Source: Streptomyces puniciscabiei
GTDB lineage: Bacteria; Actinomycetota; Actinomycetes; Streptomycetales; Streptomycetaceae
Assembly (NCBI RefSeq): GCF_006715785.1
Contig: NZ_VFNX01000001.1
Location: 2,246,501 to 2,310,500 of the forward strand
Direction of reading: 5' to 3'
DNA length: 64,000 bases
The position numbers were made by a program, and so were the translations under genes. Positions 1 through 64,000 of the stretch are shown here, one piece after another (position 1 is the first letter of the stretch; the number at the start of each line of letters is the position of its first letter). The notes beneath the pieces were generated by a model that was not told the DNA's origin, did no database searches, and saw nothing but the letters and a program-made list of their open reading frames with translations.

Positions 1-70
1 TCACATGGTGGGACATGAGGGCACACGGGGGATCGAGCCGTCCTCCGGCGTGCCGACAGGAGGTCGGCCC

Positions 71-922
71 ATGAAGGTCACCGGAGTACTGCCACTCCTT
101 CTCCCGTTCTGCCGGCGCCTGTGGCCCGGCAGAGTCGCCGGAATCTCCGTGGCGCTGCTCAAGGCGACCGCCCTCGAGGCCGCGATCCTGGCCGGTCATC
201 TGCTGCTGTATCCGACCGGCCTCACCCAGGAGCGGCGCTCCCCGGTCCTGCCCGCCCAGGGCGGCACCGCCCGGCTGCCGGTCCGCCCCGGCCCGCCGGT
301 GGTGCTGCTGCACGGTTTCATCGACAACCGCTCGGTGTTCGTGTTATTGCGCCGCAACCTCGCCCAGCATGGCAGGCAGCGCGTCGTATCGCTCAACTAC
401 TCCCCGCTGACCTGCGACATCCGCGCCGCCGCCGAGCTGCTCGGCCGGCACATCGAGGAACTCTGCGAGCGCACCGGCAGCGACCGGGTCGACATCGTGG
501 GCCACAGCCTCGGCGGGCTCATAGCCCGTTATTACGTGCAGTGTCTGGGCGGTGACCTCCGGGTGCGTGTCCTGGTCACCCTGGGTACACCGCATGCGGG
601 GACCAGCGCGGCACCGCTGGCCAACGCCCATCCGATCGTGCGCCAGATGCGGCCCGGTTCCGGGGTGATCGAGGAGCTGGCCCGGCCCGCGCCCGGCTGC
701 CGTACCCGGTTCGTCAGCTTCTGGAGCGACCTGGATTCCGTGATGGTGCCACTGGAGACGGCCTGCCTGGACCACCCCGACCTCGACGTGCAGAACGTCC
801 GGGTGACCGGCATCGGGCATCTCGCCCTGCCCGTGCACCCCGCCGTCGCGGCCGGGATACGCGAGGCCCTCGACTCCCCGCACCCCGAGGACCGGGTCAC
901 GGGCGGTCTGACAGTGGCGTGA
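71..922 (+). CDS. Membrane-anchored lipase / alpha-beta hydrolase
   Basis: 283-residue serine hydrolase of the triacylglycerol-lipase/PGAP1-like group, expected to cleave ester bonds of lipids at the membrane or cell surface. The N-terminus has a hydrophobic segment (about residues 18-45) that should act as anchor or uncleaved signal. An HGF oxyanion motif follows at about residue 80, then the nucleophile elbow GHSLGG near residue 145. Candidates for the catalytic Asp and His are in SDLD and GIGH in the last quarter. The start was chosen at the ATG with an AGGAGG-like site about 6 bases upstream; an upstream in-frame ATG at position 5 has no such site. It stands alone ahead of the M23 peptidase gene. 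The natural substrate cannot be told from sequence. Confidence 0.85.
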   Translation: MKVTGVLPLLLPFCRRLWPGRVAGISVALLKATALEAAILAGHLLLYPTGLTQERRSPVLPAQGGTARLPVRPGPPVVLLHGFIDNRSVFVLLRRNLAQHGRQRVVSLNYSPLTCDIRAAAELLGRHIEELCERTGSDRVDIVGHSLGGLIARYYVQCLGGDLRVRVLVTLGTPHAGTSAAPLANAHPIVRQMRPGSGVIEELARPAPGCRTRFVSFWSDLDSVMVPLETACLDHPDLDVQNVRVTGIGHLALPVHPAVAAGIREALDSPHPEDRVTGGLTVA

Positions 923-1142
923 CGCCCGACGACCGGGTGACGCACAGGTGGCGAACAGCGACCGCACATCGAACGGCAATCGAACTCTCGGCCAAACTCG
1001 TGTCCGGCGCCCCCCGAAACGCCGCCGATTGCCCGTTTACGGCGGGCGCGAAACCACCCGAAGATTGTCGCGCCCAGGTACCGGCGGGTACAGTCGCCGC
1101 ACTGCTCTGGCAGCCCCTGTTGTCGAGGCGAAAGAGAAGTTG

Positions 1143-2654
1143 GTGAACGACCGTCACCCGTCGGGGACCATGACCACCCCGGCTCCGGCTTCCGACGCCT
1201 CCACCGCGCACTACGCGCCGTACGGCACGTATGAAGCCCCCTACGGCGACCTCACCACGTACGGCGGCTACGGCACCACCGGTTTTCCGGACGGCACCGG
1301 CACCTTCTCCACGGACCCACTCTTCGGCAGCATGCCCGGCGAGCAGGGCACCGGCTCGTACGACAGCAACCAGTGGCAGACCGGCCAGACCCTGAACTAC
1401 GACCCCTACGCCGCCCAGCACCACGCCGCCTACGACTCCGGCGTCCATGACTCCACCGCCTGGACGATCCCGGCCCAGGCGAGGGGCAACGACATCAGCG
1501 GGCAGTGGGACACGAGCGCATGGTCGCCGCCCGAGCAGTCCGGCATCGCCGACCCCACCCAGCAGTGGTCGTGGGGCACCCAGACCTTCGAGTCGGGCAC
1601 GTTCGACGCCACCCAGTGGAATTCCGGCGGCCAGGCCGTGCCGGCAGAGGCCGGGCACGCTGCTGAACCGTTCGGCCAGCAGCCGACCGGCGCCTTCGAC
1701 CGGGTCGGCGACCCGCAGGCGACCGCGGCCTACCCGCAGGTGCCGTACGACCAGACCCCCTACGAGGACGAGGCGCCGTACGAGGGCACCGCGTTCGGTG
1801 AACAGCACACCGAGGACGAGGAGTCGGGCGCCCCGGTCGAGGCGCCCGCCGGGCCCGGTCTGCTGGACGACCAGGAGGAGAGAGCGCCGGCGACCCGGGC
1901 CGGCGCGCGCAGCGCCGCGCGCTCCCGCCGTCGTACGACCGCCAAGCGCTCCGCGCTGCTCACCGTCGCCGTGCCCTCGGCCTGTGTGATGGGCGTCGCC
2001 GGCATCGCCGCCGCCTCGATCGGTGCGCTGAGCGACGACAGTCAGGACACCACCGCCACCGCCTCGGACGCGCACACAGTCAGGGCCTCGGTGGCCAACA
2101 GCAAGTTGGACACCCAGCTCAACACCCTGTCCGCCGGCGCCCATGACTTCGCCGACCGGGCGAGCCGTACGCAGGAGCGGATCGACCTCAAGAACCAGCA
2201 GGAGCTGGAGAAGAAGAAGGCCGCCGCGGCGGCCGCACTCAAGGAGCGGCTGCGCCCCAAGTTCGTGCTGCCGGTCACGCAGAAGGGGCTCAGCGCCTAT
2301 TTCGGCCAGGCGGGCGTGAACTGGATGTCGGTGCACACGGGCATCGACTTCCCCGTCGCCTACGGCACCACGGTGATGGCCGCCACCGACGGCACGGTCA
2401 CCACCAAGTGGAACAGCGCCTACGGCAACATGATGATCGTGACGGCGAAGGACGGTACGCAGACCTGGTACTGCCATCTGTCCAGCTACCGCGTCGCCTC
2501 CGGGACGGTCGTCAAGGCCGGCGACCCGATCGCCTACTCCGGCAACTCCGGCAACTCCACCGGCCCGCACCTGCACTTCGAGGTACGGCCCGCGGGCGGG
2601 GCGGCCATAGACCCGCTGCCGTGGCTGCGGAGCCATGGCCTCGACCCGACGTAG
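1143..2654 (+). CDS. M23 family (LytM-type) metallopeptidase with disordered N-terminal half
   Basis: Secreted or membrane-tethered peptidoglycan endopeptidase, 503 residues from the GTG start. The first 250 residues are a low-complexity Tyr/Gln/Gly/Thr-rich region. A single hydrophobic segment lies at about 267-292, followed by a Lys/Glu/Ala coiled coil at about 336-370 and the M23 domain at about 385-500. The zinc-binding residues are visible in HTGID (about 396) and in the HLH motif of GPHLHFEV (about 476). This is the usual plan of actinobacterial LytM hydrolases that cut cross-bridges during growth or sporulation. The GTG was preferred because of a purine-rich AAAGAGAAG just upstream; an ATG at 1170 is the alternative. 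A rho-independent hairpin follows. The long cytoplasmic low-complexity N-terminus is unusual in length but of a known type. Confidence 0.88.
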   Translation: MNDRHPSGTMTTPAPASDASTAHYAPYGTYEAPYGDLTTYGGYGTTGFPDGTGTFSTDPLFGSMPGEQGTGSYDSNQWQTGQTLNYDPYAAQHHAAYDSGVHDSTAWTIPAQARGNDISGQWDTSAWSPPEQSGIADPTQQWSWGTQTFESGTFDATQWNSGGQAVPAEAGHAAEPFGQQPTGAFDRVGDPQATAAYPQVPYDQTPYEDEAPYEGTAFGEQHTEDEESGAPVEAPAGPGLLDDQEERAPATRAGARSAARSRRRTTAKRSALLTVAVPSACVMGVAGIAAASIGALSDDSQDTTATASDAHTVRASVANSKLDTQLNTLSAGAHDFADRASRTQERIDLKNQQELEKKKAAAAAALKERLRPKFVLPVTQKGLSAYFGQAGVNWMSVHTGIDFPVAYGTTVMAATDGTVTTKWNSAYGNMMIVTAKDGTQTWYCHLSSYRVASGTVVKAGDPIAYSGNSGNSTGPHLHFEVRPAGGAAIDPLPWLRSHGLDPT

Positions 2655-2681
2655 GGATTCCGCGTCGGCGTAGGAATGCCG

Positions 2682-2715
2682 GAAGGGGCCCGCGCTGTCC
2701 GGCGAGGGCCCCTTC
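2682..2715. terminator. Bidirectional terminator between M23 peptidase and pcrA
   Basis: Perfect 10-bp inverted repeat (GAAGGGGCCC / GGGCCCCTTC) with a 14-base loop in the short gap between two convergent genes, so it can serve both. Confidence 0.75.
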
Positions 2716-2718
2716 GGC

Positions 2719-5211
2719 CTACAGCTTCTCCACCGGCGCGTACCGCAGCAGCAGCCGCTTCGGCTTGGCGTCGCCGAAGTCGATCGTCGCCTCCGCGTTC
2801 GCGCCCGTGCCCTTCACGGCGACGACCGTGCCGAGCCCGAACTGGTCGTGCGTGACCCGGTCCCCCACAGCCAGGGCGACCACCGGCTTCTCCGAGGTGC
2901 GCCGGGTGGCAAACCCGGACGCGCCCGACGCCGAGGAACGCGAGCGGGTCGAGGACAGCGAGGCCGCGATCCCGGATGCGGGACCGGACGAGACCGGTGC
3001 CGTCGCTCCCGTCCGCTTCCAGTCCACATGGGTGGGCGGGATCTCCTCCAGGAAGCGGGAGGGCGGGTTGTACGACGGCTGGCCCCAGGCGCTGCGCATG
3101 GCCGACCGTGTGAGGTAGAGCCGCTCCCGCGCGCGCGTGATGCCGACGTACGCCAGGCGCCGCTCCTCCTCCAGCTCCTTGGTCTGGCCGAGGGCGCGCA
3201 TGTGCGGGAAGACGCCGTCCTCCATGCCGGTCAGGAAGACGACCGGGAACTCCAGGCCCTTCGCGGTGTGCAGGGTCATCAGGGTGATGACGCCGGAGCC
3301 CTCCTCGTCCTCGTCGGGGATCTGGTCGGAGTCGGCGACCAGGGCCACCTGCTCCAGGAAGTCGGCCAGCCCCACTGACTCGCCCTCACCGCGCTCCTGC
3401 TCGAACTCCAGGGCCACCGCCGCGAGTTCCTGGAGGTTCTCGATGCGGGTCTCGTCCTGCGGGTCGGTGGAGGTCTGCAGCTCGGCCAGATACCCGGTCC
3501 GTTCGAGCACCGCCTCCAGCACGGTGGCCGGACCGGCTCCGGACTCCACGATCGTACGCAGGTCCTCCATGAGCGTGTTGAACCGCTTGACGGCGTTGGT
3601 GGAGCGCGCGGCCATGCCGTACGCCTCGTCCACGCGCTTGAGCGCCTGCGGGAAGCTGATCCTCTCGCGCTGGGCGAGGGCGTCGATCATCGCCTCCGCG
3701 CGCTCGCCGATGCCCCGCTTGGGCACGTTGAGGATGCGGCGCAGCGGCACCGAGTCCTCCGGGTTGGCGAGCACGCGCAGGTAGGCGAGGACGTCCCGGA
3801 CCTCCTTGCGTTCGTAGAAGCGGACCCCGCCGACGACCTTGTAGGGCAGGCCGACGCGGATGAAGACCTCTTCGAAGACACGGGACTGCGCGTTGGTGCG
3901 GTAGAAGACCGCGACGTCGCCCGCCCTGGCCTCGCCCGCGTCGACCAGACGGTCTATCTCGTCGGCGACGAACTGGGCCTCGTCGTGCTCGGTGTCCGCG
4001 ACGTAACCGGTGATCCGGGCGCCCTGCCCGGCGTTGGTCCACAGGTTCTTCGGGCGGCGGGACTCGTTGCGCTCGATGACCGCGTTGGCTGCCGACAGGA
4101 TGGTCTGCGTGGAGCGGTAGTTCTGCTCCAGCAGGATCGTCGTCGCGTCCGGGTAGTCCTCCTCGAACTGGAGGATGTTGCGGATCGTCGCGCCCCGGAA
4201 GGCGTAGATCGACTGGTCGGCGTCACCCACGACGCACAGCTCGGCGGGCGGGATGTCGTACGCGCCGGGCGGGGTGTCGCCCTCCTCGGCGGAGCGCTCT
4301 CCCGTGCCGACGAGTTCCCGTACGAGTGCGTACTGGGCGTGGTTGGTGTCCTGGTACTCGTCGACCAGGACGTGCCGGAAGCGGCGGCGGTAGTGCTCGG
4401 CGACGTCCGGGAAGGCGCGCAGCAGGTTGACCGTCGTCATGATCAGGTCGTCGAAGTCGAGCGCGTTGGCCTCGCGGAGCCGCGACTGGTAGAGCGCGTA
4501 GGCCTGGGCGAGGGTCTTCTCGAAGCCGTCGGTGGCCTGGGCGGCGAAGTCCTCCTCGTCGATCAGCTCGTTCTTCAGGTTGCTGATCTTGGCGCTGAAG
4601 GACTTCGGCGGGAAGCGCTTGGGGTCGAGGTCCAGATCGCGGCAGACCAGGGCCATCAGGCGCTTGCTGTCGGCGGCGTCGTAGATCGAGAACGACGACG
4701 TGAAGCCGAGCTTCTTCGACTCGCGGCGCAGGATGCGCACGCACGCGCTGTGGAAGGTCATCACCCACATCGCGTTCGCGCGCGGGCCGACGAGGTGCTC
4801 GACGCGCTCCTTCATCTCGCCCGCGGCCTTGTTGGTGAAGGTGATCGCGAGGATCTGGCCCGGGTGCACATGCCGCTCGGCGAGCAGGTACGCGATGCGG
4901 TGGGTGAGCACGCGGGTCTTGCCGGAGCCGGCGCCGGCGACGATGAGCAGCGGGGAACCGGCGTGCACGACCGCCGCGCGCTGGTTGTCGTTCAGCCCCT
5001 CCAGCAGCGCCGCCGAGTCGAGCGCGGGGCGGGGCGCGCCGTCGCGGTAGTGGGTGTCCCGGTCCGGCGGCATGTCGAACTTCCCGCCGAACAGATCGTC
5101 CGGAAGCGGCTCCGGAGCGTGATCGTCCTCGGGCGGCGGCGGGGGCTCCTCCTCGCGCCCGCGAGGGGGCTGGAGGTCCGCCAGGAAGCTGTCGTCAAAG
5201 AGGCTGCTCAT
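2719..5211 (-). CDS. pcrA: ATP-dependent DNA helicase PcrA (UvrD/PcrA family)
   Basis: 830-residue superfamily 1A 3'-5' helicase for nucleotide-excision repair and replication-conflict clearance. Walker A AGAGSGKT is at about residue 90. The DEYQDT Walker B motif, the GDADQSIYAFRGA motif III region and C-terminal helicase motifs (TLHTAKGLEF, YVGITRAR) are all present. The acidic, Pro/Glu-rich first 60 residues and the C-terminal segment with the small Tudor-like 'GDRVTHDQFGLGTVV' motif are typical of actinobacterial PcrA. Length is normal for the family. It is convergent with the M23 gene and divergent from the riboswitch-controlled NlpC/P60 gene. Confidence 0.95.
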   Translation of the reverse strand: MSSLFDDSFLADLQPPRGREEEPPPPPEDDHAPEPLPDDLFGGKFDMPPDRDTHYRDGAPRPALDSAALLEGLNDNQRAAVVHAGSPLLIVAGAGSGKTRVLTHRIAYLLAERHVHPGQILAITFTNKAAGEMKERVEHLVGPRANAMWVMTFHSACVRILRRESKKLGFTSSFSIYDAADSKRLMALVCRDLDLDPKRFPPKSFSAKISNLKNELIDEEDFAAQATDGFEKTLAQAYALYQSRLREANALDFDDLIMTTVNLLRAFPDVAEHYRRRFRHVLVDEYQDTNHAQYALVRELVGTGERSAEEGDTPPGAYDIPPAELCVVGDADQSIYAFRGATIRNILQFEEDYPDATTILLEQNYRSTQTILSAANAVIERNESRRPKNLWTNAGQGARITGYVADTEHDEAQFVADEIDRLVDAGEARAGDVAVFYRTNAQSRVFEEVFIRVGLPYKVVGGVRFYERKEVRDVLAYLRVLANPEDSVPLRRILNVPKRGIGERAEAMIDALAQRERISFPQALKRVDEAYGMAARSTNAVKRFNTLMEDLRTIVESGAGPATVLEAVLERTGYLAELQTSTDPQDETRIENLQELAAVALEFEQERGEGESVGLADFLEQVALVADSDQIPDEDEEGSGVITLMTLHTAKGLEFPVVFLTGMEDGVFPHMRALGQTKELEEERRLAYVGITRARERLYLTRSAMRSAWGQPSYNPPSRFLEEIPPTHVDWKRTGATAPVSSGPASGIAASLSSTRSRSSASGASGFATRRTSEKPVVALAVGDRVTHDQFGLGTVVAVKGTGANAEATIDFGDAKPKRLLLRYAPVEKL

Positions 5212-5414
5212 CGCTCTCCGAGTCTAGGGCGCCCCACCGACAACCGGTCGCCGTCCCGGGAAGATGGCCGCCGCGGCCCGCACGGGAAGGCCACTCACCG
5301 TGCGGAATCGTCCGATGACGGGAACGTGATTTCAGCCCCAGATCACGAAAATGTATCGGACATATCACGCACCAACCTTCACACTAGTCACACGAGTTGG
5401 CTAGGTTGCCGTCA

Positions 5415-5578
5415 GGCCGCGTGCGCGGCCTCCGCCGAGTCCGGTGCGCCCGAGTGGTGCCCGGAGCCGGGGACCCACCGATCCTGGGGTGAATCGGCCG
5501 ACTCCCGCCCGGGACGACGCCGTAGGGCAACCCTTCCGAACCGCCGCCCGAACCCGACAGCTAACCCGGTAGGCGGCC
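5415..5578 (+). promoter_or_regulatory. ydaO/yuaA-type cyclic di-AMP riboswitch
   Basis: The 388-base leader between pcrA and the NlpC/P60 gene carries the conserved ydaO core: GGGGTGAAT at 5486-5494, GGGCAACCCTTCCGAACC from 5525, then the 3' signature GACAGCTAACCCGGTAGGC (5556-5574). The ends can form P1: GGCCGC at 5415-5420 pairs with GCGGCC at 5573-5578. The ribosome-binding site GGAAGGAG (5583-5590) follows immediately. Riboswitches of this class bind c-di-AMP, and in actinobacteria they commonly precede cell-wall hydrolase genes, normally switching them off at high c-di-AMP. Called by conserved motif and pairing; no covariance search was run. Confidence 0.9.
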
Positions 5579-5599
5579 CATTGGAAGGAGTCGCCTCCC

Positions 5600-6778
5600 T
5601 TGGCGTCGCACCGCAAGCCGCGCCCCGGCGGAACCACCGGAGCCGGTCTCCGCACCCCCGCTTTCGCCACCGCCGCCCTCACCTCCATGGCGGTGTTCTC
5701 GCAGACCGCCGGGGCCGCTCCGAGAACCGATCACACCAGGCCGAGCCTGGAGGAGGTCGAGAAGAAGGTCGACGACCTCTACCGCCAGGCCGAGTCGGCC
5801 ACCGAGAACTACAACGCGGCCAAGGAGCGCGCCGGCAAACAGCGGGGCCGCGCCGACGCCCTGCGCGACGAGGTCGCCCGGCGCACCGCACGCCTCAACA
5901 CGGCCCGTGAGGAGCTGGGATCCTTCGCCGCGGCCCAGTACCGCACCGGCACCGCCGCTCCCGACACGGCCACCTTCCTGCTGGCGAACGACCCGCAGGA
6001 CTACTTCGACCAGACCCAGCTGATGAACCGGCTGACCTCGCGGGAGAAGAGCGCGGTCGACGACTACATCGGCGAGCAGGCCGCGACCATGAAGAAGCGC
6101 CGGGAGGCCGCGGAGAGCCTGCAGACGCTGACCAACTCACAGCACGACCTGCAGACCGCCAAGGCCACCGTGCAGAGGAAACTGGCCTCGGCGCGCGAGC
6201 TGCTGTCGCAGCTGACGGCCCAGGAGAAGGCGCGGCTGGCCGCCATCGAGCGGGAGAAGCAGCAGGAGGCGGCCCGCAAGGCGGCCGAGCTGGCCAAGCA
6301 GCAGGCGGCCCAGCAGCAGGCCGGCTCGTCGTCGTCCTCGTCCACGGGGTCGGGGCCGGGATCCGCATCCGGCTCCGGTTCGACGGGCTCCGGCTCGACC
6401 GGGTCCACATCCAGCTCGAACACGAAGGCCGAGAAGGCGATCGCCTTCGCCCGCGCGCAGCTCGGCAAGCCGTATGTGTGGGGCGCCACCGGGCCCGACT
6501 CCTACGACTGCTCGGGTCTCACCCAGGCCGCCTGGAAGGCCGCCGGCGTCACGCTTCCGCGCACCACGTACGACCAGGTCAATGCCGGTACCACGGTCTC
6601 GCTCGCCGACGCGCGGCCGGGTGACCTGATCTTCTTCTACGACGACGTCAGCCACGTCGGCGTCTACATGGGCAACGGCATGATGATCCACGCCCCCAAG
6701 CCGGGTGCGTACGTGCGCGAGGAGTCGATCTACTACGGCGGCGAGTCGATCATCCACAGCGTGGTCCGCCCGGGCTGA
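5600..6778 (+). CDS. NlpC/P60 cell-wall endopeptidase (riboswitch-controlled copy)
   Basis: 392-residue secreted D,L-endopeptidase of the RipA/P60 type, cutting peptide stems in peptidoglycan. It starts at TTG behind a strong GGAAGGAG. An export signal ends near AGA-AP (about residue 40). A long coiled coil (about 47-227) normally keeps such enzymes inactive until a partner binds. A Ser/Gly linker (about 240-275) leads to the NlpC/P60 domain (277-392), with Cys303 in YDCSGL and His about 352 in SHVGVY. A third catalytic residue is probably the His of IHAPKPG. Its paralogue at 8024-9088 begins with nearly the same 'HRKPR' N-terminus and has the same layout, so the two arose by duplication. Only this copy has the c-di-AMP riboswitch in its leader. 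Confidence 0.92.
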   Translation: MASHRKPRPGGTTGAGLRTPAFATAALTSMAVFSQTAGAAPRTDHTRPSLEEVEKKVDDLYRQAESATENYNAAKERAGKQRGRADALRDEVARRTARLNTAREELGSFAAAQYRTGTAAPDTATFLLANDPQDYFDQTQLMNRLTSREKSAVDDYIGEQAATMKKRREAAESLQTLTNSQHDLQTAKATVQRKLASARELLSQLTAQEKARLAAIEREKQQEAARKAAELAKQQAAQQQAGSSSSSSTGSGPGSASGSGSTGSGSTGSTSSSNTKAEKAIAFARAQLGKPYVWGATGPDSYDCSGLTQAAWKAAGVTLPRTTYDQVNAGTTVSLADARPGDLIFFYDDVSHVGVYMGNGMMIHAPKPGAYVREESIYYGGESIIHSVVRPG

Positions 6779-7237
6779 CCGCCCACCCGTGACACAGGCG
6801 GCCGCCTGTCGACGCACGGCAACTGCTGGACGGGGGCGGGCGACCACTGGATCGCGGGCGGTGCGCTCGCGATCTCGGCGCCGGCCGGGGCGAACCTGCT
6901 CATCGCCGGGGACACGGGCATGTATCTGTGGCACAACGGCGACCGGAGCGTGCTGCGCAGCCTGACAGTCGGGCTGCTCGTGCTGGAGCCGGTCGGGTAC
7001 GTCGTACTGCCGGCCGCCGAGGCGGCGCGGCCACGGCCCGGCTACCACGTGCTGCGGTGGGCGACAGTGTTCCCGATGGGGATGACGGCGGTGGCGCCGA
7101 CGGCCGTCGCGACCGCTCTCGACGTCCCGTGGCTCGACTGGCCCGGACGGGTGCTGCTGTGGGTGGCGGTGGCGGTGTGGCTCGCGGTGGCCGCCGGTGC
7201 GGTGCTCACGGCCCGCGCCGGCGGCAGGGACGGATGA
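6779..7237 (+). pseudogene. C-terminal remnant of a multi-TM transporter (possibly TDT/tellurite-resistance type)
   Basis: The frame is open from the stop codon of the NlpC/P60 gene to a TGA at 7235-7237, giving about 150 residues without a convincing start or ribosome-binding site. The peptide contains 'DHWIAGGALAIS' and two to three hydrophobic stretches, ending with 'VLLWVAVAVWLAVAAGAV' and a short basic tail. It resembles the last third of a membrane carrier and, from memory, the C-terminus of TDT (tellurite-resistance/C4-dicarboxylate) family proteins in streptomycetes. The N-terminal two thirds are absent, so I call a decayed fragment. A short independent membrane protein from the ATG at 6920 (105 residues) is the alternative. 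Confidence 0.45.
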
Positions 7238-7240
7238 CCG

Positions 7241-7594
7241 TCAGGTCCACAGGACGGCGATGAAGATGTTCGCCATGGTCAGCGTGCCGACCAGTCCGAA
7301 CATGCCCTTGTCGATCCTCTCCTCGTCACGCTTCACGTAGACCAGCCCGAGGATCACGATCAGCAGGGCCAGCTTGACGCCGATCTTGATGGTGTTGACG
7401 TGGTGGTCGTCGGCCTGGTTGAGGCCGACCAGGGCCACGCCGGTGACCAGCATGGTCAGCGCGCCGTGCAGCATCCCGGGCACGAACCGGGCCGTGCCCT
7501 GGCCCATCGCCTTCATCTGGGTGAGGAAACCGCCGAGCAGCGCGGCGATGCCGATGATGTGCAGGCCGACGAAGAGATGGATGAGTGCGTCCAT
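7241..7594 (-). CDS. Small four-TM integral membrane protein
   Basis: 117-residue protein made almost entirely of four hydrophobic helices (about residues 4-25, 38-60, 69-88 and 98-115), with a charged loop 'KRDEERIDKG' before the last one. The start is the ATG giving MDALIHLF; a longer frame upstream lacks membrane character and has poor codon use. The plan fits the small conserved membrane proteins often left unnamed in actinobacteria. No catalytic motif is visible and no function can be given. Its stop lies 4 bases from the end of the transporter remnant on the other strand. Confidence 0.75.
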   Translation of the reverse strand: MDALIHLFVGLHIIGIAALLGGFLTQMKAMGQGTARFVPGMLHGALTMLVTGVALVGLNQADDHHVNTIKIGVKLALLIVILGLVYVKRDEERIDKGMFGLVGTLTMANIFIAVLWT

Positions 7595-8023
7595 GAGCCC
7601 GGAGCCTAACCAGGGGCCCCACGGCCTCCTGCCACCGGCCCCCGGCCACAGCGGTCGCGCGCACGCGGGTGATCTTGCATATATGCGCCCCATAGCACCC
7701 CACGTCTCCTGTCCGTCCCGCTTTCCGCGCTTCGGTCACCACGCTGCGTGAAGCAAACGACTCCAGAACGCTCATGCGGTCACTTCCGGTCACCTCCCGG
7801 TCGGTCAGGGCCAGTTCCGTACACCGCGTTACCTACTCGTCACAGTCGGGCCTAGCGTCCTCCCCCAGGTGACCGGCTCCCCACCGCCGCCCGGGCCAGG
7901 GGCGGCCGTCGGCCACCACCGCCGAGAAAGGTCCGGCGGCGGCCCGTTTCCCCTGTGCGGGCAGCCGCCGGACGCACGGACCCCTCGGCCGTGCGAGTCG
8001 TACGGAAGGACGTGACGGTCCAG
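7595..8023. other. 429-base gap with divergent promoters; MtrA-like direct repeat
   Basis: No gene is seen. The stretch must hold the promoter of the membrane protein (minus) and of the second NlpC/P60 gene (plus). GTTAC-N6-GTCAC at 7828-7843 is a direct repeat with 11-bp period, resembling sites bound by the response regulator MtrA, which controls cell-wall hydrolase genes in actinobacteria. A 10-bp AT-rich palindrome GCATATATGC is at 7677-7686. No ydaO core is present, unlike upstream of the paralogue. Confidence 0.4.
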
Positions 8024-9088
8024 GTGGCAGCGCACCGCAAGCCCCGGCAACGCTCGATGGGCGGCCATACGGCACGGACGGCCGCCACGATCGCCCTGGC
8101 GGGGGCGGCCACCGCGGCGGGGTTCGACGGGACGGGACACGCCGAACCACAGCAGACGCCGGCGCAGGTGAAGGCCGAGGTGGACAAGCTGTACCAGGAG
8201 GCCGAGACCGCGACCGAGAAGTACGACGGCGCGAAGGAGAAGGCGGACACGGCGCAGCGGCGGCTGAACGCGCTACGGGACGAGACCGCCCGCAAGCAGC
8301 AGAGGCTCAACTCGGCCCGGGAGACGCTGGGTTCGTTCGCGGCGGCGCAGTACCGCGAGGGCGGCTTCGCACCGACCTGGCAGCTGGCCCTGTCCGGCGA
8401 CCCCGACCGGTACCTGGACGATGCCGCGTTCGCGGAGCGGGCCGGTGACCGGCAGGCCGCCACCGTGTCCCGCGTGCGCGGACAGCTGCGGGAGATCGAG
8501 CAGTTGCGGGGTGCGGCACGCATCGAGCTGACGTCGCTGCGGTCCCGTCAGGCCGAGCTGCGACGGCAGAAGAAGACCATCACGGGCAAGCTGGACGAGG
8601 CCCGGCGGCTGCTGGCGCGGCTCACTCCGCAGCAGCGGGCCGAGGTGACCGGCGACGGCAGCGCGCCCGGTCGGGCCTCCCGCTCGGCCTCGGACCTCCG
8701 GGACGCGCTGGAGCAGGCCGGGTCGGCCGGCGACCAGAACTCGCGCGCCGAGGCGGCCGTCTCCTACGCCTTCGCCAAGCTCGGCAGCCCCTATGTGTGG
8801 GGCGCGGCCGGCCCGAACGCCTTCGACTGCTCGGGGCTGGTCCAGGCCGCCTACCGCTCCGCCGGCATCTCCCTGCCCCGCACCACCTACGCCCAGATCA
8901 ACGCGGGCCGGCGCGTTTCCCGCTCCGAACTTGAGCCCGGTGACCTGGTGTTCTTCTACTCCGGGATCAGCCACGTCGGCATCTACGTGGGCAACGGGCA
9001 GATCATCCACGCCCCGAACCCCTCGGCACCGGTCCGGCTGGCCCCGGTCGACCTGATGCCGTTCGCAGGGGCGACCCGGGTGGTCTAG
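8024..9088 (+). CDS. NlpC/P60 cell-wall endopeptidase (second copy)
   Basis: 354-residue paralogue of the gene at 5600-6778 with the same order: export signal, coiled coil (about 45-225), linker, and C-terminal NlpC/P60 domain. The catalytic Cys is at about residue 268 in FDCSGL, His about 316 in SHVGIY, and a further His in IIHAPN. Predicted to cleave D,L-peptide bonds of peptidoglycan outside the cell. The start is uncertain: GTG 8024 matches the paralogue's conserved N-terminus ('AAHRKPR' against 'ASHRKPR') but lies 13 bases from GGAAGGA, while GTG 8012 is only 1 base away. The linker is shorter than in the first copy and lacks the Ser/Gly run. Confidence 0.9.
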   Translation: MAAHRKPRQRSMGGHTARTAATIALAGAATAAGFDGTGHAEPQQTPAQVKAEVDKLYQEAETATEKYDGAKEKADTAQRRLNALRDETARKQQRLNSARETLGSFAAAQYREGGFAPTWQLALSGDPDRYLDDAAFAERAGDRQAATVSRVRGQLREIEQLRGAARIELTSLRSRQAELRRQKKTITGKLDEARRLLARLTPQQRAEVTGDGSAPGRASRSASDLRDALEQAGSAGDQNSRAEAAVSYAFAKLGSPYVWGAAGPNAFDCSGLVQAAYRSAGISLPRTTYAQINAGRRVSRSELEPGDLVFFYSGISHVGIYVGNGQIIHAPNPSAPVRLAPVDLMPFAGATRVV

Positions 9089-9105
9089 GGGCTGGTCCGT
9101 ACGGG

Positions 9106-9849
9106 TCAGACCAGGCGGCGGGCCGTCGCCCAGCGGGTCAGCTCATGGCGGTTGGACAGCTGGAGCTTGCGCAGGACCGCCGAGACATGGGACTCGACCG
9201 TCTTGACCGAGATGAACAGCTGCTTGGCGATCTCCTTGTAGGCGTATCCGCGGGCGATCAGACGCAGTACCTCGCGCTCGCGCTGGGTGAGGCGGTCCAG
9301 GTCCTCGTCCACGGGCGGGGCGTCGGTGGAGGCGAAGGCGTCCAGGACGAACCCGGCCAGGCGCGGGGAGAAGACGGCGTCGCCCTCCTGGACGCGGAAG
9401 ATGGAGTCGACCAGGTCGCTGCCGGTGATGGTCTTGGTGACATAGCCGCGGGCGCCGCCACGGATCACCCCGATCACGTCCTCCGCCGCGTCCGACACGG
9501 ACAGCGCGAGAAAGCGGACGGGCCGCTCGGTGTCCGCCATCAACGCCGCGCACCGGCGCAGCACTTCGACACCGCCGCCGCCCGGCAGGTGCACGTCCAG
9601 GAGGACCACCTCGGGCCGGGTGGCGGTGATGACGGTGACCGCCTGGTCGACGTCCGCGGCCTCGCCGACCACCTCGACGCCGGTCTGGGCGGTCTGCCCG
9701 ATCTCGGCCTGGACGCCGGTGCGGAACATCCGGTGGTCGTCCACCAGCACCACCCGTACGTGCCGCCCGCCGGCGCCGCCGTCGGCAGCCCCGGACCCGG
9801 CCCCCTCGGGGGTGCCCGCCGTGCCGTTCGCCTCGGTCGCGTCGCTCAT
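9106..9849 (-). CDS. NarL/LuxR-family response regulator, partner of the PspC kinase
   Basis: 247-residue two-component regulator. The receiver domain (about 31-155) has the acidic pair in VLVDDH, the phospho-acceptor Asp85 in LLDVHLPG and the conserved Lys in VTKT. The C-terminal LuxR helix-turn-helix (about 180-245) includes 'LTQREREVLRLIARG' and 'VKTVESHVSAVLRKL'. The first 28 residues are a Gly/Ala-rich tail. Its ATG overlaps the stop of the kinase gene by 4 bases (ATGA), so the two are translationally coupled and almost certainly form one signalling pair. Confidence 0.93.
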   Translation of the reverse strand: MSDATEANGTAGTPEGAGSGAADGGAGGRHVRVVLVDDHRMFRTGVQAEIGQTAQTGVEVVGEAADVDQAVTVITATRPEVVLLDVHLPGGGGVEVLRRCAALMADTERPVRFLALSVSDAAEDVIGVIRGGARGYVTKTITGSDLVDSIFRVQEGDAVFSPRLAGFVLDAFASTDAPPVDEDLDRLTQREREVLRLIARGYAYKEIAKQLFISVKTVESHVSAVLRKLQLSNRHELTRWATARRLV

Positions 9850-11138
9850 GACGTCTTCTCCGCCCTCTCCATCTCCAGTTCGACCTCCGTGCCACCGCCC
9901 GGCACCGACCGCAGCCGGGCCGTGCCGCCGTTGCGCTCCATGCGGCCGATGATCGATTCTCTGACGCCCATGCGGTCGGCGGGTATCGAGTCGAGGTCGA
10001 AGCCGGGGCCGCGGTCGCGCACGGACACGAAGACCGTCCTCCCCTCGACTTCGGCATAGACCTGTACGGCGCCGCCCTCGCCACCGTACTTGGCGGCGTT
10101 CACCATCGCCTCGCGCGCGGCCTGCATCTGCGCGCCGGTTCTCTCGTCGAGCGGGCAGTCGCCGACGACGACGACCTCGATGGGCACCCCGTGCTTGTCC
10201 TCCACCTCGGCGGCGCTGCGCCGGACCGCCTCGGCGACCGTGTCCGGCTCGTCGGCCTCGTCCTTGCCGGTGCCCTCCGGCTTGTACAGCCAGGTGCGCA
10301 GGTCGCGCTCCTGGGCGCGGGCCAGGCGGCGTACCTCTCCCGCGTTGTCGGCGTTGCGCTGGATCAGGGTGAGGGTGTGCAGTACGGAGTCGTGGACGTG
10401 GGCGGCGACCTCCGCGCGCTCCTGGGCGCGGATGCGCATCAGGCGTTCCTCGGACAGGTCCTGGGTCATGCGGACCAGATACGGGCCGGCGAGGAGTGTG
10501 ATGCCGACGAGGACGGCGAGGGCCGCCTGCAGCACCGCGCCGAGATGGGCGGCCGAGCCCTGCAGCCAGAAGATGGCGGTGACACCGGCCGTGACGAGCA
10601 GGACACCGCCGGCCGCGCGCAGCAGGGTGAGGGTGCGGCGCCGGCGGCCGACCTCGACCCAGCGGGCCCGGCGGGCGTTGTCCGCCTGGCGCCAGACGAG
10701 GGCGACACCGGCCGCGACGAGGACGGCGGGCAGCAGATACACCTTGGCCGCGCCGCCGAGATTGACGCTGCTCACGAAGACCACGGACACGACGACCATG
10801 AGCAGCAGCGCGACGATCTGTCCGCGGTCCGGCTTGCGCCCCACGAGTCTGCGGCGGCCGTCCGGCGCGGTCTCCGTGGCGACGAGCGACGGCGGCTTCT
10901 GGTCGCCGACACCACCGACGCCCAGCGGGACGAAGAACCAGAACGCCGCGTACAGCAGCGCTCCGAACCCGTGCGCCATGAACAGGCCGACGAAGGCGAG
11001 CCGCACCCAGACGACCGGCAGCCCGAGATGCCCGGCGAGGCCCCGCGCCACTCCACCGAGCCAGCGTCCGTCGCTGCTGCGGTAGAGCTTGCGCGGCGGC
11101 CGCGGGTCGTCGACTGGCAGGGTTGCGGCTTCCGGCAT
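9846..11138 (-). CDS. PspC-domain sensor histidine kinase
   Basis: Membrane histidine kinase of the NarX/DesK type, about 430 residues from the chosen ATG. An N-terminal PspC domain (about 18-80, 'KLYRSSDGRWLGGVARGLAG') is followed by several membrane helices to about residue 225. The H-box is 'HVHDSVLHTLTLIQ', and the HATPase domain carries the N-box 'VNAAKYGG' and the G-box DRGPGFD. The stimulus is probably envelope stress, because PspC domains recur in phage-shock and LiaFSR-like systems. A divergent PspC protein gene starts 212 bases away. A start 36 bases upstream is possible; neither has a clear Shine-Dalgarno site. Confidence 0.9.
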   Translation of the reverse strand: MPEAATLPVDDPRPPRKLYRSSDGRWLGGVARGLAGHLGLPVVWVRLAFVGLFMAHGFGALLYAAFWFFVPLGVGGVGDQKPPSLVATETAPDGRRRLVGRKPDRGQIVALLLMVVVSVVFVSSVNLGGAAKVYLLPAVLVAAGVALVWRQADNARRARWVEVGRRRRTLTLLRAAGGVLLVTAGVTAIFWLQGSAAHLGAVLQAALAVLVGITLLAGPYLVRMTQDLSEERLMRIRAQERAEVAAHVHDSVLHTLTLIQRNADNAGEVRRLARAQERDLRTWLYKPEGTGKDEADEPDTVAEAVRRSAAEVEDKHGVPIEVVVVGDCPLDERTGAQMQAAREAMVNAAKYGGEGGAVQVYAEVEGRTVFVSVRDRGPGFDLDSIPADRMGVRESIIGRMERNGGTARLRSVPGGGTEVELEMERAEKTS

Positions 11139-11349
11139 GCCAACGATGGTCACATGCCGGGCGGGGCAGGGCATCAGGGTCGGCCCCCGAGACGCCCCTG
11201 ATCTTCCTCGGGGCCGGGTCGGGGAGCACCGGGCAGGGATGGCCGCATGCGGCTCGAACGGTTCCCCGCCTGGTCTCAGGGCCGATTTCAGGGTTCGGCC
11301 AGGGTCGTCCCGACTGCCGCGGCGGCGGCCGGACCGTCACCATGGACGC

Positions 11350-12801
11350 ATGACGGATCACGAGCACGCCGCGACGGGTCCGGGACCCGGCACCGGCCCG
11401 CGCCCGGCTCCGGGCACCGGGCCGACGGATGCCGCGCCCGCCGCGACGCAGAAGACGGGAGCGGCCGGCACCGGCACACCCGCCGGCACACAGCGGCAGG
11501 AGCAGGAGCAGCCCGGCGCCGAAGCCCCCGACCGGTTCCGGCGGGACCGCCGGCACAAGATGATCGCGGGCGTGTGCGCGGGCCTCGGCCGGCACACCGA
11601 CATGGACCCGGTGATCTTCCGGATCACCCTGGCGGTGCTGTCCGCGACCGGTGGCATCGGCCTCATCTTCTACGGCTTCGCCTGGCTGCTGGTGCCGTAC
11701 GAGGACGAGGAGGAGAACGAGGTCCGCAAGCTGCTGACGGGCCGGGTCGACGGCCAGGCGCTCGCCGCCGTGCTGTTCGCCCTGGTCGGCTGCGGGGTCC
11801 TCCTGACCATGCTGAGAAACGGCGGGGTGCTGACCTTCGCCGTGGTGCTCTCCCTGTTGCTGTCGGGCGCCGGGTACTGGTCGCGGCGCCGCGGCGCCAC
11901 CGACCCCGACCCGCTCGCCGCCCAGGCAGCCGCCGACGCGCCGCCGGAGGCCCAGGCGCCGCCGGTCGTCACCTACCCGTCATGGTGGCGGGACCCGATC
12001 GTCAAGGACGGCAGCCATGTCGGCGGCACCGGCTATCTGTGGGGGCCCGGCGACGCCCGCGACCGGGACGTCGCCTCGCTGATCGACATCGGCATCGCCA
12101 CCCCCTGGACGCACCACGGCCACCAGGGCTCCATACAGCCGCAGCCCAGTGCGCCCCCGAGACCTCGTGGCCCGCGCTGGATCGGCGGCTGGGTGTTCCT
12201 GCTCGCCCTGGTGGCGGGCGGCCTGGGCACTGGGCTGACCTGGGACACGCACCCGTTGGGCACGAGTCTGCAGACCGGTCTGGCGTGCGCGCTGGCGGTC
12301 TTCGGCCTGGGCATCACGATCAGCGCGTTCCTGGGCCGCACGGGGGCCGGGACGGTCTTCCTGGCGCTCGTCACCGCGGCGTTGCTCGCCGGGGCGGCGG
12401 CCATGCCCAAGGACATCACCACCCACTGGAGAGACATCTCCTGGGCGCCCGCCGCGGCGGCGCGGGTGCGGCCGGCGTACGACCTCGGCACCGGGCGCGG
12501 CACGCTGGACCTGAGCCGGGTGCGTCCGGGCAAGGGGCGGACGGTCGCGACGGACGCCCATGTGGGGGCGGGACAGCTGAAGGTGATCGTGCCGGCGGAC
12601 GCGAGGGTGCGGATGAACATCGAGGTGGGCGTCGGCGACATCCGGTTGCCGGGGGACAGCAGGAAGGACGTGGACGTGCAGCCGCGCAGGCTCAAGAACG
12701 TGACGCTGGCGCCGGCCAAGGGCGCCAAGGACACCGGCACGCTGGACCTCACGCTCAGGGTCGGCGCGGGACAGGTGGAGGTCGATCGTGCTGCGTCATG
12801 A
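11350..12801 (+). CDS. PspC-domain membrane protein with LiaF-like C-terminal domain
   Basis: 483 residues. A Pro/Thr/Ala-rich cytoplasmic N-terminus (1-60) precedes a PspC domain at about 62-125 ('RDRRHKMIAGVCAGLGRHTD'), several membrane helices to about 360, and a C-terminal beta-rich region. That region holds 'VGAGQLKVIVPADARV' and 'VGVGDIRLPGD', the repeated pattern of DUF2154/LiaF C-terminal domains. The protein is divergent from the PspC histidine kinase and probably belongs to the same envelope-stress module, as sensor accessory or output. Its stop overlaps the next small gene by 14 bases. The ATG has only a weak ribosome-binding site. Confidence 0.85.
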   Translation: MTDHEHAATGPGPGTGPRPAPGTGPTDAAPAATQKTGAAGTGTPAGTQRQEQEQPGAEAPDRFRRDRRHKMIAGVCAGLGRHTDMDPVIFRITLAVLSATGGIGLIFYGFAWLLVPYEDEEENEVRKLLTGRVDGQALAAVLFALVGCGVLLTMLRNGGVLTFAVVLSLLLSGAGYWSRRRGATDPDPLAAQAAADAPPEAQAPPVVTYPSWWRDPIVKDGSHVGGTGYLWGPGDARDRDVASLIDIGIATPWTHHGHQGSIQPQPSAPPRPRGPRWIGGWVFLLALVAGGLGTGLTWDTHPLGTSLQTGLACALAVFGLGITISAFLGRTGAGTVFLALVTAALLAGAAAMPKDITTHWRDISWAPAAAARVRPAYDLGTGRGTLDLSRVRPGKGRTVATDAHVGAGQLKVIVPADARVRMNIEVGVGDIRLPGDSRKDVDVQPRRLKNVTLAPAKGAKDTGTLDLTLRVGAGQVEVDRAAS

Positions 12802-12997
12802 GTTCCAGCCGGGGAAGCTGATCGCCGGGCTCTTCCTCACCGCGACCGGCGTGGTCTTCGCGGGTGACGCGGGCGGCTTGTGGGAGACGCCGTGGTTCGC
12901 GGTGGTGCCGCTGATCGTGGGCGGCCTGTTCCTCGCCGGTGCCACGGCGGCCGTGGCCCGGGGCATACGCAGACGGGGCGACGCCAGGAGCGGCTGA
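12788..12997 (+). CDS. 69-residue two-TM membrane protein coupled to the PspC gene
   Basis: Begins at a GTG inside the 3' end of the PspC gene (14-base overlap), which implies translational coupling. It encodes two hydrophobic helices (about 10-27 and 35-56) and a basic Arg-rich tail 'RGIRRRGDARSG'. No domain is recognised. Co-transcription suggests a role in the PspC/LiaF-like module. Confidence 0.75.
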   Translation: MLRHEFQPGKLIAGLFLTATGVVFAGDAGGLWETPWFAVVPLIVGGLFLAGATAAVARGIRRRGDARSG

Positions 12998-13083
12998 CGC
13001 TCGGAGTTCGGCGGTCGAGGTTTCAGCGGGCCGCAGGGTGTCCGGTCGACGGGTGGTGTCCCGGTTGCCGGGGTGTCCGGCCG

Positions 13084-13614
13084 CTAGCGGTAGCCGCCCA
13101 GTCGCTGCCGACGGCGGGCTCGCCAGGCCGCGTCCACGGAGAGGTAGGGGGCACCGGCGAGGATCAGGGGGATCCAGGCCATGAAGTAGGCGAGGTCGTT
13201 GCCGTAGTAGTAGGGGGTCGTCGACCAGCTCACCGTCATCCACAGGCTGAACGAGATCAGCGCTCCGCCGAGCGCGGCCAGCCGGGCAAGCAGACCGAGC
13301 AGGGTGCCGATGCCGACGGCCAGTTCACCGAGGGCGATGGCGTAGCCGAAGCCGACCGGGGACTTGAGGGCCAGGTCGACCAGGGCGGGGATGGCGGCGG
13401 AGTCGCGGGCCGAGCGCATGGTGTCGCCGACGGAGCCGGCCCCGCCGGACTTCAGGAAGGAGCTGCTGGTGAGCTTGTCCAGACTGGCGTAGATGAAGGT
13501 GACGCCGAGGAAGACGCGCAGCGGCAGGAGGGCGTAGTGGGCGGCGGTGTCGCGCCATCCGCCCGAGCCGTTCAGCCGGTTCATGTGCGTGTCCGTCCGA
13601 ATGCCGTGAGTCAT
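13084..13614 (-). CDS. DoxX family membrane protein
   Basis: 176 residues with four membrane helices and the DoxX-type opening 'LLPLRVFLGVTFIYASLDKL' (about 29-48). It continues with 'FGYAIALGELAVGIGTLLGL' and ends in a basic tail. DoxX proteins are membrane subunits linked to quinone or thiol redox homeostasis; the exact reaction here is not clear. The first ATG was used; a second ATG (start at 13584) directly before NRLNGSG is equally possible. Convergent with the PspC pair. Confidence 0.8.
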   Translation of the reverse strand: MTHGIRTDTHMNRLNGSGGWRDTAAHYALLPLRVFLGVTFIYASLDKLTSSSFLKSGGAGSVGDTMRSARDSAAIPALVDLALKSPVGFGYAIALGELAVGIGTLLGLLARLAALGGALISFSLWMTVSWSTTPYYYGNDLAYFMAWIPLILAGAPYLSVDAAWRARRRQRLGGYR

Positions 13615-13756
13615 CGCCGCAAACCGCCCTCTCGCCCGACATCCCGCCCCTCACTTGACCATACGTACGACGAGGAGGCGCAGTTCAATCCCAACCCGGA
13701 TGTTTTTCCGGATTTCGGCCCCTCGTGCGAAGAGGCCGGCGGGCGCCCGTCGGACC

Positions 13757-13951
13757 TCACTCAGACGGGTCCCCGGTGGTGGGGAGCCGGCGCAGTGCGG
13801 GCAGCCGATGGTCAGCAGGTTCGAGCCGCGGTAGATCGTCGGAAGGGCCGGAGACCAGCTCCAGAAGCAGGGCCGCGGGACGCTCCCAGGCGTCCGGTGC
13901 CGGCTGCCGGTGCGGGGCGCTCGGTGTCACCGGCAGGATGCGGTCGCTCAC
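13757..13951 (-). CDS. 64-residue hypothetical protein downstream of a membrane protein
   Basis: GTG start 22 bases after the stop of the upstream membrane-protein gene, with a GGGGGAG site about 11 bases before it. The peptide is Pro/Leu/Arg-rich with no membrane helix and no recognised domain; it ends 'LPTTGDPSE'. Position and ribosome-binding site support it as the last gene of a two-gene operon, but its composition does not exclude a chance frame. Confidence 0.45.
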   Translation of the reverse strand: MSDRILPVTPSAPHRQPAPDAWERPAALLLELVSGPSDDLPRLEPADHRLPALRRLPTTGDPSE

Positions 13952-13973
13952 CGCAACGCCGCTCCCCCGCCGC

Positions 13974-15254
13974 TCACTCCGTCACCTGGACGATACAGCG
14001 GTTGGTCGCCACCCCGGCCGCGGTGACCACCTGCACCTCCACCGCGCCGGGCTCGACGTCGGCCGGTACGGGCACGGTCAGGACGCTGTCGGTGGGATTG
14101 CTGAAGCCGCCGGTGACGGGGACCAGCGGGACGTGCACGTCGACACTGCCGATGCGGACGACCATGCGGGAGAGCCGGTCCGCGCTCTGCGCGCCGGGCG
14201 GCACGAAACCGGCGCCACGGATCTCGATGTCGTCGCCGGTGCGGATCGGCCCGTCCAGGTCGCCGGGTTCTCGGGCGCGGACCACGGAGAGGACGACCGG
14301 GCGGCCGCCCTCGGCGTACTTGCCGGCCAAGTAGGTCATGGCCGAGATCAGCACCACCACGCCCAGTGCCCAGGGCAGGTCCGGCAGTTGGTCGGGGCGG
14401 CGGGCCAGCCGTACGGCGGCGAACAGCAGGGCGACGGCGCTGACGGCGACGTACTGGATGTCGGTGAAGGCGCCTCGGCCGGAGTCGTCGGTGAGCAGGT
14501 CGGCGGCGCGCGGCCGGTTGGCCGGCACCTTCTGCAGCCGCTGCGCGAGGATGCGCAGGCCCACCACCCGGCGGACGAGGACGGCGATGCCGCACACCAC
14601 GGCGAGGACGGTCACCACACCCGCGCCGCGCGCGAGGTCGAGGCCGGAGATCAGCGCGTCGCGTTGGGCGTGGTCGGAGGCGGCGGCCAGGCGTGCGGCC
14701 AGCAGGAGGACGGCGTAGCCGACGAACAGCACCCAGCAGGCGGCGACGGTACGGGAGGTGGACATGCGGTTGTCCTCGCCGATCACCGGGGCCAGCGCCC
14801 CGCCGCGCGCCCGGTGCAGCCAGGAGGCGGCGCCGAGCACACCGGCGACGACGAGCGCGGCGATCAGGGCCGCGGTGCGGGCGCCGGTCCAGCCCGCGCC
14901 GACCGCGGTGAGCGCCTCACCGAGCAGCAGCGCGAGCACCGCGCCCCACACGACGCACACCGTGCGCAGCCACAGCCGGGCGAGCCAGGCCTCGCCCTCG
15001 GCGCGGCCGCGTTCGGCGACGGTCTCCGCCCGCTGGGTCAGTTCCTCGGAGACCCACTGGCGGGAGGCCGAGGCCGAGTGCGCCACGGCCACCGGCAGGC
15101 CCTGCCCGGCCGCGAACTCGTCGCGTCGGCGCAGGAACGCGGCGACGGCCCGCCGGTGTCCCTCCCGGGCGCCGTGCGGGCAGTCCCCGCAGCTGCAGCC
15201 GCCCTGGTGGATCCCCTCGGCATCCGTGCCCTGTCTCGCCTCCTGCACCGCCAC
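13974..15254 (-). CDS. Large integral membrane protein with C-terminal beta-sandwich-like domain
   Basis: 426 residues from a GTG start. Near the N-terminus is a cysteine cluster CSCGDCPHG that could bind metal. Pairs of hydrophobic helices follow between about residues 85 and 300. After a 'YLAGKYAEGG' turn the last 120 residues form a soluble, beta-rich region with 'DDIEIRGAGFVPPGA' and 'PVPADVEPGAVEVQVVTAAG', which resembles an IPT/TIG Ig-like domain. No enzyme motif is visible. The function is unknown; a membrane scaffold or sensor is only a guess. Long open frames on the opposite strand of this gene are codon-bias shadows. Confidence 0.75.
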   Translation of the reverse strand: MAVQEARQGTDAEGIHQGGCSCGDCPHGAREGHRRAVAAFLRRRDEFAAGQGLPVAVAHSASASRQWVSEELTQRAETVAERGRAEGEAWLARLWLRTVCVVWGAVLALLLGEALTAVGAGWTGARTAALIAALVVAGVLGAASWLHRARGGALAPVIGEDNRMSTSRTVAACWVLFVGYAVLLLAARLAAASDHAQRDALISGLDLARGAGVVTVLAVVCGIAVLVRRVVGLRILAQRLQKVPANRPRAADLLTDDSGRGAFTDIQYVAVSAVALLFAAVRLARRPDQLPDLPWALGVVVLISAMTYLAGKYAEGGRPVVLSVVRAREPGDLDGPIRTGDDIEIRGAGFVPPGAQSADRLSRMVVRIGSVDVHVPLVPVTGGFSNPTDSVLTVPVPADVEPGAVEVQVVTAAGVATNRCIVQVTE

Positions 15255-15444
15255 GACCGGCGCCCGCCTTCCCCACGTCCTTCCGGCACGGCCGGCGGGC
15301 CCTCGTGGGAAGGCCCGGCTGCCGCGCAACTGCCCTGCGTCGACAGCGAATTGTGCCCTACGCCGAGCCGTCCGGGACCGTCGGACCGGGTCACGGCGGG
15401 TGAAGTACGGGCCGCCGTGTTGACCCGGCTGCGAGAATCTCCGT

Positions 15445-16332
15445 ATGGCCGAGATCATCCAGCGGGACGGGACCTGGGCCTTCGACGGCAGCACGATCCG
15501 GATCACCCCCGGACTGCACCGCTGTGTGCCGCTGTTCCGGCAGACGTACGGGGAGATCTCCGTGCCGCTGGAAGCCGTCTCGGACGTGGTCTGGGAACCC
15601 GAGCGCAAGCGTGGCCGGCTGCGGATGCGGCTGCGCGAGGGCGCCGACCCGCTGCTACAGGCGACGGGCGGGCGGCTGCCGGAGGCGGCCGACCCCTACC
15701 GGCTGACGGTGGATGCGGACCGCGGCGGGGTCGCGGAGTACGTCGCCGAGGAGATCCGGCACGCCCTGCTGCTGGACCGGATCCCCAAGGAACCCACGAC
15801 CGCCTATCTGCTGCCGGGTCCGCCGGTGCCGGTGTCCGTGCGGTCCTCCGACGGCACGGTCTCCTTCGACGGCACGCAGGTGCGCATCGACTGGGCCGAC
15901 ACCTCCGACCGGGTCAAGCGCGCGACCGGCCCGCGGATCATCACCCTCGGCGCCCTGGTGCAGGTGGAGTGGCTGCCCAACTCCGGGTTCGAGGACGGCT
16001 TTCTGCGGTTCGTGACCCCGGAGACGGTGTTCTCCAAGCTGCCGCCCGAGCGGGACCCCTACACCCTGGACCTGTGGGGCAGCGTGCGGCGGGATCTGCT
16101 GACCGCGCTGATCGCGACGGCCGTCACCGCCCGGCTGCCGCATCCCTCCACCCGCACGCGTGCCGGGTACGACGGCCGGGACCGGCGGCGCGGGACCGTA
16201 CCGGGGCAGGCCGACCAGCATGACGTACTGCTGCGCCGGCTGCGGGAGTTGGGCGAGCTGCACCGGGACGGGGTGCTCACGGACGAGGAGTTCGCGATGA
16301 CCAAGGCGGCGGTGCTCAGGGGGTTCGGCTGA
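15445..16332 (+). CDS. DUF4429 protein with C-terminal SHOCT-like helix
   Basis: 295 residues containing two similar all-beta segments, about 5-110 ('DGTWAFDGSTIRITPG') and about 120-230 ('DGTVSFDGTQVRIDWA'), the tandem pattern of DUF4429. The C-terminus 'LLRRLRELGELHRDGVLTDEEF' is a SHOCT motif, a short helix-turn-helix often tied to oligomerisation in bacterial membrane-associated proteins. These proteins are widespread in actinobacteria but have no known reaction. Divergent from the preceding membrane-protein gene, about 190 bases apart. Confidence 0.85.
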   Translation: MAEIIQRDGTWAFDGSTIRITPGLHRCVPLFRQTYGEISVPLEAVSDVVWEPERKRGRLRMRLREGADPLLQATGGRLPEAADPYRLTVDADRGGVAEYVAEEIRHALLLDRIPKEPTTAYLLPGPPVPVSVRSSDGTVSFDGTQVRIDWADTSDRVKRATGPRIITLGALVQVEWLPNSGFEDGFLRFVTPETVFSKLPPERDPYTLDLWGSVRRDLLTALIATAVTARLPHPSTRTRAGYDGRDRRRGTVPGQADQHDVLLRRLRELGELHRDGVLTDEEFAMTKAAVLRGFG

Positions 16333-16347
16333 GTATGCCCGGCGGGT

Positions 16348-17142
16348 TCAGCTCAGCAGGTCCGGCTCGCTGCGGCTGATGTCCTGCCACAGGGGCTGGT
16401 AGTTGATCCAGGCCACCAGGTCGCCGCCGAGCTGTTCGCGGGTGGCGACGGCCGGCTTGTGGTCGATGAGGACCGGGCGGCCGGCCGCCCTGGCCGTCAG
16501 CTGCACCTGGCAGCACCGCTCCATGGACAGGAACCACCAGGCGGCGGCGTCCACCGAGTCGCCGACGGTGAGCGTGCCGTGGTTGCGCAGCACGAGCGCC
16601 TTGCGGGAGCCGAGGGCCCCGGCGATCCGGCGGCCTTCCTCGATGTCCACGGTGACGCCGGTGTAGGCGTCGTAGAGGGCAACGTCCTCGTAGAAGGCGC
16701 AGCTCTCCTGGGTGATGGGGTCGATCAGCTCGCCCAGCGCGGCGAGGGCGCGGCCGTACACGGAGTTGCAGTGGGCGACGGCGACGACGTCCGGGCGGGC
16801 GGCGTGGACCTGGGCGTGCACGGTGAACGCGGCCTGGTTAACGTGATAGCGGCCCTCGACGACCTGACCGTCCTGGTTGGCGAGGACGAGATCGCTGACG
16901 GTGACGTGCCTGAACGGCATCCCGAACGGGTTGACCCAGAAGCAGTCGGTGAACTCCGGGTCGCGGGCGGTGATGTGCCCGGAGACCCCGTCCTCGAGGC
17001 CCATCCGGCCGAAGATCCGCAGCGCACCGGCGAGCCGCTCCTTGCGGTGCCGGCGCTCGTCCGCCACCGAGTCGAACATCGGCGGCATGGCGAACCGCAG
17101 CTGGTCGGTGGGCAGCGGCAGGGGCGGGGTGGGCCCGTGCAT
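16348..17142 (-). CDS. Class II aldolase/adducin family protein with altered metal site
   Basis: 264 residues spanning the whole class II aldolase/adducin fold, with conserved 'GHITARDPEFTDCFWVNPFG' (about 55-74) and 'LVLRNHGTLTVGDSVDAA' in the last third. In metal-dependent members such as fuculose-phosphate aldolase, zinc is held by an HxH motif and a later His. Here the HxH position reads AHCNS, so the second His is Asn, while the NHG histidine is kept. Either the metal site is altered or the protein has another role, as adducins do. Its neighbours (DUF4429, PNPOx) give no pathway. The start has AGGACC-type purines nearby. Confidence 0.85.
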   Translation of the reverse strand: MHGPTPPLPLPTDQLRFAMPPMFDSVADERRHRKERLAGALRIFGRMGLEDGVSGHITARDPEFTDCFWVNPFGMPFRHVTVSDLVLANQDGQVVEGRYHVNQAAFTVHAQVHAARPDVVAVAHCNSVYGRALAALGELIDPITQESCAFYEDVALYDAYTGVTVDIEEGRRIAGALGSRKALVLRNHGTLTVGDSVDAAAWWFLSMERCCQVQLTARAAGRPVLIDHKPAVATREQLGGDLVAWINYQPLWQDISRSEPDLLS

Positions 17143-17236
17143 AGGTCCTCCAGCACTGGGATTGCTCTACGAGCCGGAAGTTACCGCCGGTCAGCGCAAA
17201 AGGGCAGAGCCGTTTTGTAAAGATGACGTACGCGAC

Positions 17237-17265
17237 GCAAACCCGACAGAAGATGTCGGGTTTGC
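17237..17265. promoter_or_regulatory. Perfect 12-bp inverted repeat between divergent genes
   Basis: GCAAACCCGACA-GAAGA-TGTCGGGTTTGC, a perfect 12-bp inverted repeat with a 5-base spacer, lies 17 bases before the PNPOx-like start and 95 bases from the aldolase start. It sits in an unusually AT-rich divergent promoter region. Placement fits an operator, or a 5'-UTR hairpin for the plus-strand gene; it is not followed by a T run, so a terminator is unlikely. Confidence 0.5.
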
Positions 17266-17282
17266 CGGTGAGACTGGCGCGC

Positions 17283-17756
17283 ATGACACGGATGAACTGG
17301 GCGGCCTTCAGCTCCGCCGAACCCGAGCTGGCGGCGACCGTCGAGCAGCGGTTTCGTGCCTTCCGGCACCACGTCCTCGCCACCCTCCGCAGGGACGGCT
17401 CGCCGCGCACGTCCGGCCTGGAGGCCGACTTCCGCGGCGGCGAGCTGTGGTTCGGCATGATGGCGGGCTCGCGGAAAGCCCTCGACCTGCGGCGCGACCC
17501 GCGTTTCGCGCTCCAGGCGAACCCGGGCGAGGGCACGGGGATGGGCGGCGGGGACGTACGGATCGCGGGGCGGGCGTACGAGGTCGAGGGCGAGCGGAAG
17601 TCCGGATACGCGAAAGAGGTGGAACCGCCGGAGCCGTTCCACCTCTTGCGCACCGAGTTGACGGAGGTCGTGCGGACCTACGTCGAGGACGACCGGTACC
17701 TGGTCGTCCAGGTCTGGACGCCCGGTGAGCCCGTGCGCATGATCAGGCGCACATAG
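17283..17756 (+). CDS. Pyridoxamine 5'-phosphate oxidase-like flavin-binding protein
   Basis: 157-residue split-barrel protein of the PNPOx-like family, which uses FMN or F420. The core 'LATLRRDGSPRTSGLEADF' (about 34-52), 'GSRKALDLRRDPRFAL' (about 65-80) and 'RIAGRAYEV' match the usual order of this fold. Such small members are usually F420- or flavin-dependent reductases; which cofactor applies here is not decided. The ATG at 17283 was chosen because the one at 17223 would translate through the 12-bp inverted repeat. Confidence 0.85.
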   Translation: MTRMNWAAFSSAEPELAATVEQRFRAFRHHVLATLRRDGSPRTSGLEADFRGGELWFGMMAGSRKALDLRRDPRFALQANPGEGTGMGGGDVRIAGRAYEVEGERKSGYAKEVEPPEPFHLLRTELTEVVRTYVEDDRYLVVQVWTPGEPVRMIRRT

Positions 17757-17777
17757 GGGCTGCGGGAACCGTGGGGA

Positions 17778-19358
<1,581 letters not shown>

Positions 19359-20357
19359 GATGTGCCTTCCGGCGGTTTGGGCGGGGGTCTGTGCTACCGA
19401 TTCTAACGGGGTGTGCGCGGGGACAACTCAGGTCACCGCGGGCTCCGCCCCTGACCCCCGGCACCTCTGACCACCCGGTGGCCCGGCACGCGGGCCGCGG
19501 CCCGTCGGCCGGGGAGCGGGGCGGGGGTGGCTCGGTGGGCCGAGGCGTGGGTGAGGCAGCTCGGCGGGGCCCGGGGTTTTTGGGGGCAGCTCGGCGGGCC
19601 GGGTCTGGGTGGCGTGGTTCGGTCGGCAGGAACGGGGTGGAACGGCTCGGCCGGGCAGGTGCCGGGGTAACCCGACCGGGCACGGACAGGGACCACTCGG
19701 CCGGCCGGGAAGGAGCCGGGCGACTCAGCCGGCCAGAAACGAGGTGGAACGGCTCGGCCGGGCAGGTGCCGGGGTAACTCGACTGGGCAGGGGCAAGGGC
19801 GACTCGACCGGCCGGGAAGAGGCCCGGGCGGCTCAGCCGGCAAGAAACACGGAGTCGGACGGCTCGCTCGGACAGCGACAGGGAGCCCCTCGGCCGGCCG
19901 GGAAGGAGCCGAGGCGGCCCAGTCGGGGGCCGGCGGCTCGGTCCGCCAGGGGCAGGGACGGGCACTCGGCCAACCGGCAAGAGACCCCGGCAACCCAGTC
20001 GGGCAGAAACGGCGCGCGACCGCTCGCTCCGCCACGGACAGGGAGCCCCTCGGCCGGCCGGGAAGAGGCCCGGGCGGCTCAGCCGGCCAGAAACACGGAG
20101 TGGGACGGCTCGCTCGGACAGCGACAGGGAGCCACTCGGCCGGCCGGGAAGGAGCCGAGGCGGCCCAGTCGGGGGCCGGGCGGCTCGGTCCGCCAGGGGC
20201 AGGGACGGGCACTCGGCCAACCGGCAAGAGACCCCGGCAACCCAGTCGGGCAGAAACGGCGTGCGACCGCTCGCTCCGCCACGGACATGGTGAGCGGTCG
20301 GCCCGGAGGGGGCCAGGCCCTCGGTCGGTGGTAGGTGGGCCGTGGCATACTGGGCGC
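19359..20357. other. 1-kb gene-free stretch upstream of guaA and chorismate mutase
   Basis: Open frames here are long but repetitive, differ between strands and have no credible ribosome-binding sites, so I see no gene. It should hold the guaA promoter just upstream of 19358. The interval 19600-20290 is built of related GC-rich segments. One segment (about 19636 and 19743, 'GGTGGAACGGCTCGGCCGGG') recurs with about 107-base spacing, before the clear tandem duplication described separately. Confidence 0.6.
19810..20287. repeat. Tandem direct duplication, period 246-247 bp
   Basis: Copy A (19810-20040) and copy B (20056-20287) match over about 231 bases with roughly four substitutions and one inserted G. 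The block AGAAAC...CGGAG...GCTCGCTCGGACAGCG is present in both. The near identity implies a recent duplication or gene conversion. Both copies are non-coding as far as can be judged. Confidence 0.9.
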
Positions 20358-20429
20358 ATGCTTCAGCACGCGACCTTCGTCTTTACCTATGGCATCCGGC
20401 CCGCCGGCTGCCATGGTCGTGCTGCTTGA
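20358..20429 (+). CDS. Phe/Tyr-rich leader peptide of the chorismate mutase gene
   Basis: 23-codon reading frame beginning 186 bases before the chorismate mutase start. It encodes MLQHATFVFTYGIRPAGCH plus four residues. Phe-Val-Phe-Thr-Tyr are codons 7-11, so two Phe and one Tyr codon lie within five codons, both being end products of the chorismate mutase branch. A terminator hairpin lies 25 bases after its stop. This is the arrangement of a transcription attenuator: the ribosome should stall on the aromatic codons when charged tRNA is scarce. A CATACT element at 20346-20351 could be the -10 box, making the transcript short-leadered or leaderless. Confidence 0.75.
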   Translation: MLQHATFVFTYGIRPAGCHGRAA

Positions 20430-20454
20430 GCGCAACGCCAAGCGACTTCCCAGG

Positions 20455-20481
20455 CGCCCCGGGCCGACAAGGCCCGGGGCG
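20455..20481 (+). terminator. Attenuator hairpin upstream of chorismate mutase
   Basis: Perfect 11-bp stem CGCCCCGGGCC / GGCCCGGGGCG with loop GACAA, followed by TCTGTCGTTT. An alternative pairing exists: CGGCCCG at 20397-20403, just after the aromatic codons of the leader peptide, can pair with CGGGCCG at 20460-20466. This would destroy the terminator stem, giving an anti-terminator. Confidence 0.8.
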
Positions 20482-20543
20482 TCTGTCGTTTCCGGGTCCT
20501 GCCGTTCCGGGGCGTCCCGCCACCTTCACCAGGAGCCCCCGAC

Positions 20544-20822
20544 ATGACCACCACCACCCCGGAAGAGACCGTCTCGACCCCGGAAGAGACCATCGCCGAC
20601 GCCCGTGAGCGCATCGACGTGCTCGACGACCGGATCATCGGTCTCATCCAGGAGCGGATGGCCGTCTCCGCCGTCGTCCAGCAGACCCGCATCGCCTCCG
20701 GCGGACGCCGGGTGCACCTCTCCCGTGAGATGGAGATCCTCGGCCGTTACAGGGAGGCCCTCGGCAAGCCGGGCACCGGCCTCGCCATGACCCTGCTCGA
20801 GCTGTGCCGGGGCCGCATCTGA
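20544..20822 (+). CDS. Chorismate mutase, AroQ type
   Basis: 92-residue monofunctional AroQ enzyme that converts chorismate to prephenate, the branch point to phenylalanine and tyrosine. It is an all-helical fold with the first helix 'ERIDVLDDRIIGLIQERMAVS' (catalytic Arg in the first turn). The active-site region 'GRRVHLSREMEILGRYREAL' follows and the protein ends 'LELCRGRI'. The short N-terminal Thr/Glu-rich extension is variable in this family. An AGGAG site lies 8 bases before the ATG. A leader peptide and terminator upstream indicate attenuation by Phe/Tyr supply. Confidence 0.95.
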   Translation: MTTTTPEETVSTPEETIADARERIDVLDDRIIGLIQERMAVSAVVQQTRIASGGRRVHLSREMEILGRYREALGKPGTGLAMTLLELCRGRI

Positions 20823-21013
20823 GCGTCGTGTCCGAGCCGCACCGTGTACGAGAGGCGTGTCCGATCGTCGCGTCCACGCGCCGCGTCCGCGCGTCGTATC
20901 TGAGTTCGGGCGCCGTCTCACCCGTACGGCGCGTGACCGGCTCGCGCGGCGCTTCGTTGAGCGGGGTGTCCGTGCCAGCCAGGGGCGGGCCCGACAGAAC
21001 CACGCGTGGCTCG

Positions 21014-21066
21014 CTGGAGCGATGAGGCGTACGGGTCGTGCCGTACGCCGTGGGACCTCGCTCCAG
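21014..21066 (+). other. Compound hairpin of unknown role
   Basis: Outer 8-bp stem CTGGAGCG / CGCTCCAG (21014-21021 with 21059-21066) encloses a perfect 9-bp stem GGCGTACGG / CCGTACGCC (21026-21034 with 21041-21049) and a 6-base loop. It is not followed by T residues. It could be part of a structured RNA or a 3'-UTR element of the chorismate mutase transcript. Confidence 0.4.
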
Positions 21067-21339
21067 GGAAGTGACCGGACGGCAGGGGACAGCAGCCCGG
21101 TCACCCATGAGAACGGTCGGCTCCGGGGACGCCCGGGGCCGACCGGCGGAAAACTGCACATGCGCACCAGTGCCACGTCCCCGCACCGAGTCCCCGCACC
21201 GACAACGGCACGGCTGCACACCGTCCACCCCTCGGGAGCAGGACCACCCACCCCTCGGGATCAGGACCAAGGACCAGCGGCGCACCCCCCGGCGCCGCCC
21301 CGGGCACCGGCGCTGCCCTGACGCCGGTGCTGACCAGAA

Positions 21340-21377
21340 GAAGGGCCCCGCGGTCTCTCCGTCCCGCGGGGCCCTTC
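21340..21377 (+). terminator. Strong terminator in the gene-free stretch
   Basis: Perfect 14-bp stem GAAGGGCCCCGCGG / CCGCGGGGCCCTTC with a 10-base loop. No gene ends just upstream on either strand. Confidence 0.75.
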
Positions 21378-21565
21378 GTCACGCCCCGGCACACCGGGGA
21401 GCGTGTGGCCTACTTCACATCAACATCCCGTCGGATGACGCACAACCCTCCTCACGTGTCACGGGTCTCACCTACGCAACCAACGGCCATGCCCGTGCCC
21501 CACACACGCAGGCCTCCGACACGTGCTGCCGCGCGGCAGCACGCGAGCCCCACAAGAGGTCCTCG

Positions 21566-22603
21566 ATGAAGCTTCGCCGCGCCATGACGACCGCGGCTGC
21601 GACGGCTGCCCTCGCGCCGTTCGCCCTGGTCTGCGCCCCTGCCGCGTTCGCCGACGACTCCCCGAGCGCCACGGTCAGCAGCCCGGACGCGACCGAGTCG
21701 ACGCCCGCGGCCGACCCGAGCAGCAGCCCGGCCGCCGACACGAGCTCGCCCGCCGCCACGGCGTCGGACAGCCCGGCCGCCTCCGACTCGGCGAGCACCG
21801 GCACCTCGGCCTCCGCCTCCGCGTCCGAGTCGGCATCCGCGTCCGCCTCCGCGTCCACCTCCACCAGCCCCAGCGAGAGCGCCGAGCCCAGCGACGGGCC
21901 GACCACGCCGTCCGGGGTCTGCGAGGAGGACGACGCCCACTACAAGTCCAAGATCCACGCCTCGCTCAGCGGTCTGCCCGGCGAGATCGCCGTGGGCAGC
22001 GGCTGGCACCCCTTCACCCTCAGCGTCAAGAACCCGACGTCGAGCAACCTGAAGGACGTCATCTTCTACGCGGGTGTCGGTCCGAGCGACCCCAACGCCC
22101 AGTACGCCTTCCGGACCAGCCAGGTCCAGCTCCAGGTGAAGTACGACGGGGCCTGGTACGACGTCGAGGACGGCGCCGGTCACTCCAACGGCTACCTCGA
22201 CCTCAGCAACATCAAGGCCGGCCAGACGGTCAACTACCAGCTCCGGCTGAACGTGAAGGCGGGCGCCCCGGTCGGCGAGGGCCTGACCATCGGTGGCGGG
22301 ATGTACTTCGACGACGAGGAGAACTGCATCGGCACCGACCAGGCCAGCTACCTGATCAAGATCGTCAAGGCCGGTACGGACACCGACGGGACGAAGCCCC
22401 AGGAGGGCGGCCAGGTCCCGGTTCCCACCCAGAAGCCGAGCAAGACCAACACCCAGGACGTCACCGGCTCGCTCGCCGAGACCGGTTCCAGCTCCATGCT
22501 GCCGACCATCGGTCTGGTCGGCGGTGTCGCCGTCGTCGTCGGCGCCGGAGCGGTGTTCACCGTCCGCCGCCGCAAGGGCGCCGGTTCGAACACCGCCGCG
22601 TAA
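21566..22603 (+). CDS. LAETG cell-wall-anchored surface protein
   Basis: 345-residue exported protein with an N-terminal signal (about 1-30, cleavage near AFA-DD). A long Ser/Ala/Asp/Thr stalk (about 31-125) made of short repeats such as SASASASES follows. The folded domain at about 127-285 has one Cys near each end (GVCEED and EENCIG), and a Pro/Thr/Gln linker leads to the C-terminal sorting signal. The motif LAETG (about 308-312), a hydrophobic helix and the basic tail RRRKGAG form a class E sortase signal, so the protein should be linked to peptidoglycan. The middle domain has a beta-rich look ('SGWHPFTLSVKNPTSSNLKD'), as in adhesin or carbohydrate-associated folds. An AGAGG site precedes the ATG. 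Confidence 0.9.
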   Translation: MKLRRAMTTAAATAALAPFALVCAPAAFADDSPSATVSSPDATESTPAADPSSSPAADTSSPAATASDSPAASDSASTGTSASASASESASASASASTSTSPSESAEPSDGPTTPSGVCEEDDAHYKSKIHASLSGLPGEIAVGSGWHPFTLSVKNPTSSNLKDVIFYAGVGPSDPNAQYAFRTSQVQLQVKYDGAWYDVEDGAGHSNGYLDLSNIKAGQTVNYQLRLNVKAGAPVGEGLTIGGGMYFDDEENCIGTDQASYLIKIVKAGTDTDGTKPQEGGQVPVPTQKPSKTNTQDVTGSLAETGSSSMLPTIGLVGGVAVVVGAGAVFTVRRRKGAGSNTAA

Positions 22604-22633
22604 AGCGACGCCGCCGCGCAAGCGCGGTCGTAT

Positions 22634-22677
22634 GCCGAAGGGGCCTGCGCCAGGAGGGGGGCGCAGGCCCCTTCGGC
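22634..22677. terminator. Bidirectional terminator, 18-bp perfect stem
   Basis: GCCGAAGGGGCCTGCGCC pairs perfectly with GGCGCAGGCCCCTTCGGC across an 8-base loop, between the surface-protein gene and the convergent GMC oxidoreductase gene. Confidence 0.85.
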
Positions 22678-22686
22678 GTACCCGCG

Positions 22687-24492
22687 CTACTTCTTCGGCG
22701 GTACCGCCGGCATCCCCAGGAACGGCAGGCGCAGCGCGCCGAACGCCTCCGGGGGAACCGCCGGGGCCTCGGGCTCCACCGGCTTCAGCCGCTCGTACGC
22801 CGCCCCCTGTGCCGGACGCGGGTCCTCCTCCCCCTTGTTCGGCCAGAAGGACATCGCGCGCTCGGCCTGCGCGGTGATGGTCAGCGAGGGGTTCACGCCC
22901 AGGTTCGCCGAGACCGCGGCGCCGTCCACGACGGAGATGCCCGGGTGGCCGTAGAGGCGGTGGTAGGGGTCGATCACGCCGGTCTCCGCGGAGTCGCCGA
23001 TGGGGCAGCCGCCGAGGAAGTGCGCGGTGAGCGGGGTGCCCATCAGCTCGCCGACGTTGCTGCCGGCGAAGCCGTTGATCTCGGCGGCGAGCGCGGAGGC
23101 GGCCTCGGTGGCGGCCCTGATCTGCTTCGGGTTCGGCGCGCCGTGCCCCTGCCGCGCGGTGAGCAGGCCCTTGCCGACGCCGCCGGGCTTCAGATACGTC
23201 GTCAGGGAGTTGTCCAGCGACTGCATCACCAGGCCGATGATGGTCCGCTCGGACCAGCGCCGGTTGGACAGGGAGCGCAGGACCAGGAGCGGATGCCGGG
23301 CCGCGTTCGCCAGCCAGGCCAGCGCGCGGGAGGAGCCCTCGGCGTAGGGGACCTGGAGGATGGACAGGCCGCCCATCGAGTTGGAGCCCTTGCCGTAGCG
23401 GACCGGCTCGATGTGGGTGTTCTCGTCGGGGTGGATCGAGGACGTGATGGCCACGCCCCGCGTGAAGTCGGCCCTGGGCTCGCCGGTCGCCTTGCGATAG
23501 CGGCGGTCGTCGGTCTGCGCGCCCACCAGCGCCTCGGAGTTGGTGCGGGTCAGGTCGCCGAGCCGGGCGGAGAGGTACGGCAGCCGGCCGCCGGCCTTCA
23601 TCCGGTGCAGCAGGGTCTGTGTGCCGTAGGTGCCGGCCGCGAGGACGACGCGGCGCGCGGTGAAGAGCCGGCCCTCGCCCTTCTTCTTCCGGTCCGTCGG
23701 CAGGGTCGCCACGGCGTACCCGCCGCGTGAGTCGTCCGTGACGGACACGACCGTCGTCATGGGGTGGACCACCGCGCCCGCCTTCTCGGCGAGGTGGAGG
23801 TAGTTCTCGTTCAGGGTGTTCTTCGCGCCGTGCCGGCAGCCGGTCATGCACTCGCCGCACTCGGTGCAGGCGTTGCGGGACGGACCGGCGCCGCCGAAGT
23901 ACGGGTCGTTCACCTGCTCGCCGGGCCTGGCCTTCGCCTTGCCGTCCGCGTCCTTGCCGTCGCCGAAGAACACGCCGACCGGGGCGAGATGGAAGGTGTC
24001 GCCGACGCCCATCCGCTCGGCCGCCGCCTTCAGGTGCACGTCGGAGGGCGTCATCGTCGGGTTGAGCCGTACGCCGAGCATGCGCTGGGCCTGGTCGTAG
24101 TACGGCTTCAGCTCCTCCTGCCAGTCGGTGATGTCCCGCCACTGGGGGTCGTCGAAGAAGGCCTTCGGCGGTACGTAGAGGGTGTTGGCGTAGTTGAGCG
24201 AGCCGCCTCCGACGCCTGCGCCGGCGAGGACCATGACGTTGCCGAGCAGGTGGATGCGCTGGATGCCGAACATGCCGAGCCTGGGGGCCCAGAGGTAGTT
24301 CTTCAGGTCCCAGGAGTTCTTGGGCAAGGTGTCGCGGGTGAAGCGGCGGCCTGCTTCGAGCACGCCGACCCGGTATCCCTTCTCGGTCAGGCGGAGGGCG
24401 GACACGGAACCGCCGAACCCCGATCCGACCACGATGACGTCGTAGTCGTACCCGTCCTCGTCCCGGGTCTGGACAGACTTCTCCTGCGACAC
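22687..24492 (-). CDS. GMC-family oxidoreductase with ferredoxin-like cysteine motif (ChoD-like)
   Basis: 601-residue FAD-dependent alcohol oxidase/dehydrogenase. The Rossmann motif GSGFGGS is at about residue 23, followed by 'GAGVGGGSLNYA' for FAD binding. At about 210-225 it has CTECGECMTGC, a C-x2-C-x2-C-x3-C pattern also found in cholesterol-oxidase-like ChoD proteins of mycobacteria. The C-terminal half carries 'GGLSILQVP' and the closing FAD motif 'VVDGAAVSANLGVNPSLTI'. The GTG start has GAGGAG 5 bases upstream. It lies 58 bases after the succinic semialdehyde dehydrogenase gene on the same strand, so they form one operon. The substrate is likely a sterol-like or long-chain alcohol, which is not provable here. 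Confidence 0.88.
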   Translation of the reverse strand: MSQEKSVQTRDEDGYDYDVIVVGSGFGGSVSALRLTEKGYRVGVLEAGRRFTRDTLPKNSWDLKNYLWAPRLGMFGIQRIHLLGNVMVLAGAGVGGGSLNYANTLYVPPKAFFDDPQWRDITDWQEELKPYYDQAQRMLGVRLNPTMTPSDVHLKAAAERMGVGDTFHLAPVGVFFGDGKDADGKAKARPGEQVNDPYFGGAGPSRNACTECGECMTGCRHGAKNTLNENYLHLAEKAGAVVHPMTTVVSVTDDSRGGYAVATLPTDRKKKGEGRLFTARRVVLAAGTYGTQTLLHRMKAGGRLPYLSARLGDLTRTNSEALVGAQTDDRRYRKATGEPRADFTRGVAITSSIHPDENTHIEPVRYGKGSNSMGGLSILQVPYAEGSSRALAWLANAARHPLLVLRSLSNRRWSERTIIGLVMQSLDNSLTTYLKPGGVGKGLLTARQGHGAPNPKQIRAATEAASALAAEINGFAGSNVGELMGTPLTAHFLGGCPIGDSAETGVIDPYHRLYGHPGISVVDGAAVSANLGVNPSLTITAQAERAMSFWPNKGEEDPRPAQGAAYERLKPVEPEAPAVPPEAFGALRLPFLGMPAVPPKK

Positions 24493-24550
24493 GTGCTCTC
24501 CTCGTCGAGAACGGGGGGTTTGCGAACGGGGTTGGCGGGGATCGGGACTT

Positions 24551-26164
24551 CTAGCGGAACCGGAATGTCTTCATCAGGCGCAGACTCGTGCTCATGAAGC
24601 GGGCGTACGCCTCGTCCGTCATGCCCAGCGACGGCGCCATCGGCAGCAACCGCTGCTGGGCCACCGTCTGGGCCTCCGTGTACTTGAGGATGCCCTCGGA
24701 GCCGTGGCGGCGGCCGAGACCGGAGTCCTTCATGCCGCCCATCGGGGACTGGACGCTGCCGTAGGCGGGGGCGTAGCCCTCGTTGACGTTGACCGTGCCG
24801 GTGCGCAGTCGGGCGGCGACCTCGCGGCCGCGCCGGGCGCTGGTCGTCCAGACCGAGGAATTGAGGCCGTACGGCGTGGCGTTGGCGCGCTCGATCGCCT
24901 CGTCGTCGCTCTTGAACCGGTAGATGGAGACGACCGGGCCGAAGGTCTCCTCCTCGCAGACGGCCATGGAGTCCTCGACGCCGTCGAGGATGGTCGGCTC
25001 GAAGAAGTAGGGGCCGATGTCGGGGCGGGCCCGGCCGCCCGCGAGCACCTTCGCGCCCTTGGCGACGGCCTCCTCCACATGCCGCTCGACGGTCTTCAGC
25101 TGGCGCTCGCCGACCAGCGAGCCCATGTCGGCGCCGTAGGCGAGGGAGTTGCCGAGCCGCATGGCCCTGGTGCGGGCGGCGAAGCGCTCCAGGAAGGCGT
25201 CGGCGACCGACTCGTGGACGTACAGCCGCTCGATGGAGATGCAGAGCTGGCCGGCGGAGGAGAAGCAGGCGCGCACGGCTCCGGCGGCGGCCTTCTCGAT
25301 GTCGGCGTCGTCGAGGACCAGCATGGCGTTCTTGCCGCCGAGTTCGAGGGACACTCCGACCAGGCGGGCCGCCGCTCCTTGCGCGACCTCGCGCCCTGTG
25401 CGGGTGGAGCCGGTGAAGGAGACGTAGTCGGCGTGCCGGACGACCTCCGGGCCGACGACCGGGCCCTCGCCCAGCACCACCTGGAAGACGCCCTCGGGCA
25501 GACCGGCCTCGATGAGCAGGTCGCGGGCCCACAGCGCGGTGAGGCAGGTCTCGGTGTCCGGCTTCATCACGACCGCGTTGCCGGCGACGAAGGCGGGCAG
25601 CGCGTCGCCGACCGACAGTTCCAGGGGGTAGTTCCAGGGGGCGATCTGGCCGATGACGCCGCGCGGGTGGCGGAGTTCGGTGACCTTCGTGAGTGTCGGG
25701 ACGGCGCCGGTGTGCCGCCTGGGCCGCAGGTAGGCGGGGGCCTTGCGGCCGTAGTGACGGGCGGCGACGGCGACGGCCTGCACCTCCTCGTGCGCGTGCA
25801 GCCGGGCCTTGCCGGTCTCCAGCTGGATCAGGTCGAGCACCTCGGCCTGACGCTGCAGCACCAGGTCGTGGAAGCGGAGCAGGACGGCGGCCCGCTGCCG
25901 TACGGGGGTCTTCTCCCACACGGCCTGGGCGGACCGGGCCGCCTCGAAGGCCTTCTGTACGTCCTCGGGGGTGGACTCCGGCAGGTCGGCCAGCTTCTCG
26001 CCGGTGAACGGGGTGTGGTTGGCGGTCCGGCCGGAGCCGACGACGCCCTTGGTGAGCTGGGCCACCAGTTCCGGGGTGACCACGTCGGCGGCGGTGCGGA
26101 CGCCCTCGGGGGCGGGCGCGAGCGGGTTGGTGCCGGTGCTGTCCGGGGCCTGCGTGTCCGTCAT
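24551..26164 (-). CDS. Succinate-semialdehyde dehydrogenase (NADP-type) / aldehyde dehydrogenase
   Basis: 537-residue aldehyde dehydrogenase that oxidises an aldehyde to its acid with NAD(P). The nucleotide-binding segment FTGSTRTGREV, the general base Glu in 'LELGGKNAMLVL' and the catalytic Cys in 'GQLCISIERLYV' are all present. The 'PWNYPLELSVGDALPAFVAGN' signature matches the GabD2 subgroup of actinobacteria, hence the succinic-semialdehyde call. First gene of an operon with the GMC oxidoreductase; an alcohol oxidase followed by an aldehyde dehydrogenase would make a two-step oxidation. A perfect 24-bp palindrome 71 bases upstream is a likely operator. Confidence 0.9.
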   Translation of the reverse strand: MTDTQAPDSTGTNPLAPAPEGVRTAADVVTPELVAQLTKGVVGSGRTANHTPFTGEKLADLPESTPEDVQKAFEAARSAQAVWEKTPVRQRAAVLLRFHDLVLQRQAEVLDLIQLETGKARLHAHEEVQAVAVAARHYGRKAPAYLRPRRHTGAVPTLTKVTELRHPRGVIGQIAPWNYPLELSVGDALPAFVAGNAVVMKPDTETCLTALWARDLLIEAGLPEGVFQVVLGEGPVVGPEVVRHADYVSFTGSTRTGREVAQGAAARLVGVSLELGGKNAMLVLDDADIEKAAAGAVRACFSSAGQLCISIERLYVHESVADAFLERFAARTRAMRLGNSLAYGADMGSLVGERQLKTVERHVEEAVAKGAKVLAGGRARPDIGPYFFEPTILDGVEDSMAVCEEETFGPVVSIYRFKSDDEAIERANATPYGLNSSVWTTSARRGREVAARLRTGTVNVNEGYAPAYGSVQSPMGGMKDSGLGRRHGSEGILKYTEAQTVAQQRLLPMAPSLGMTDEAYARFMSTSLRLMKTFRFR

Positions 26165-26234
26165 GACGCGCAGGGTATGCCGCGGCGCAGCCTTTGTGTA
26201 CCCGTCGGTAACGGGGATTCACCGAGTGCTCACA

Positions 26235-26258
26235 CACTGCCAGTGATCACTGGCAGTG
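26235..26258. promoter_or_regulatory. Perfect 24-bp palindromic operator candidate
   Basis: CACTGCCAGTGATC plus its complement ACTGGCAGTG form a perfect palindrome with no spacer. It contains two nested 11-bp dyads, CACTG-C-CAGTG and CACTG-G-CAGTG. It lies 71-94 bases upstream of the aldehyde dehydrogenase start and 16 bases or more past any other gene's end region. This is the form expected for a TetR-family or similar dimer pair. No regulator gene of that type is adjacent. Confidence 0.7.
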
Positions 26259-26300
26259 AATGTGCTGATCAGGGCGTTGGCGTCGTGACCCGCAGAAGGA

Positions 26301-27218
26301 TCAGCCGAGTCCGGCTTTTTTCGCGAGGAGCAGTCCGAGTGCGGTCCTGGGGGTGCGGCGAGGGGGCTCGGGGGACGGGTGCGCGCTCGGGTCGGAGGAC
26401 GGGCACTCAGGGGGGTCGGTGAAGGGTGGCGCAGGCCGCTCGGGTGCGGGTTCGGGCGCCGGTTCCGGTACGGGTGTGAGCCCCAGGTACTCCCGCAGGG
26501 CCGCCGCGACCTCCGCCGCGCCGGGGCGGGCCTCCGGTGCGTCGGCGTGCAGCCGGTCCAGCAGCGGACCCAGCGGGCCGGGGTCCGCGCCGGCGAGGGC
26601 GACGCGGAGCAGGGCACCGAGGGACCACAGGTCGGAGGCCGGGCCGGCGCCGGGCCCCGCGGCGCGCTCGGGGGCGACGAAACCGGCGGGCGCGTCCTCG
26701 GTGTGTCCGTCGCCGGTCCCGAAGTCGGTGACGACCACCCGCCCGGTGCCGGACTCCAGCAGGACGTTGGCCGGTTTGACGTCCCGGTGCACGATGCCGA
26801 CGGCGTGGGCGGCGCGCAGGGCACCGAGCACGGCGAGCCCGATCCGGGCGGCCTCGGCGGGCGGGAGGGGGCCGCGCCGCAGGGCCTCCCGCAGCGACTC
26901 CCCCGCCACCAGCTCCATGACGATCCAGGGGACTTCGCCCTCGGTGACGACGTCGTACACCGTGACGGCGGAGGGATGGCGGACCCGGGCCGCGGCGCGG
27001 GCCTCCCGGAAGAGCCGGTGGGCGATACGGCGGCTGTCCTCGTCGTCGGCCGGATCGCCGGGCAACTGGGGCTCCTTGACCGCGACCAGGCGGCCCGGCT
27101 GCTGTTCGTCCGCGGCCCGCCAGACGGTCCCGGTGGGCCCGGACCCGAGGCGTTCGGCCAGCCGGTAGCGGCCACCGATCAGACGTGCGTCGGGCGGGTG
27201 TTCGCCGTCTCCACTCAT
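26301..27218 (-). CDS. Soluble Hanks-type Ser/Thr protein kinase (short form)
   Basis: 305 residues. The kinase domain (about 17-255) keeps the Gly loop GSGPTG, Lys48, HRD at 144-146 with KPAN, and DFG at 165-167, so it should be active. The segment between DFG and APE is only about 17 residues, shorter than in the kinases at 29-38 kb. After a Pro/Glu-rich tail ('PEPAPEPAPERPAPP') the chain ends 'LGLLLAKKAGLG' with no convincing membrane helix, so it is probably cytoplasmic. It is separated from the receptor-kinase array by the MBL/AraC pair. Substrates are unknown. Confidence 0.9.
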   Translation of the reverse strand: MSGDGEHPPDARLIGGRYRLAERLGSGPTGTVWRAADEQQPGRLVAVKEPQLPGDPADDEDSRRIAHRLFREARAAARVRHPSAVTVYDVVTEGEVPWIVMELVAGESLREALRRGPLPPAEAARIGLAVLGALRAAHAVGIVHRDVKPANVLLESGTGRVVVTDFGTGDGHTEDAPAGFVAPERAAGPGAGPASDLWSLGALLRVALAGADPGPLGPLLDRLHADAPEARPGAAEVAAALREYLGLTPVPEPAPEPAPERPAPPFTDPPECPSSDPSAHPSPEPPRRTPRTALGLLLAKKAGLG

Positions 27219-27296
27219 GTCACATGAGTACCGTGCGCACCACGCTCTTGTCGAAGCGGGGCACAGCGAAGCGGTCGGCTCGCGGGAAGCGGGCGG

Positions 27297-28199
27297 TCAG
27301 GCGGCCCAGCGGTGCAGGGTGAAGCCGTGGCGCGCCTTGCGCACCTCCACCGCTCCGGCACCGGCGAAGTGCGCCGGGACGACCAACTCCCTTTCCTCGG
27401 CGGCGCGTTCCAGGACACGCCGACGGGTCGCGGCCGCCTGCCGCGGGTCCAGGCAGAAGCAGCTGCTGCACTCGGGGCGCAGGATCTGCACCGGGCTGTG
27501 CAGGAGGTCGCCGACGAACACGGCCCGCTCGCCGCCGGATTCGACCCGCAGCACGGAGGAGCCCGGGGTGTGGCCGGGGGCGGGCTCCAGGACGAGGTGC
27601 TCGTCGATCCGGTGGCCGTCCTCCCACAGCACGGCCTGTCCGGCGCGGTGCACGGGCGCCACACTGTCCTCGTACAGCAGCCGGTCGTCCACGCGCACCC
27701 CGCCGGCGTATCCGCCCTCGGGGCCGAAGTGGCGGTCGTCGGCGGCCGGCAGAAGGTACCGGGCGCGTGGGAAGGTCGGCACCCACTCGCCGTTGACGTC
27801 ATGGGTGTTCCAGCCACAGTGGTCGGCGTGGATGTGGGTGTTCACCACGAGGTCCACCTCGCCCGGGTCCACCCCCGCCCGCCGCAGCCGCCCGGGGAGG
27901 TCGCCGGGGCGCCGGTGGAACAGCGGGTTGCCGGGCCGCTCCCGGTTCCGGCCCACCCCGGTGTCGACCAGGACGGTCCGCCCGGCGCTGCGCACCACCC
28001 AGGTCTGCAGCGCCGAGACCGCCATGTCGGTGCCGGGCTCCCAGTGTTCGGGGGCGAGCTGATCCTCGTACTCCTGCCACAGCCCGGGACCGGAGTCCGG
28101 GACGAGCCGCCGCGCGGGGGCGAGGGGCCCCTGCCACTCGACGATGCGGAGCACCTCGACGTCCCCGACCATGAACTTCTGCACGCTGTCTTCAGCCAT
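27297..28199 (-). CDS. MBL-fold metallo-hydrolase
   Basis: 300-residue metallo-beta-lactamase-fold hydrolase. The metal ligands are visible in HIHADHCGW (about 122-130), the His of PGHTPG (about 210) and the Asp of VFVGDLLHSP (about 228). The last ligand His is in PAHF (about 274). The family includes lactonases and other esterases; the N-terminal region with 'TDMAVSALQTWVVRSAGRTVLVDTG' fits AttM/AiiA-like or SDSA-like hydrolases equally. It is divergent from an AraC-type gene 145 bases away, which probably regulates it. A small Cys cluster CSSCFC near residue 245 is unusual for the family. Confidence 0.88.
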   Translation of the reverse strand: MAEDSVQKFMVGDVEVLRIVEWQGPLAPARRLVPDSGPGLWQEYEDQLAPEHWEPGTDMAVSALQTWVVRSAGRTVLVDTGVGRNRERPGNPLFHRRPGDLPGRLRRAGVDPGEVDLVVNTHIHADHCGWNTHDVNGEWVPTFPRARYLLPAADDRHFGPEGGYAGGVRVDDRLLYEDSVAPVHRAGQAVLWEDGHRIDEHLVLEPAPGHTPGSSVLRVESGGERAVFVGDLLHSPVQILRPECSSCFCLDPRQAAATRRRVLERAAEERELVVPAHFAGAGAVEVRKARHGFTLHRWAA

Positions 28200-28343
28200 G
28201 CCTCCAGCCTAGGAGCCCGCGACGAGCATCCCAATGCTTCTCCGGCTCGATCGAATACGCTGGAGTCTCACAGACCGCCTCGCGGTCCGTCTCACAGCCG
28301 GTTCTCACAGGCGGTCCCGCAGGCCGTTCCGGGGAGGTGTCCG

Positions 28344-29276
28344 ATGGACGTGGTCAGCGACGCGATCTCCGCCGTACGGGTGGGGCGGCCCTCCTCCAGC
28401 CGGCTGCGGGTGAGCGGCGACTGGGCCGTGCGGCTGGCGCCGTACGAGGGGGCGGGCTTCCATGTCGTGCTGAGCGGCGCCTGCACCCTGCTGCCGGACG
28501 ACGGCGGCGCACCGGTGCCGCTCGGTGCCGGCGACGTGGTGCTGGTGCCGCACGGCGCCGGGCATGTGCTGGCGGACGCGACGGCGGGACCGGACGCGGC
28601 GCGCCGGGCACGGCCCTTCGAGGAGGTACGGGAGCCGGACCGGCCGCTCGCGGGAGCCGGGCCCGAGGTGCGGCTGCTGTGCGGCAAGTACCGCCTCGAC
28701 CGCAGCCGGACGCACCCCCTGCTGGCCGAGCTGCCCGACCTGGTGCACCTGCCGGCGGGCGGCGGACACTGCCCCGAACTGGGTGCCGCCGTGGGGCTGT
28801 TGGCCCGGGAACTGGACGGTGACGCCGGCCGGCCGGGCACCGCCCTGGTGCTGCCCGGGCTGCTGGACCTGCTGCTGGTCTACATGATCCGCGCCTGGGC
28901 GGCCCGCGCCCGCACGGGCAGCTGGCCCGCGGCCCTGGCCGACCCCGTGACCGCCTCCGCCCTCCACGCCCTGCACTCCGATCCGGCGGCACCCTGGACG
29001 AACGACCTGCTGGCCGCCCGCGCCGGTGTCTCCCGCGCCACCCTCGCCCGCCGCTTCACCGCCCAGGTCGGCCGCCCGCCGATGGCGTATCTGACCTGGT
29101 GGCGGCTGACCCTGGCGGCGAGACGGCTGCGCGAGACGGACGCGCCGCTCGCGACGGTGGCCCGGGAGACGGGGTACGGCAGCCCGTACGCCCTCTCGCA
29201 CGCCTTCAGCCGCGAGTTCGGCACCACCCCGGGCCGGTACCGGGGCCGCGGCGCCCCCGAGGTCAGAGCTTCCTGA
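28344..29276 (+). CDS. AraC-family transcription regulator with cupin sensor domain
   Basis: 310 residues. The N-terminal AraC-binding cupin (about 1-185, 'FHVVLSGACTLLPDDGG' and 'LGAGDVVLVPHGAGHVL') is of the Cupin_6 type. The C-terminal double helix-turn-helix (about 205-300) has 'LAARAGVSRATLARRFTAQVG' and the AraC signature 'VARETGYGSPYALSHAFSREFG'. GGGGAGG lies 6 bases before the ATG. Divergent to the MBL hydrolase, which is the probable target. Confidence 0.92.
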   Translation: MDVVSDAISAVRVGRPSSSRLRVSGDWAVRLAPYEGAGFHVVLSGACTLLPDDGGAPVPLGAGDVVLVPHGAGHVLADATAGPDAARRARPFEEVREPDRPLAGAGPEVRLLCGKYRLDRSRTHPLLAELPDLVHLPAGGGHCPELGAAVGLLARELDGDAGRPGTALVLPGLLDLLLVYMIRAWAARARTGSWPAALADPVTASALHALHSDPAAPWTNDLLAARAGVSRATLARRFTAQVGRPPMAYLTWWRLTLAARRLRETDAPLATVARETGYGSPYALSHAFSREFGTTPGRYRGRGAPEVRAS

Positions 29277-29388
29277 TCTCCAGCTTCGCGATCGCCGCCC
29301 TGGCCACGTCGCGGCCGCGGGCCGTGAAGTCGCCCTTGCCCGGTAGCCGCGCGCCCACAGCCACGGGGAAGGCGAACCGGTCACACAC
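29263..29388 (-). pseudogene. 41-codon remnant in frame with the kinase stop codon
   Basis: After the TGA of the kinase at 29407 the same frame stays open for 48 codons. From GTG 29388 it reads VCDRFAFPVAVGARLPGK and ends AIAKLEIRKL. Composition and third-position GC look like real coding sequence, but it is too short for a domain and overlaps the end of the AraC gene by 14 bases. It may be the tail of a decayed gene, or an extension reached by readthrough. Confidence 0.3.
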
Positions 29389-29406
29389 CCGTGACCGAGC
29401 GGCCGT

Positions 29407-31374
29407 TCAGGATCCCGCCCGGAAGGTGTCCACCGCCACGTCGAAGTACTCCCGCGCCTCCCGCACCTTGCCGACCGGCGCCGACACCCACACGTCGTAC
29501 ATCCGCCCGGCCTCCTCCCAGCACAGGTCGTAGGTGTGGCGCGGCCCCTCCGCCGCGCTGAAGCCGTTCCAGGTGAACTCCCAGAGCGCCGCCGGGTGTC
29601 CGTCGTGGCCGGTGGGGGTGACCCGGCCGTCGTGGTAACCGGGGTTGGTGGCAGGTCCGTCGGCGGCCGACCGGTTCATCACCGCCCGCGGGCCCCCCGG
29701 CTGGGGATCGGCGACCTTGATGCCGAGGCGGAAGGTGCCGCCCGGTGAGAGGTAGAAGACGCGCTCGCCCTGCGGACTGCGGGTGAAGTCGTCCGGTACG
29801 GCGAGGGAGAAGCCGGCCGGGTCCCGGGCCGTGCGGTAACCGGAGGGCGCGGTGCGCGAGCCCCCCGAGGCCGTCGGGGCCGTCCCGCTGGGCAACGGGC
29901 CGGGGGAAGCGAGCGTCGGGGACAGGGACGGCCGCGCGGACGGGCGCGTGCCGGTCCCGGTCGCCGGGGAGGTCGCCGTACCGCCGGGGCTGCCGCCGCC
30001 GTGCCCGCTCCCGTGCAGCAGCAGCGCCGCCGCCGACACACCGGCCCCTGCCAGCGCGGCGACGAGCAGCGCCGCGACCAGCACCCCGCGCGTGGACGTG
30101 CGGGCCGGGGGCTCCGCCGCCGTCCCGGAGACGGTGGGCGGCGACTGGGGACCGCCGTGCGGAAGGTCCTGCTGGGTCGGCGTGTATCCCGCGACGCCCT
30201 CCGGGGTGCGGCTCCCGGCCGCATCGGACCGGGGTGCGCGCCCCGAATCCGCATCGGCTCCCGGGGCACGCGCCCCGGCCGCATCAGCCGTACGGTCCCG
30301 GGCCCCGTCGGACCTCGGCGTACGCCCCTGTGCCGCATCGGATTCCGAGGGACGCCCCCCCGCCGCCCCGGCCCCCGGCGTACGGCTCCCCACCGGACCG
30401 GAGCCCGGGAAGCGGCTCCCCGCCGCCCGGGATCTCTGCGTCCAGCTTCCCGTCACCCCCGGCCTCGGTGTCCGCCCCCCGCCGATCCGGTGGCCGCGCC
30501 CGGAGACCGGCGCGCCGGGCGGGCCCGGTGCCTCGGGGGTCCGGCCCGTCTCCAGGAACGTCCGCAGCATCTGCTCGGCCTCGGCCGCGCCGAGCCGCCG
30601 GTCGGGGTCGCGTTCCAGCAGCCCCCGTACGACCGGCAGCAGCGGCTCGGCCTCGGCGGGGGGCCGGATCTCGGCGGCGACCACGGCGTGCAGGATGCCG
30701 CCGAGCGAGTCGCGCCGGAACGGCGACTCGCCGCTGAGCACCGTGCACAGCAGCGCGCCCAGCGACCACAGGTCGGACTCCGGGCCGGTGCGCAGCCCCG
30801 ACATCCGTTCCGGCGCGGTGTATTCGGGCGAGCCGACGAAGGAGCCGGTCTCGGTGAGCGTGGTGGCGCCCGCGACCTGCGCGATGCCGAAGTCGGTCAG
30901 CACGACCCGGCCGGTGTCCGACTCGATCAGCACGTTCGCGGGCTTGATGTCCCGGTGCAGCACCCCTGCCTCGTGCGCGGTACGGACCGCGCCGAGCAGG
31001 GCGATGCCGATCCGCGCGGCCTCGGCGGCGTCGACCGGGCCCTGTTGGGAGATGCGGTCGGCGAGCGAGCCGCCCTCGATCAATTCCATGACCAGGTACG
31101 GCCGTTCGTCCTGCTCCACCACGTCGTGCACGACGATGATGTGCGGATGCCGCAGCTGGGCGACCGCCCGCGCCTCACGGAACGTACGGTCCCGGCGGCG
31201 CCGCGCGTCGCCCTCGGCGAGGGAGTCGTCCGGGAGGAGTTCCTTGACCGCGACACGCCGGCCCAGCACCTGGTCCTCGGCCCGCCACACGACGCCCATG
31301 CCGCCGCGCCCGATGCGTGCCTCCAGACGGTAACGGCCCGCGATCACCCGGAAGTCGGCGCCCTCGGTCCCCAT
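29407..31374 (-). CDS. Receptor-type Ser/Thr protein kinase (array member D)
   Basis: About 655 residues. The intact kinase domain (about 10-275) has the Gly loop GRGGMG, Lys44, HRD 140-142 and DFG 161-163. The juxtamembrane linker (about 300-400) is built of 10-residue imperfect repeats of the type GSRTPGAGAA, Arg/Pro-rich. A single membrane helix (about 435-455) and a Ser/Thr/Pro stalk lead to an extracellular domain of about 140 residues beginning 'DPAGFSLAVPDDF' and ending 'YFDVAVDTF'. That domain seems homologous to the ectodomains of the next three genes. Expected to phosphorylate cytoplasmic proteins in response to an external cue. The ATG before GTEGADF was chosen; ATGs 9 and 12 bases upstream are alternatives. 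Confidence 0.9.
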   Translation of the reverse strand: MGTEGADFRVIAGRYRLEARIGRGGMGVVWRAEDQVLGRRVAVKELLPDDSLAEGDARRRRDRTFREARAVAQLRHPHIIVVHDVVEQDERPYLVMELIEGGSLADRISQQGPVDAAEAARIGIALLGAVRTAHEAGVLHRDIKPANVLIESDTGRVVLTDFGIAQVAGATTLTETGSFVGSPEYTAPERMSGLRTGPESDLWSLGALLCTVLSGESPFRRDSLGGILHAVVAAEIRPPAEAEPLLPVVRGLLERDPDRRLGAAEAEQMLRTFLETGRTPEAPGPPGAPVSGRGHRIGGGRTPRPGVTGSWTQRSRAAGSRFPGSGPVGSRTPGAGAAGGRPSESDAAQGRTPRSDGARDRTADAAGARAPGADADSGRAPRSDAAGSRTPEGVAGYTPTQQDLPHGGPQSPPTVSGTAAEPPARTSTRGVLVAALLVAALAGAGVSAAALLLHGSGHGGGSPGGTATSPATGTGTRPSARPSLSPTLASPGPLPSGTAPTASGGSRTAPSGYRTARDPAGFSLAVPDDFTRSPQGERVFYLSPGGTFRLGIKVADPQPGGPRAVMNRSAADGPATNPGYHDGRVTPTGHDGHPAALWEFTWNGFSAAEGPRHTYDLCWEEAGRMYDVWVSAPVGKVREAREYFDVAVDTFRAGS

Positions 31375-31460
31375 GCGCCCCATCATGCCGCACCGGACCC
31401 GCCCGCTCCGGGGCACCGATCAGCCAAGCCGCCCCGATCGACCAGCCATTTTCGGCCGTA

Positions 31461-33185
31461 TCAGCCCTCGTTCGGCTCCTGCCAGCTCTGCAGGACCCAC
31501 TTGAACTGCTTGCTGGTCTTCACCCAGTCCTGTTCCGGCGTGGACATGTAGATGGCGTACTCGGTGCCGGAACGCGCGAAGTACGTCTCCTCGATCGCAT
31601 GCCGCGGACCGGCGACGTGCGGCGGGTCCTTCTTGAGCGCGTACCAGGTGTACTCCCACACCGAGCCATTGCGGTCGCGGTAGTTGTTCGCCTTCAAGGC
31701 CACGCGCTTGTAGTCGACCAGTCCCTGCAACTGCTGTTCCAGGTCCAGCTGGTGCTGGTAGGCGTCCTGGAAGTCCGGCGACGGGTCCATGGCGATACGG
31801 ACGAAGTGATAGCCGCCGTCGGGCGTGTAGTCGACCTGCTTGAGGCCGCCGGGGACACCGGGAACGCCGACGACCTTCCGCTGCCAGCCCTTGGGCAGGT
31901 AGACGGTGAAGCCCCAGGGGTCGTGGTACGCCTTCCACGAGGCGAAAGCCGTACCGCCGGGGGCCGACGCGGCGCTGCTGCTCCCCGAGGGTGAGGTCGT
32001 CGCCGGGCCCGCGCCCCCGCCGGACGCGGTGTTCTGCTGTGTGCCGCCCCACTGCTGGTAGGCCACCGCGGCGCCGCCGCCGAGTACGGCCGCGACGGCG
32101 ACGACGAGGGCGAGGGTCCGCAGCCGGCGGCGGGGGCGGGGCCGTGCGCGGCCCGCGTCGGACGGCGTGGGGGCCACGGCCGTCGGACCGGTCATGGAGC
32201 GGCCCGGGCCCGCTGGGGCTCCGGGGCCGTGGACGGTGCCCGTGGAGCCGGTGCCGGAGGCGGGTCCGTAGCCGGAGGTGGGTCCCGTGGGGCTGTGACC
32301 CGAGGTGCTCGGCCCGCCGGTGTGCAGGCCCGAGCCCTGGGTCGGGATGAAGGCCTGGGCCGTGTGCGGGCGGCGGCCCTCCACCGCCTCGGCGAGCATC
32401 TGCTCCGCCTCCTCCGCGCTCGGCCGGCGCTCCGGTTCCTTGCGCAGCAGGGCGGATATGACGGGGCCCAGCGCTCCGGCGTGGCGCGGCTCGTCGGCCT
32501 CCTCCTCCACGACCGCCTGCATGGTGCCCAGCGGTGAGGTGCGGCGGAACGGCGAACGGCCCTCGACCGCCGTGTACAGCGTGGCGCCGAGCGCCCACAG
32601 GTCCGAGGCCGGGCCGGGATCGTGGCCACGCACCCGCTCGGGCGCGAGATAGTCGACCGAGCCGACGACCTCGCCGGTGCGGGTGATGGTCGAGTCGCCT
32701 TCTATCTGCGCGATGCCGAAGTCGGTGAGCAGCACCCGGCCGTCCCGTCCGAGGAGGACGTTGCCGGGCTTGACGTCCCGGTGCAGCACCCCCGCGGAGT
32801 GCGCGGCACGCAGCGCCCGCAGCACCCACAGCCCGATCCGGGCGGCCTCCGTCGGCTCCACCCGCCCCCGCTCCTTGACCGCGTCGGCCAGTGAGTTGCC
32901 CTCGACCAGCTCCATGACGATCCACGGGCGGCCGTCGTGTTCGAGGACGTCGTGCACGGTGACGACGGCGGAGTGGTTGATGCGCGCCGCGGCGCGGGCC
33001 TCGGCCCGGGTGCGGGCGAGCAGCACGGCCCGATCACTGTCCGAGACGTAGAGCGCGGCGGTCAACTCCTTGACGGCGACCGTCCGGTGCAACACCTCGT
33101 CGTGGGCGCGCCACACCCGGCCCATGCCGCCGCTGCCGATGGAATCGGCGAGCCGGTAGCGGCCCGCTATCAGCAGGCCCTGCAT
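31461..33185 (-). CDS. Receptor-type Ser/Thr protein kinase (array member C)
   Basis: About 574 residues. The active-type kinase domain has the Gly loop GSGGMG, Lys39, HRD 135-137 and DFG 155-157, plus the activation loop 'GDSTITRTGEVVGSVDYLAPE'. A Gly/Thr/Pro linker, one membrane helix (about 360-380) and an ectodomain follow, starting 'HDPWGFTVYLPKGWQ' and ending 'FKWVLQSW'. The ectodomain resembles those of the neighbouring kinases. The start is unclear: ATG 33185 begins with MQGLLIAGRYRL, while GTG 33194 is closer to the GCGGGG site. Same strand as its neighbours but with a 149-base gap upstream, so it may have its own promoter. Confidence 0.9.
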   Translation of the reverse strand: MQGLLIAGRYRLADSIGSGGMGRVWRAHDEVLHRTVAVKELTAALYVSDSDRAVLLARTRAEARAAARINHSAVVTVHDVLEHDGRPWIVMELVEGNSLADAVKERGRVEPTEAARIGLWVLRALRAAHSAGVLHRDVKPGNVLLGRDGRVLLTDFGIAQIEGDSTITRTGEVVGSVDYLAPERVRGHDPGPASDLWALGATLYTAVEGRSPFRRTSPLGTMQAVVEEEADEPRHAGALGPVISALLRKEPERRPSAEEAEQMLAEAVEGRRPHTAQAFIPTQGSGLHTGGPSTSGHSPTGPTSGYGPASGTGSTGTVHGPGAPAGPGRSMTGPTAVAPTPSDAGRARPRPRRRLRTLALVVAVAAVLGGGAAVAYQQWGGTQQNTASGGGAGPATTSPSGSSSAASAPGGTAFASWKAYHDPWGFTVYLPKGWQRKVVGVPGVPGGLKQVDYTPDGGYHFVRIAMDPSPDFQDAYQHQLDLEQQLQGLVDYKRVALKANNYRDRNGSVWEYTWYALKKDPPHVAGPRHAIEETYFARSGTEYAIYMSTPEQDWVKTSKQFKWVLQSWQEPNEG

Positions 33186-33334
33186 CTGATTCACGTTGCC
33201 CCGCAATGCTCTTGACAGGGTCAGACTAAGGACCGGTCAACCAACTGGGAACCAGCGGGGTGCCAAGGTGACAGCACTGTGACGGTTGTGGCCGCACGAA
33301 TCGGCCAGGATCGGTCAACCGGTATACGGGGCGC

Positions 33335-36055
33335 TCAACCCGTGTAGCGGTACGTCGCCGTGGCCTGCTCGTAGAACTGTGTCACCGCGTCCCGCTGGGA
33401 CTCCGGGCCACGGACCTGGATGATGTGGTAGCGGCCGTTCAGCAGGATCGCCATGTTGCGCACGAACAGGTCGCGGCCCTGGCCGTCGGTCCAGGTGAAC
33501 TGCCCCTCGGCCATGGTCCGCCCACCCACCTCGATGGTTCTCAGGCCGGTGGCCGTGGCCCAGCTGGAGTCGCGGTACGGCTGGAGCTCGCTCTCCTTGT
33601 CCCGCTGGTAGGTCATCGGGTCGCCGCCGTAGGCCGAGGCGCTGTCCCGGCCGGGCACGAGGATCAGCTCGAAGTTCCCGTGCGCGTAGACCACCTGGCC
33701 GCTGCCGTTCTTCGGGGCGCGGTCCCATCCCTGGGCGACGGCGACCTGGAACCCCTCGGGATCCCTGCGCAGTGTGAAGCCGTCGGCGACGGACGCGTCG
33801 CCGCCGGTCTGTGGCTCGGTGGCGGGCGCGGACGCGGAGGGGCTGCCGCCCTGCTCCGAGGGGATCGGCGTGGCCGAGGGCGCGGCACCGACCTCCCCGG
33901 CGTTCCCCGTGCGGTCCGGGCTGCCCGCGGCCCCGCTCGCCCCCTGCTTGGGCATGAACAGCATCGCGTACGCGATCGCGCCGGCCAGCAGGAGCAGGAT
34001 CAGCAGAAGCAGGGTCCGGCCGAGACTGCGCGGCGAACGCACCTCCTCCCGGCCCCGGGCACGCTTGTGCCGGCCGTGCGGATGAACCTCGGGCAGCCCG
34101 GCACGCCGCCGGCGCAACCGCACCAGTTCGCCGCGGCGCCGCACGACCGGCAGCCGGCTCGGGTCGGCGGGCGGCACGGGTACGACATGGGTGCCGGCGT
34201 CCGGCTCGGGCGCGGAGCGCACCAGCGAGCGCAGCCAGCCGTTCAGCTCCTCGAAGTCCAGGCGATCGGTGGGGTCCTGGCGCAGCAGCGACTCGACGAC
34301 CGGCCGGAGCGGGCCGCACTCCTCGGCGAAGGCGGGCGGCTCGGCGCACACCAGCTGCACCAGCTCGGCCGTCGACTCCTCCGGATACGGCGCGTGTCCC
34401 TGCACGGCCCGGAACAACAGCGCGCCCAGCGCCCACAGATCGGTCGCCGGCCCGATCGGCGCCGCCAGCTGCCAGTTCTCGTGCACGGGCCCCGCCTGCT
34501 CCGGCGCCCACCGCTCGGTCACCGGCCCGACGACGGTCATCCGCACCTGCCGCGCCCGCTCAGCCGCCAACGCACTTGCGGTCCCCCGCCGAACACCGGC
34601 CGCTCCCGGCTCGTTCCAGCGGGGGTGGGCGGGGTCCGCACCGGTCCCGGGAGTGGCGGCGGGGCCGGTGGCGTACGGGGGCAGGGTCGGGACGGTGCCG
34701 TGGGGAGGCGGTTCTGAGCCCCGGTGGCCGGGGGTGGTGGGGTCCGTGGCGGGGGACTGGGCCGGGACGGACGGGGGTGCGTGGAGCGGGTCCGTCGAGG
34801 GGAGTCCGGGGCGCTGCGGGGCGCCGCTCAGGGCCGGTGAGGTGCCGCCGGCGGCAGGGCGCGGTGAGGCGCCGTGCCAGGGGGCGCCCTGCACTCCGTA
34901 GGGGTCGGCGATCCGTCCGGGCGGGGTTGTGGCGCCCGGGCCGCCGGAGTACGGCGACTGCGGCGTGCCGTCGGCCCGGGCGGCACCGGCGTCGCCCTCG
35001 GCGGGCGGCCGGGCTCCGGGCAGCGCGGGGCGCCCGCTCTCCCGGACCTCCTGCACCCGGGCGGCGGCGCGGGCACCCGCACGGTACGCGGCGATGGCCC
35101 CGGCGCGGGCGGCACGGATGTCCGTGCCGTTCTCCAGGGGCCGTTGCGCCGCCGGGCCGGTCCCGCCGGACGCCCCGTTCATCCCCGGCACCGCCGGCCC
35201 TCCGGCCGCCCTTGCCTGGATCGCGGCCCGGCGTGCGGCCTCGGGATCGACGTCCGGGGAAGGCACCCCGCCCGCTCCCAGGGGCACAGCGGGGCCACCG
35301 CCCGCCCCCGGAGGAACGTCCAGGCCGCCGCCGGCCCGAGTCGCGGGACCGGGAACCGCGCCCGGACCGGCCGCCTCGGTCCCCGCACCTCCGACGGCCC
35401 CCTCTGCCGGCCCTTCCTGGCGCGGCACCGGGTCGTACCCGCACAACGCCTCCTCCGCCGCGCCGACGGCCAGGCCGGTCAGCATCACGCGGCCGTCGTC
35501 GCAGACGAGCACCGTGCGGGCGGTGATGTTGCGGTGCACCCAGCCATGGCCGTGCAGCACCCGGAGCGCCATGAGCACGTCCGCCGCGACCTCGGCCGCC
35601 CGGTACGGCGACAGCGGCTGCTCGGCGAGCAGCGCGGCCAGCGGGCGCGCGGCCACCAACTCGCTGACGATCCACAGCGAACCGCCCTCGGCGAACACGT
35701 CGAAGACCTGGTCGAGGCGCGGATGGTCGGGAATGCGGGCCGCGGCCTGCGCGGCCTCCACGGCGCGCCGCACGGCCGGGTCGGCGGGCCGCCGGGTGGC
35801 GGTCCGGGCGTCCGCCGTCCGCCGGACCCCGGCACCGACCCCGGTCCCGCGCTCACGCGCGGTGAAGCCCTCGGGCAGGCCCTCCGCGTCGAGCACCTCG
35901 GCCTCGACGACCTCCGGCAACGGCACCTGCCGGACGAGCACTTCCTGGCCGCTGTAGGTGTCGAAGGCGCGGGCCTCGGTGAGTTCGTACTCGTCGGAGG
36001 GCGGCAACGGCAGGCGGTAGCGGTCGGCGAGCACCCGGCCCGCGTAGTCGTCCAC
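33335..36055 (-). CDS. Membrane pseudokinase with large insertion (array member B)
   Basis: 906 residues from a GTG with a strong GGGGGAGG 4 bases upstream. Kinase homology is clear (HR-motif, 'DLWALGALLFRAVQGHAPYPE'), but the catalytic residues are gone. There is no glycine-rich loop, VAVK is VLVR (Arg42), and HRD-x-K-xx-N reads HRNITART (174-181: Asp to Asn, Lys to Thr, Asn to Thr). DFG reads GLA (194-196). An Ala/Gly/Pro-rich insertion of about 300 residues sits between the DFG and APE positions. A membrane helix (about 680-700) and an ectodomain like that of the neighbours follow ('DPEGFQVAVAQGWD'). It should bind partners rather than phosphorylate. The frame is intact over 2.7 kb, so it is maintained, not decaying. 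Confidence 0.88.
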   Translation of the reverse strand: MDDYAGRVLADRYRLPLPPSDEYELTEARAFDTYSGQEVLVRQVPLPEVVEAEVLDAEGLPEGFTARERGTGVGAGVRRTADARTATRRPADPAVRRAVEAAQAAARIPDHPRLDQVFDVFAEGGSLWIVSELVAARPLAALLAEQPLSPYRAAEVAADVLMALRVLHGHGWVHRNITARTVLVCDDGRVMLTGLAVGAAEEALCGYDPVPRQEGPAEGAVGGAGTEAAGPGAVPGPATRAGGGLDVPPGAGGGPAVPLGAGGVPSPDVDPEAARRAAIQARAAGGPAVPGMNGASGGTGPAAQRPLENGTDIRAARAGAIAAYRAGARAAARVQEVRESGRPALPGARPPAEGDAGAARADGTPQSPYSGGPGATTPPGRIADPYGVQGAPWHGASPRPAAGGTSPALSGAPQRPGLPSTDPLHAPPSVPAQSPATDPTTPGHRGSEPPPHGTVPTLPPYATGPAATPGTGADPAHPRWNEPGAAGVRRGTASALAAERARQVRMTVVGPVTERWAPEQAGPVHENWQLAAPIGPATDLWALGALLFRAVQGHAPYPEESTAELVQLVCAEPPAFAEECGPLRPVVESLLRQDPTDRLDFEELNGWLRSLVRSAPEPDAGTHVVPVPPADPSRLPVVRRRGELVRLRRRRAGLPEVHPHGRHKRARGREEVRSPRSLGRTLLLLILLLLAGAIAYAMLFMPKQGASGAAGSPDRTGNAGEVGAAPSATPIPSEQGGSPSASAPATEPQTGGDASVADGFTLRRDPEGFQVAVAQGWDRAPKNGSGQVVYAHGNFELILVPGRDSASAYGGDPMTYQRDKESELQPYRDSSWATATGLRTIEVGGRTMAEGQFTWTDGQGRDLFVRNMAILLNGRYHIIQVRGPESQRDAVTQFYEQATATYRYTG

Positions 36056-36218
36056 ATTGCCTCCCCCGGCCGCCCGGTCGGTCACATCCGTTCGCCTCAC
36101 GACCCGTTTCGCACGCACTTCCGGCTGCGTACGGTCCGCAACCATTCACGATACGTGCCAGAGGCAACCCGCACCGAGTGGATGACGGATTCTCACGCCC
36201 CAAACCGGCGTCCGGCGT

Positions 36219-38339
36219 CTACGACTTGGGCTCGAAGGAACCCGTGAGCGTCTTCCACGTGTCCTTGCGCAGCGTGCTGTCCCAGTTCGCAGCCTTCGCC
36301 GTGTACATCAGTCCGTAGCCGAGGTGGCCGTCGACCACGAACCCGCGGTCGATGGTGCGGCACTCGGTGCCGCCCTCGACATAGGTGAACTCCCAGTCGG
36401 CCGTGTTCCAGCTGCGGTAGCCGACTTTCTCTATACGGATCCGGTGGTACTGGGAGCGGACCATGAAGTGCTCCTGGTTCTCCCAGTCCGCCACCGGGTC
36501 GCTCTTGGGGCTGCCGGTCCAGCCGACGAGCAGCTTCTGCCCGTCGGGACCGGTGTAGCGGTCACCGGCACTTCCGGTGGACTGGTACTTCCAGCCCTTG
36601 GGCAGCCCGATCGAGTACCCCTGGCCGCCTTTGTGGGTCGACACCACCGGTGCGCTCCCGCCGCCCTGGGAACCGGACGCGCCGGAGGAGCCCGAGTCAC
36701 CGGTGGACGCGCTCGCGTCGACGGCCGAGCCCGACGTGGCACCGGCGCCGCCGGAGGACGGGTTCCCCCCGTCCGCCCGTGCCCCGCTGCCCGTGCTCTT
36801 GCCGCCCTTGTCCTGCTTGGTGGAGGCACTGGCGCTCGCCGCAGCCCTGGCCCCGCTGCTCTTGCTGTCCTTGCCGTCATCGCCCAGGACGAGGGTCAGG
36901 ATGGTGCCGAGCACGGCGAGCAGCACGACCACCGCGATGATGACCAGCGTGCGCTTGGGCACCACGTCGGTCAGGGGCGCCCTCGGTACCTGCCTCGGCG
37001 GCAGGTCCAGGTCCGGCGGCGGCACCACGGGCCAGCCGGAACTGGGCTTGGGCGCGCTGGAGTTCGGCCCACCCGAGGCACCGGAGGCACTGGAGGCGCC
37101 GACGGCAGGACCCGCCTGCCTCCCGGCGGATCCGGCACCGGCCCCGCCGGGGGAAACCGGTCGCGCCCCACCGGTGGAAGCCGGCCGCGCCCCAGCGGAG
37201 GAGGCCGGTCGCGCTCCGCCCTTGCCGGCAGGGCGGGCCCCGCCGGCGGTTGCGCCGCCCGTACCCGTGGCTCCACCGGCACCCGGCGCGGCCGTGCCGC
37301 CGCCGCTCTTCGTCCGGACGGCCGCGGCCGCCGTGGCCGCCGTGGCCGCCTTGCGCACCGAACGCAGCGCGCCACGCAGCTTCTCCCCGGCCTCCTCGCC
37401 CCGCCTGCCCTCGGACGCGCCCGGCTGCGGCGGCAGCGGCACCACCCGCGTGGCGTCCATCGGCTCCGGCTCGGGCGCGTGGATCACGGCGTTGAGCATG
37501 GCCCGGGCGCCCGCGTCGTCGAGCCGCTTGGCCGGGTCCTTGGTGAGCAGGCCGTAGATGACGTCCCGCAGCGGGCCCGCGTTCTTGGGCTCCTCCAGCG
37601 GCTCGGTCATCACCGCGGTGAGCGTGGCGATCGCCGAGCCCTTGTCGTACGGGGGCACGCCCTCGACCGCCGCGTACAGCAGACCGCCGAGCGACCACAG
37701 GTCGGCCGCCGGGCCCGGCTTGTGGCCGCGGGCCCGCTCCGGAGAAATGTAGGAGGGGGCGCCGACGAGCATGCCGGTGGAGGTGATGGACGGGTCGCCC
37801 TCGACCTGTGCGATACCGAAGTCGGTGAGCACGACCCGGCCGTCCTCGGCGATGAGCACGTTCGACGGCTTCACGTCCCGGTGCAGGATGCCCTCGCGGT
37901 GCGCGGAGCGCAGCACGTCGAGGATGGCGAGCCCGACCTCGGCGGCGCGCTTCGGCTCCAGCAGGCCGTCCTCGCGGATGACCTCGGCGAGGGACTTGCC
38001 CTCCACCAACTCCATGACGATCCAGGGCCGGTCGTCCTCGTCGACCACGTCGAAGACCGTCACCGCGCTGTTGTTGCGGATCCGGGCGATCGCCTTGGCC
38101 TCGCGCAGGGTGCGCGTGATCAGGCGCCGCTTCTCCTCCTCGTCGATGTTCGACGGGAACCGCAGCTCCTTGACGGCGACCGTCCGGCCCAGGGTCTCGT
38201 CCTCGGCGCGCCAGACCGTGCCCATCCCGCCCCGGCCCAGCACGTCTCCCAGCCGGTACCGCCCGGCGAGGAGACGACGCTCGCTCTTGTCCTGACGAGT
38301 CCCCTGACGAGAAGTTCCCGCCCGCTCCGCCTCCGACAT
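36219..38339 (-). CDS. Receptor-type Ser/Thr protein kinase (array member A)
   Basis: 706 residues. The kinase domain (about 24-290) is complete: Gly loop GRGGMG, Lys57, HRD 153-155, DFG 173-175, activation loop 'GDPSITSTGMLVGAPSYISPE'. The cytoplasmic linker contains 8-residue repeats of GGARPAS type (about 355-410). One membrane helix is at about 470-490, then a Ser/Gly/Thr stalk and an ectodomain with 'GYSIGLPKGWKYQ' and 'TWKTLTGSFEPK'. The first gene of the four-kinase array on this strand. GAGGGG lies just before the chosen ATG; an upstream ATG at 38378 is less likely. Confidence 0.92.
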   Translation of the reverse strand: MSEAERAGTSRQGTRQDKSERRLLAGRYRLGDVLGRGGMGTVWRAEDETLGRTVAVKELRFPSNIDEEEKRRLITRTLREAKAIARIRNNSAVTVFDVVDEDDRPWIVMELVEGKSLAEVIREDGLLEPKRAAEVGLAILDVLRSAHREGILHRDVKPSNVLIAEDGRVVLTDFGIAQVEGDPSITSTGMLVGAPSYISPERARGHKPGPAADLWSLGGLLYAAVEGVPPYDKGSAIATLTAVMTEPLEEPKNAGPLRDVIYGLLTKDPAKRLDDAGARAMLNAVIHAPEPEPMDATRVVPLPPQPGASEGRRGEEAGEKLRGALRSVRKAATAATAAAAVRTKSGGGTAAPGAGGATGTGGATAGGARPAGKGGARPASSAGARPASTGGARPVSPGGAGAGSAGRQAGPAVGASSASGASGGPNSSAPKPSSGWPVVPPPDLDLPPRQVPRAPLTDVVPKRTLVIIAVVVLLAVLGTILTLVLGDDGKDSKSSGARAAASASASTKQDKGGKSTGSGARADGGNPSSGGAGATSGSAVDASASTGDSGSSGASGSQGGGSAPVVSTHKGGQGYSIGLPKGWKYQSTGSAGDRYTGPDGQKLLVGWTGSPKSDPVADWENQEHFMVRSQYHRIRIEKVGYRSWNTADWEFTYVEGGTECRTIDRGFVVDGHLGYGLMYTAKAANWDSTLRKDTWKTLTGSFEPKS

Positions 38340-38549
38340 GCGTCCCCTCGATACAACCCGCCCTGACAGAGCCTCCATTGTCTCTCACCCGACAAGTGCC
38401 ACGTGCCCAGGGTGCCCCTCGTCGGGCGGGCCCAACCTGCCGGAAGCCGGGCGAAGTGCACGTTCCGCTCGCGGGAGTGACGGCCCGTTCGGCCATCGGC
38501 ACTCACGGCTGTCCCACGGCCGCGCGGGGGGACCGGGGCGGGGGCCTCC

Positions 38550-40259
38550 TCAGCTGAGCGGAACGATGTCCGGTGCGCCCAGCCGCGCCGCGTCCGCCGT
38601 CTGGTCGTCGGGCTGGAGTTGCGACTCGCGTTCGGCCTCCACCCGCTTCTCGTAGTGCTCGACCTCGCGCTCGATCTGGTCCTTGTCCCAGCCGAGGACC
38701 GGTGCCATCAGCTCGGCCGCCTCACGGGCACTGCGGGTGCCCCGGTCGAAGGTCTCGATGGAGATGCGGGTGCGGCGGGTGAGGACGTCGTCCAGGTGCC
38801 GGGCGCCCTCGTGCGAGGCGGCGTACACCACCTCGGCGCGCAGATAGTCCTCGGCGCCCTGCAGGGGCCGCCCCAGGGAGGGGTCGGCGGCGACGAGGTC
38901 CAGCAGCTCCTCGGCCAGGGAGCCGTACCGGTTCAGCAGATGTTCCACGCGGGCCGCGTGCAGACCGGTGCGGGCGGCGATCCGGGCGCGTGCGTTCCAC
39001 AGCGCCTGGTACCCCTCCGCGCCCAGCAGTGGGGTCTCCTCCGTCACGCAGTCGGCGACCCGCATGTCCAGGCCGTGCACCGCCGCGTCGACCGCGTCCT
39101 TGGCCATCACGCGGTAGGTGGTGTACTTGCCGCCCGCCACGACCACGAGTCCCGGCACCGGATGGGCGACCGTGTGCTCGCGGGACAGCTTGCTGGTGGC
39201 GTCGGACTCGCCGGCGAGCAGCGGGCGCAGACCGGCGTACACGCCCTGCACGTCGTCGCGGCCGAGCGGCACCGCGAGCACCGAGTTGACGTGCTCCAGC
39301 AGGTAGTCGATGTCGGCGCTGGACGCGGCCGGATGGGCCTTGTCGAGGTTCCAGTCGGTGTCGGTGGTGCCGACGATCCAGTGCCGGCCCCAGGGGATGA
39401 CGAAGAGGACGGACTTCTCGGTGCGCAGGATCAGGCCGGTGGTGGAGTGGATGCGGTCCTTGGGCACGACCAGGTGGATGCCCTTGGAGGCGCGGACGTG
39501 GAACTGGCCCCGCTCCCCCACCATGGCCTGCGTGTCGTCGGTCCACACCCCGGTCGCGTTGACGATCTGCTTGGCGCGGATCTCGTACTCCCCGCCGCCC
39601 TCCACGTCCTTCACCCGGGCGCCCACCACCCGCTCGCCCTCGCGCAGGAACCCGGTCACGCGCGCGCGGTTGGCCGCCTTCGCGCCGTAGGAGGCGGCCG
39701 TGCGCACCAGCGTGGCCACGAAGCGGGCGTCGTCCATCTGGGCGTCGTAGTACTGCAGGGCGCCGACCAGGGCGTCCTTCTTCAGGCAGGGGGCGACGCG
39801 CAGGGCGTGACGGTGGCTCAGGTGACGATGTATGGGCAGGCCCCGGCCGTGGCCGCGGGCCATGGACATCGCGTCGTAGAGCGCGACGCCCGAGCCGGCG
39901 TAGAGCCGCTCCCAGCCCCTGTGCTGCAGCGGGTACAGGAACGGCACCGGCTTGACCAGGTGCGGGGCGAGCCGCTCCAGGAGAAGTCCGCGCTCCTTCA
40001 GGGCTTCCCGTACGAGGGCGAAGTCGAGCATCTCCAGATAGCGCAGCCCGCCGTGGATCAGCTTGCTGGACCGGCTGGAGGTGCCGGACGCCCAGTCGCG
40101 GGCCTCGACCAGGCCGGTGGACAGGCCGCGCGTGACGGCGTCCAGCGCGGTACCCGCGCCGACGACTCCGGCACCGATCACCAGCACGTCCAGTTCCCGC
40201 TCCGCCATCGCCGCCAGTGCCTCGGCGCGCTGGGTCGGCCCCAGAGTCGCTGTCCTCAC
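38550..40259 (-). CDS. glpD: Glycerol-3-phosphate dehydrogenase, FAD-dependent (aerobic)
   Basis: 569-residue peripheral membrane flavoenzyme oxidising glycerol 3-phosphate to dihydroxyacetone phosphate and passing electrons to quinone. The FAD motif 'VLVIGAGVVGAGTALDAVTRG' is at about 25-45, and the family signature 'SSRSSKLIHGGLRYLE' follows at about 62-77. 'IVNATGVWTDD', 'PWGRHWIVGTTDTDWN' and 'VAGGKYTTYRVMA' are all present. The C-terminal helical domain runs to the end. Length is normal. Starts at GTG. Divergent from the degenerate dehydrogenase gene; the intergenic region carries two DnaA-box-like sequences. Confidence 0.95.
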   Translation of the reverse strand: MRTATLGPTQRAEALAAMAERELDVLVIGAGVVGAGTALDAVTRGLSTGLVEARDWASGTSSRSSKLIHGGLRYLEMLDFALVREALKERGLLLERLAPHLVKPVPFLYPLQHRGWERLYAGSGVALYDAMSMARGHGRGLPIHRHLSHRHALRVAPCLKKDALVGALQYYDAQMDDARFVATLVRTAASYGAKAANRARVTGFLREGERVVGARVKDVEGGGEYEIRAKQIVNATGVWTDDTQAMVGERGQFHVRASKGIHLVVPKDRIHSTTGLILRTEKSVLFVIPWGRHWIVGTTDTDWNLDKAHPAASSADIDYLLEHVNSVLAVPLGRDDVQGVYAGLRPLLAGESDATSKLSREHTVAHPVPGLVVVAGGKYTTYRVMAKDAVDAAVHGLDMRVADCVTEETPLLGAEGYQALWNARARIAARTGLHAARVEHLLNRYGSLAEELLDLVAADPSLGRPLQGAEDYLRAEVVYAASHEGARHLDDVLTRRTRISIETFDRGTRSAREAAELMAPVLGWDKDQIEREVEHYEKRVEAERESQLQPDDQTADAARLGAPDIVPLS

Positions 40260-40385
40260 GCTGCCTCCCGCTGTCGCAGACTCGCTCGCGTCGGCCGCAC
40301 CCGGTGGGCGAAGCCCGGTTCATCCCCTCCTCATGCCCAAATTCTGACCGGGTTGCCCGACTTCAGCCACCACGGGTTCCCAACC

Positions 40386-40489
40386 TGTGGACAACTCGAG
40401 CACAACCCTTGCAAGACACACGAACAGAATCACACATGACGGTCATATGTGTACCTAGTCTGACATTGCACTCGCGCACCCTGTCCACA
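40386..40489. promoter_or_regulatory. Two DnaA-box-like sequences in the glpD divergent promoter region
   Basis: TGTGGACAA at 40386-40394 is the exact complement of the Streptomyces DnaA box TTGTCCACA. CTGTCCACA at 40481-40489 matches in 8 of 9 positions and points the other way. Between them lies an imperfect dyad ACACATGACGGTCATATGTGT (40434-40454) that could be a GylR-like or other operator for glpD. Two boxes are too few for an origin. Confidence 0.4.
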
Positions 40490-40539
40490 GCGTTTGCGCA
40501 CCTGTCCCGCTTCGGCTACTGGGAAGGACGGCCCACGCC

Positions 40540-41748
40540 ATGCCCGCAGACCTCGCCGTCATCGGACTCGGCCCCTACGGCTTGCCGCTCGCCCAGGCCG
40601 CCGTCGCCGCAGGCATCCCCACCATCGGTTACGCCACCGGCCCCGAGGCGGGCTCGCTCAGCGCCGCCGAGCTGCGCCGGATGCACGCCGCGGGCTTCCG
40701 GCCCGGCACCGACCCGGCCCAGCTCGGCCGGGTGCGCACCGCGGTGATCTGCGCGCCGACCCCGCGCGGCGCCGACGGGGGACTCGATCTCGGCCAGGTG
40801 GAGGCGGCAGCCCGCGCCCTCGCCCAGCAGCTGCGCCCGCACACCACGGTCATCCTGGAGTCGCCGGTGCTGCCCGGCACGACCGAGGAGTTCCTCCGCC
40901 CCCTGCTGGAGGAGGGCTCGGGGCTGCGAGCCGGCCGCGACTTCCACCTCGCCTACTCGCCCAGCCGGGTCGACCCCGGCAACCGCGACCACTCCCCCGC
41001 CAGCACCCCCAAGGTCATCGGTGGCCTCACCCCCACCTGCACCGAGTCGGCCGCCGCCTTCTACGGCCGGCTCACCGACAAGGTGGTACGCGCGCGTGGA
41101 CTGCGCGAGGCGGAGACCGTGCAGCTGCTGGAGACCAACTTCCGGCACGTCAACATCGCGCTGGTCAACGAGATGGCCGTGCTCTGTCATGAGCTGGGCG
41201 TCGATCTGTGGGACGTGATCCGGTGCGCCGAGACCAAGCCCTTCGGCTTCCAGGCGTTCCGCCCCGGGCCCGGCGTCGGCGGGCACGGCGTCCCCCAGGA
41301 CCTGACGGGGCACGCCACCCGCACCCTGCGGATGGTGGAGCTGGCCCAGCAGGTCAACAGCCGGATGCCCCGGTACGTCGTCCAGCGCGCGGCCACCCTC
41401 CTCAACGAGCACGGCAAGTCCGCCCGCGGCGCGCGCGTGCTGCTGCTCGGCGTCACCTACAAGCCCGACCTCGCCGACCTGCAGGGCACACCGGCCCAGG
41501 AGATCGCGATCCGGCTGATGGAGCTGGGCGCCGCCGTCAGCTACCACGACCCCCTCGTGGCCTCCTGGAACGTCCTCGACCGCCCGGTCCCCCGCGCGGA
41601 CTCGCTCTACGAGACCGCCGCCGACGCCGACCTGACGATCCTGCTCCAGCAGCACCGCACGTACGACCTGCAGGGGCTGTCGGTGAAGGCGCAGTTGCTG
41701 CTGGACACGCGCGGAGCCACACCCACGGGGGCGGCGCACCGGCTCTGA
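40540..41748 (+). CDS. UDP-glucose/ManNAc dehydrogenase homologue lacking catalytic residues
   Basis: 402 residues with the full three-domain plan of nucleotide-sugar dehydrogenases: N-terminal Rossmann (VIGLGPYGLPLA), central helical domain and C-terminal UDP-binding domain ('VLLLGVTYKPDLADLQGTPA'). In active enzymes the catalytic Cys lies in GGHCxPxDP; here it is GGHGVPQD, Cys replaced by Gly. The catalytic Lys and Asn of the KLLEN segment are Gln and Thr (ETVQLLETNFR). The protein thus keeps the fold and probably substrate binding, but not the two-step oxidation. It stands alone, with a terminator after it and no sugar-polymer genes nearby. Codon use is normal. Confidence 0.85.
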   Translation: MPADLAVIGLGPYGLPLAQAAVAAGIPTIGYATGPEAGSLSAAELRRMHAAGFRPGTDPAQLGRVRTAVICAPTPRGADGGLDLGQVEAAARALAQQLRPHTTVILESPVLPGTTEEFLRPLLEEGSGLRAGRDFHLAYSPSRVDPGNRDHSPASTPKVIGGLTPTCTESAAAFYGRLTDKVVRARGLREAETVQLLETNFRHVNIALVNEMAVLCHELGVDLWDVIRCAETKPFGFQAFRPGPGVGGHGVPQDLTGHATRTLRMVELAQQVNSRMPRYVVQRAATLLNEHGKSARGARVLLLGVTYKPDLADLQGTPAQEIAIRLMELGAAVSYHDPLVASWNVLDRPVPRADSLYETAADADLTILLQQHRTYDLQGLSVKAQLLLDTRGATPTGAAHRL

Positions 41749-41770
41749 GCGCGGTCACGAACGGAAAACG

Positions 41771-41794
41771 GCCGGGGGTGTTGTCGTCCCCGGC
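41771..41794 (+). terminator. Terminator after the dehydrogenase homologue
   Basis: GCCGGGG / CCCCGGC 7-bp stem with a 10-base loop, followed by TGTTAGTCTC, 23 bases after the stop codon. Confidence 0.6.
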
Positions 41795-41917
41795 TGTTAG
41801 TCTCCCCCGGACTCGCCGCACACGTGTACGGCGAGCGCACGCGCGCGTGCGCGCGGTGCCGTTTCCGTTTCCGTTTCCGTCCTTTCAGTCGTGCTCCATA
41901 TCGGGGGGATTTCTGTC

Positions 41918-42481
41918 ATGAGCCAGTCAGCTCCACCGCCTCAGCCTTCGCAGCCCGGTCCGGTCGAGGGCAACCCGTACGCGCAGCAGGCCCCGGCCGA
42001 CGCGCCGTACCCGCCGCAGCCGGGGGCGCAGGTGCCCCAGCCGGGCGCGTTCGCCCCGCCGGCGCCGCCCGCGCCGGGCCGGAACAACCTGGTCCTCGGC
42101 CTGGTCGCCGCGGTCGTCGCCGCCGTGGCCGCCGCCGCGCTCTACGGCGTCATCATCGGCGCCACCAAGCACGAGATCGGCTACGCGGCCGTCGGTGTCG
42201 GCTTCGTCGTCGGTGTCGCGGCGGGCAAGGCGGGTGGCCGCAACCCCGTCCTTCCGATCGCGGCCGTCGTCCTGTCCCTGGCCTCCGTCTACTTGGGCCA
42301 GCTGGTGGGCGAGGCGATGATCGGCGCCAAGGCGAGCGGGCTGAGCTTCTCCACGGTCTTCTTCGACCACTTCGACATCGTCCAGAAGGCCTGGAAGGAA
42401 GAGGCCGACCCGCTGACCTTCGTCTTCTTCGCCATCGCCGGGTTCGCCGCGTTCTCCGGCACCAAGAAGGCCGCCCTGTAA
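41918..42481 (+). CDS. Membrane protein with proline-rich N-terminus
   Basis: 187 residues. The first 55 are Pro/Gln/Ala-rich and probably disordered in the cytoplasm. Membrane helices follow at about 60-80, 88-106 and 112-135, and one near the C-terminus, with an amphipathic stretch 'FDHFDIVQKAWKEEADP' before the last. GGGGGGA lies 8 bases upstream of the ATG. The leader contains three copies of TTTCCG at about 41863-41880. The layout resembles many streptomycete membrane proteins of unknown role. Confidence 0.8.
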   Translation: MSQSAPPPQPSQPGPVEGNPYAQQAPADAPYPPQPGAQVPQPGAFAPPAPPAPGRNNLVLGLVAAVVAAVAAAALYGVIIGATKHEIGYAAVGVGFVVGVAAGKAGGRNPVLPIAAVVLSLASVYLGQLVGEAMIGAKASGLSFSTVFFDHFDIVQKAWKEEADPLTFVFFAIAGFAAFSGTKKAAL

Positions 42482-42498
42482 CGCCTTCCCGCAAGGGG

Positions 42499-42533
42499 CA
42501 GGGCCCGGCCACCTCGTCGGTGGCCGGGCCCTG
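42499..42533. terminator. Bidirectional terminator, 15-bp perfect stem
   Basis: CAGGGCCCGGCCACC and its exact complement flank the loop TCGTC, between the membrane-protein gene and the convergent GuaB3 gene. Confidence 0.85.
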
Positions 42534-42548
42534 TATGCCGTCCGCGCG

Positions 42549-43673
42549 TCAGCGGCGGTGCTGGCTGTCCGCGACGGTCACCTCGACCCGCTGGAACTCC
42601 TTCAGCTCGCTGTAGCCGGTGGTGGCCATCGCGCGGCGCAGGGCGCCGAAGAGGTTCATCGAGCCGTCGGGGGTGTGGGACGGGCCGGTGAGGACCTCCT
42701 CGATGGTGCCGACCGTGCCCAGGTCGACCTTCTGGCCTCGCGGCAGCTCCTCGTTGACCGCCTCCATGCCCCAGTGGTGGCCCTTGCCGGGCGCGTCCGT
42801 GGCGCGGGCGAGCGGGGAGCCCATCATCACCGCGTCGGCGCCGCAGGCGATCGCCTTGGGCAGGTCGCCGGACCAGCCGACGCCGCCGTCCGCGATCACG
42901 TGCACGTACCGGCCGCCGGACTCGTCCATGTAGTCACGGCGGGCCGCGGCCACGTCGGCGACGGCCGTGGCCATGGGGACCTGGATGCCCAGGACGTTGC
43001 GCGTGGTGTGCGCGGCGCCGCCGCCGAAGCCGACCAGGACGCCGGCCGCGCCGGTGCGCATCAGGTGCAGGGCGGCGGTGTAGGTGGCGCAGCCGCCGAC
43101 GATCACCGGGACGTCCAGCTCGTAGATGAACTGCTTCAGGTTCAGCGGCTCGTGGGAGGACGAGACGTGCTCCGCCGAGACCGTCGTGCCACGGATGACG
43201 AAGATGTCGACGCCCGCGTCCACGACCGCCTTGGAGAACTGGGCGGTGCGCTGCGGGGAGAGCGCGGCCGCCGTGACCACACCGGAGTCGCGCACCTCCT
43301 TGATCCGGGCGCCGATCAGCTCCTCCTTGATCGGCGCCGCGTAGATCTCCTGGAGGCGGCGGGTCGCCCGCTCGGCGGGCAGCTCGGCGATCTCGTCCAG
43401 CAGCGGCTGCGGGTCCTCGTACCGCGTCCACAGGCCCTCGAGGTTGAGGACGCCCAGGCCGCCCAGCTCGCCGATGCGGATCGCGGTGGCCGGGGAGACG
43501 ACCGAGTCCATGGGGGCGGCCAGGAAGGGCAGCTCGAAGCGGTAGGCGTCGATCTGCCAGGCGATCGAGACCTCCTTCGGGTCCCGCGTACGGCGGCTGG
43601 GGACGACGGCGATGTCGTCGAAGGCGTACGCCCGGCGGCCGCGCTTGCCGCGCCCGATCTCGATCTCAGTCAC
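42549..43673 (-). CDS. GuaB3-type IMP dehydrogenase-related protein
   Basis: 374-residue TIM-barrel protein of the IMPDH/GMP-reductase family without CBS domains. 'FLAAPMDSVVSP' (about 49-60), 'VIVGGCATYTAALHLMRTGA' and 'ADGGVGWSGDLPKAIACGADAVMMGSPLA' mark the barrel. The IMPDH catalytic loop GSICTTR reads GAAHTTR here, so the nucleophilic Cys is His. This sequence class is widespread in actinobacteria as a second or third guaB paralogue of undefined activity. It lies 145 bases downstream of true guaB on the same strand, separated by a hairpin, so partial co-transcription is likely. Confidence 0.88.
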   Translation of the reverse strand: MTEIEIGRGKRGRRAYAFDDIAVVPSRRTRDPKEVSIAWQIDAYRFELPFLAAPMDSVVSPATAIRIGELGGLGVLNLEGLWTRYEDPQPLLDEIAELPAERATRRLQEIYAAPIKEELIGARIKEVRDSGVVTAAALSPQRTAQFSKAVVDAGVDIFVIRGTTVSAEHVSSSHEPLNLKQFIYELDVPVIVGGCATYTAALHLMRTGAAGVLVGFGGGAAHTTRNVLGIQVPMATAVADVAAARRDYMDESGGRYVHVIADGGVGWSGDLPKAIACGADAVMMGSPLARATDAPGKGHHWGMEAVNEELPRGQKVDLGTVGTIEEVLTGPSHTPDGSMNLFGALRRAMATTGYSELKEFQRVEVTVADSQHRR

Positions 43674-43754
43674 GTCTCTAGGCCTTTCCCTATGCGTTGC
43701 AGCGCCTTCCAGTATCGCCGACGGGTACGACAGAAGCCCGCCACGGGGACGACA

Positions 43755-43785
43755 ACGGCGGCCCCGGAGGTTCCGGAGCCGCCGT
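43755..43785 (-). terminator. Hairpin between guaB and the guaB3-type gene
   Basis: 14-bp stem with one mismatch (ACGGCGGCCCCGGA / TCCGGAGCCGCCGT) and a 3-base loop, located 34 bases past the guaB stop. Confidence 0.6.
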
Positions 43786-43818
43786 CGATGGCCGTCACGC
43801 GCCCGTGGGGACGCCGTT

Positions 43819-45366
<1,548 letters not shown>

Positions 45367-45488
45367 CTAACGGGAAGCATCGCTAGCAAATTCCACGGTA
45401 CGGGGTCACTTCAGGCTTCGTATGTTCGTACGGAAACCGAAGCACGCCTGTTCAGCAAAGGGACCTGCAGGTGCTTCGTACAAGGGTG

Positions 45489-46166
45489 TTACTGCTCGGC
45501 GAGCGCGCGCAGGCGACTCAGTGCCCGGTGCTGGGCGACCCGGACGGCGCCGGGTGACATTCCCAACATCTGCCCCGTCTCCTCCGCGGTCAAGCCCACG
45601 GCGATCCGCAGCAGGAGCAGTTCGCGCTGGTTCTCGGGCAGGTTGGCCAGCAGCTTCTTGGCCCACTCGGCGTCGCTGCTGAGCAGGGCGCGCTCCTCGG
45701 GGCCGAGGGAGTCGTCGGGCCGTTCCGGCATCTCGTCGGAGGGCACCGCCGTCGAACCCGGGTGGCGCATGGCGGCCCGCTGCAGGTCGGCGACCTTGTG
45801 GGAGGCGATGGCGAAGACGAACGCCTCGAAGGGGCGGCCGGTGTCGCGATAGCGGGGCAGCGCGAGCAGGACCGCGACGCAGACCTCCTGGGCGAGGTCC
45901 TCGACGAAGTGACGCGCGTCGCCGGGCAGCCTGGACAGCCGGGTGCGGCAGTAGCGCAGCGCCAGCGGGTGGACATGGGCGAGCAGATCGTGCGTGGCCT
46001 GCTCGTCACCGTCGACGGCGCGATGGACGAGCGCACCGATCGCCCCATGGGCCGTGCCCGCCTCGTCGTCGCGCATCGGTCCATGGTGCCTTGTGGCCGT
46101 CCGGTCCGTCGCATTGTGCTCGTGGTTGTGCACCGAAGCGTTATGAGCAGGTGCGCCGGCACTCAT
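45489..46166 (-). CDS. shbA: ECF sigma factor ShbA (SigD type)
   Basis: 225 residues from an ATG with GGAGGG 8 bases upstream. A variable Ala/His/Asn-rich N-terminus of about 45 residues precedes region 2 ('[35 protein letters not shown]'; motif given in part). Region 4 has '[29 protein letters not shown]'. In Streptomyces the sigma factor encoded between guaB and bldM drives transcription of hrdB, the principal sigma gene; identity here is inferred from sequence and position. No anti-sigma gene is adjacent. A start 51 bases upstream is possible but less well supported. Confidence 0.88.
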
Positions 46167-47012
46167 CTCCTGCGCCCTCCCCTTCCGCTCGACCGACTCG
46201 TCCCCGAGAGACTCCACATCTCAAGGATGCGGCATCCGCGCCGAAACGAGCAGCGCGCGTCCGGCGGGCCGACGTACGCACCGCCCGCCGCAGCGCCACC
46301 CGGAACTCGTACGCCCGGGGCGCGGACCGCCCGGCCGTGAGGGTCCCGCGCCTCACCGCGCGGCGCCGACCACGGGTGTTCATGAAGTGGATCTCCGTCG
46401 GCCCGGTCGGGCGCCCGGCCGGCCGACCGCCTGCCGCGCGGCTCCCCGGGTGTGACCGGGTCCACGCCGCGAGGGCCCGTCACGACCGCTGCCACGGGCA
46501 ACCGGAACACCCGTCAAGGTGTTTCACCGGCACCCGACCTCCTCCGGTGAAAGGGGACCTGGACCGGGCCCGGGGCCTGCCGGGCCGGACGGCCGCGCGC
46601 ACCACGCCCCCGCAGGGGCGATCGTCCACCCGGCGCACCGGCGCCAGGACAGGTGCGGGCGCCGGAGCCGGGCAGGGCACGCCGGTACGGCGGCGGAGCC
46701 GCAGGGCACTTGCGCGCACGCGCGCGTGCCGCCGAGACACACCGGTACGGCCAGGGACCGACGGCCAGGACCGACGGCTTCGACCCCGGTACCGACGGCC
46801 ACGACCGCCGTACCGACGGCGCCGCCCCAGGCCGCCCTCGTCCAGGCCCGCGCAGGGCCGGGACACGGCGCCCGGACGCCTCGGCCCGAGGGCTGCCCGA
46901 AAGGGCCGGTGAGACGTCCCGCTGCTGCCGTGGGAGGCGGACACACGTCCGGCTCCGGGTGTGATGCCCGGCGCCGGGCGGGCCCCGCCTGCCCCGCAGG
47001 GCTGGGCACTGT
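46167..47012. other. 846-base gap between shbA and bldM
   Basis: No gene is supported: frames on both strands are Arg/Pro/Ala-rich and lack ribosome-binding sites. The shbA promoter should lie near 46170-46300. A cluster of ACCGACGGC units occurs at about 46757-46830, and an alternating purine-pyrimidine run GCGCGCACGCGCGCGTGC at about 46712-46729. A short dyad TTTCACCGG...CCGGTGAAA lies at about 46519-46552. Confidence 0.5.
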
Positions 47013-47624
47013 CTACCGGACCAGTCCCCAGCGGAAGCCGAGCGCCACCGCGTGGGCCCGGTCCGAGGCGCCGAGCTTCTTGAACAGGCGCCGCGCGTGC
47101 GTCTTGACGGTGTCCTCGGACAGGAAGAGCTCGCGACCGATCTCGGCGTTGGACCGGCCGTGGCTCATGCCCTCCAGCACCTGGATCTCGCGCGCGGTGA
47201 GCGTGGGCGCGGCGCCCATCTCGGCCGAGCGGAGCCGACGCGGGGCCAGCCGCCAGGTCGGGTCGGCGAGGGCCTGCGTCACCGTGGCGCGCAGCTCCGC
47301 GCGTGAGGCGTCCTTGTGCAGGTAGCCCCGGGCACCGGCGGCGACCGCGAGGGCCACGCCGTCCAGGTCCTCGGCGACGGTGAGCATGATGATGCGCGCG
47401 CCTGGGTCGGCGGACAGCAGACGGCGCACGGTTTCCACGCCGCCCAGGCCGGGCATGCGCACGTCCATCAGGATGAGGTCGGAGCGGTCGGCGCCCCAGC
47501 GGCGGAGGACTTCCTCGCCGTTGGCCGCCGTCGTCACGCGCTCGACACCGGGCACGGTCGCGACCGCGCGGCGGAGCGCCTCTCGGGCAAGCGGGGAGTC
47601 GTCGCAGACGAGGACGGATGTCAT
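47013..47624 (-). CDS. bldM: Atypical response regulator BldM
   Basis: 203-residue developmental regulator needed for aerial growth and sporulation. The receiver domain (1-120) keeps Asp54 in LMDVRMPG and 'VLVCDDSPLAREAL'. The C-terminal LuxR helix-turn-helix has 'LTAREIQVLEGMSHGRSNAEIG' (in part) and 'TVKTHARRLFKKLGASDR'. Established work shows BldM works as a homodimer or as a heterodimer with WhiI, and does not need phosphorylation of Asp54. The sequence and the adjacent divergent whiD make the identification secure. Expression in Streptomyces depends on sigma-BldN. Confidence 0.97.
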   Translation of the reverse strand: MTSVLVCDDSPLAREALRRAVATVPGVERVTTAANGEEVLRRWGADRSDLILMDVRMPGLGGVETVRRLLSADPGARIIMLTVAEDLDGVALAVAAGARGYLHKDASRAELRATVTQALADPTWRLAPRRLRSAEMGAAPTLTAREIQVLEGMSHGRSNAEIGRELFLSEDTVKTHARRLFKKLGASDRAHAVALGFRWGLVR

Positions 47625-47757
47625 GACCGCCCTCCGCAGCTGATGCGCGTCACCTTGAGCCTCCAGGCTGGTACGGAATCGTCACCTGTGCGGTCGACCG
47701 CCTCGGACGCCTGCCCGAGCGCTTGTGTTTTCAACCGCCTCCGCACTCTCAACGACG

Positions 47758-47775
47758 GTCACTCGAAAGAGTTAC
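47758..47775. promoter_or_regulatory. Near-palindrome in the bldM-whiD intergenic region
   Basis: GTCACTC-GAAA-GAGTTAC: two 7-base half sites with one mismatch and a 4-base spacer, 134 bases upstream of bldM in a 380-base, AT-enriched divergent promoter region. It resembles TCAC-type dyads reported for Streptomyces developmental regulators (BldM homodimer sites; BldD sites have a shorter spacer). Assignment to one of them is inference. Confidence 0.4.
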
Positions 47776-48004
47776 GGGGCTACGTGCCGTCTTCGGCACT
47801 CTACGTGAGGGGCTCGACACGGGGCAGACACGCACAACAGACCCTCAACTTTTCATCACAACTATGCCCCTTTCGGCCCCTTTTCTTCCCGTTTCACGGT
47901 GTCTGAGGCTAGATTCGCAATGAGTCATATTTTCATCTCCTTAGACCGGAGATGTACGGTCGATGGCACCGTATCCGCTCAGAACGGCTACAAGGGGTCA
48001 CGTA

Positions 48005-48334
48005 ATGGCAGATTTCTCCCGCCTTCCCGGACCGAACGCGGACCTGTGGGACTGGCAGCTGCTGGCTGCCTGCCGCGGCGTGGACAGCTCGCTCTTCTTC
48101 CACCCCGAGGGCGAGCGCGGGGCGGCTCGGAGCGCTCGCGAGAACTCGGCCAAGGAGGTCTGCATGAGGTGCCCTGTCCGCGCGGAGTGCGCGGCGCACG
48201 CACTGGCGGTACGCGAGCCGTACGGCGTGTGGGGCGGCCTGACCGAGGACGAGCGTGAGGAGTTGATGGGGCGTGCGCGCAACCGTCTGGTGACGGCCTC
48301 GGCCGCCGGCGCGGATACCACCCCGAACCATTGA
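48005..48334 (+). CDS. whiD: WhiB-like iron-sulfur regulator WhiD
   Basis: 109-residue Wbl protein. Four cysteines for the [4Fe-4S] cluster lie at 23, 53, 56 and 62 (C-x29-C-x2-C-x5-C), and GVWGG at 74-78 is the family turn motif. A basic C-terminus 'RARNRL' follows. WhiD is required for late stages of sporulation and binds the principal sigma factor region 4, as other Wbl proteins do. AAGGGG lies 7 bases before the ATG. Divergent from bldM; this pairing is conserved in Streptomyces. Confidence 0.96.
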   Translation: MADFSRLPGPNADLWDWQLLAACRGVDSSLFFHPEGERGAARSARENSAKEVCMRCPVRAECAAHALAVREPYGVWGGLTEDEREELMGRARNRLVTASAAGADTTPNH

Positions 48335-48491
48335 AGGAACGTTTCTGCACCCACCTTCCTCCGGGTGCGCCATTTCCCTCCGCCAGGGCACGCCGCGTCA
48401 CCACGCGCGTGCCCTTGATTCTGCCGCCGCCCGGGGGCCACGATTCCCCGCCGTACGACCGCGGCCCGGGCGCCCGGCCGCCCTCCGCCCC

Positions 48492-49391
48492 CTAGCCGCG
48501 CCCCGCTGCCCGGGCCAGCTGTTCCAGGGTCGCCGCCACGGCCGGCACCTGGGCCAGGTCGGGGAGGGTGAGGGCGACGATCTCGCGGCGTACCGCGGGT
48601 TCCAGCCGTACCGTGCGCACGCCTCTGGGCCGTACCGACTCCACCGCCAGCTGGGGCAGTACGGCGACCCCCAGGCCCGCGCCGACCAGGCCGACCACCG
48701 CGGGATAGTCGTCGGTGGCGAAGTCGATGCGCGGGGTGAAACCGGCCCCCTCGCAGACCTCGACCAGCTGGCCGCGACAGCGCGGGCAGCCCGCGATCCA
48801 GGGCTCCTGAGCCAGCTCGCCGATGGCGACGCTCTCCGCGCGCGCGAGCCGGTGCCGCTCGGGCACCAGCGCCACCAGGCGGTCCATCAGCAGGCGCCGT
48901 ACGACCAGGTCGTCCCACTCCTCGGCGACCGCCGCCCCCTCGTAGCGGAAGGCCAGGGCCAGGTCGCAGTCGCCCTCGCGGAGCAGCTCCACCGACCTCG
49001 GGGGCTCGGCCTCCTCCAGGGAGACGCGGGTGCCGGGGTGGGCGGCGCGCAGGGCGGCCAGGGCGGTGGGGACCAGGGTGGAGCTTCCGCTGGGGAAGGA
49101 GACCAGCCGGACCCGGCCGGCACGCAGGCCCGCGATGGCGGCGACCTCCTCCTCGGCCGCGGTGAGCCCCGCGAGGATGCCGGAGGCGTGCCTGACCAGG
49201 GCCTCCCCGGCCTGGGTCAGCCGCATCTCGCGGCCGCTGCGGACCAGCAGCGGAGTGCCGACCGAGGTCTCCAGTGCCTTCATCTGCTGGCTGACGGCGG
49301 GCTGGGTGCAGCCCAGTTCGCGCCCCGCCGCCGAGAAGGAGCCGGTGGCGGCGACGGCGCGCAGGACACGGAGATGACGGGCCTCGATCAC
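48492..49391 (-). CDS. LysR-family transcription regulator
   Basis: 299 residues. The N-terminal winged helix (about 1-60) has 'SFSAAGRELGCTQPAVSQQMKALE'. The C-terminal type 2 periplasmic-binding-like effector domain (about 90-299) follows. The GTG start is almost on top of AAGGG, so initiation may differ; no better start is visible. Divergent from the MOSC protein gene with an 80-base gap, making that gene its most likely target. Two close Cys residues in GCPRCRG (about 202-205) could allow redox or metal sensing. Confidence 0.9.
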   Translation of the reverse strand: MIEARHLRVLRAVAATGSFSAAGRELGCTQPAVSQQMKALETSVGTPLLVRSGREMRLTQAGEALVRHASGILAGLTAAEEEVAAIAGLRAGRVRLVSFPSGSSTLVPTALAALRAAHPGTRVSLEEAEPPRSVELLREGDCDLALAFRYEGAAVAEEWDDLVVRRLLMDRLVALVPERHRLARAESVAIGELAQEPWIAGCPRCRGQLVEVCEGAGFTPRIDFATDDYPAVVGLVGAGLGVAVLPQLAVESVRPRGVRTVRLEPAVRREIVALTLPDLAQVPAVAATLEQLARAAGRG

Positions 49392-49471
49392 CCCTTGAGC
49401 ATAAGGGCAGCTTGGGGATGGTGCGCGATATTCGCTCGACGCTTTGAGGTGTGGTCCCGTACCGTGCGGTC

Positions 49472-50140
49472 ATGAAGCTCCTCTCGGTCAATCTGGGCCG
49501 TCCGCAGCCGGTGCCGTACACGGACCAGGCGGACGGCGTGACAGGCATCGACAAGAAGCCGGCCGACGGGCCGGTGCGGGTGGCGGCGCCGGGCCCCAAG
49601 GGCGTCGGTGCGAGCGGGCTGGCCGGTGACGCGGTGTGCGACCTGCGGCATCACGGCGGGGACGAGCAGGCGGTGTACGCCTTCGCGCGCGAGGACCTGG
49701 ACGAGTGGGAGCGCGAACTCGGCCGACCGTTGGCCAACGGCTGCTTCGGGGAGAACCTGACGACGGACGGGGTGGACGTCTCCGGGGCGCTGATCGGCGA
49801 GCGCTGGCGGATCGGTTCCGGGCTGGTCCTCGAGGTGACCTCGGGTCGGATCCCGTGCCGTACGTTCCAGGGCCATCTGGGCGAACGGGGCTGGGTCAGG
49901 AGGTTCACACAGAAGGGCGCAACCGGTGCCTACCTCCGGGTGATCGAACCGGGTGAGATACGGGCGGGCGATCCGATCGAGATCGTGCACCGGCCGGACC
50001 ACGGCGTGACGGCAGCGCTGCAGTTCCGCGCGGTCACCACCGAGCGCGAGCTGCTGCCGCGACTGCTCGCGGCGGGCGAGGCCCTGCACTCGGAGTCCCT
50101 GAGGCGGGCTCGCAAGTACGTGGAGGAACAGCCGGGCTGA
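49472..50140 (+). CDS. MOSC domain protein (YiiM type)
   Basis: 222 residues. The MOSC domain (about 30-165) contains 'GDAVCDLRHHGGDEQAVYAF' and 'GENLTTDGVDVSGALIGERW', and the conserved Cys is in RIPCRTFQ (about 130). A helical YiiM-type C-terminal segment follows. MOSC proteins handle the sulfurated molybdenum cofactor; YiiM relatives detoxify N-hydroxylated bases. Start ATG 49472 gives the usual MKLLSVN opening. Divergent from the LysR gene. Confidence 0.88.
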   Translation: MKLLSVNLGRPQPVPYTDQADGVTGIDKKPADGPVRVAAPGPKGVGASGLAGDAVCDLRHHGGDEQAVYAFAREDLDEWERELGRPLANGCFGENLTTDGVDVSGALIGERWRIGSGLVLEVTSGRIPCRTFQGHLGERGWVRRFTQKGATGAYLRVIEPGEIRAGDPIEIVHRPDHGVTAALQFRAVTTERELLPRLLAAGEALHSESLRRARKYVEEQPG

Positions 50141-50439
50141 TCAGCCGTCAGCCGAATCCGACGGCGAACTGACCGGACCGGGGGGCCGGGCCGGGAGGGG
50201 TGGGGCCGGGCGCTGACGGGCCGGGGGGCTGAGCAGGCCGGGGGCTGGCGGCCGGGGAGCTGGCGGGTCGGGGGGCTGAGCGGGCCGACCGTGTCGACCA
50301 GGCCGGGCAGGCCAACCGAGCCGGGCAGGCCAACCGGGACAGCCGGGCTGAACAGGCCAAGCAGGCTGATCGGGCCGACCGGAAGGTCGGCTGGAAGGTC
50401 GGCTGGAAGGCGGTGCCCAGGAGATGGTCGGCCGGGAGG

Positions 50440-51235
50440 CGGGCAGCCGGGAGGCGGTCGTCCGAGAAACGGGCAGCCGGAAGACGGCCCCTGCAAGGCG
50501 GGCAGCCGCAAGACGTGCAGCCACAAGGCGGGCAGCCGCAAGACGTGCAGCCACAAGGCGGGCGATCGGCAGGTGGACAACCGGAAGACGGGCGACCGGA
50601 AGACGGTCAGCCGCGCGGTCGAGCGGGAGGCGGACAGCCGCAAGACGGGCGTACGGAAGACGGCCCCGCAAGGCAGGCAGCCGGAAGACGGCCTCCGCAA
50701 GGCGGGCAGCCGCAAGGCGGGCGACCGGAAGACGGGCAGACGCGCGGTCGACCGGGAGGCGGACAGCCGCAAGGCGGGTGACTGAGAGGCGGGCAGCCGC
50801 AAGGCAGGCAGCCGCAAGGCAGGCAGCCGCAAGGCGGGCGACCGGAAGGCGGTCAGCTGCAAGGCGGTCGTCCGAGAGGCGGTCGTCCGAGAGGCGGGCA
50901 GCCGGAAGACGGTCATCCGGAAGGCAGGCAACCACAAGGCGGTCGACCGGCAGGCGGTCAGCCACAAGACGGGCAGCCGGAAGACGGTCATCCGGAAGAC
51001 GGTCATCCGGAAGACGGCCCCCGCAGGGTGGTCGGCCGCCAGACGGTCGGCCGGAAGAAGGGCAGCCACAAGGCGGGCAGCCGGAAGACGGTCAGCCGCA
51101 AGGCGGTCGACCGAGAGGCGGGCAGCCGGAAGACGGTCATCCGGAAGACGGCCCCGCAACGCAGGCAGCCCCAAGGCAGGCAGCCCCGAGGCAAACAGCC
51201 GGCAGGCGGGCAGCCGCAAAGTGGGCGGCCTTGTG
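50440..51235. repeat. 15-bp minisatellite-like repeat array
   Basis: About 50 degenerate copies of a 15-base unit, consensus close to GGCAGCCGSAAGRCG (for example GGGCAGCCGCAAGGC, GGTCATCCGGAAGAC). Runs of several nearly exact copies occur, as at 50785-50850 and 50955-51020. Upstream, 50280-50440 has a looser repeat of GCCGGGCAGGCCAACCG type. Because the unit is a multiple of three, most frames stay open, but no frame has a start with ribosome-binding site. The array lies between the MOSC and SDR genes, which have no other spacer. I treat it as non-coding. Confidence 0.85.
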
Positions 51236-51379
51236 CGGGTTTGGGTTCGCTGTGGGGGGCCGGCCCTGCGAGGGCCGCGTTCGCAGGGCCGCGGGGGCCG
51301 TCGTACCGGGACACGCGGCGGCCAACTCCCTTGGTCGAGGGGAGCGGACGCGGGCGCTCCGGGTCAATACCCTTGGGCC

Positions 51380-52153
51380 ATGACAACGGCTCTGATTACG
51401 GGATCGACCGCGGGGATCGGTGCCGCGTTCGCGCGGCGGCTGGCGGCTGACGGGCACGACCTCGTCCTGGTGGCACGGGACACCAGGAGGCTGCGCGAAC
51501 AGGCGACCGAACTGCACGACCGGCACGGCATCGAGGTGGAGGTGCTGACCGCCGACCTGTCCGAGGACAAGGGCATCGAGACGGTGGCCGACCGCCTCGG
51601 CGACCGGAAGAACCCGGTCGACCTGCTGGTCAACAACGCCGGCTTCGGCAACAAGGGCCGCTATCTGGAGGTCCCCATGACCGACGAGCTCAGGATGCTC
51701 AAGGTGCACTGCGAGGCGGTGCTCCGGCTGACCTCGGCGGCGACCGAGGCGATGCGCGAGCGGGGCCGGGGCGGAGTCGTCAACGTCGCCTCCGTGGCCG
51801 CCTTCGTCCCCCGGGGCACCTACGGCGCTTCCAAGGCCTGGGTCGTGCAGTTCACGCAGGGCGCGGCCAAGGACCTGGCCGGCAGCGGTGTCCGCCTGAT
51901 GGCCCTGTGCCCCGGATTCGTGCGCACCGAGTTCCACCAGCGGGCCGGGATGGGCACGGACAACATCCCCGGCTGGATGTGGCTGGACGCCGACAAAGTG
52001 GTCGCGGCGGCCCTGTCCGACCTGGCCCGCGGCAAGTCCCTGTCGATCCCCGATCCCCGCTACAAGGCGCTGATGGGCCTGGTCAAGGTCACCCCGCGGG
52101 GGCTGCTGGGCGGAGTCACTTCGAAGACGGGGCGGAAGTACGGGCCCCAGTAG
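51380..52153 (+). CDS. Short-chain dehydrogenase/reductase
   Basis: 257-residue NAD(P)-dependent oxidoreductase. The cofactor motif GSTAGIG is at about 7-13, NNAGFG at about 85-90, the catalytic Ser in 'VNVASVAAF' and YGASK (Tyr about 150, Lys about 154). The C-terminus ends with 'GVTSKTGRKYGPQ'. This is the classical SDR length. The substrate is unknown. The ATG lacks a strong ribosome-binding site. The frame is open upstream into the 15-bp repeat array, but the family's N-terminus starts exactly at this ATG. Confidence 0.9.
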   Translation: MTTALITGSTAGIGAAFARRLAADGHDLVLVARDTRRLREQATELHDRHGIEVEVLTADLSEDKGIETVADRLGDRKNPVDLLVNNAGFGNKGRYLEVPMTDELRMLKVHCEAVLRLTSAATEAMRERGRGGVVNVASVAAFVPRGTYGASKAWVVQFTQGAAKDLAGSGVRLMALCPGFVRTEFHQRAGMGTDNIPGWMWLDADKVVAAALSDLARGKSLSIPDPRYKALMGLVKVTPRGLLGGVTSKTGRKYGPQ

Positions 52154-52639
52154 GCTCCCGGCCGGCGACACGGACAGGCCGGACACCCGTCCGGAGCACG
52201 TCCGCCGTGAGCCGCCCGGCCTGACCGGCGTCCGTTGTCGTACCGGCGAATCCGCGGGAGCGAGGTACTCGCACCGTCGGCCGGCGCGACCGCGGCCTCG
52301 TCGTTGTGTGCTCCGACGCGTGCCGTCACGAAGCGGGCCGTCACGAAGCACCGCGCGATGCGTACGCCTTTCGGCGGGTGGAGCACGCACCTGACCATCG
52401 GCTCGGCCAACTCCTGCAGTCGGGCGGCCGGTTCGCGCGGAGTGCGCGACGGGCCCGGCCAGGGTGAGCCGAGCATGGCGGCGGCGCCGGTGGCGCGGTC
52501 GTGATCGCCGGTGACGGCGACCGGCCCCGTCCCGCTCCCTCGTCCCACTCCCCCGTGCCGGAAGAACCCCAGCGGGACGTAAGTGGCGTACAAGAATAAA
52601 ATGGGCGTGACGATCTCTGCCGGCCTGGGAGGCGGCGTC
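52154..52639. other. 486-base gap without a supported gene
   Basis: A 90-codon plus frame (52235-52504) and a longer minus frame exist, but neither has a ribosome-binding site nor a recognisable domain. GTCACGAAGC occurs twice in tandem (about 52325-52350). The end of the gap should hold the promoter of the ABM/SnoaL gene. Confidence 0.5.
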
Positions 52640-53347
52640 ATGACCTTCGTACAGCTCATCGAGTGCAGGACGAGCCGGCTGGACGAGATGAACCGGCTCA
52701 TGGACGACTGGGTCGCGCAGACCAAGGGGAAACGGACGGCGACGCACGCGCTGGTCGGCAAGGACCGGTCGGACGCGTCGCACATCGTCGAAGTGGTGGA
52801 GTTCCCGTCGTACGACGAGGCGGTGCGGAACTCGAAGCTCCCGGAGACCGACAGGATCTTCCAGGAGCTGGTCGCGCTGTGCGAAGAGACGCCGACGTTC
52901 ACCGACCTGGACGTCGTGCGGGACGAGCGGCTGGCCGAGGACACCGTGCGGCGGTTCTACGAGACTCTCGCGACCGCGGGTGAACTGCCGCCCCTCAACG
53001 ACCTGCTGGACGAGGACATCCACAGCCACGATCCGGTGAACCCGCAGGACACCATCGGCCTGGACAACGTCCGCGCGGAGTACCGGATGTGGCGCGGCGC
53101 CTTCGACTTCACGTTCACGCTCGAGGACGTGCTCACCCAGGACGACCGGGCCTGCGCACGCTGGACCTGGAACGCCACGCACAAGGGCGACTTCCTGGGG
53201 ATCCCGCCGACCGGGAGGAAGGTCACCATGACCGGGACGACGCTGTTCCGCTTCGGTGACAACGGCAAGATCGCCGAGACCTGGTGGCAGGAGGACCAGC
53301 TGGGGCTGATGCAACAGCTGGGCGCGCTGGACGAGTTGGAGCAGTAG
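52640..53347 (+). CDS. Fusion of an ABM-like barrel and a SnoaL-like ester cyclase domain
   Basis: 235 residues. The N-terminal 95 residues ('FVQLIECRTSRLDEMNRLMD', 'ASHIVEVVEFPSYDEAV') look like a dimeric alpha-beta barrel (ABM/YCII-like). Residues about 105-230 ('VRRFYETLATAGELPPLNDL', 'FTLEDVLTQDDRACARWTW', 'GTTLFRFGDNGKIAETWW') form a SnoaL/ester-cyclase-type NTF2-like domain. GGGAGG lies 6 bases before the ATG. No polyketide genes are near, so a role in detoxification or small-molecule metabolism is as likely as cyclisation. Confidence 0.8.
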   Translation: MTFVQLIECRTSRLDEMNRLMDDWVAQTKGKRTATHALVGKDRSDASHIVEVVEFPSYDEAVRNSKLPETDRIFQELVALCEETPTFTDLDVVRDERLAEDTVRRFYETLATAGELPPLNDLLDEDIHSHDPVNPQDTIGLDNVRAEYRMWRGAFDFTFTLEDVLTQDDRACARWTWNATHKGDFLGIPPTGRKVTMTGTTLFRFGDNGKIAETWWQEDQLGLMQQLGALDELEQ

Positions 53348-53376
53348 GAGGCTTCTTCACCGGCCCGGGCAGGCAG

Positions 53377-53408
53377 AAGGCCCGGCACCCCCGAGGGCGC
53401 CGGGCCTT
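53377..53408. terminator. Bidirectional terminator before groEL1
   Basis: AAGGCCCGGC / GCCGGGCCTT, a perfect 10-bp stem with a 12-base loop, between the convergent ABM/SnoaL gene and groEL1. Confidence 0.8.
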
Positions 53409-53423
53409 ACGCAGTGAGCTGCC

Positions 53424-55115
<1,692 letters not shown>

Positions 55116-55174
55116 TTATCGGTCGCGGGGGCCAGGGGCGCAGCTCAAAAGCAATGAATTGCTTCGAGGTGGTC

Positions 55175-55483
55175 TTACTTCTCGATGATCGCGAGCACGT
55201 CGCGAGCCGAGAGGACGAGGTACTCCTCGCCGTTGTACTTCACCTCGGTGCCGCCGTACTTGCTGTACAGGACGACGTCGCCGACCTTGACGTCGAGCGG
55301 AAGGCGCTCGCCGTTCTCGAACCGGCCCGGGCCCACGGCGAGGACGGCGCCCTCCTGGGGCTTCTCCTTCGCGGTGTCCGGGATGACCAGGCCAGAGGCC
55401 GTGGTCTGCTCGGCGTCCAGCGGCTGGACCACGATGCGGTCCTCGAGCGGCTTGATGGCAACCTTGGAGCTGGCGGTCGTCAC
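55175..55483 (-). CDS. groES: 10-kDa co-chaperonin GroES
   Basis: 102-residue lid of the GroEL cage. '[20 protein letters not shown]' with the mobile loop that follows ('[16 protein letters not shown]'), and '[17 protein letters not shown]', are all standard. Starts at GTG behind a strong GGGGGAGG. The first gene of the groES-groEL1 operon, preceded by two CIRCE operators. Confidence 0.97.
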
Positions 55484-55582
55484 GATCCGACCTCCCCCTT
55501 CGGAGATCTCACGGGGTTAACTGTCTGAGGTGGCGACCAGGTCGATCCGTCGTCGCGGGTGCCGGACCTGCCCGTCGCTTTG

Positions 55583-55609
55583 TTGGCACTCTCACCTGCG
55601 GAGTGCCAG
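55583..55609. promoter_or_regulatory. CIRCE operator 1 (HrcA site) upstream of groES
   Basis: TTGGCACTC-N9-GAGTGCCAG, matching the CIRCE consensus TTAGCACTC-N9-GAGTGCTAA with few changes; 100 bases upstream of the groES start. Confidence 0.93.
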
Positions 55610-55629
55610 AGCCGAGACTATGACCGGGG

Positions 55630-55656
55630 TTAGCACTCGGTCAAGCGGAGTGCCAA
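55630..55656. promoter_or_regulatory. CIRCE operator 2 (HrcA site) upstream of groES
   Basis: TTAGCACTC-N9-GAGTGCCAA. The left arm is identical to consensus and the right arm differs at one base. The two CIRCE copies are 47 bases apart, about 4.5 helical turns. Confidence 0.95.
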
Positions 55657-55728
55657 TGCCGTGCGGCGCGTCGGCCGGATCTTTGCCGGCGCCTGGGTTG
55701 TTCGGTGGCCCTGAGTTGCCCCGCCGCC

Positions 55729-55800
55729 CTGGGGGCTGCCGCCCCCGGACCCCCGCTGTCGGGCCTGGCGGCCCTCGCCCTCGAACGCCGGACGGGCTGG
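55729..55800. repeat. Interspersed Streptomyces intergenic repeat element
   Basis: The GGGGGCTGCCGCCCCCGGACCCC hairpin segment, shown here in part, is followed by CTCGAACGCCGGACGGGCTGG. From memory this combination recurs in many intergenic gaps of Streptomyces genomes. It fills the space between groES control sites and the deacetylase gene end. It may also act as a terminator for the deacetylase operon. Confidence 0.55.
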
Positions 55801-55841
55801 TTCTTGCCGACCCTCGCTGAAACACCGGCAAACCGAAAGTC

Positions 55842-56702
55842 CTACAGGTAATCCTCCAGCCGCCCCACCGTCAGCCCCCTCTGCTGCACCCTCCGCAGCA
55901 CCCGCGCCGTACGTTCCCTGAGGCTCGGGCCCGTCGTCTCGTCCGGGCCGACCAGGATGACGTCGCCGGGGCGGAGGTGGTGTTCGCCGTGGGTGTAGAC
56001 CAGGTCGGTCGGGGTCATCGCGGCGCGCCAGAGGACGACCGTGGAGATGCCGCAGCCGGCCGCCGCGCGCAGGGTGGTGTGGTCGTACGAGCCGTACGGC
56101 GGGCGGAAGAGGCGGGCGGTGAGGCCGAGGCGGGATCTGAGCCGGTCCTGCTGGCCGCAGATCTCGGCGCGCTGCCCGGCGTACGGCAGTCCGGCGAGCG
56201 CGCGGTGGTCGAGGGTGTGGTTCTGGATGCCGGCGCCGAGCCGGTGCAGGCGGGCGAAGTGGCCGTAGGCGGGGCCGGCGACGCTGTCGGTGAGGAACAT
56301 GCTGACCGGGAGCCGGAGTTCGCGGACCATGTCGACGAAGCGGGGGTCCTGGTCGGCGCCGTCGTCGTAGGTGAGGAAGACGACCCGGTCGTGGGTGGGG
56401 ACGTGGTCCACGACGCGGGGCAGGGTGCGGCCGCCGGTCTGCGGGGTGAGGGCGAGGGCGTGGGCGGCGGGCTGCGGCGGGCGGGCGAGGGGCTCGGTCA
56501 GGCCCCAGCGGCGGTAGGTCTGGTCGGGGGCGGCCCCGTGCGGGCGCACCCCCTCGGCGGCCTTCTTGCCGAGGCGTTCGATGGGGTCGACGGACTGGGC
56601 GCAGCCGCTGAGGAGCAGGGCCGAGGCGAGGAGCGCACCGAGGTACCGGCCCGGGCGGCGCCGCTCGGAGCCCGCTCTGCGGTACCCCGCCCCCGGCCTC
56701 AC
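55842..56702 (-). CDS. Polysaccharide deacetylase-family lipoprotein (second of pair)
   Basis: 286 residues from a GTG that overlaps the upstream gene's stop by 4 bases (GTGA). An N-terminal basic stretch and hydrophobic core end in the lipobox LLSGC (Cys about 34), so it is a lipoprotein. The NodB domain (about 105-280) keeps TYDDG with the metal Asp, NHTLDH (HxxxH) and RPPYG. The last motif, normally with a catalytic His, reads 'DVILVGPDE' and lacks it. The partner gene keeps that His. Substrate is probably wall glycan or another N-acetylated polymer; activity is uncertain. Confidence 0.87.
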   Translation of the reverse strand: MRPGAGYRRAGSERRRPGRYLGALLASALLLSGCAQSVDPIERLGKKAAEGVRPHGAAPDQTYRRWGLTEPLARPPQPAAHALALTPQTGGRTLPRVVDHVPTHDRVVFLTYDDGADQDPRFVDMVRELRLPVSMFLTDSVAGPAYGHFARLHRLGAGIQNHTLDHRALAGLPYAGQRAEICGQQDRLRSRLGLTARLFRPPYGSYDHTTLRAAAGCGISTVVLWRAAMTPTDLVYTHGEHHLRPGDVILVGPDETTGPSLRERTARVLRRVQQRGLTVGRLEDYL

Positions 56703-57613
56703 AGGTAGTCCTCCAGGCGGGCCACGGCGTAGCCCTCACGGGTGACCTTGTTCAGGAAGCGGCGCATGTCGTCGACCATCGTGCCGTTCCAGTCGGAGCG
56801 GCCGCGGAAGTGGGTGAGGACGATGTCGCCGCGGCGCATCTTCTGGTCGTCCTCGCGGTACTCCCAGTGGTCGACGTAGACCTCCTCGTTCCAGATCGGC
56901 GCGTACTTGATGCCGCAGGCCTTGGCGGCGCGCAGGGTGTCCTGGTTGTAGTTGCCGTAGGGCGGGCGGAAGACCGTCGGACGCTTGCCGAACTGCTTCT
57001 CCATGATGTCCTGCATGCCGCAGATCTCGTCCTTCTGCTCCTCGTAGGACAGGCCCGGCAGGTAGGGGTGGGTCAGCGTGTGGTTGTTCAGGGTGTGGCC
57101 GTAGGACTGCATCCTGCGGAAGTAGCCGTAGTCGTCCTTGACCAGGTAGTTGCTGAGGAAGGCGGTGTAGGGGATCTTCAGGTCCTGCATCATCCGCAGG
57201 AACTTCGGGTCCTTCTCCGAGCCGTCGTCGATGGTAAGGAAGACGATCTTCCGCTTGGTGGGGATCGTGGTGAAGACGGGCGGCAGGTCCCAGTCCTCCT
57301 GGTGGCCGACCTCGAATCCGGCCCGCGCGGTGATCTCCGGTTTCGTCCTGGGGGGCGGGGGTGGCGTCAGTGGGACCCGGTCGAGGCCCCAGCGCCGGGC
57401 CGCGGCGACGAGGCGGGCGTGTTCGGCGGCCTGGCGGTCCTGGGGACTCAGGACGTGCACGGGGCCCTGAGCGGGCGTGGGGCGGGTCGTCGTGCGGGAG
57501 GAGCCGACACAGCTGGACAAAAGGGCGCAGCAGGCCAGCGCGGCGGCTCCGAAGCCGATGAACCGACGCCCACACCGGGCCCAATTTTTATCGTTTTGTA
57601 CGACTACTCGCAT
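56699..57613 (-). CDS. Polysaccharide deacetylase-family lipoprotein (first of pair)
   Basis: 304 residues with signal peptide and lipobox LSSC (Cys about 35). The NodB-type domain (about 120-300) has TIDDG, NHTLTH, RPPYGNY and the late 'DIVLTHFRG' with the His. It thus keeps all motifs for a metal-dependent deacetylase acting outside the membrane on N-acetylated sugars. About 40% of positions look shared with the following gene, indicating duplication. The ATG overlaps, on the opposite strand, a possible ATG of the methyltransferase gene. Confidence 0.88.
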   Translation of the reverse strand: MRVVVQNDKNWARCGRRFIGFGAAALACCALLSSCVGSSRTTTRPTPAQGPVHVLSPQDRQAAEHARLVAAARRWGLDRVPLTPPPPPRTKPEITARAGFEVGHQEDWDLPPVFTTIPTKRKIVFLTIDDGSEKDPKFLRMMQDLKIPYTAFLSNYLVKDDYGYFRRMQSYGHTLNNHTLTHPYLPGLSYEEQKDEICGMQDIMEKQFGKRPTVFRPPYGNYNQDTLRAAKACGIKYAPIWNEEVYVDHWEYREDDQKMRRGDIVLTHFRGRSDWNGTMVDDMRRFLNKVTREGYAVARLEDYL

Positions 57614-57704
57614 GGTCTCGGATACTCCCAGCCCGGAGCCCGCCCCCCGGGCCGACACCGCCGCCGGAAGGCGCACGATCCACCGACTGGCCCACAATGA
57701 CCCG

Positions 57705-58874
57705 GTGAACGACCTCGCTCTCCTCCTCACCCCCGAAGGCCGTGCCCTCCTCGACGAGGTCCGCGACACCGCCCCGGCCGACGAGCTCGCCGTCGCCACC
57801 CGGCTGCGCCGGGACCACCCCGCCGAGCTGGTGTCGGCCGCGCTCGGCCAGGCCCGGCTGCGGCAGCGGGCGGCGGCGAAGTTCGGGGCGGCGGACGCGG
57901 GGCGGATGTTCTTCACGCCGAACGGGGTCGAGCAGTCGACGCGGGCGAGCGTCGCCGCCCACCGGGCCGAGCGGTTCAGGAGCCTCGGCGTGACCTCGGT
58001 CGCCGACCTGTGCTGCGGGATCGGCGGGGACGCGATCGCGTTCGCCCGGGCGGGGATCCGGGTGCTGGCCGTGGACCGGGATCCGGTGACCGCCGCCGTG
58101 GCGCGGGCGAACGCCGACGTGCTGGGCCTGGGCGAGTTGATCGAGGTGCGGGAGGCGGACGTCACGGAGGTGGACACGGGCGGTTACGACGCCGTGTTCG
58201 TGGACCCCGCCCGGCGGGGCGGTCGCGGCAGGGTCTTCGACCCCGAGGCGTACTCCCCGCCCCTGTCCTGGGCCATCGGGGCCGCCCGCCGGGCACCCCG
58301 CGCGGCGCTGAAGGTGGCGCCCGGCATTCCGCACGAGGCCGTGCCCGGCGACGCCGAGGCCGAGTGGATCTCGGACGGCGGGGACGTCAAGGAGGCGGTG
58401 TTGTGGTTCGGCACCGAACCGGGCGCGGTGCGCGCCACCCTGCTGCCCGGCCCGCGCACGCTCCTCGGCAAGGGGCTGCCCGACCCGGATGTCCGCCCGG
58501 TGGGACGCTATCTGTACGAGCCCGACGGCGCCGTCATCCGCGCCCATCTGGTCGCCGAGGTGGCCGAGCAGCTGGACGGCGGGCTGATCGACCCCACCAT
58601 CGCCTATGTCACCGCCGACGAACCGCGCCCCACGGCCTACGCCTCGGCCTACGAGATCACCGACCAACTCCCCTTCAATGTCAAGAAGTTGAAGGCGCTG
58701 CTGCGGGAGCGCGAGGTCGGCACACTGACCGTGAAGAAGCGCGGGTCGGCCGTCGAGCCGGAGGAACTGCGCAAGAAGGTCAAGCCGCAGGGGCCGAACT
58801 CCGCGACCGTGTTCCTGACCCGGGTGGCGGGGGCACCGACGATGCTGATCGGGGCGCCCGCGACCCCTCAGTGA
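57705..58874 (+). CDS. Class I SAM-dependent methyltransferase with THUMP-like C-terminal domain
   Basis: About 389 residues from the GTG at 57705 (an in-frame ATG at 57612 would add 31 residues). The SAM-binding motif I 'VADLCCGIGGDAIAFARAG' is at about 101-119, the acidic motif II in 'VLAVDRDP', and 'DAVFVDPARRGGRGR' as the catalytic motif IV. The C-terminal 100 residues form a THUMP-like RNA-binding domain ('ITDQLPFNVKKLKALLRERE'). This plan fits an RNA methyltransferase; the modified base is not known. Divergent from the deacetylase pair. Confidence 0.88.
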   Translation: MNDLALLLTPEGRALLDEVRDTAPADELAVATRLRRDHPAELVSAALGQARLRQRAAAKFGAADAGRMFFTPNGVEQSTRASVAAHRAERFRSLGVTSVADLCCGIGGDAIAFARAGIRVLAVDRDPVTAAVARANADVLGLGELIEVREADVTEVDTGGYDAVFVDPARRGGRGRVFDPEAYSPPLSWAIGAARRAPRAALKVAPGIPHEAVPGDAEAEWISDGGDVKEAVLWFGTEPGAVRATLLPGPRTLLGKGLPDPDVRPVGRYLYEPDGAVIRAHLVAEVAEQLDGGLIDPTIAYVTADEPRPTAYASAYEITDQLPFNVKKLKALLREREVGTLTVKKRGSAVEPEELRKKVKPQGPNSATVFLTRVAGAPTMLIGAPATPQ

Positions 58875-58899
58875 CCGGGAGACCCCTCAGTGCCCGGGA
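58862..58899. repeat. 19-bp tandem repeat spanning two gene ends
   Basis: GACCCCTCAGTGACCGGGA is followed directly by GACCCCTCAGTGCCCGGGA (one mismatch). The first copy holds the methyltransferase stop, the second the ECF sigma stop on the other strand. Confidence 0.8.
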
Positions 58900-60164
58900 A
58901 GGGACCGGATTCTCGACAGCAACAGCTCCCGTTCCCGCTCGTTGCACGCCAGGCCCGCCGCTCGTTCGAACTCCGCCCTGGCCTCCGTCGTACGGCCGAG
59001 GCGGGCCAGCAGGTCGCCGCGGACGCTGGGGAGGAGGTGGTAGTCGCGCAGGGTGGGTTCGGCGGTCAGGGCGTCCACCAGCTCGAGGGCCTCGGCGGGG
59101 CCGTCGGCCATCGACACGGCGACCGCGCGGTTCAGCTCCACCACCGGGGACGGGGCGCGGGCGGCCAGCAGGGCGTACAGCGTGGCGATGGTGCGCCAGT
59201 CGGTGTCCTCGTACGTGTACGCGTGCGCGTGGCACGCCGCGATGGCCGCCTGGAGGGCGTACGGGCCCGGCGGCCCGGTCGCCGCGGCGCCGGCCCGGTC
59301 GAGGGCATGGACACCGCGGGCGATGAGCATGCGGTTCCAGCGGCGGCGGTTCTGGTCCTTCAGCAGCACCGGCTCGCCCTCCGGCCCGGTGCGGGCGGCC
59401 GTGCGGGAGGCCTGGAACTCCAGCAGCGCGGTCAGGCCGTGCACCTCCGGCTCCTTGGGCATCAGCGCGGACAGGACGCGGGCCAGACGCAGCGCGTCCT
59501 CGCACAGGCCCGGACGCAGCAGGTCGGCGCCGGCGGTGGCCGCGTACCCCTCGTTGAAGATCAGGTAGATGACGTCCAGGACGGAGCCGAGGCGGGCCTC
59601 GCGGTCGGGGCCGTACGGCACTTCGAAGGCCACGTTCCTCGTGGCGAGGGTCCGCTTCGCCCGTACGATGCGCTGGGCGATCGTCGGCTCCGGGACCAGG
59701 TAGGCGCGGGCGATCTCGGCCGTGGTCAGGCCGCCGAGCAGGCGCAGGGTGAGCGCGGTGCGCGCCTCGGGGGACAGCACCGGGTGGCAGGCGGTGAAGA
59801 CGAGGCGGAGCAGGTCGTCGTCGATGTCCTCGGGGTCGGCGGGGTCCTCGAACGGCGTCGTCTCCGAGAGGTCGCGGCCGATCTCCGCGAGCTTGCGGGC
59901 GTAGGTCTCGCGGCGCCGGATCAGGTCGACGGCGCGGTGCCGGGCGGTGGCCATGAGCCAGGCGCCCGGGTTGTCGGGCACGCCGTCACGCGGCCATTGC
60001 TCCAGGGCGGCGACCAGCGCGTCCTGCGCCAGTTCCTCGGCGATGCCGACGTCCCGGACGATCCGGGCGACACCGGCGATGACCCGGGGCGACTCCAGGC
60101 GGTAGACGGTCTCGATGGCGTGGGCCGGGGAGGGCTGTGGCGGGGTGGGCCGTGGTTCTTCCAC
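58887..60164 (-). CDS. ECF sigma factor with TPR-like C-terminal extension (ECF42 type)
   Basis: About 425 residues. Sigma region 2 is at about 15-85 ('ELAQDALVAALEQWPRDGVP', 'PGAWLMATARHRAVDLIRR'), region 4 at about 120-180 ('LLGGLTTAEIARAYLVPEPT'). An alpha-helical extension of about 230 residues follows, with 'LFNEGYAATAG'-like and TPR-like helices. This extension and the neighbouring DGPF gene are the hallmarks of group ECF42, which lack an anti-sigma factor and need the extension for activity. The GTG 60164 start is approximate. Convergent with the methyltransferase gene. Confidence 0.88.
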   Translation of the reverse strand: MEEPRPTPPQPSPAHAIETVYRLESPRVIAGVARIVRDVGIAEELAQDALVAALEQWPRDGVPDNPGAWLMATARHRAVDLIRRRETYARKLAEIGRDLSETTPFEDPADPEDIDDDLLRLVFTACHPVLSPEARTALTLRLLGGLTTAEIARAYLVPEPTIAQRIVRAKRTLATRNVAFEVPYGPDREARLGSVLDVIYLIFNEGYAATAGADLLRPGLCEDALRLARVLSALMPKEPEVHGLTALLEFQASRTAARTGPEGEPVLLKDQNRRRWNRMLIARGVHALDRAGAAATGPPGPYALQAAIAACHAHAYTYEDTDWRTIATLYALLAARAPSPVVELNRAVAVSMADGPAEALELVDALTAEPTLRDYHLLPSVRGDLLARLGRTTEARAEFERAAGLACNERERELLLSRIRSLPGH

Positions 60165-60207
60165 AGCCCACCATGCAACACCCTGCAAGGGCCCGGCGCC
60201 AGAAGAC

Positions 60208-60564
60208 TCAGGCCTCGGCGATCTCCCGGACCTCACAGGTCACGGTCCAGTACTCCTCGTGGGTCTGCAGGAACCGCTTGGTCCACTCGATCGCCTCGTC
60301 CATGTCCTTGCACTGCATGAGCGCGTAGCCGCCGACGACCTCCTTGGACTCGGTGAACGGCCCGTCCGTGACGGCGAGCCTGCCGCCCTCCCAGCGGACC
60401 CGCTTGCCCTGGGCGTGCGGGGTGAGACCGGCGGTGTCGAGCATGACGCCGGCCTTGGTGATCTCCTCGATCAGGGCGCCCATCCGCTTCATCAGCTCGG
60501 GGCTGGGGCCCTCGGGCGGAGCGGTGGTCTCGTCGACGCGTACGAGCGACAGATAGCGGGGCAT
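60208..60564 (-). CDS. DGPF-domain (YCII-related) protein
   Basis: 118 residues of a dimeric ferredoxin-like fold with the name-giving DGPF at residues 63-66 ('RLAVTDGPFTESKEVVGGYA'). AAGGAG lies 5 bases before the ATG. DGPF genes are the conserved partners and targets of ECF42 sigma factors, as here, 43 bases upstream of one on the same strand. The biochemical function of the family is not known. Confidence 0.93.
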   Translation of the reverse strand: MPRYLSLVRVDETTAPPEGPSPELMKRMGALIEEITKAGVMLDTAGLTPHAQGKRVRWEGGRLAVTDGPFTESKEVVGGYALMQCKDMDEAIEWTKRFLQTHEEYWTVTCEVREIAEA

Positions 60565-60697
60565 GGTGACTCCTTGCGGCACGGGCGGCGGGGCCTCTCC
60601 CCGCCGCTCACCCATGCGTCGAACCGGAGACACCCGGATCGACACGCTCACCGGAGTTTTTTCCGATGCCCCCCGCTCCCTCACCTCGAAACGGTTC

Positions 60698-61741
60698 TCA
60701 GCGCAGGGACGCCCACAGCTCGCTCGCCGCGGGTTCCTCGGCGATCACCCGGTTGGGGTCGGAGGGGGCGGTGACGACGGGCATCATCACCGTCTTCACG
60801 CGGTCGGCGGTCAGGCCCTTCAGGCTCTGGCCGAGCCGCATCAGCTCGCCCAGGGAGTCCAGGCCGGTGTCGGTGGTGAGGCTCGCGGTGACCGCGTCGG
60901 CGACCCGGTACAGCTTGGCGGGGTCGGTGAGCAGGTCGGTGGCGGCCATCTGTCGCAACAGGTCCTTGACCAGCATCTGCTGCAGCCCTATGCGGCCGAG
61001 GTCGCTGCCGTCGCCTATGCCGTGCCGGGTGCGGGCGAGCGCGAGGGCCTGGGTGCCGTTCAGGTGGTGGGCGCCGGCCTTGAGGTGCAGATGGCTGTAG
61101 TCGTCGTCGATGTCCTTCGTGGTGGTGACGTCGACCCCGCCGAGCGCGTCCACCAGCCTGGCGAAACCGGAGAAGTCGATCTCCATGTAGTGGTCCATGC
61201 GGACGTCCGTGACCGACTCCACGGTCTTCACCGCGCACACCGGCCCGCCCAGCTCGTACGCGGTGTTGAACATCGCGCCGTGGGCCACCGCCGTCGAGCC
61301 GCCGGAGGCGAGCGGGCAGGACGGGCGGGTGACGAGGGTGTCGCGCGGGATGCTGACGACGGTGGCCTTCGTGCGGCCCGCGTCGATGTGCACGACCATC
61401 GCCGTGTCCGAGCGGGCGCCGGAGCTGTCGCCGCCGCCGAGCTCCTGGTTGGCCTGGCCGCTGCGCGAGTCCGAGCCGAGGACCAGGATGTTCAGGGATC
61501 CGGTCGGCAGCGGGGAGGCGGCGGCCGAGGGGGTGACCACCGCTCTGGCCGGCCGGTCGTCGCCCAGTGCGCTGTTGATGTCGACGCTCTTGATGTTGTT
61601 GTTCAGATGCCAGTACGCGTAGCCCGCCAGCGCCGCGCCCAGTACCAGGGCACCCGCCAGGGTGAGGCCGACGGCCTTCAGCGCTCTCGACCGTCGGCCC
61701 ACCCGTCTGCCGGCGTCGCGTTGCTCCTCTTGTCGCGTCAC
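60698..61741 (-). CDS. LytR-CpsA-Psr (LCP) family wall-polymer ligase
   Basis: 347-residue protein with a cytoplasmic basic N-terminus, one membrane helix (about 22-43) and an extracellular LCP domain (about 80-300). 'NILVLGSDSRSG' (about 82-93), 'RSDTAMVVHIDAGRTKATVVSIPRD' (in part) and the arginines of 'ALALARTRHGIGDGSDLGRIGLQQ' bind polyprenyl pyrophosphate in this family. LCP enzymes transfer teichoic-acid-like or other glycopolymers to peptidoglycan. Starts at GTG without a clear ribosome-binding site. A single gene; its neighbours are not part of a polymer cluster. Confidence 0.9.
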   Translation of the reverse strand: MTRQEEQRDAGRRVGRRSRALKAVGLTLAGALVLGAALAGYAYWHLNNNIKSVDINSALGDDRPARAVVTPSAAASPLPTGSLNILVLGSDSRSGQANQELGGGDSSGARSDTAMVVHIDAGRTKATVVSIPRDTLVTRPSCPLASGGSTAVAHGAMFNTAYELGGPVCAVKTVESVTDVRMDHYMEIDFSGFARLVDALGGVDVTTTKDIDDDYSHLHLKAGAHHLNGTQALALARTRHGIGDGSDLGRIGLQQMLVKDLLRQMAATDLLTDPAKLYRVADAVTASLTTDTGLDSLGELMRLGQSLKGLTADRVKTVMMPVVTAPSDPNRVIAEEPAASELWASLR

Positions 61742-61901
61742 GACAGGAACGTAAGTCCGAATTATTAGGGGACTGTTAGCAGAACTTGTGAACGCCGGAT
61801 TTCTTGGGAGATTCTCATGCAGCGGCTCAGCCCTGCGTCACCGTGGGGACCGTGGCGTGGCCGGCGAAGCCAGGGATGCGAGCGGTAAGCCGATCGGGGC
61901 T

Positions 61902-61914
61902 CCGAAAGTTTCGG
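61902..61914. promoter_or_regulatory. CCGAAA-G-TTTCGG dyad
   Basis: Perfect 6-bp inverted repeat with one central base, of the (C/G)GAAANTTTC(C/G) form known at Streptomyces xylan-utilisation genes. It lies between the ends/starts of the LCP and LacI genes, 160 bases upstream of LCP on its strand. Confidence 0.4.
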
Positions 61915-61942
61915 TCGAGGAACCGATTGGCTTCGGAGGAGT

Positions 61943-61960
61943 GTGGGGGCGCTCCCCCAC
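61943..61960. terminator. Hairpin after the LacI gene
   Basis: GTGGGGG / CCCCCAC 7-bp stem with a 4-base loop, 32 bases past the LacI stop. Confidence 0.55.
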
Positions 61961-61991
61961 CCGTCAACAGGTCACCTTCCTGTCAACGCCG

Positions 61992-63029
61992 TCACCCGGC
62001 CACGGCCACGGGCGCCGCGGTGCTGCTGCGGACGACGAGGCTGGTCGCCAGCTCCACCCGGGTCGCCGTCCGCTCCTCCGGCTCGCGCCCCAGCTCCAGC
62101 ACCAGGCGGGCCGCCGCCTCGGCCATCTCGGTCAGCGGCTGCCGTACGGTCGTCAGCGGCGGGCCGACCCAGCGGGCCACCGGCAGATCGTCGAAGCCGA
62201 CGACGCTGAGGTCCTCCGGGATGCGCAGCCCCAGCTCACGGGCGGCCTCGTACAGGCCGAGCGCCTGCAGGTCGTTGCCCGCGAAGACGGCCGTCGGCCG
62301 GTCGGGGCGGCGCAGCAGCTCCAGGCCCAGGCGGTAGCCGGCGTCGTGGTGGAAGTCGCCGGCCACGATCAGCGAGGGGTCGACGGGCAGGCCGGCCGTC
62401 TCCAGGGCGGCGCGGTAGCCGTCGACGCGCGCCCGGCTGCACATCATCCGGGACGGGCCGCTGATCGCGCCGATGCGGGTGTGGCCGAGCTCGACCAGAT
62501 GGCGGGTGGCGGCGAGTCCGCCCTGCCAGTTGGTGGCGCCGATGGACGGCACGTCCGGGCCCGGGTCGCCGGCCGGGTCCATCACCACGAACGGGATGGA
62601 GCGGCTGGTCAGCAGCGCCCGCTGGGACTCGTCGAGCCCGGACAGCACCAGCACCACGCCGTGCGGACGGCGCGCGGCCACCTGGTCGGCCCAGGTCCGG
62701 CCGGGGGTGAGCCGGCCGGCCGACTCGGACAGCACCACGCTCAGCCCGGCGTCCCGGGCCACGTTCTCCACGCCCCGGATGACCTCCAGCGCCCAGGCGC
62801 TCTCCAGCTCGTGGAAGACCAGGTCGAGCAGCGGGGAGCGGGACGCCTCGGCGCGGCGGCGGCGGTAGCCGTGGGCGCGCAGCAGCTCCTCGACCCGGGT
62901 GCGGGTCGCGGGCGCCACGTCGGCACGGCCGTTGAGCACCTTCGAAACAGTCGGAGCCGACACCCCGGCCTCACGGGCGATCTCGGCGAGGGTCGCCGTC
63001 TGCGCTTCTGCGGACTTCGAAGGCTTCAT
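61992..63029 (-). CDS. LacI-family transcription regulator of the adjacent GH3 gene
   Basis: 345 residues. The N-terminal DNA-binding domain has 'TLAEIAREAGVSAPTVSKVLNGRADVAP' in part (about 13-40), followed by the hinge and a sugar-binding periplasmic-type core ('VPSIGATNWQGGLAATRHL', 'LSVVGFDDLPVARW'). Divergent from a GH3 glycosidase gene 131 bases away. Expected to repress it until a xylo- or gluco-oligosaccharide binds. The ATG before KPSKSAEAQ was chosen since the upstream frame reads through the operator region. Confidence 0.92.
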   Translation of the reverse strand: MKPSKSAEAQTATLAEIAREAGVSAPTVSKVLNGRADVAPATRTRVEELLRAHGYRRRRAEASRSPLLDLVFHELESAWALEVIRGVENVARDAGLSVVLSESAGRLTPGRTWADQVAARRPHGVVLVLSGLDESQRALLTSRSIPFVVMDPAGDPGPDVPSIGATNWQGGLAATRHLVELGHTRIGAISGPSRMMCSRARVDGYRAALETAGLPVDPSLIVAGDFHHDAGYRLGLELLRRPDRPTAVFAGNDLQALGLYEAARELGLRIPEDLSVVGFDDLPVARWVGPPLTTVRQPLTEMAEAAARLVLELGREPEERTATRVELATSLVVRSSTAAPVAVAG

Positions 63030-63092
63030 GCCCGCGATCGTATCGTCGCGGGCCCCCTTGACGAAGGCCCGCGCGCGCCATAGGTTCCCCGG

Positions 63093-63131
63093 AACATTCG
63101 ATATCTTCTCCGAAACATTCGAGAACATTCG
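63093..63131. promoter_or_regulatory. Operator cluster between LacI and GH3 genes
   Basis: AACATTCG occurs three times (63093-63100, 63114-63121, 63124-63131). CGAAACATTCG is at 63111-63121, a short dyad CGAA-N3-TTCG of the kind bound by LacI-type xylosidase regulators. The last copy is 29 bases before the GH3 start. Confidence 0.5.
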
Positions 63132-63160
63132 TGAGCGACAGTCAGAGTGACGGGAGTTCC

Positions 63161-64000
63161 ATGACCACCGCTCCTTGGCGCGACCCCACCCTGCCCGCCG
63201 ACGCCCGCGTGTCCGACCTGCTCGCCCGGATGACCCTTCAGGAGAAGGCCGCCCAGCTGTACGGCGTGTGGGTGGGTGCCGCCACGGACGGCGACGGGGT
63301 CGCCCCCCTGCAGCGCGAGATGACCGCCGACGTCGACTGGGACGAGCTGATCAGCCACGGCCTCGGCCAGCTGACCCGCTCCTTCGGCACCGCCCCCGTC
63401 GACCCGGCGCTCGGCGCACAGGCCCTGGCCCGCGCCCAGCGCCGGATCGCCGCCGCCGGCCGCTTCGGCATCCCGGCCGTCGCCCACGAGGAGTGCCTGG
63501 CCGGTTTCACCGCCTGGCGCGCGACGGCCTACCCGGTGCCGCTGGCCTGGGGGGCGGCCTTCGACCCGGCGCTGGTGGCCCGGATGGGCCGGCGCATCGG
63601 CCTCGACCTGCGCGCCTCCGGCGTCCACCAGGGCCTCGCCCCCGTCCTGGACGTGGTCCGCGACCCGCGCTGGGGACGGGTCGAGGAAACCATCGGCGAG
63701 GACCCGTACCTGGTCGGCACCATCGGCACGGCCTACGTACGGGGCCTGGAGTCGGCCGGGGTCGTCGCCACGCTCAAGCACTTCGCCGGGTACGCGTCCT
63801 CGGCCGGCGCCCGGAACCTGGCGCCGGTGCGGGCGGGCGTACGGGAGTTCGCGGACGTCACCCTTCCCCCCTTCGAGATGGCGCTGCGCGAGGGCGGGGC
63901 CCGCTCGGTGATGGCGGCCTACACCGAGACCGACGGCGTGCCCGCCTCCGCCGACCCGCGCCTGCTGACCGGGCTGCTGCGCGAGGAGTGGGGCTTCACC
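63161..64000 (+). CDS. Glycoside hydrolase family 3 enzyme (N-terminal part; beta-xylosidase/glucosidase)
   Basis: 280 codons reach the window edge without a stop. The sequence is the GH3 N-terminal TIM barrel: 'ADARVSDLLARMTLQEKAAQ', 'HEECLAGF', 'APVLDVVRDPRWGRVEETIGED' in part, and 'LKHFAGYASSAGARN'. The nucleophile Asp is expected just past the edge, after 'EEWGFT'. GGGAG lies 5 bases before the ATG, and no signal peptide is present, so it is intracellular. The adjacent LacI regulator and operator repeats suggest induction by xylo- or cello-oligosaccharides. Confidence 0.92.
   Translation, partial: MTTAPWRDPTLPADARVSDLLARMTLQEKAAQLYGVWVGAATDGDGVAPLQREMTADVDWDELISHGLGQLTRSFGTAPVDPALGAQALARAQRRIAAAGRFGIPAVAHEECLAGFTAWRATAYPVPLAWGAAFDPALVARMGRRIGLDLRASGVHQGLAPVLDVVRDPRWGRVEETIGEDPYLVGTIGTAYVRGLESAGVVATLKHFAGYASSAGARNLAPVRAGVREFADVTLPPFEMALREGGARSVMAAYTETDGVPASADPRLLTGLLREEWGFT

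Follow-up and report, generated by a model that had tools for sequence, protein, structure and literature searches.

The window analysed here is a stretch of 64,000 nucleotides from Streptomyces puniciscabiei (contig NZ_VFNX01000001.1, positions 2,246,501 to 2,310,500), and all coordinates are counted from its first letter. It contains aroQ, a gene for a stand-alone chorismate mutase. Chorismate mutase sets the share of chorismate that is used for Phe and Tyr as against Trp, and compounds derived from chorismate are used in the making of many antibiotics. The gene is preceded by a short open reading frame (ORF) and by RNA segments predicted to adopt alternative folds. The features of the locus are as follows:

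20346..20351, + strand: -10-like box CATACT, ending 6 nt before the leader ATG
20358..20429, + strand: leader ORF encoding MLQHATFVFTYGIRPAGCHGRAA*, with the frame kept at 175 of 175 testable loci and in seven lengths
20382..20390, + strand: sensor codons TTT-ACC-TAT (Phe9, Thr10, Tyr11), from codon counts in 176 loci
20389..20414, + strand: P1, the predicted anti-antiterminator hairpin, pairing ATGGCA (20389-20394) with TGCCAT (20409-20414) and CCGG (20396-20399) with CCGG (20404-20407)
20397..20466, + strand: predicted antiterminator, pairing 20397-20403 with 20460-20466, 20406-20408 with 20456-20458, 20410-20412 with 20453-20455, and 20414-20416 with 20450-20452, and enclosing P2
20424..20443, + strand: P2 stem, pairing GCTTG (20424-20428) with CAAGC (20439-20443), from folding and the swap test
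20451..20485, + strand: terminator hairpin, 15 pairs (20451-20465 with 20471-20485) and the loop GACAA
20544..20822, + strand: aroQ, encoding a 92-aa stand-alone chorismate mutase of the high-GC Gram-positive type (PF01817, NF005894, TIGR01808)

The AroQ protein of the window matched PF01817 with 32.1 bits in Pfam, and NF005894 and TIGR01808 with 115.5 and 54.9 bits, respectively, in NCBIfam, both above the cut-off; its start at 20544 is preceded by AGGAG. The leader ORF has 23 codons, with Phe-Val-Phe-Thr-Tyr at codons 7-11, exactly as the first-pass annotation of this DNA had described. Folding of 20358-20490 gave an energy of -75.7 kcal/mol, compared to -51.6 for shuffled sequences (z -6.9). 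A search of positions 15000-26000 against Rfam 15 returned no match at the leader, the single match, below the gathering score, being at 22584, outside the leader; the same search on 20 leader loci returned four matches, all far under the gathering score. A sigma-70 scan of the window reported no promoter at the leader, and a simple terminator scan found no terminator with a U run there, the stem being followed on its 3′ side by TCGTTT. Degenerate tandem repeats (19627-20287; periods 53/107 and 86; 67-86% matches) occupy much of the gap between guaA, on the minus strand, and the aroQ leader. Downstream, an ORF at 21038-22603 (+) has an inner part that begins with the signal-like MKLRRAMTTAAATAALAP, and ends in LAETG with a hydrophobic segment and a basic tail behind it (SLAETGSSSMLPTIGLVGGVAVVVGAGAVFTVRRRKG); by this motif, it looks like a sortase-anchored surface protein.

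The leader was found in nearly all Streptomyces genomes examined. Of 150 Streptomyces genomes searched, 133 carried the motif TTYACCTATGGC..GCCATGG, 132 of them exactly once and one, G105, twice, the second being a chance match; a reversed control pattern had no match in the same 150 genomes. The genome of the window itself holds one exact match to the 13-base motif, and six more with one mismatch. AroQ was found in 147/150 genomes, and a covariance model built from 65 leaders detected the element once per genome in 147/150. The model missed G008 (AroQ at a contig end), G073 (a degenerate leader, L181, with no Phe at the motif), and G103 (AroQ not found). One leader (L054) is present, though the motif search had missed it. 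Letter conservation of the element is very high within Streptomyces. In the family as a whole, AroQ matches were obtained in 94/121 genomes and 17/17 genera, and the leader was located in 56 of 60 chosen upstream regions, representing 16/17 genera. The four without a regular leader were L176 (contig end), the degenerate L181, and L200 and L201 of genus g14. At these two g14 loci, no leader precedes the AroQ-like match, which is itself a distant one (50% identity), and many g14 genomes gave no AroQ match. The set of 176 loci used below consisted of 122 distinct leaders from 140/147 loci, minus L011, which showed no terminator by a stricter search, plus 55/60 family loci; the family loci dropped were L176 (contig end), L200 and L201 (no leader), L181 (degenerate), and L186 (long terminator loop).

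The reading frame of the leader is conserved independently of its length. When the first ATG or GTG after the -10-like box was taken as the start, with frame disregarded, it was in frame with the Phe9 codon at 175/175 Streptomycetaceae loci, in seven leader lengths with start-to-Phe9 distances of 18 to 42 nt; the list of boxes for this test was drawn up after the loci had been viewed, and L172, which has no -10-like box, was outside the testable loci. The first-pass annotation had named loss of the leader frame in relatives as a ground for rejecting it, and the frame was thus seen to hold. The C-terminal half of the peptide is variable, with frame shifts in L161, L162, and L203, a truncation in L047, and different ends in L012 and L084. 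In all 175 loci, the start codon lies 12-14 nt from the start of the box, i.e., 6-8 nt past it. Among 52 loci of other families (see below), an xAxxxT hexamer 6-8 nt before the start was present in 48, versus 165 of 1344 background ATG/GTG codons. The 12-14 nt spacing would place the transcription start at the start codon, and the message is therefore probably leaderless, beginning at the A of the leader ATG. A transcription start downstream of 20430, which would have spoken against the attenuator, was another concern raised earlier; the box spacing puts the likely start at 20358 instead.

Codon counts were made in the 176 loci, with numbering that follows the leader of the window, as leaders vary in length before the motif. 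Codon 9 was TTT in 173 loci and TTC in three, and codon 11 was TAT in 172, TAC in two, and CAT and CAG in one each, so that these two aromatic codons, which might have been expected to vary freely if the frame were incidental, do not (TTT/TTC in 176/176; TAT/TAC in 174/176). Since 23 of the 176 loci had been found with a pattern that already required TTY-ACC-TAT, the remaining 153, picked by AroQ alone, were counted separately, and gave TTT in 150 and TTC in three at codon 9, and TAT or TAC in 151 at codon 11. Codon 12 was GGC in 176/176. Codon 7 was TTC in 139/176 and never TTT, and Phe7 is thus not conserved. TTT is rare in the window: among the 277 Phe codons of 27 long ORFs chosen by composition, it occurred 5 times, and TAT was used for 22 of the 279 Tyr codons in these ORFs. 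In the predicted fold of the window, letters 2-3 of TAT and the GGC codon are tied to P1, and the three letters of TTT9 are unpaired; the rare, wobble-read TTT9 was therefore probably selected for something other than pairing. Slow decoding of a single obligatory sensor codon may be the reason. A near-invariant TTT where long ORFs use TTC allows one to ask whether attenuators choose slow codons when they have a single sensor codon.

The terminator stem contains 15 pairs, including one G-T pair, and its 11 loop-proximal pairs are all Watson-Crick; the "perfect 11-bp terminator" reported earlier is thus confirmed as the inner part of a longer stem. The mutually exclusive 7-bp pairing proposed in the same annotation (CGGCCCG, 20397-20403, with CGGGCCG, 20460-20466) does exist, but it is merely the outer end of a longer antiterminator, and was ruled out as the whole structure by folding, in which 20397-20416 pairs with 20450-20466 and encloses P2. 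In the predicted layout, an outer helix is followed inward by three short stems with P2 enclosed, and P1 competes with the antiterminator. Folding and swap tests (see below) both indicate that the antiterminator shares the 5′ arm of the terminator.

The effect of ribosome position was examined by folding. In the first folding test, the RNA was cut on its 5′ side at a ribosome waiting on Phe9, and on its 3′ side before the 3′ arm of the terminator; in such cut RNAs, the P1 loop region held the terminator 5′ arm in 8/8 Streptomyces leaders that were tried first. With the ribosome edge at +12, the mean probability in 170 loci that the terminator 5′ arm was held upstream fell from 0.85 for a ribosome with Phe9 in its A site to 0.65 for Tyr11, 0.29 for the position two codons past Tyr11, and 0.13 at the stop codon. 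Moving the edge to 15 nt changed the Phe9 and Tyr11 values of 0.85 and 0.65 to 0.84 and 0.51. The corresponding values for the window (edge 12 nt) were 0.89, 0.65, 0.30, and 0.12. Arm capture took a similar course across the codons in 26 loci of other families. A ribosome on any codon before Phe9 captured the arm nearly equally well (0.75-0.85), and Phe9 is, in these calculations, the last fully permissive codon rather than the sole one. The predicted switch point therefore coincides with the Phe-x-Tyr motif. The "combined Phe/Tyr sensor" of the first-pass annotation needs to be restated accordingly: Phe9 is near-universal and Tyr11 is conserved, but Phe7 is not, and a ribosome held at Tyr11 would free the antiterminator only partly. 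As the predicted release is weaker at Tyr11 than at Phe9, the wording "Phe first, Tyr second" is preferable. In a ribosome-free equilibrium, the antiterminator had a probability of 0.79 in the window, the mean over loci being 0.47; since the antiterminator also forms without a ribosome, the off state would need folding order or a moving ribosome. When the 3′ arm was present, the terminator was the stablest state in 8/8 leaders folded, and as it is the stablest once complete, the on state would be kinetic.

The paired strands were found to co-vary. Alignment of 65 sequences showed that 99.6% of cells are paired over the 13 terminator pairs counted, with two-sided changes in 6 pairs. In one fixed register, the P1 stems were paired in 97.2% and 65.8% of cells, and P2 (and the P1 tip) in only 51-85%; P1, P2, and the terminator taken jointly had 37 two-sided cells, compared to 13.4 (0/500; column counts). 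For the antiterminator, counts on a sequence-only, fixed-register alignment were mixed, with 22 two-sided cells versus 14.5 (2/500 shuffles) and seven pairs versus 6.3 (217/500), and were set aside as a test of this structure. Because lineages use two pairing registers, register-free swap tests were used, in which the 5′ strand of each lineage was paired with the terminator arm of every other lineage, and the energies of matched and swapped combinations were compared; loci with terminators of fewer than 12 pairs, as well as L142 and L172, were excluded. In Streptomycetaceae (12 groups), the outer antiterminator helix had an energy of -21.5 when matched and -19.3 when swapped, and only 3 of 10,000 permutations were as good. 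Addition of 26 loci of other families (26 groups) gave -19.6 versus -16.8 (0/10,000), and a coarser grouping of this larger set into 8 groups gave 1/10,000. The other families alone (11 groups) gave -18.5 matched versus -14.9 swapped (0/10,000). Swap tests of P2 gave 0/10,000 in Streptomycetaceae, and likewise with other families, and that of P1 gave 31/10,000 in Streptomycetaceae. The check suggested earlier, that the strands of the alternative pairing should co-vary across relatives, thus had a positive outcome in the swap tests (3/10,000 and 0/10,000), with mixed fixed-register counts.

The element is very probably a ribosome-mediated transcription attenuator of aroQ, which would sense Phe first and Tyr second. 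The original reading, leader-peptide attenuation of chorismate mutase, draws support from the frame, the codons and their match to the target enzyme, the co-variation, the position of the switch in folding calculations, and the presence of the element once in nearly every genome of the genus. In the proposed mechanism, the first transcribed base would be the A of the leader's ATG, and ribosomes would load directly on the leaderless message. When charged tRNA-Phe is scarce, the ribosome would wait at codon 9 (TTT), where its leading edge would cover most or all of the P1 5′ arm (20389-20394) and halt just short of 20397. The segment 20397-20416 could then pair with 20450-20466, the terminator's own 5′ arm, and transcription would continue into aroQ. 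When Phe is plentiful, the ribosome would pass the motif and reach the stop codon, covering the 5′ strand of the antiterminator, so that the terminator would form and RNA polymerase would stop near 20490. Waiting at Tyr11 would lead to partial antitermination. If the leader were not translated, P1 and the terminator would form as the default, aided by folding order. Several observations count against this reading: neither a U run nor a sigma-70 promoter was reported by the scans; the antiterminator forms at equilibrium with no ribosome, and codons ahead of Phe9 are permissive as well; the terminator is the stablest state once its 3′ arm is present; the fixed-register counts for the antiterminator are mixed; a classical attenuator would be expected to have more than one obligatory Phe codon; and L181 retains a leader with no Phe at the motif.

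Searches with the model were extended beyond the family (two of the class, one of the order, and one of the phylum), and 75 hits were chosen and fetched. Of these, 52 loci were counted; a further 22, for which neither an AroQ nor a DAHP synthase was detected in the ~1 kb fetched (less for L258), were dropped; and L300 was left out, because it combines a weak AroQ match with a leader containing one Phe. L299, among the 75, is a second hit in the genus of the window. Loci were kept by their downstream gene, and the Trp contrast described below was not a selection criterion; the start codons were assigned by the author, and the peptides were also viewed when the loci were judged. Among the DAHP synthases, one example was assigned by PF00793, PF18152, and NF006421, and the rest by tblastn. 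All 52 loci, which lie outside Streptomycetaceae, contain a short ORF that is rich in aromatic codons and probably leaderless; it precedes AroQ at 19 loci in nine families, and class I DAHP synthase at 33 loci, also in nine families. Leaders of both kinds are present in family f31, and family f59 belongs to another class of the phylum. Counting Streptomycetaceae, the leader precedes AroQ in 10 families and DAHP synthase in nine.

The codon content of the leaders differs between the two targets. A Trp codon is present in the first 14 positions of 27 of the 33 leaders before DAHP synthase, versus 0/19 before AroQ outside Streptomycetaceae (0/20 if L300 is included) and 8/175 inside. Families with at least one Trp leader numbered 7/9 for DAHP synthase versus 0/10 for AroQ (Fisher p 7e-4) when Streptomycetaceae were scored as lacking Trp, as most of their leaders do; when they were scored as having it, the numbers were 7/9 versus 1/10 (p 0.005). 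DAHP synthase serves the synthesis of Phe, Tyr, and Trp, and AroQ that of Phe and Tyr only; the leader codons thus match the products of the enzyme, and the Trp contrast between the two targets serves as a natural test that they do. Common descent of the AroQ and DAHP synthase leader sets is likely, judging from their shared layout and their detection by one model. On balance, the data favor a single ancient leader class of Actinomycetota, leaderless, with a Phe-x-Tyr-Gly motif and a common antiterminator design, that would control both entry points of aromatic amino acid synthesis, with Phe and Tyr, rarely Trp, codons before chorismate mutase and mostly Phe, Tyr, and Trp codons before class I DAHP synthase, the codon set having been re-tuned to the products of the enzyme. 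This shared design for the two enzymes, with Trp codons mostly added for DAHP synthase, is the part that may surprise specialists.

Other explanations were considered for the conserved motif. TnaC is an example of nascent-peptide arrest, and a Phe-x-Tyr-Gly peptide could similarly stall the ribosome in response to a small molecule (an aromatic amino acid, chorismate, or prephenate), in which case the codons would matter as peptide rather than as sensors of charged tRNA. The recurrence of a Phe/Trp-x-Tyr-Gly-like motif across many families, together with the invariance of GGC at codon 12, fits such a mechanism. However, GGC12 is accounted for by P1 pairing, the position between Phe and Tyr varies freely, and Trp occurs mostly where the target serves Trp synthesis. 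A conserved peptide C-terminus as the arrest signal was ruled out, given that frame and length differ between species in this half (the loci with frame shifts, truncation, or other ends listed above). Nascent-peptide arrest is thus considered very improbable.

The very high letter conservation in Streptomyces might also reflect a binding site for a protein or ligand in a riboswitch-like RNA, in which the ORF would be incidental, and the available part of a survey (PMC1262725) reports that, in mutation tests, the ilvB and leuA leaders of S. coelicolor gave results unlike those of classical attenuators. An incidental ORF is difficult to reconcile with a frame that is kept through seven lengths and that begins at a set distance from the -10 box, or with the distribution of aromatic residues in the 52 loci, which account for 212/676 residues in codons 2-14 but only 2/421 in later codons. 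The Trp content that tracks the target, and the lack of an Rfam match at the leader, further argue against it, and a binding RNA is given very little credence. Similarly small is the chance that the leader merely couples translation to the message, through a plain terminator or translation- or Rho-based control with no amino-acid sensing. The weak U tract would suit such control, and Rho-dependent termination was suggested for actinobacterial cys leaders in the same portion of that survey (PMC1262725); yet such control would have no need of an antiterminator that co-varies and competes for the terminator arm, or of a predicted switch point at the aromatic codons. Attenuation by a translated, Phe-first leader is retained as the preferred reading.

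In E. coli, the pheL leader contains numerous Phe codons and has an ordinary ribosome-binding site. As in pheL-pheA, leader Phe codons are proposed here to control a chorismate mutase gene through a choice between terminator and antiterminator, but the aroQ leader has one obligatory Phe codon and a probably leaderless message, and its target is a stand-alone AroQ. Its layout, a leader peptide followed by hairpins, also resembles that of the Streptomyces trpL, leuL, ilvL, metL, thrL, and alaL leaders, several of which are leaderless, although these serve other amino acids, as far as the accessible sections of two papers go (PMC8079986, PMC1262725). The list of eight leader peptides given for S. 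lividans (leu twice, trp twice, ala, ilv, met, and thr) contains none for Phe or Tyr in the part available (PMC8079986), and in the excerpted 2005 survey of Actinobacteria, phenylalanine and tyrosine operons are reported to have no conserved RNA structure upstream of them (PMC1262725); a proposed control point carried by 147/150 genomes of the genus is thus absent from both. No actinobacterial chorismate mutase leader was described among the matches listed in a literature search, for which subscription journals were mostly outside the scope. Attenuator leaders are a known kind of element; the aroQ leader itself was not found described.

The nearest actinobacterial counterpart is the aroR leader of C. 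glutamicum, reportedly described upstream of aroF by Neshat et al. in 2014. It encodes Phe-Tyr-Phe before aroF (PMC4046766), and was stated to answer to Phe, not Tyr (PMC11802643), or to be under control by both Phe and Tyr (PMC7356990), in the portions of these papers at hand. On these partial accounts, aroR is likewise an actinobacterial aromatic leader peptide before an entry enzyme of the shikimate pathway, and its reported response to Phe but not Tyr fits the Phe-first geometry predicted here; unlike the aroQ leader, it precedes DAHP synthase rather than AroQ. The f17-type DAHP synthase was abandoned as a route to aroR in family f4, as it was found in just 1/91 genomes. Five genomes from genus g155 of this family were searched with PF00793 (Pfam), which led to two loci with aroR-like leaders before DAHP synthase, L293 (MRNWRFYFEWGSGR*, 1105-1149, +) and L294 (MWRFYF..., minus strand). 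When L293 was folded, its long alternative pairing, judged by eye, was located just before the terminator and not in the terminator 5′ arm. Homology to aroR is a candidate relationship at most: L293 and L294 show similar residues (Trp-Arg-Phe-Tyr-Phe), but the long pairing of L293 lies outside the terminator arm.

Two further loci types were noted during the searches. In G466 of family f17, whose DAHP synthase has an aromatic leader (L241), the AroQ-like gene at L300 is accompanied by a hairpin and a probably leaderless ORF with one Phe (MTHRTSVFSQPTDPSAALT*), near base 116 of the sequence fetched. In family f19 (L247, L263, and L266), the model weakly matched a conserved stretch with a GC-rich terminator, and the sequence fetched there held neither an AroQ nor a DAHP synthase; L247 and L263 contain a short ORF (VAAPASVVVPGPVTGK..SGLTT*).
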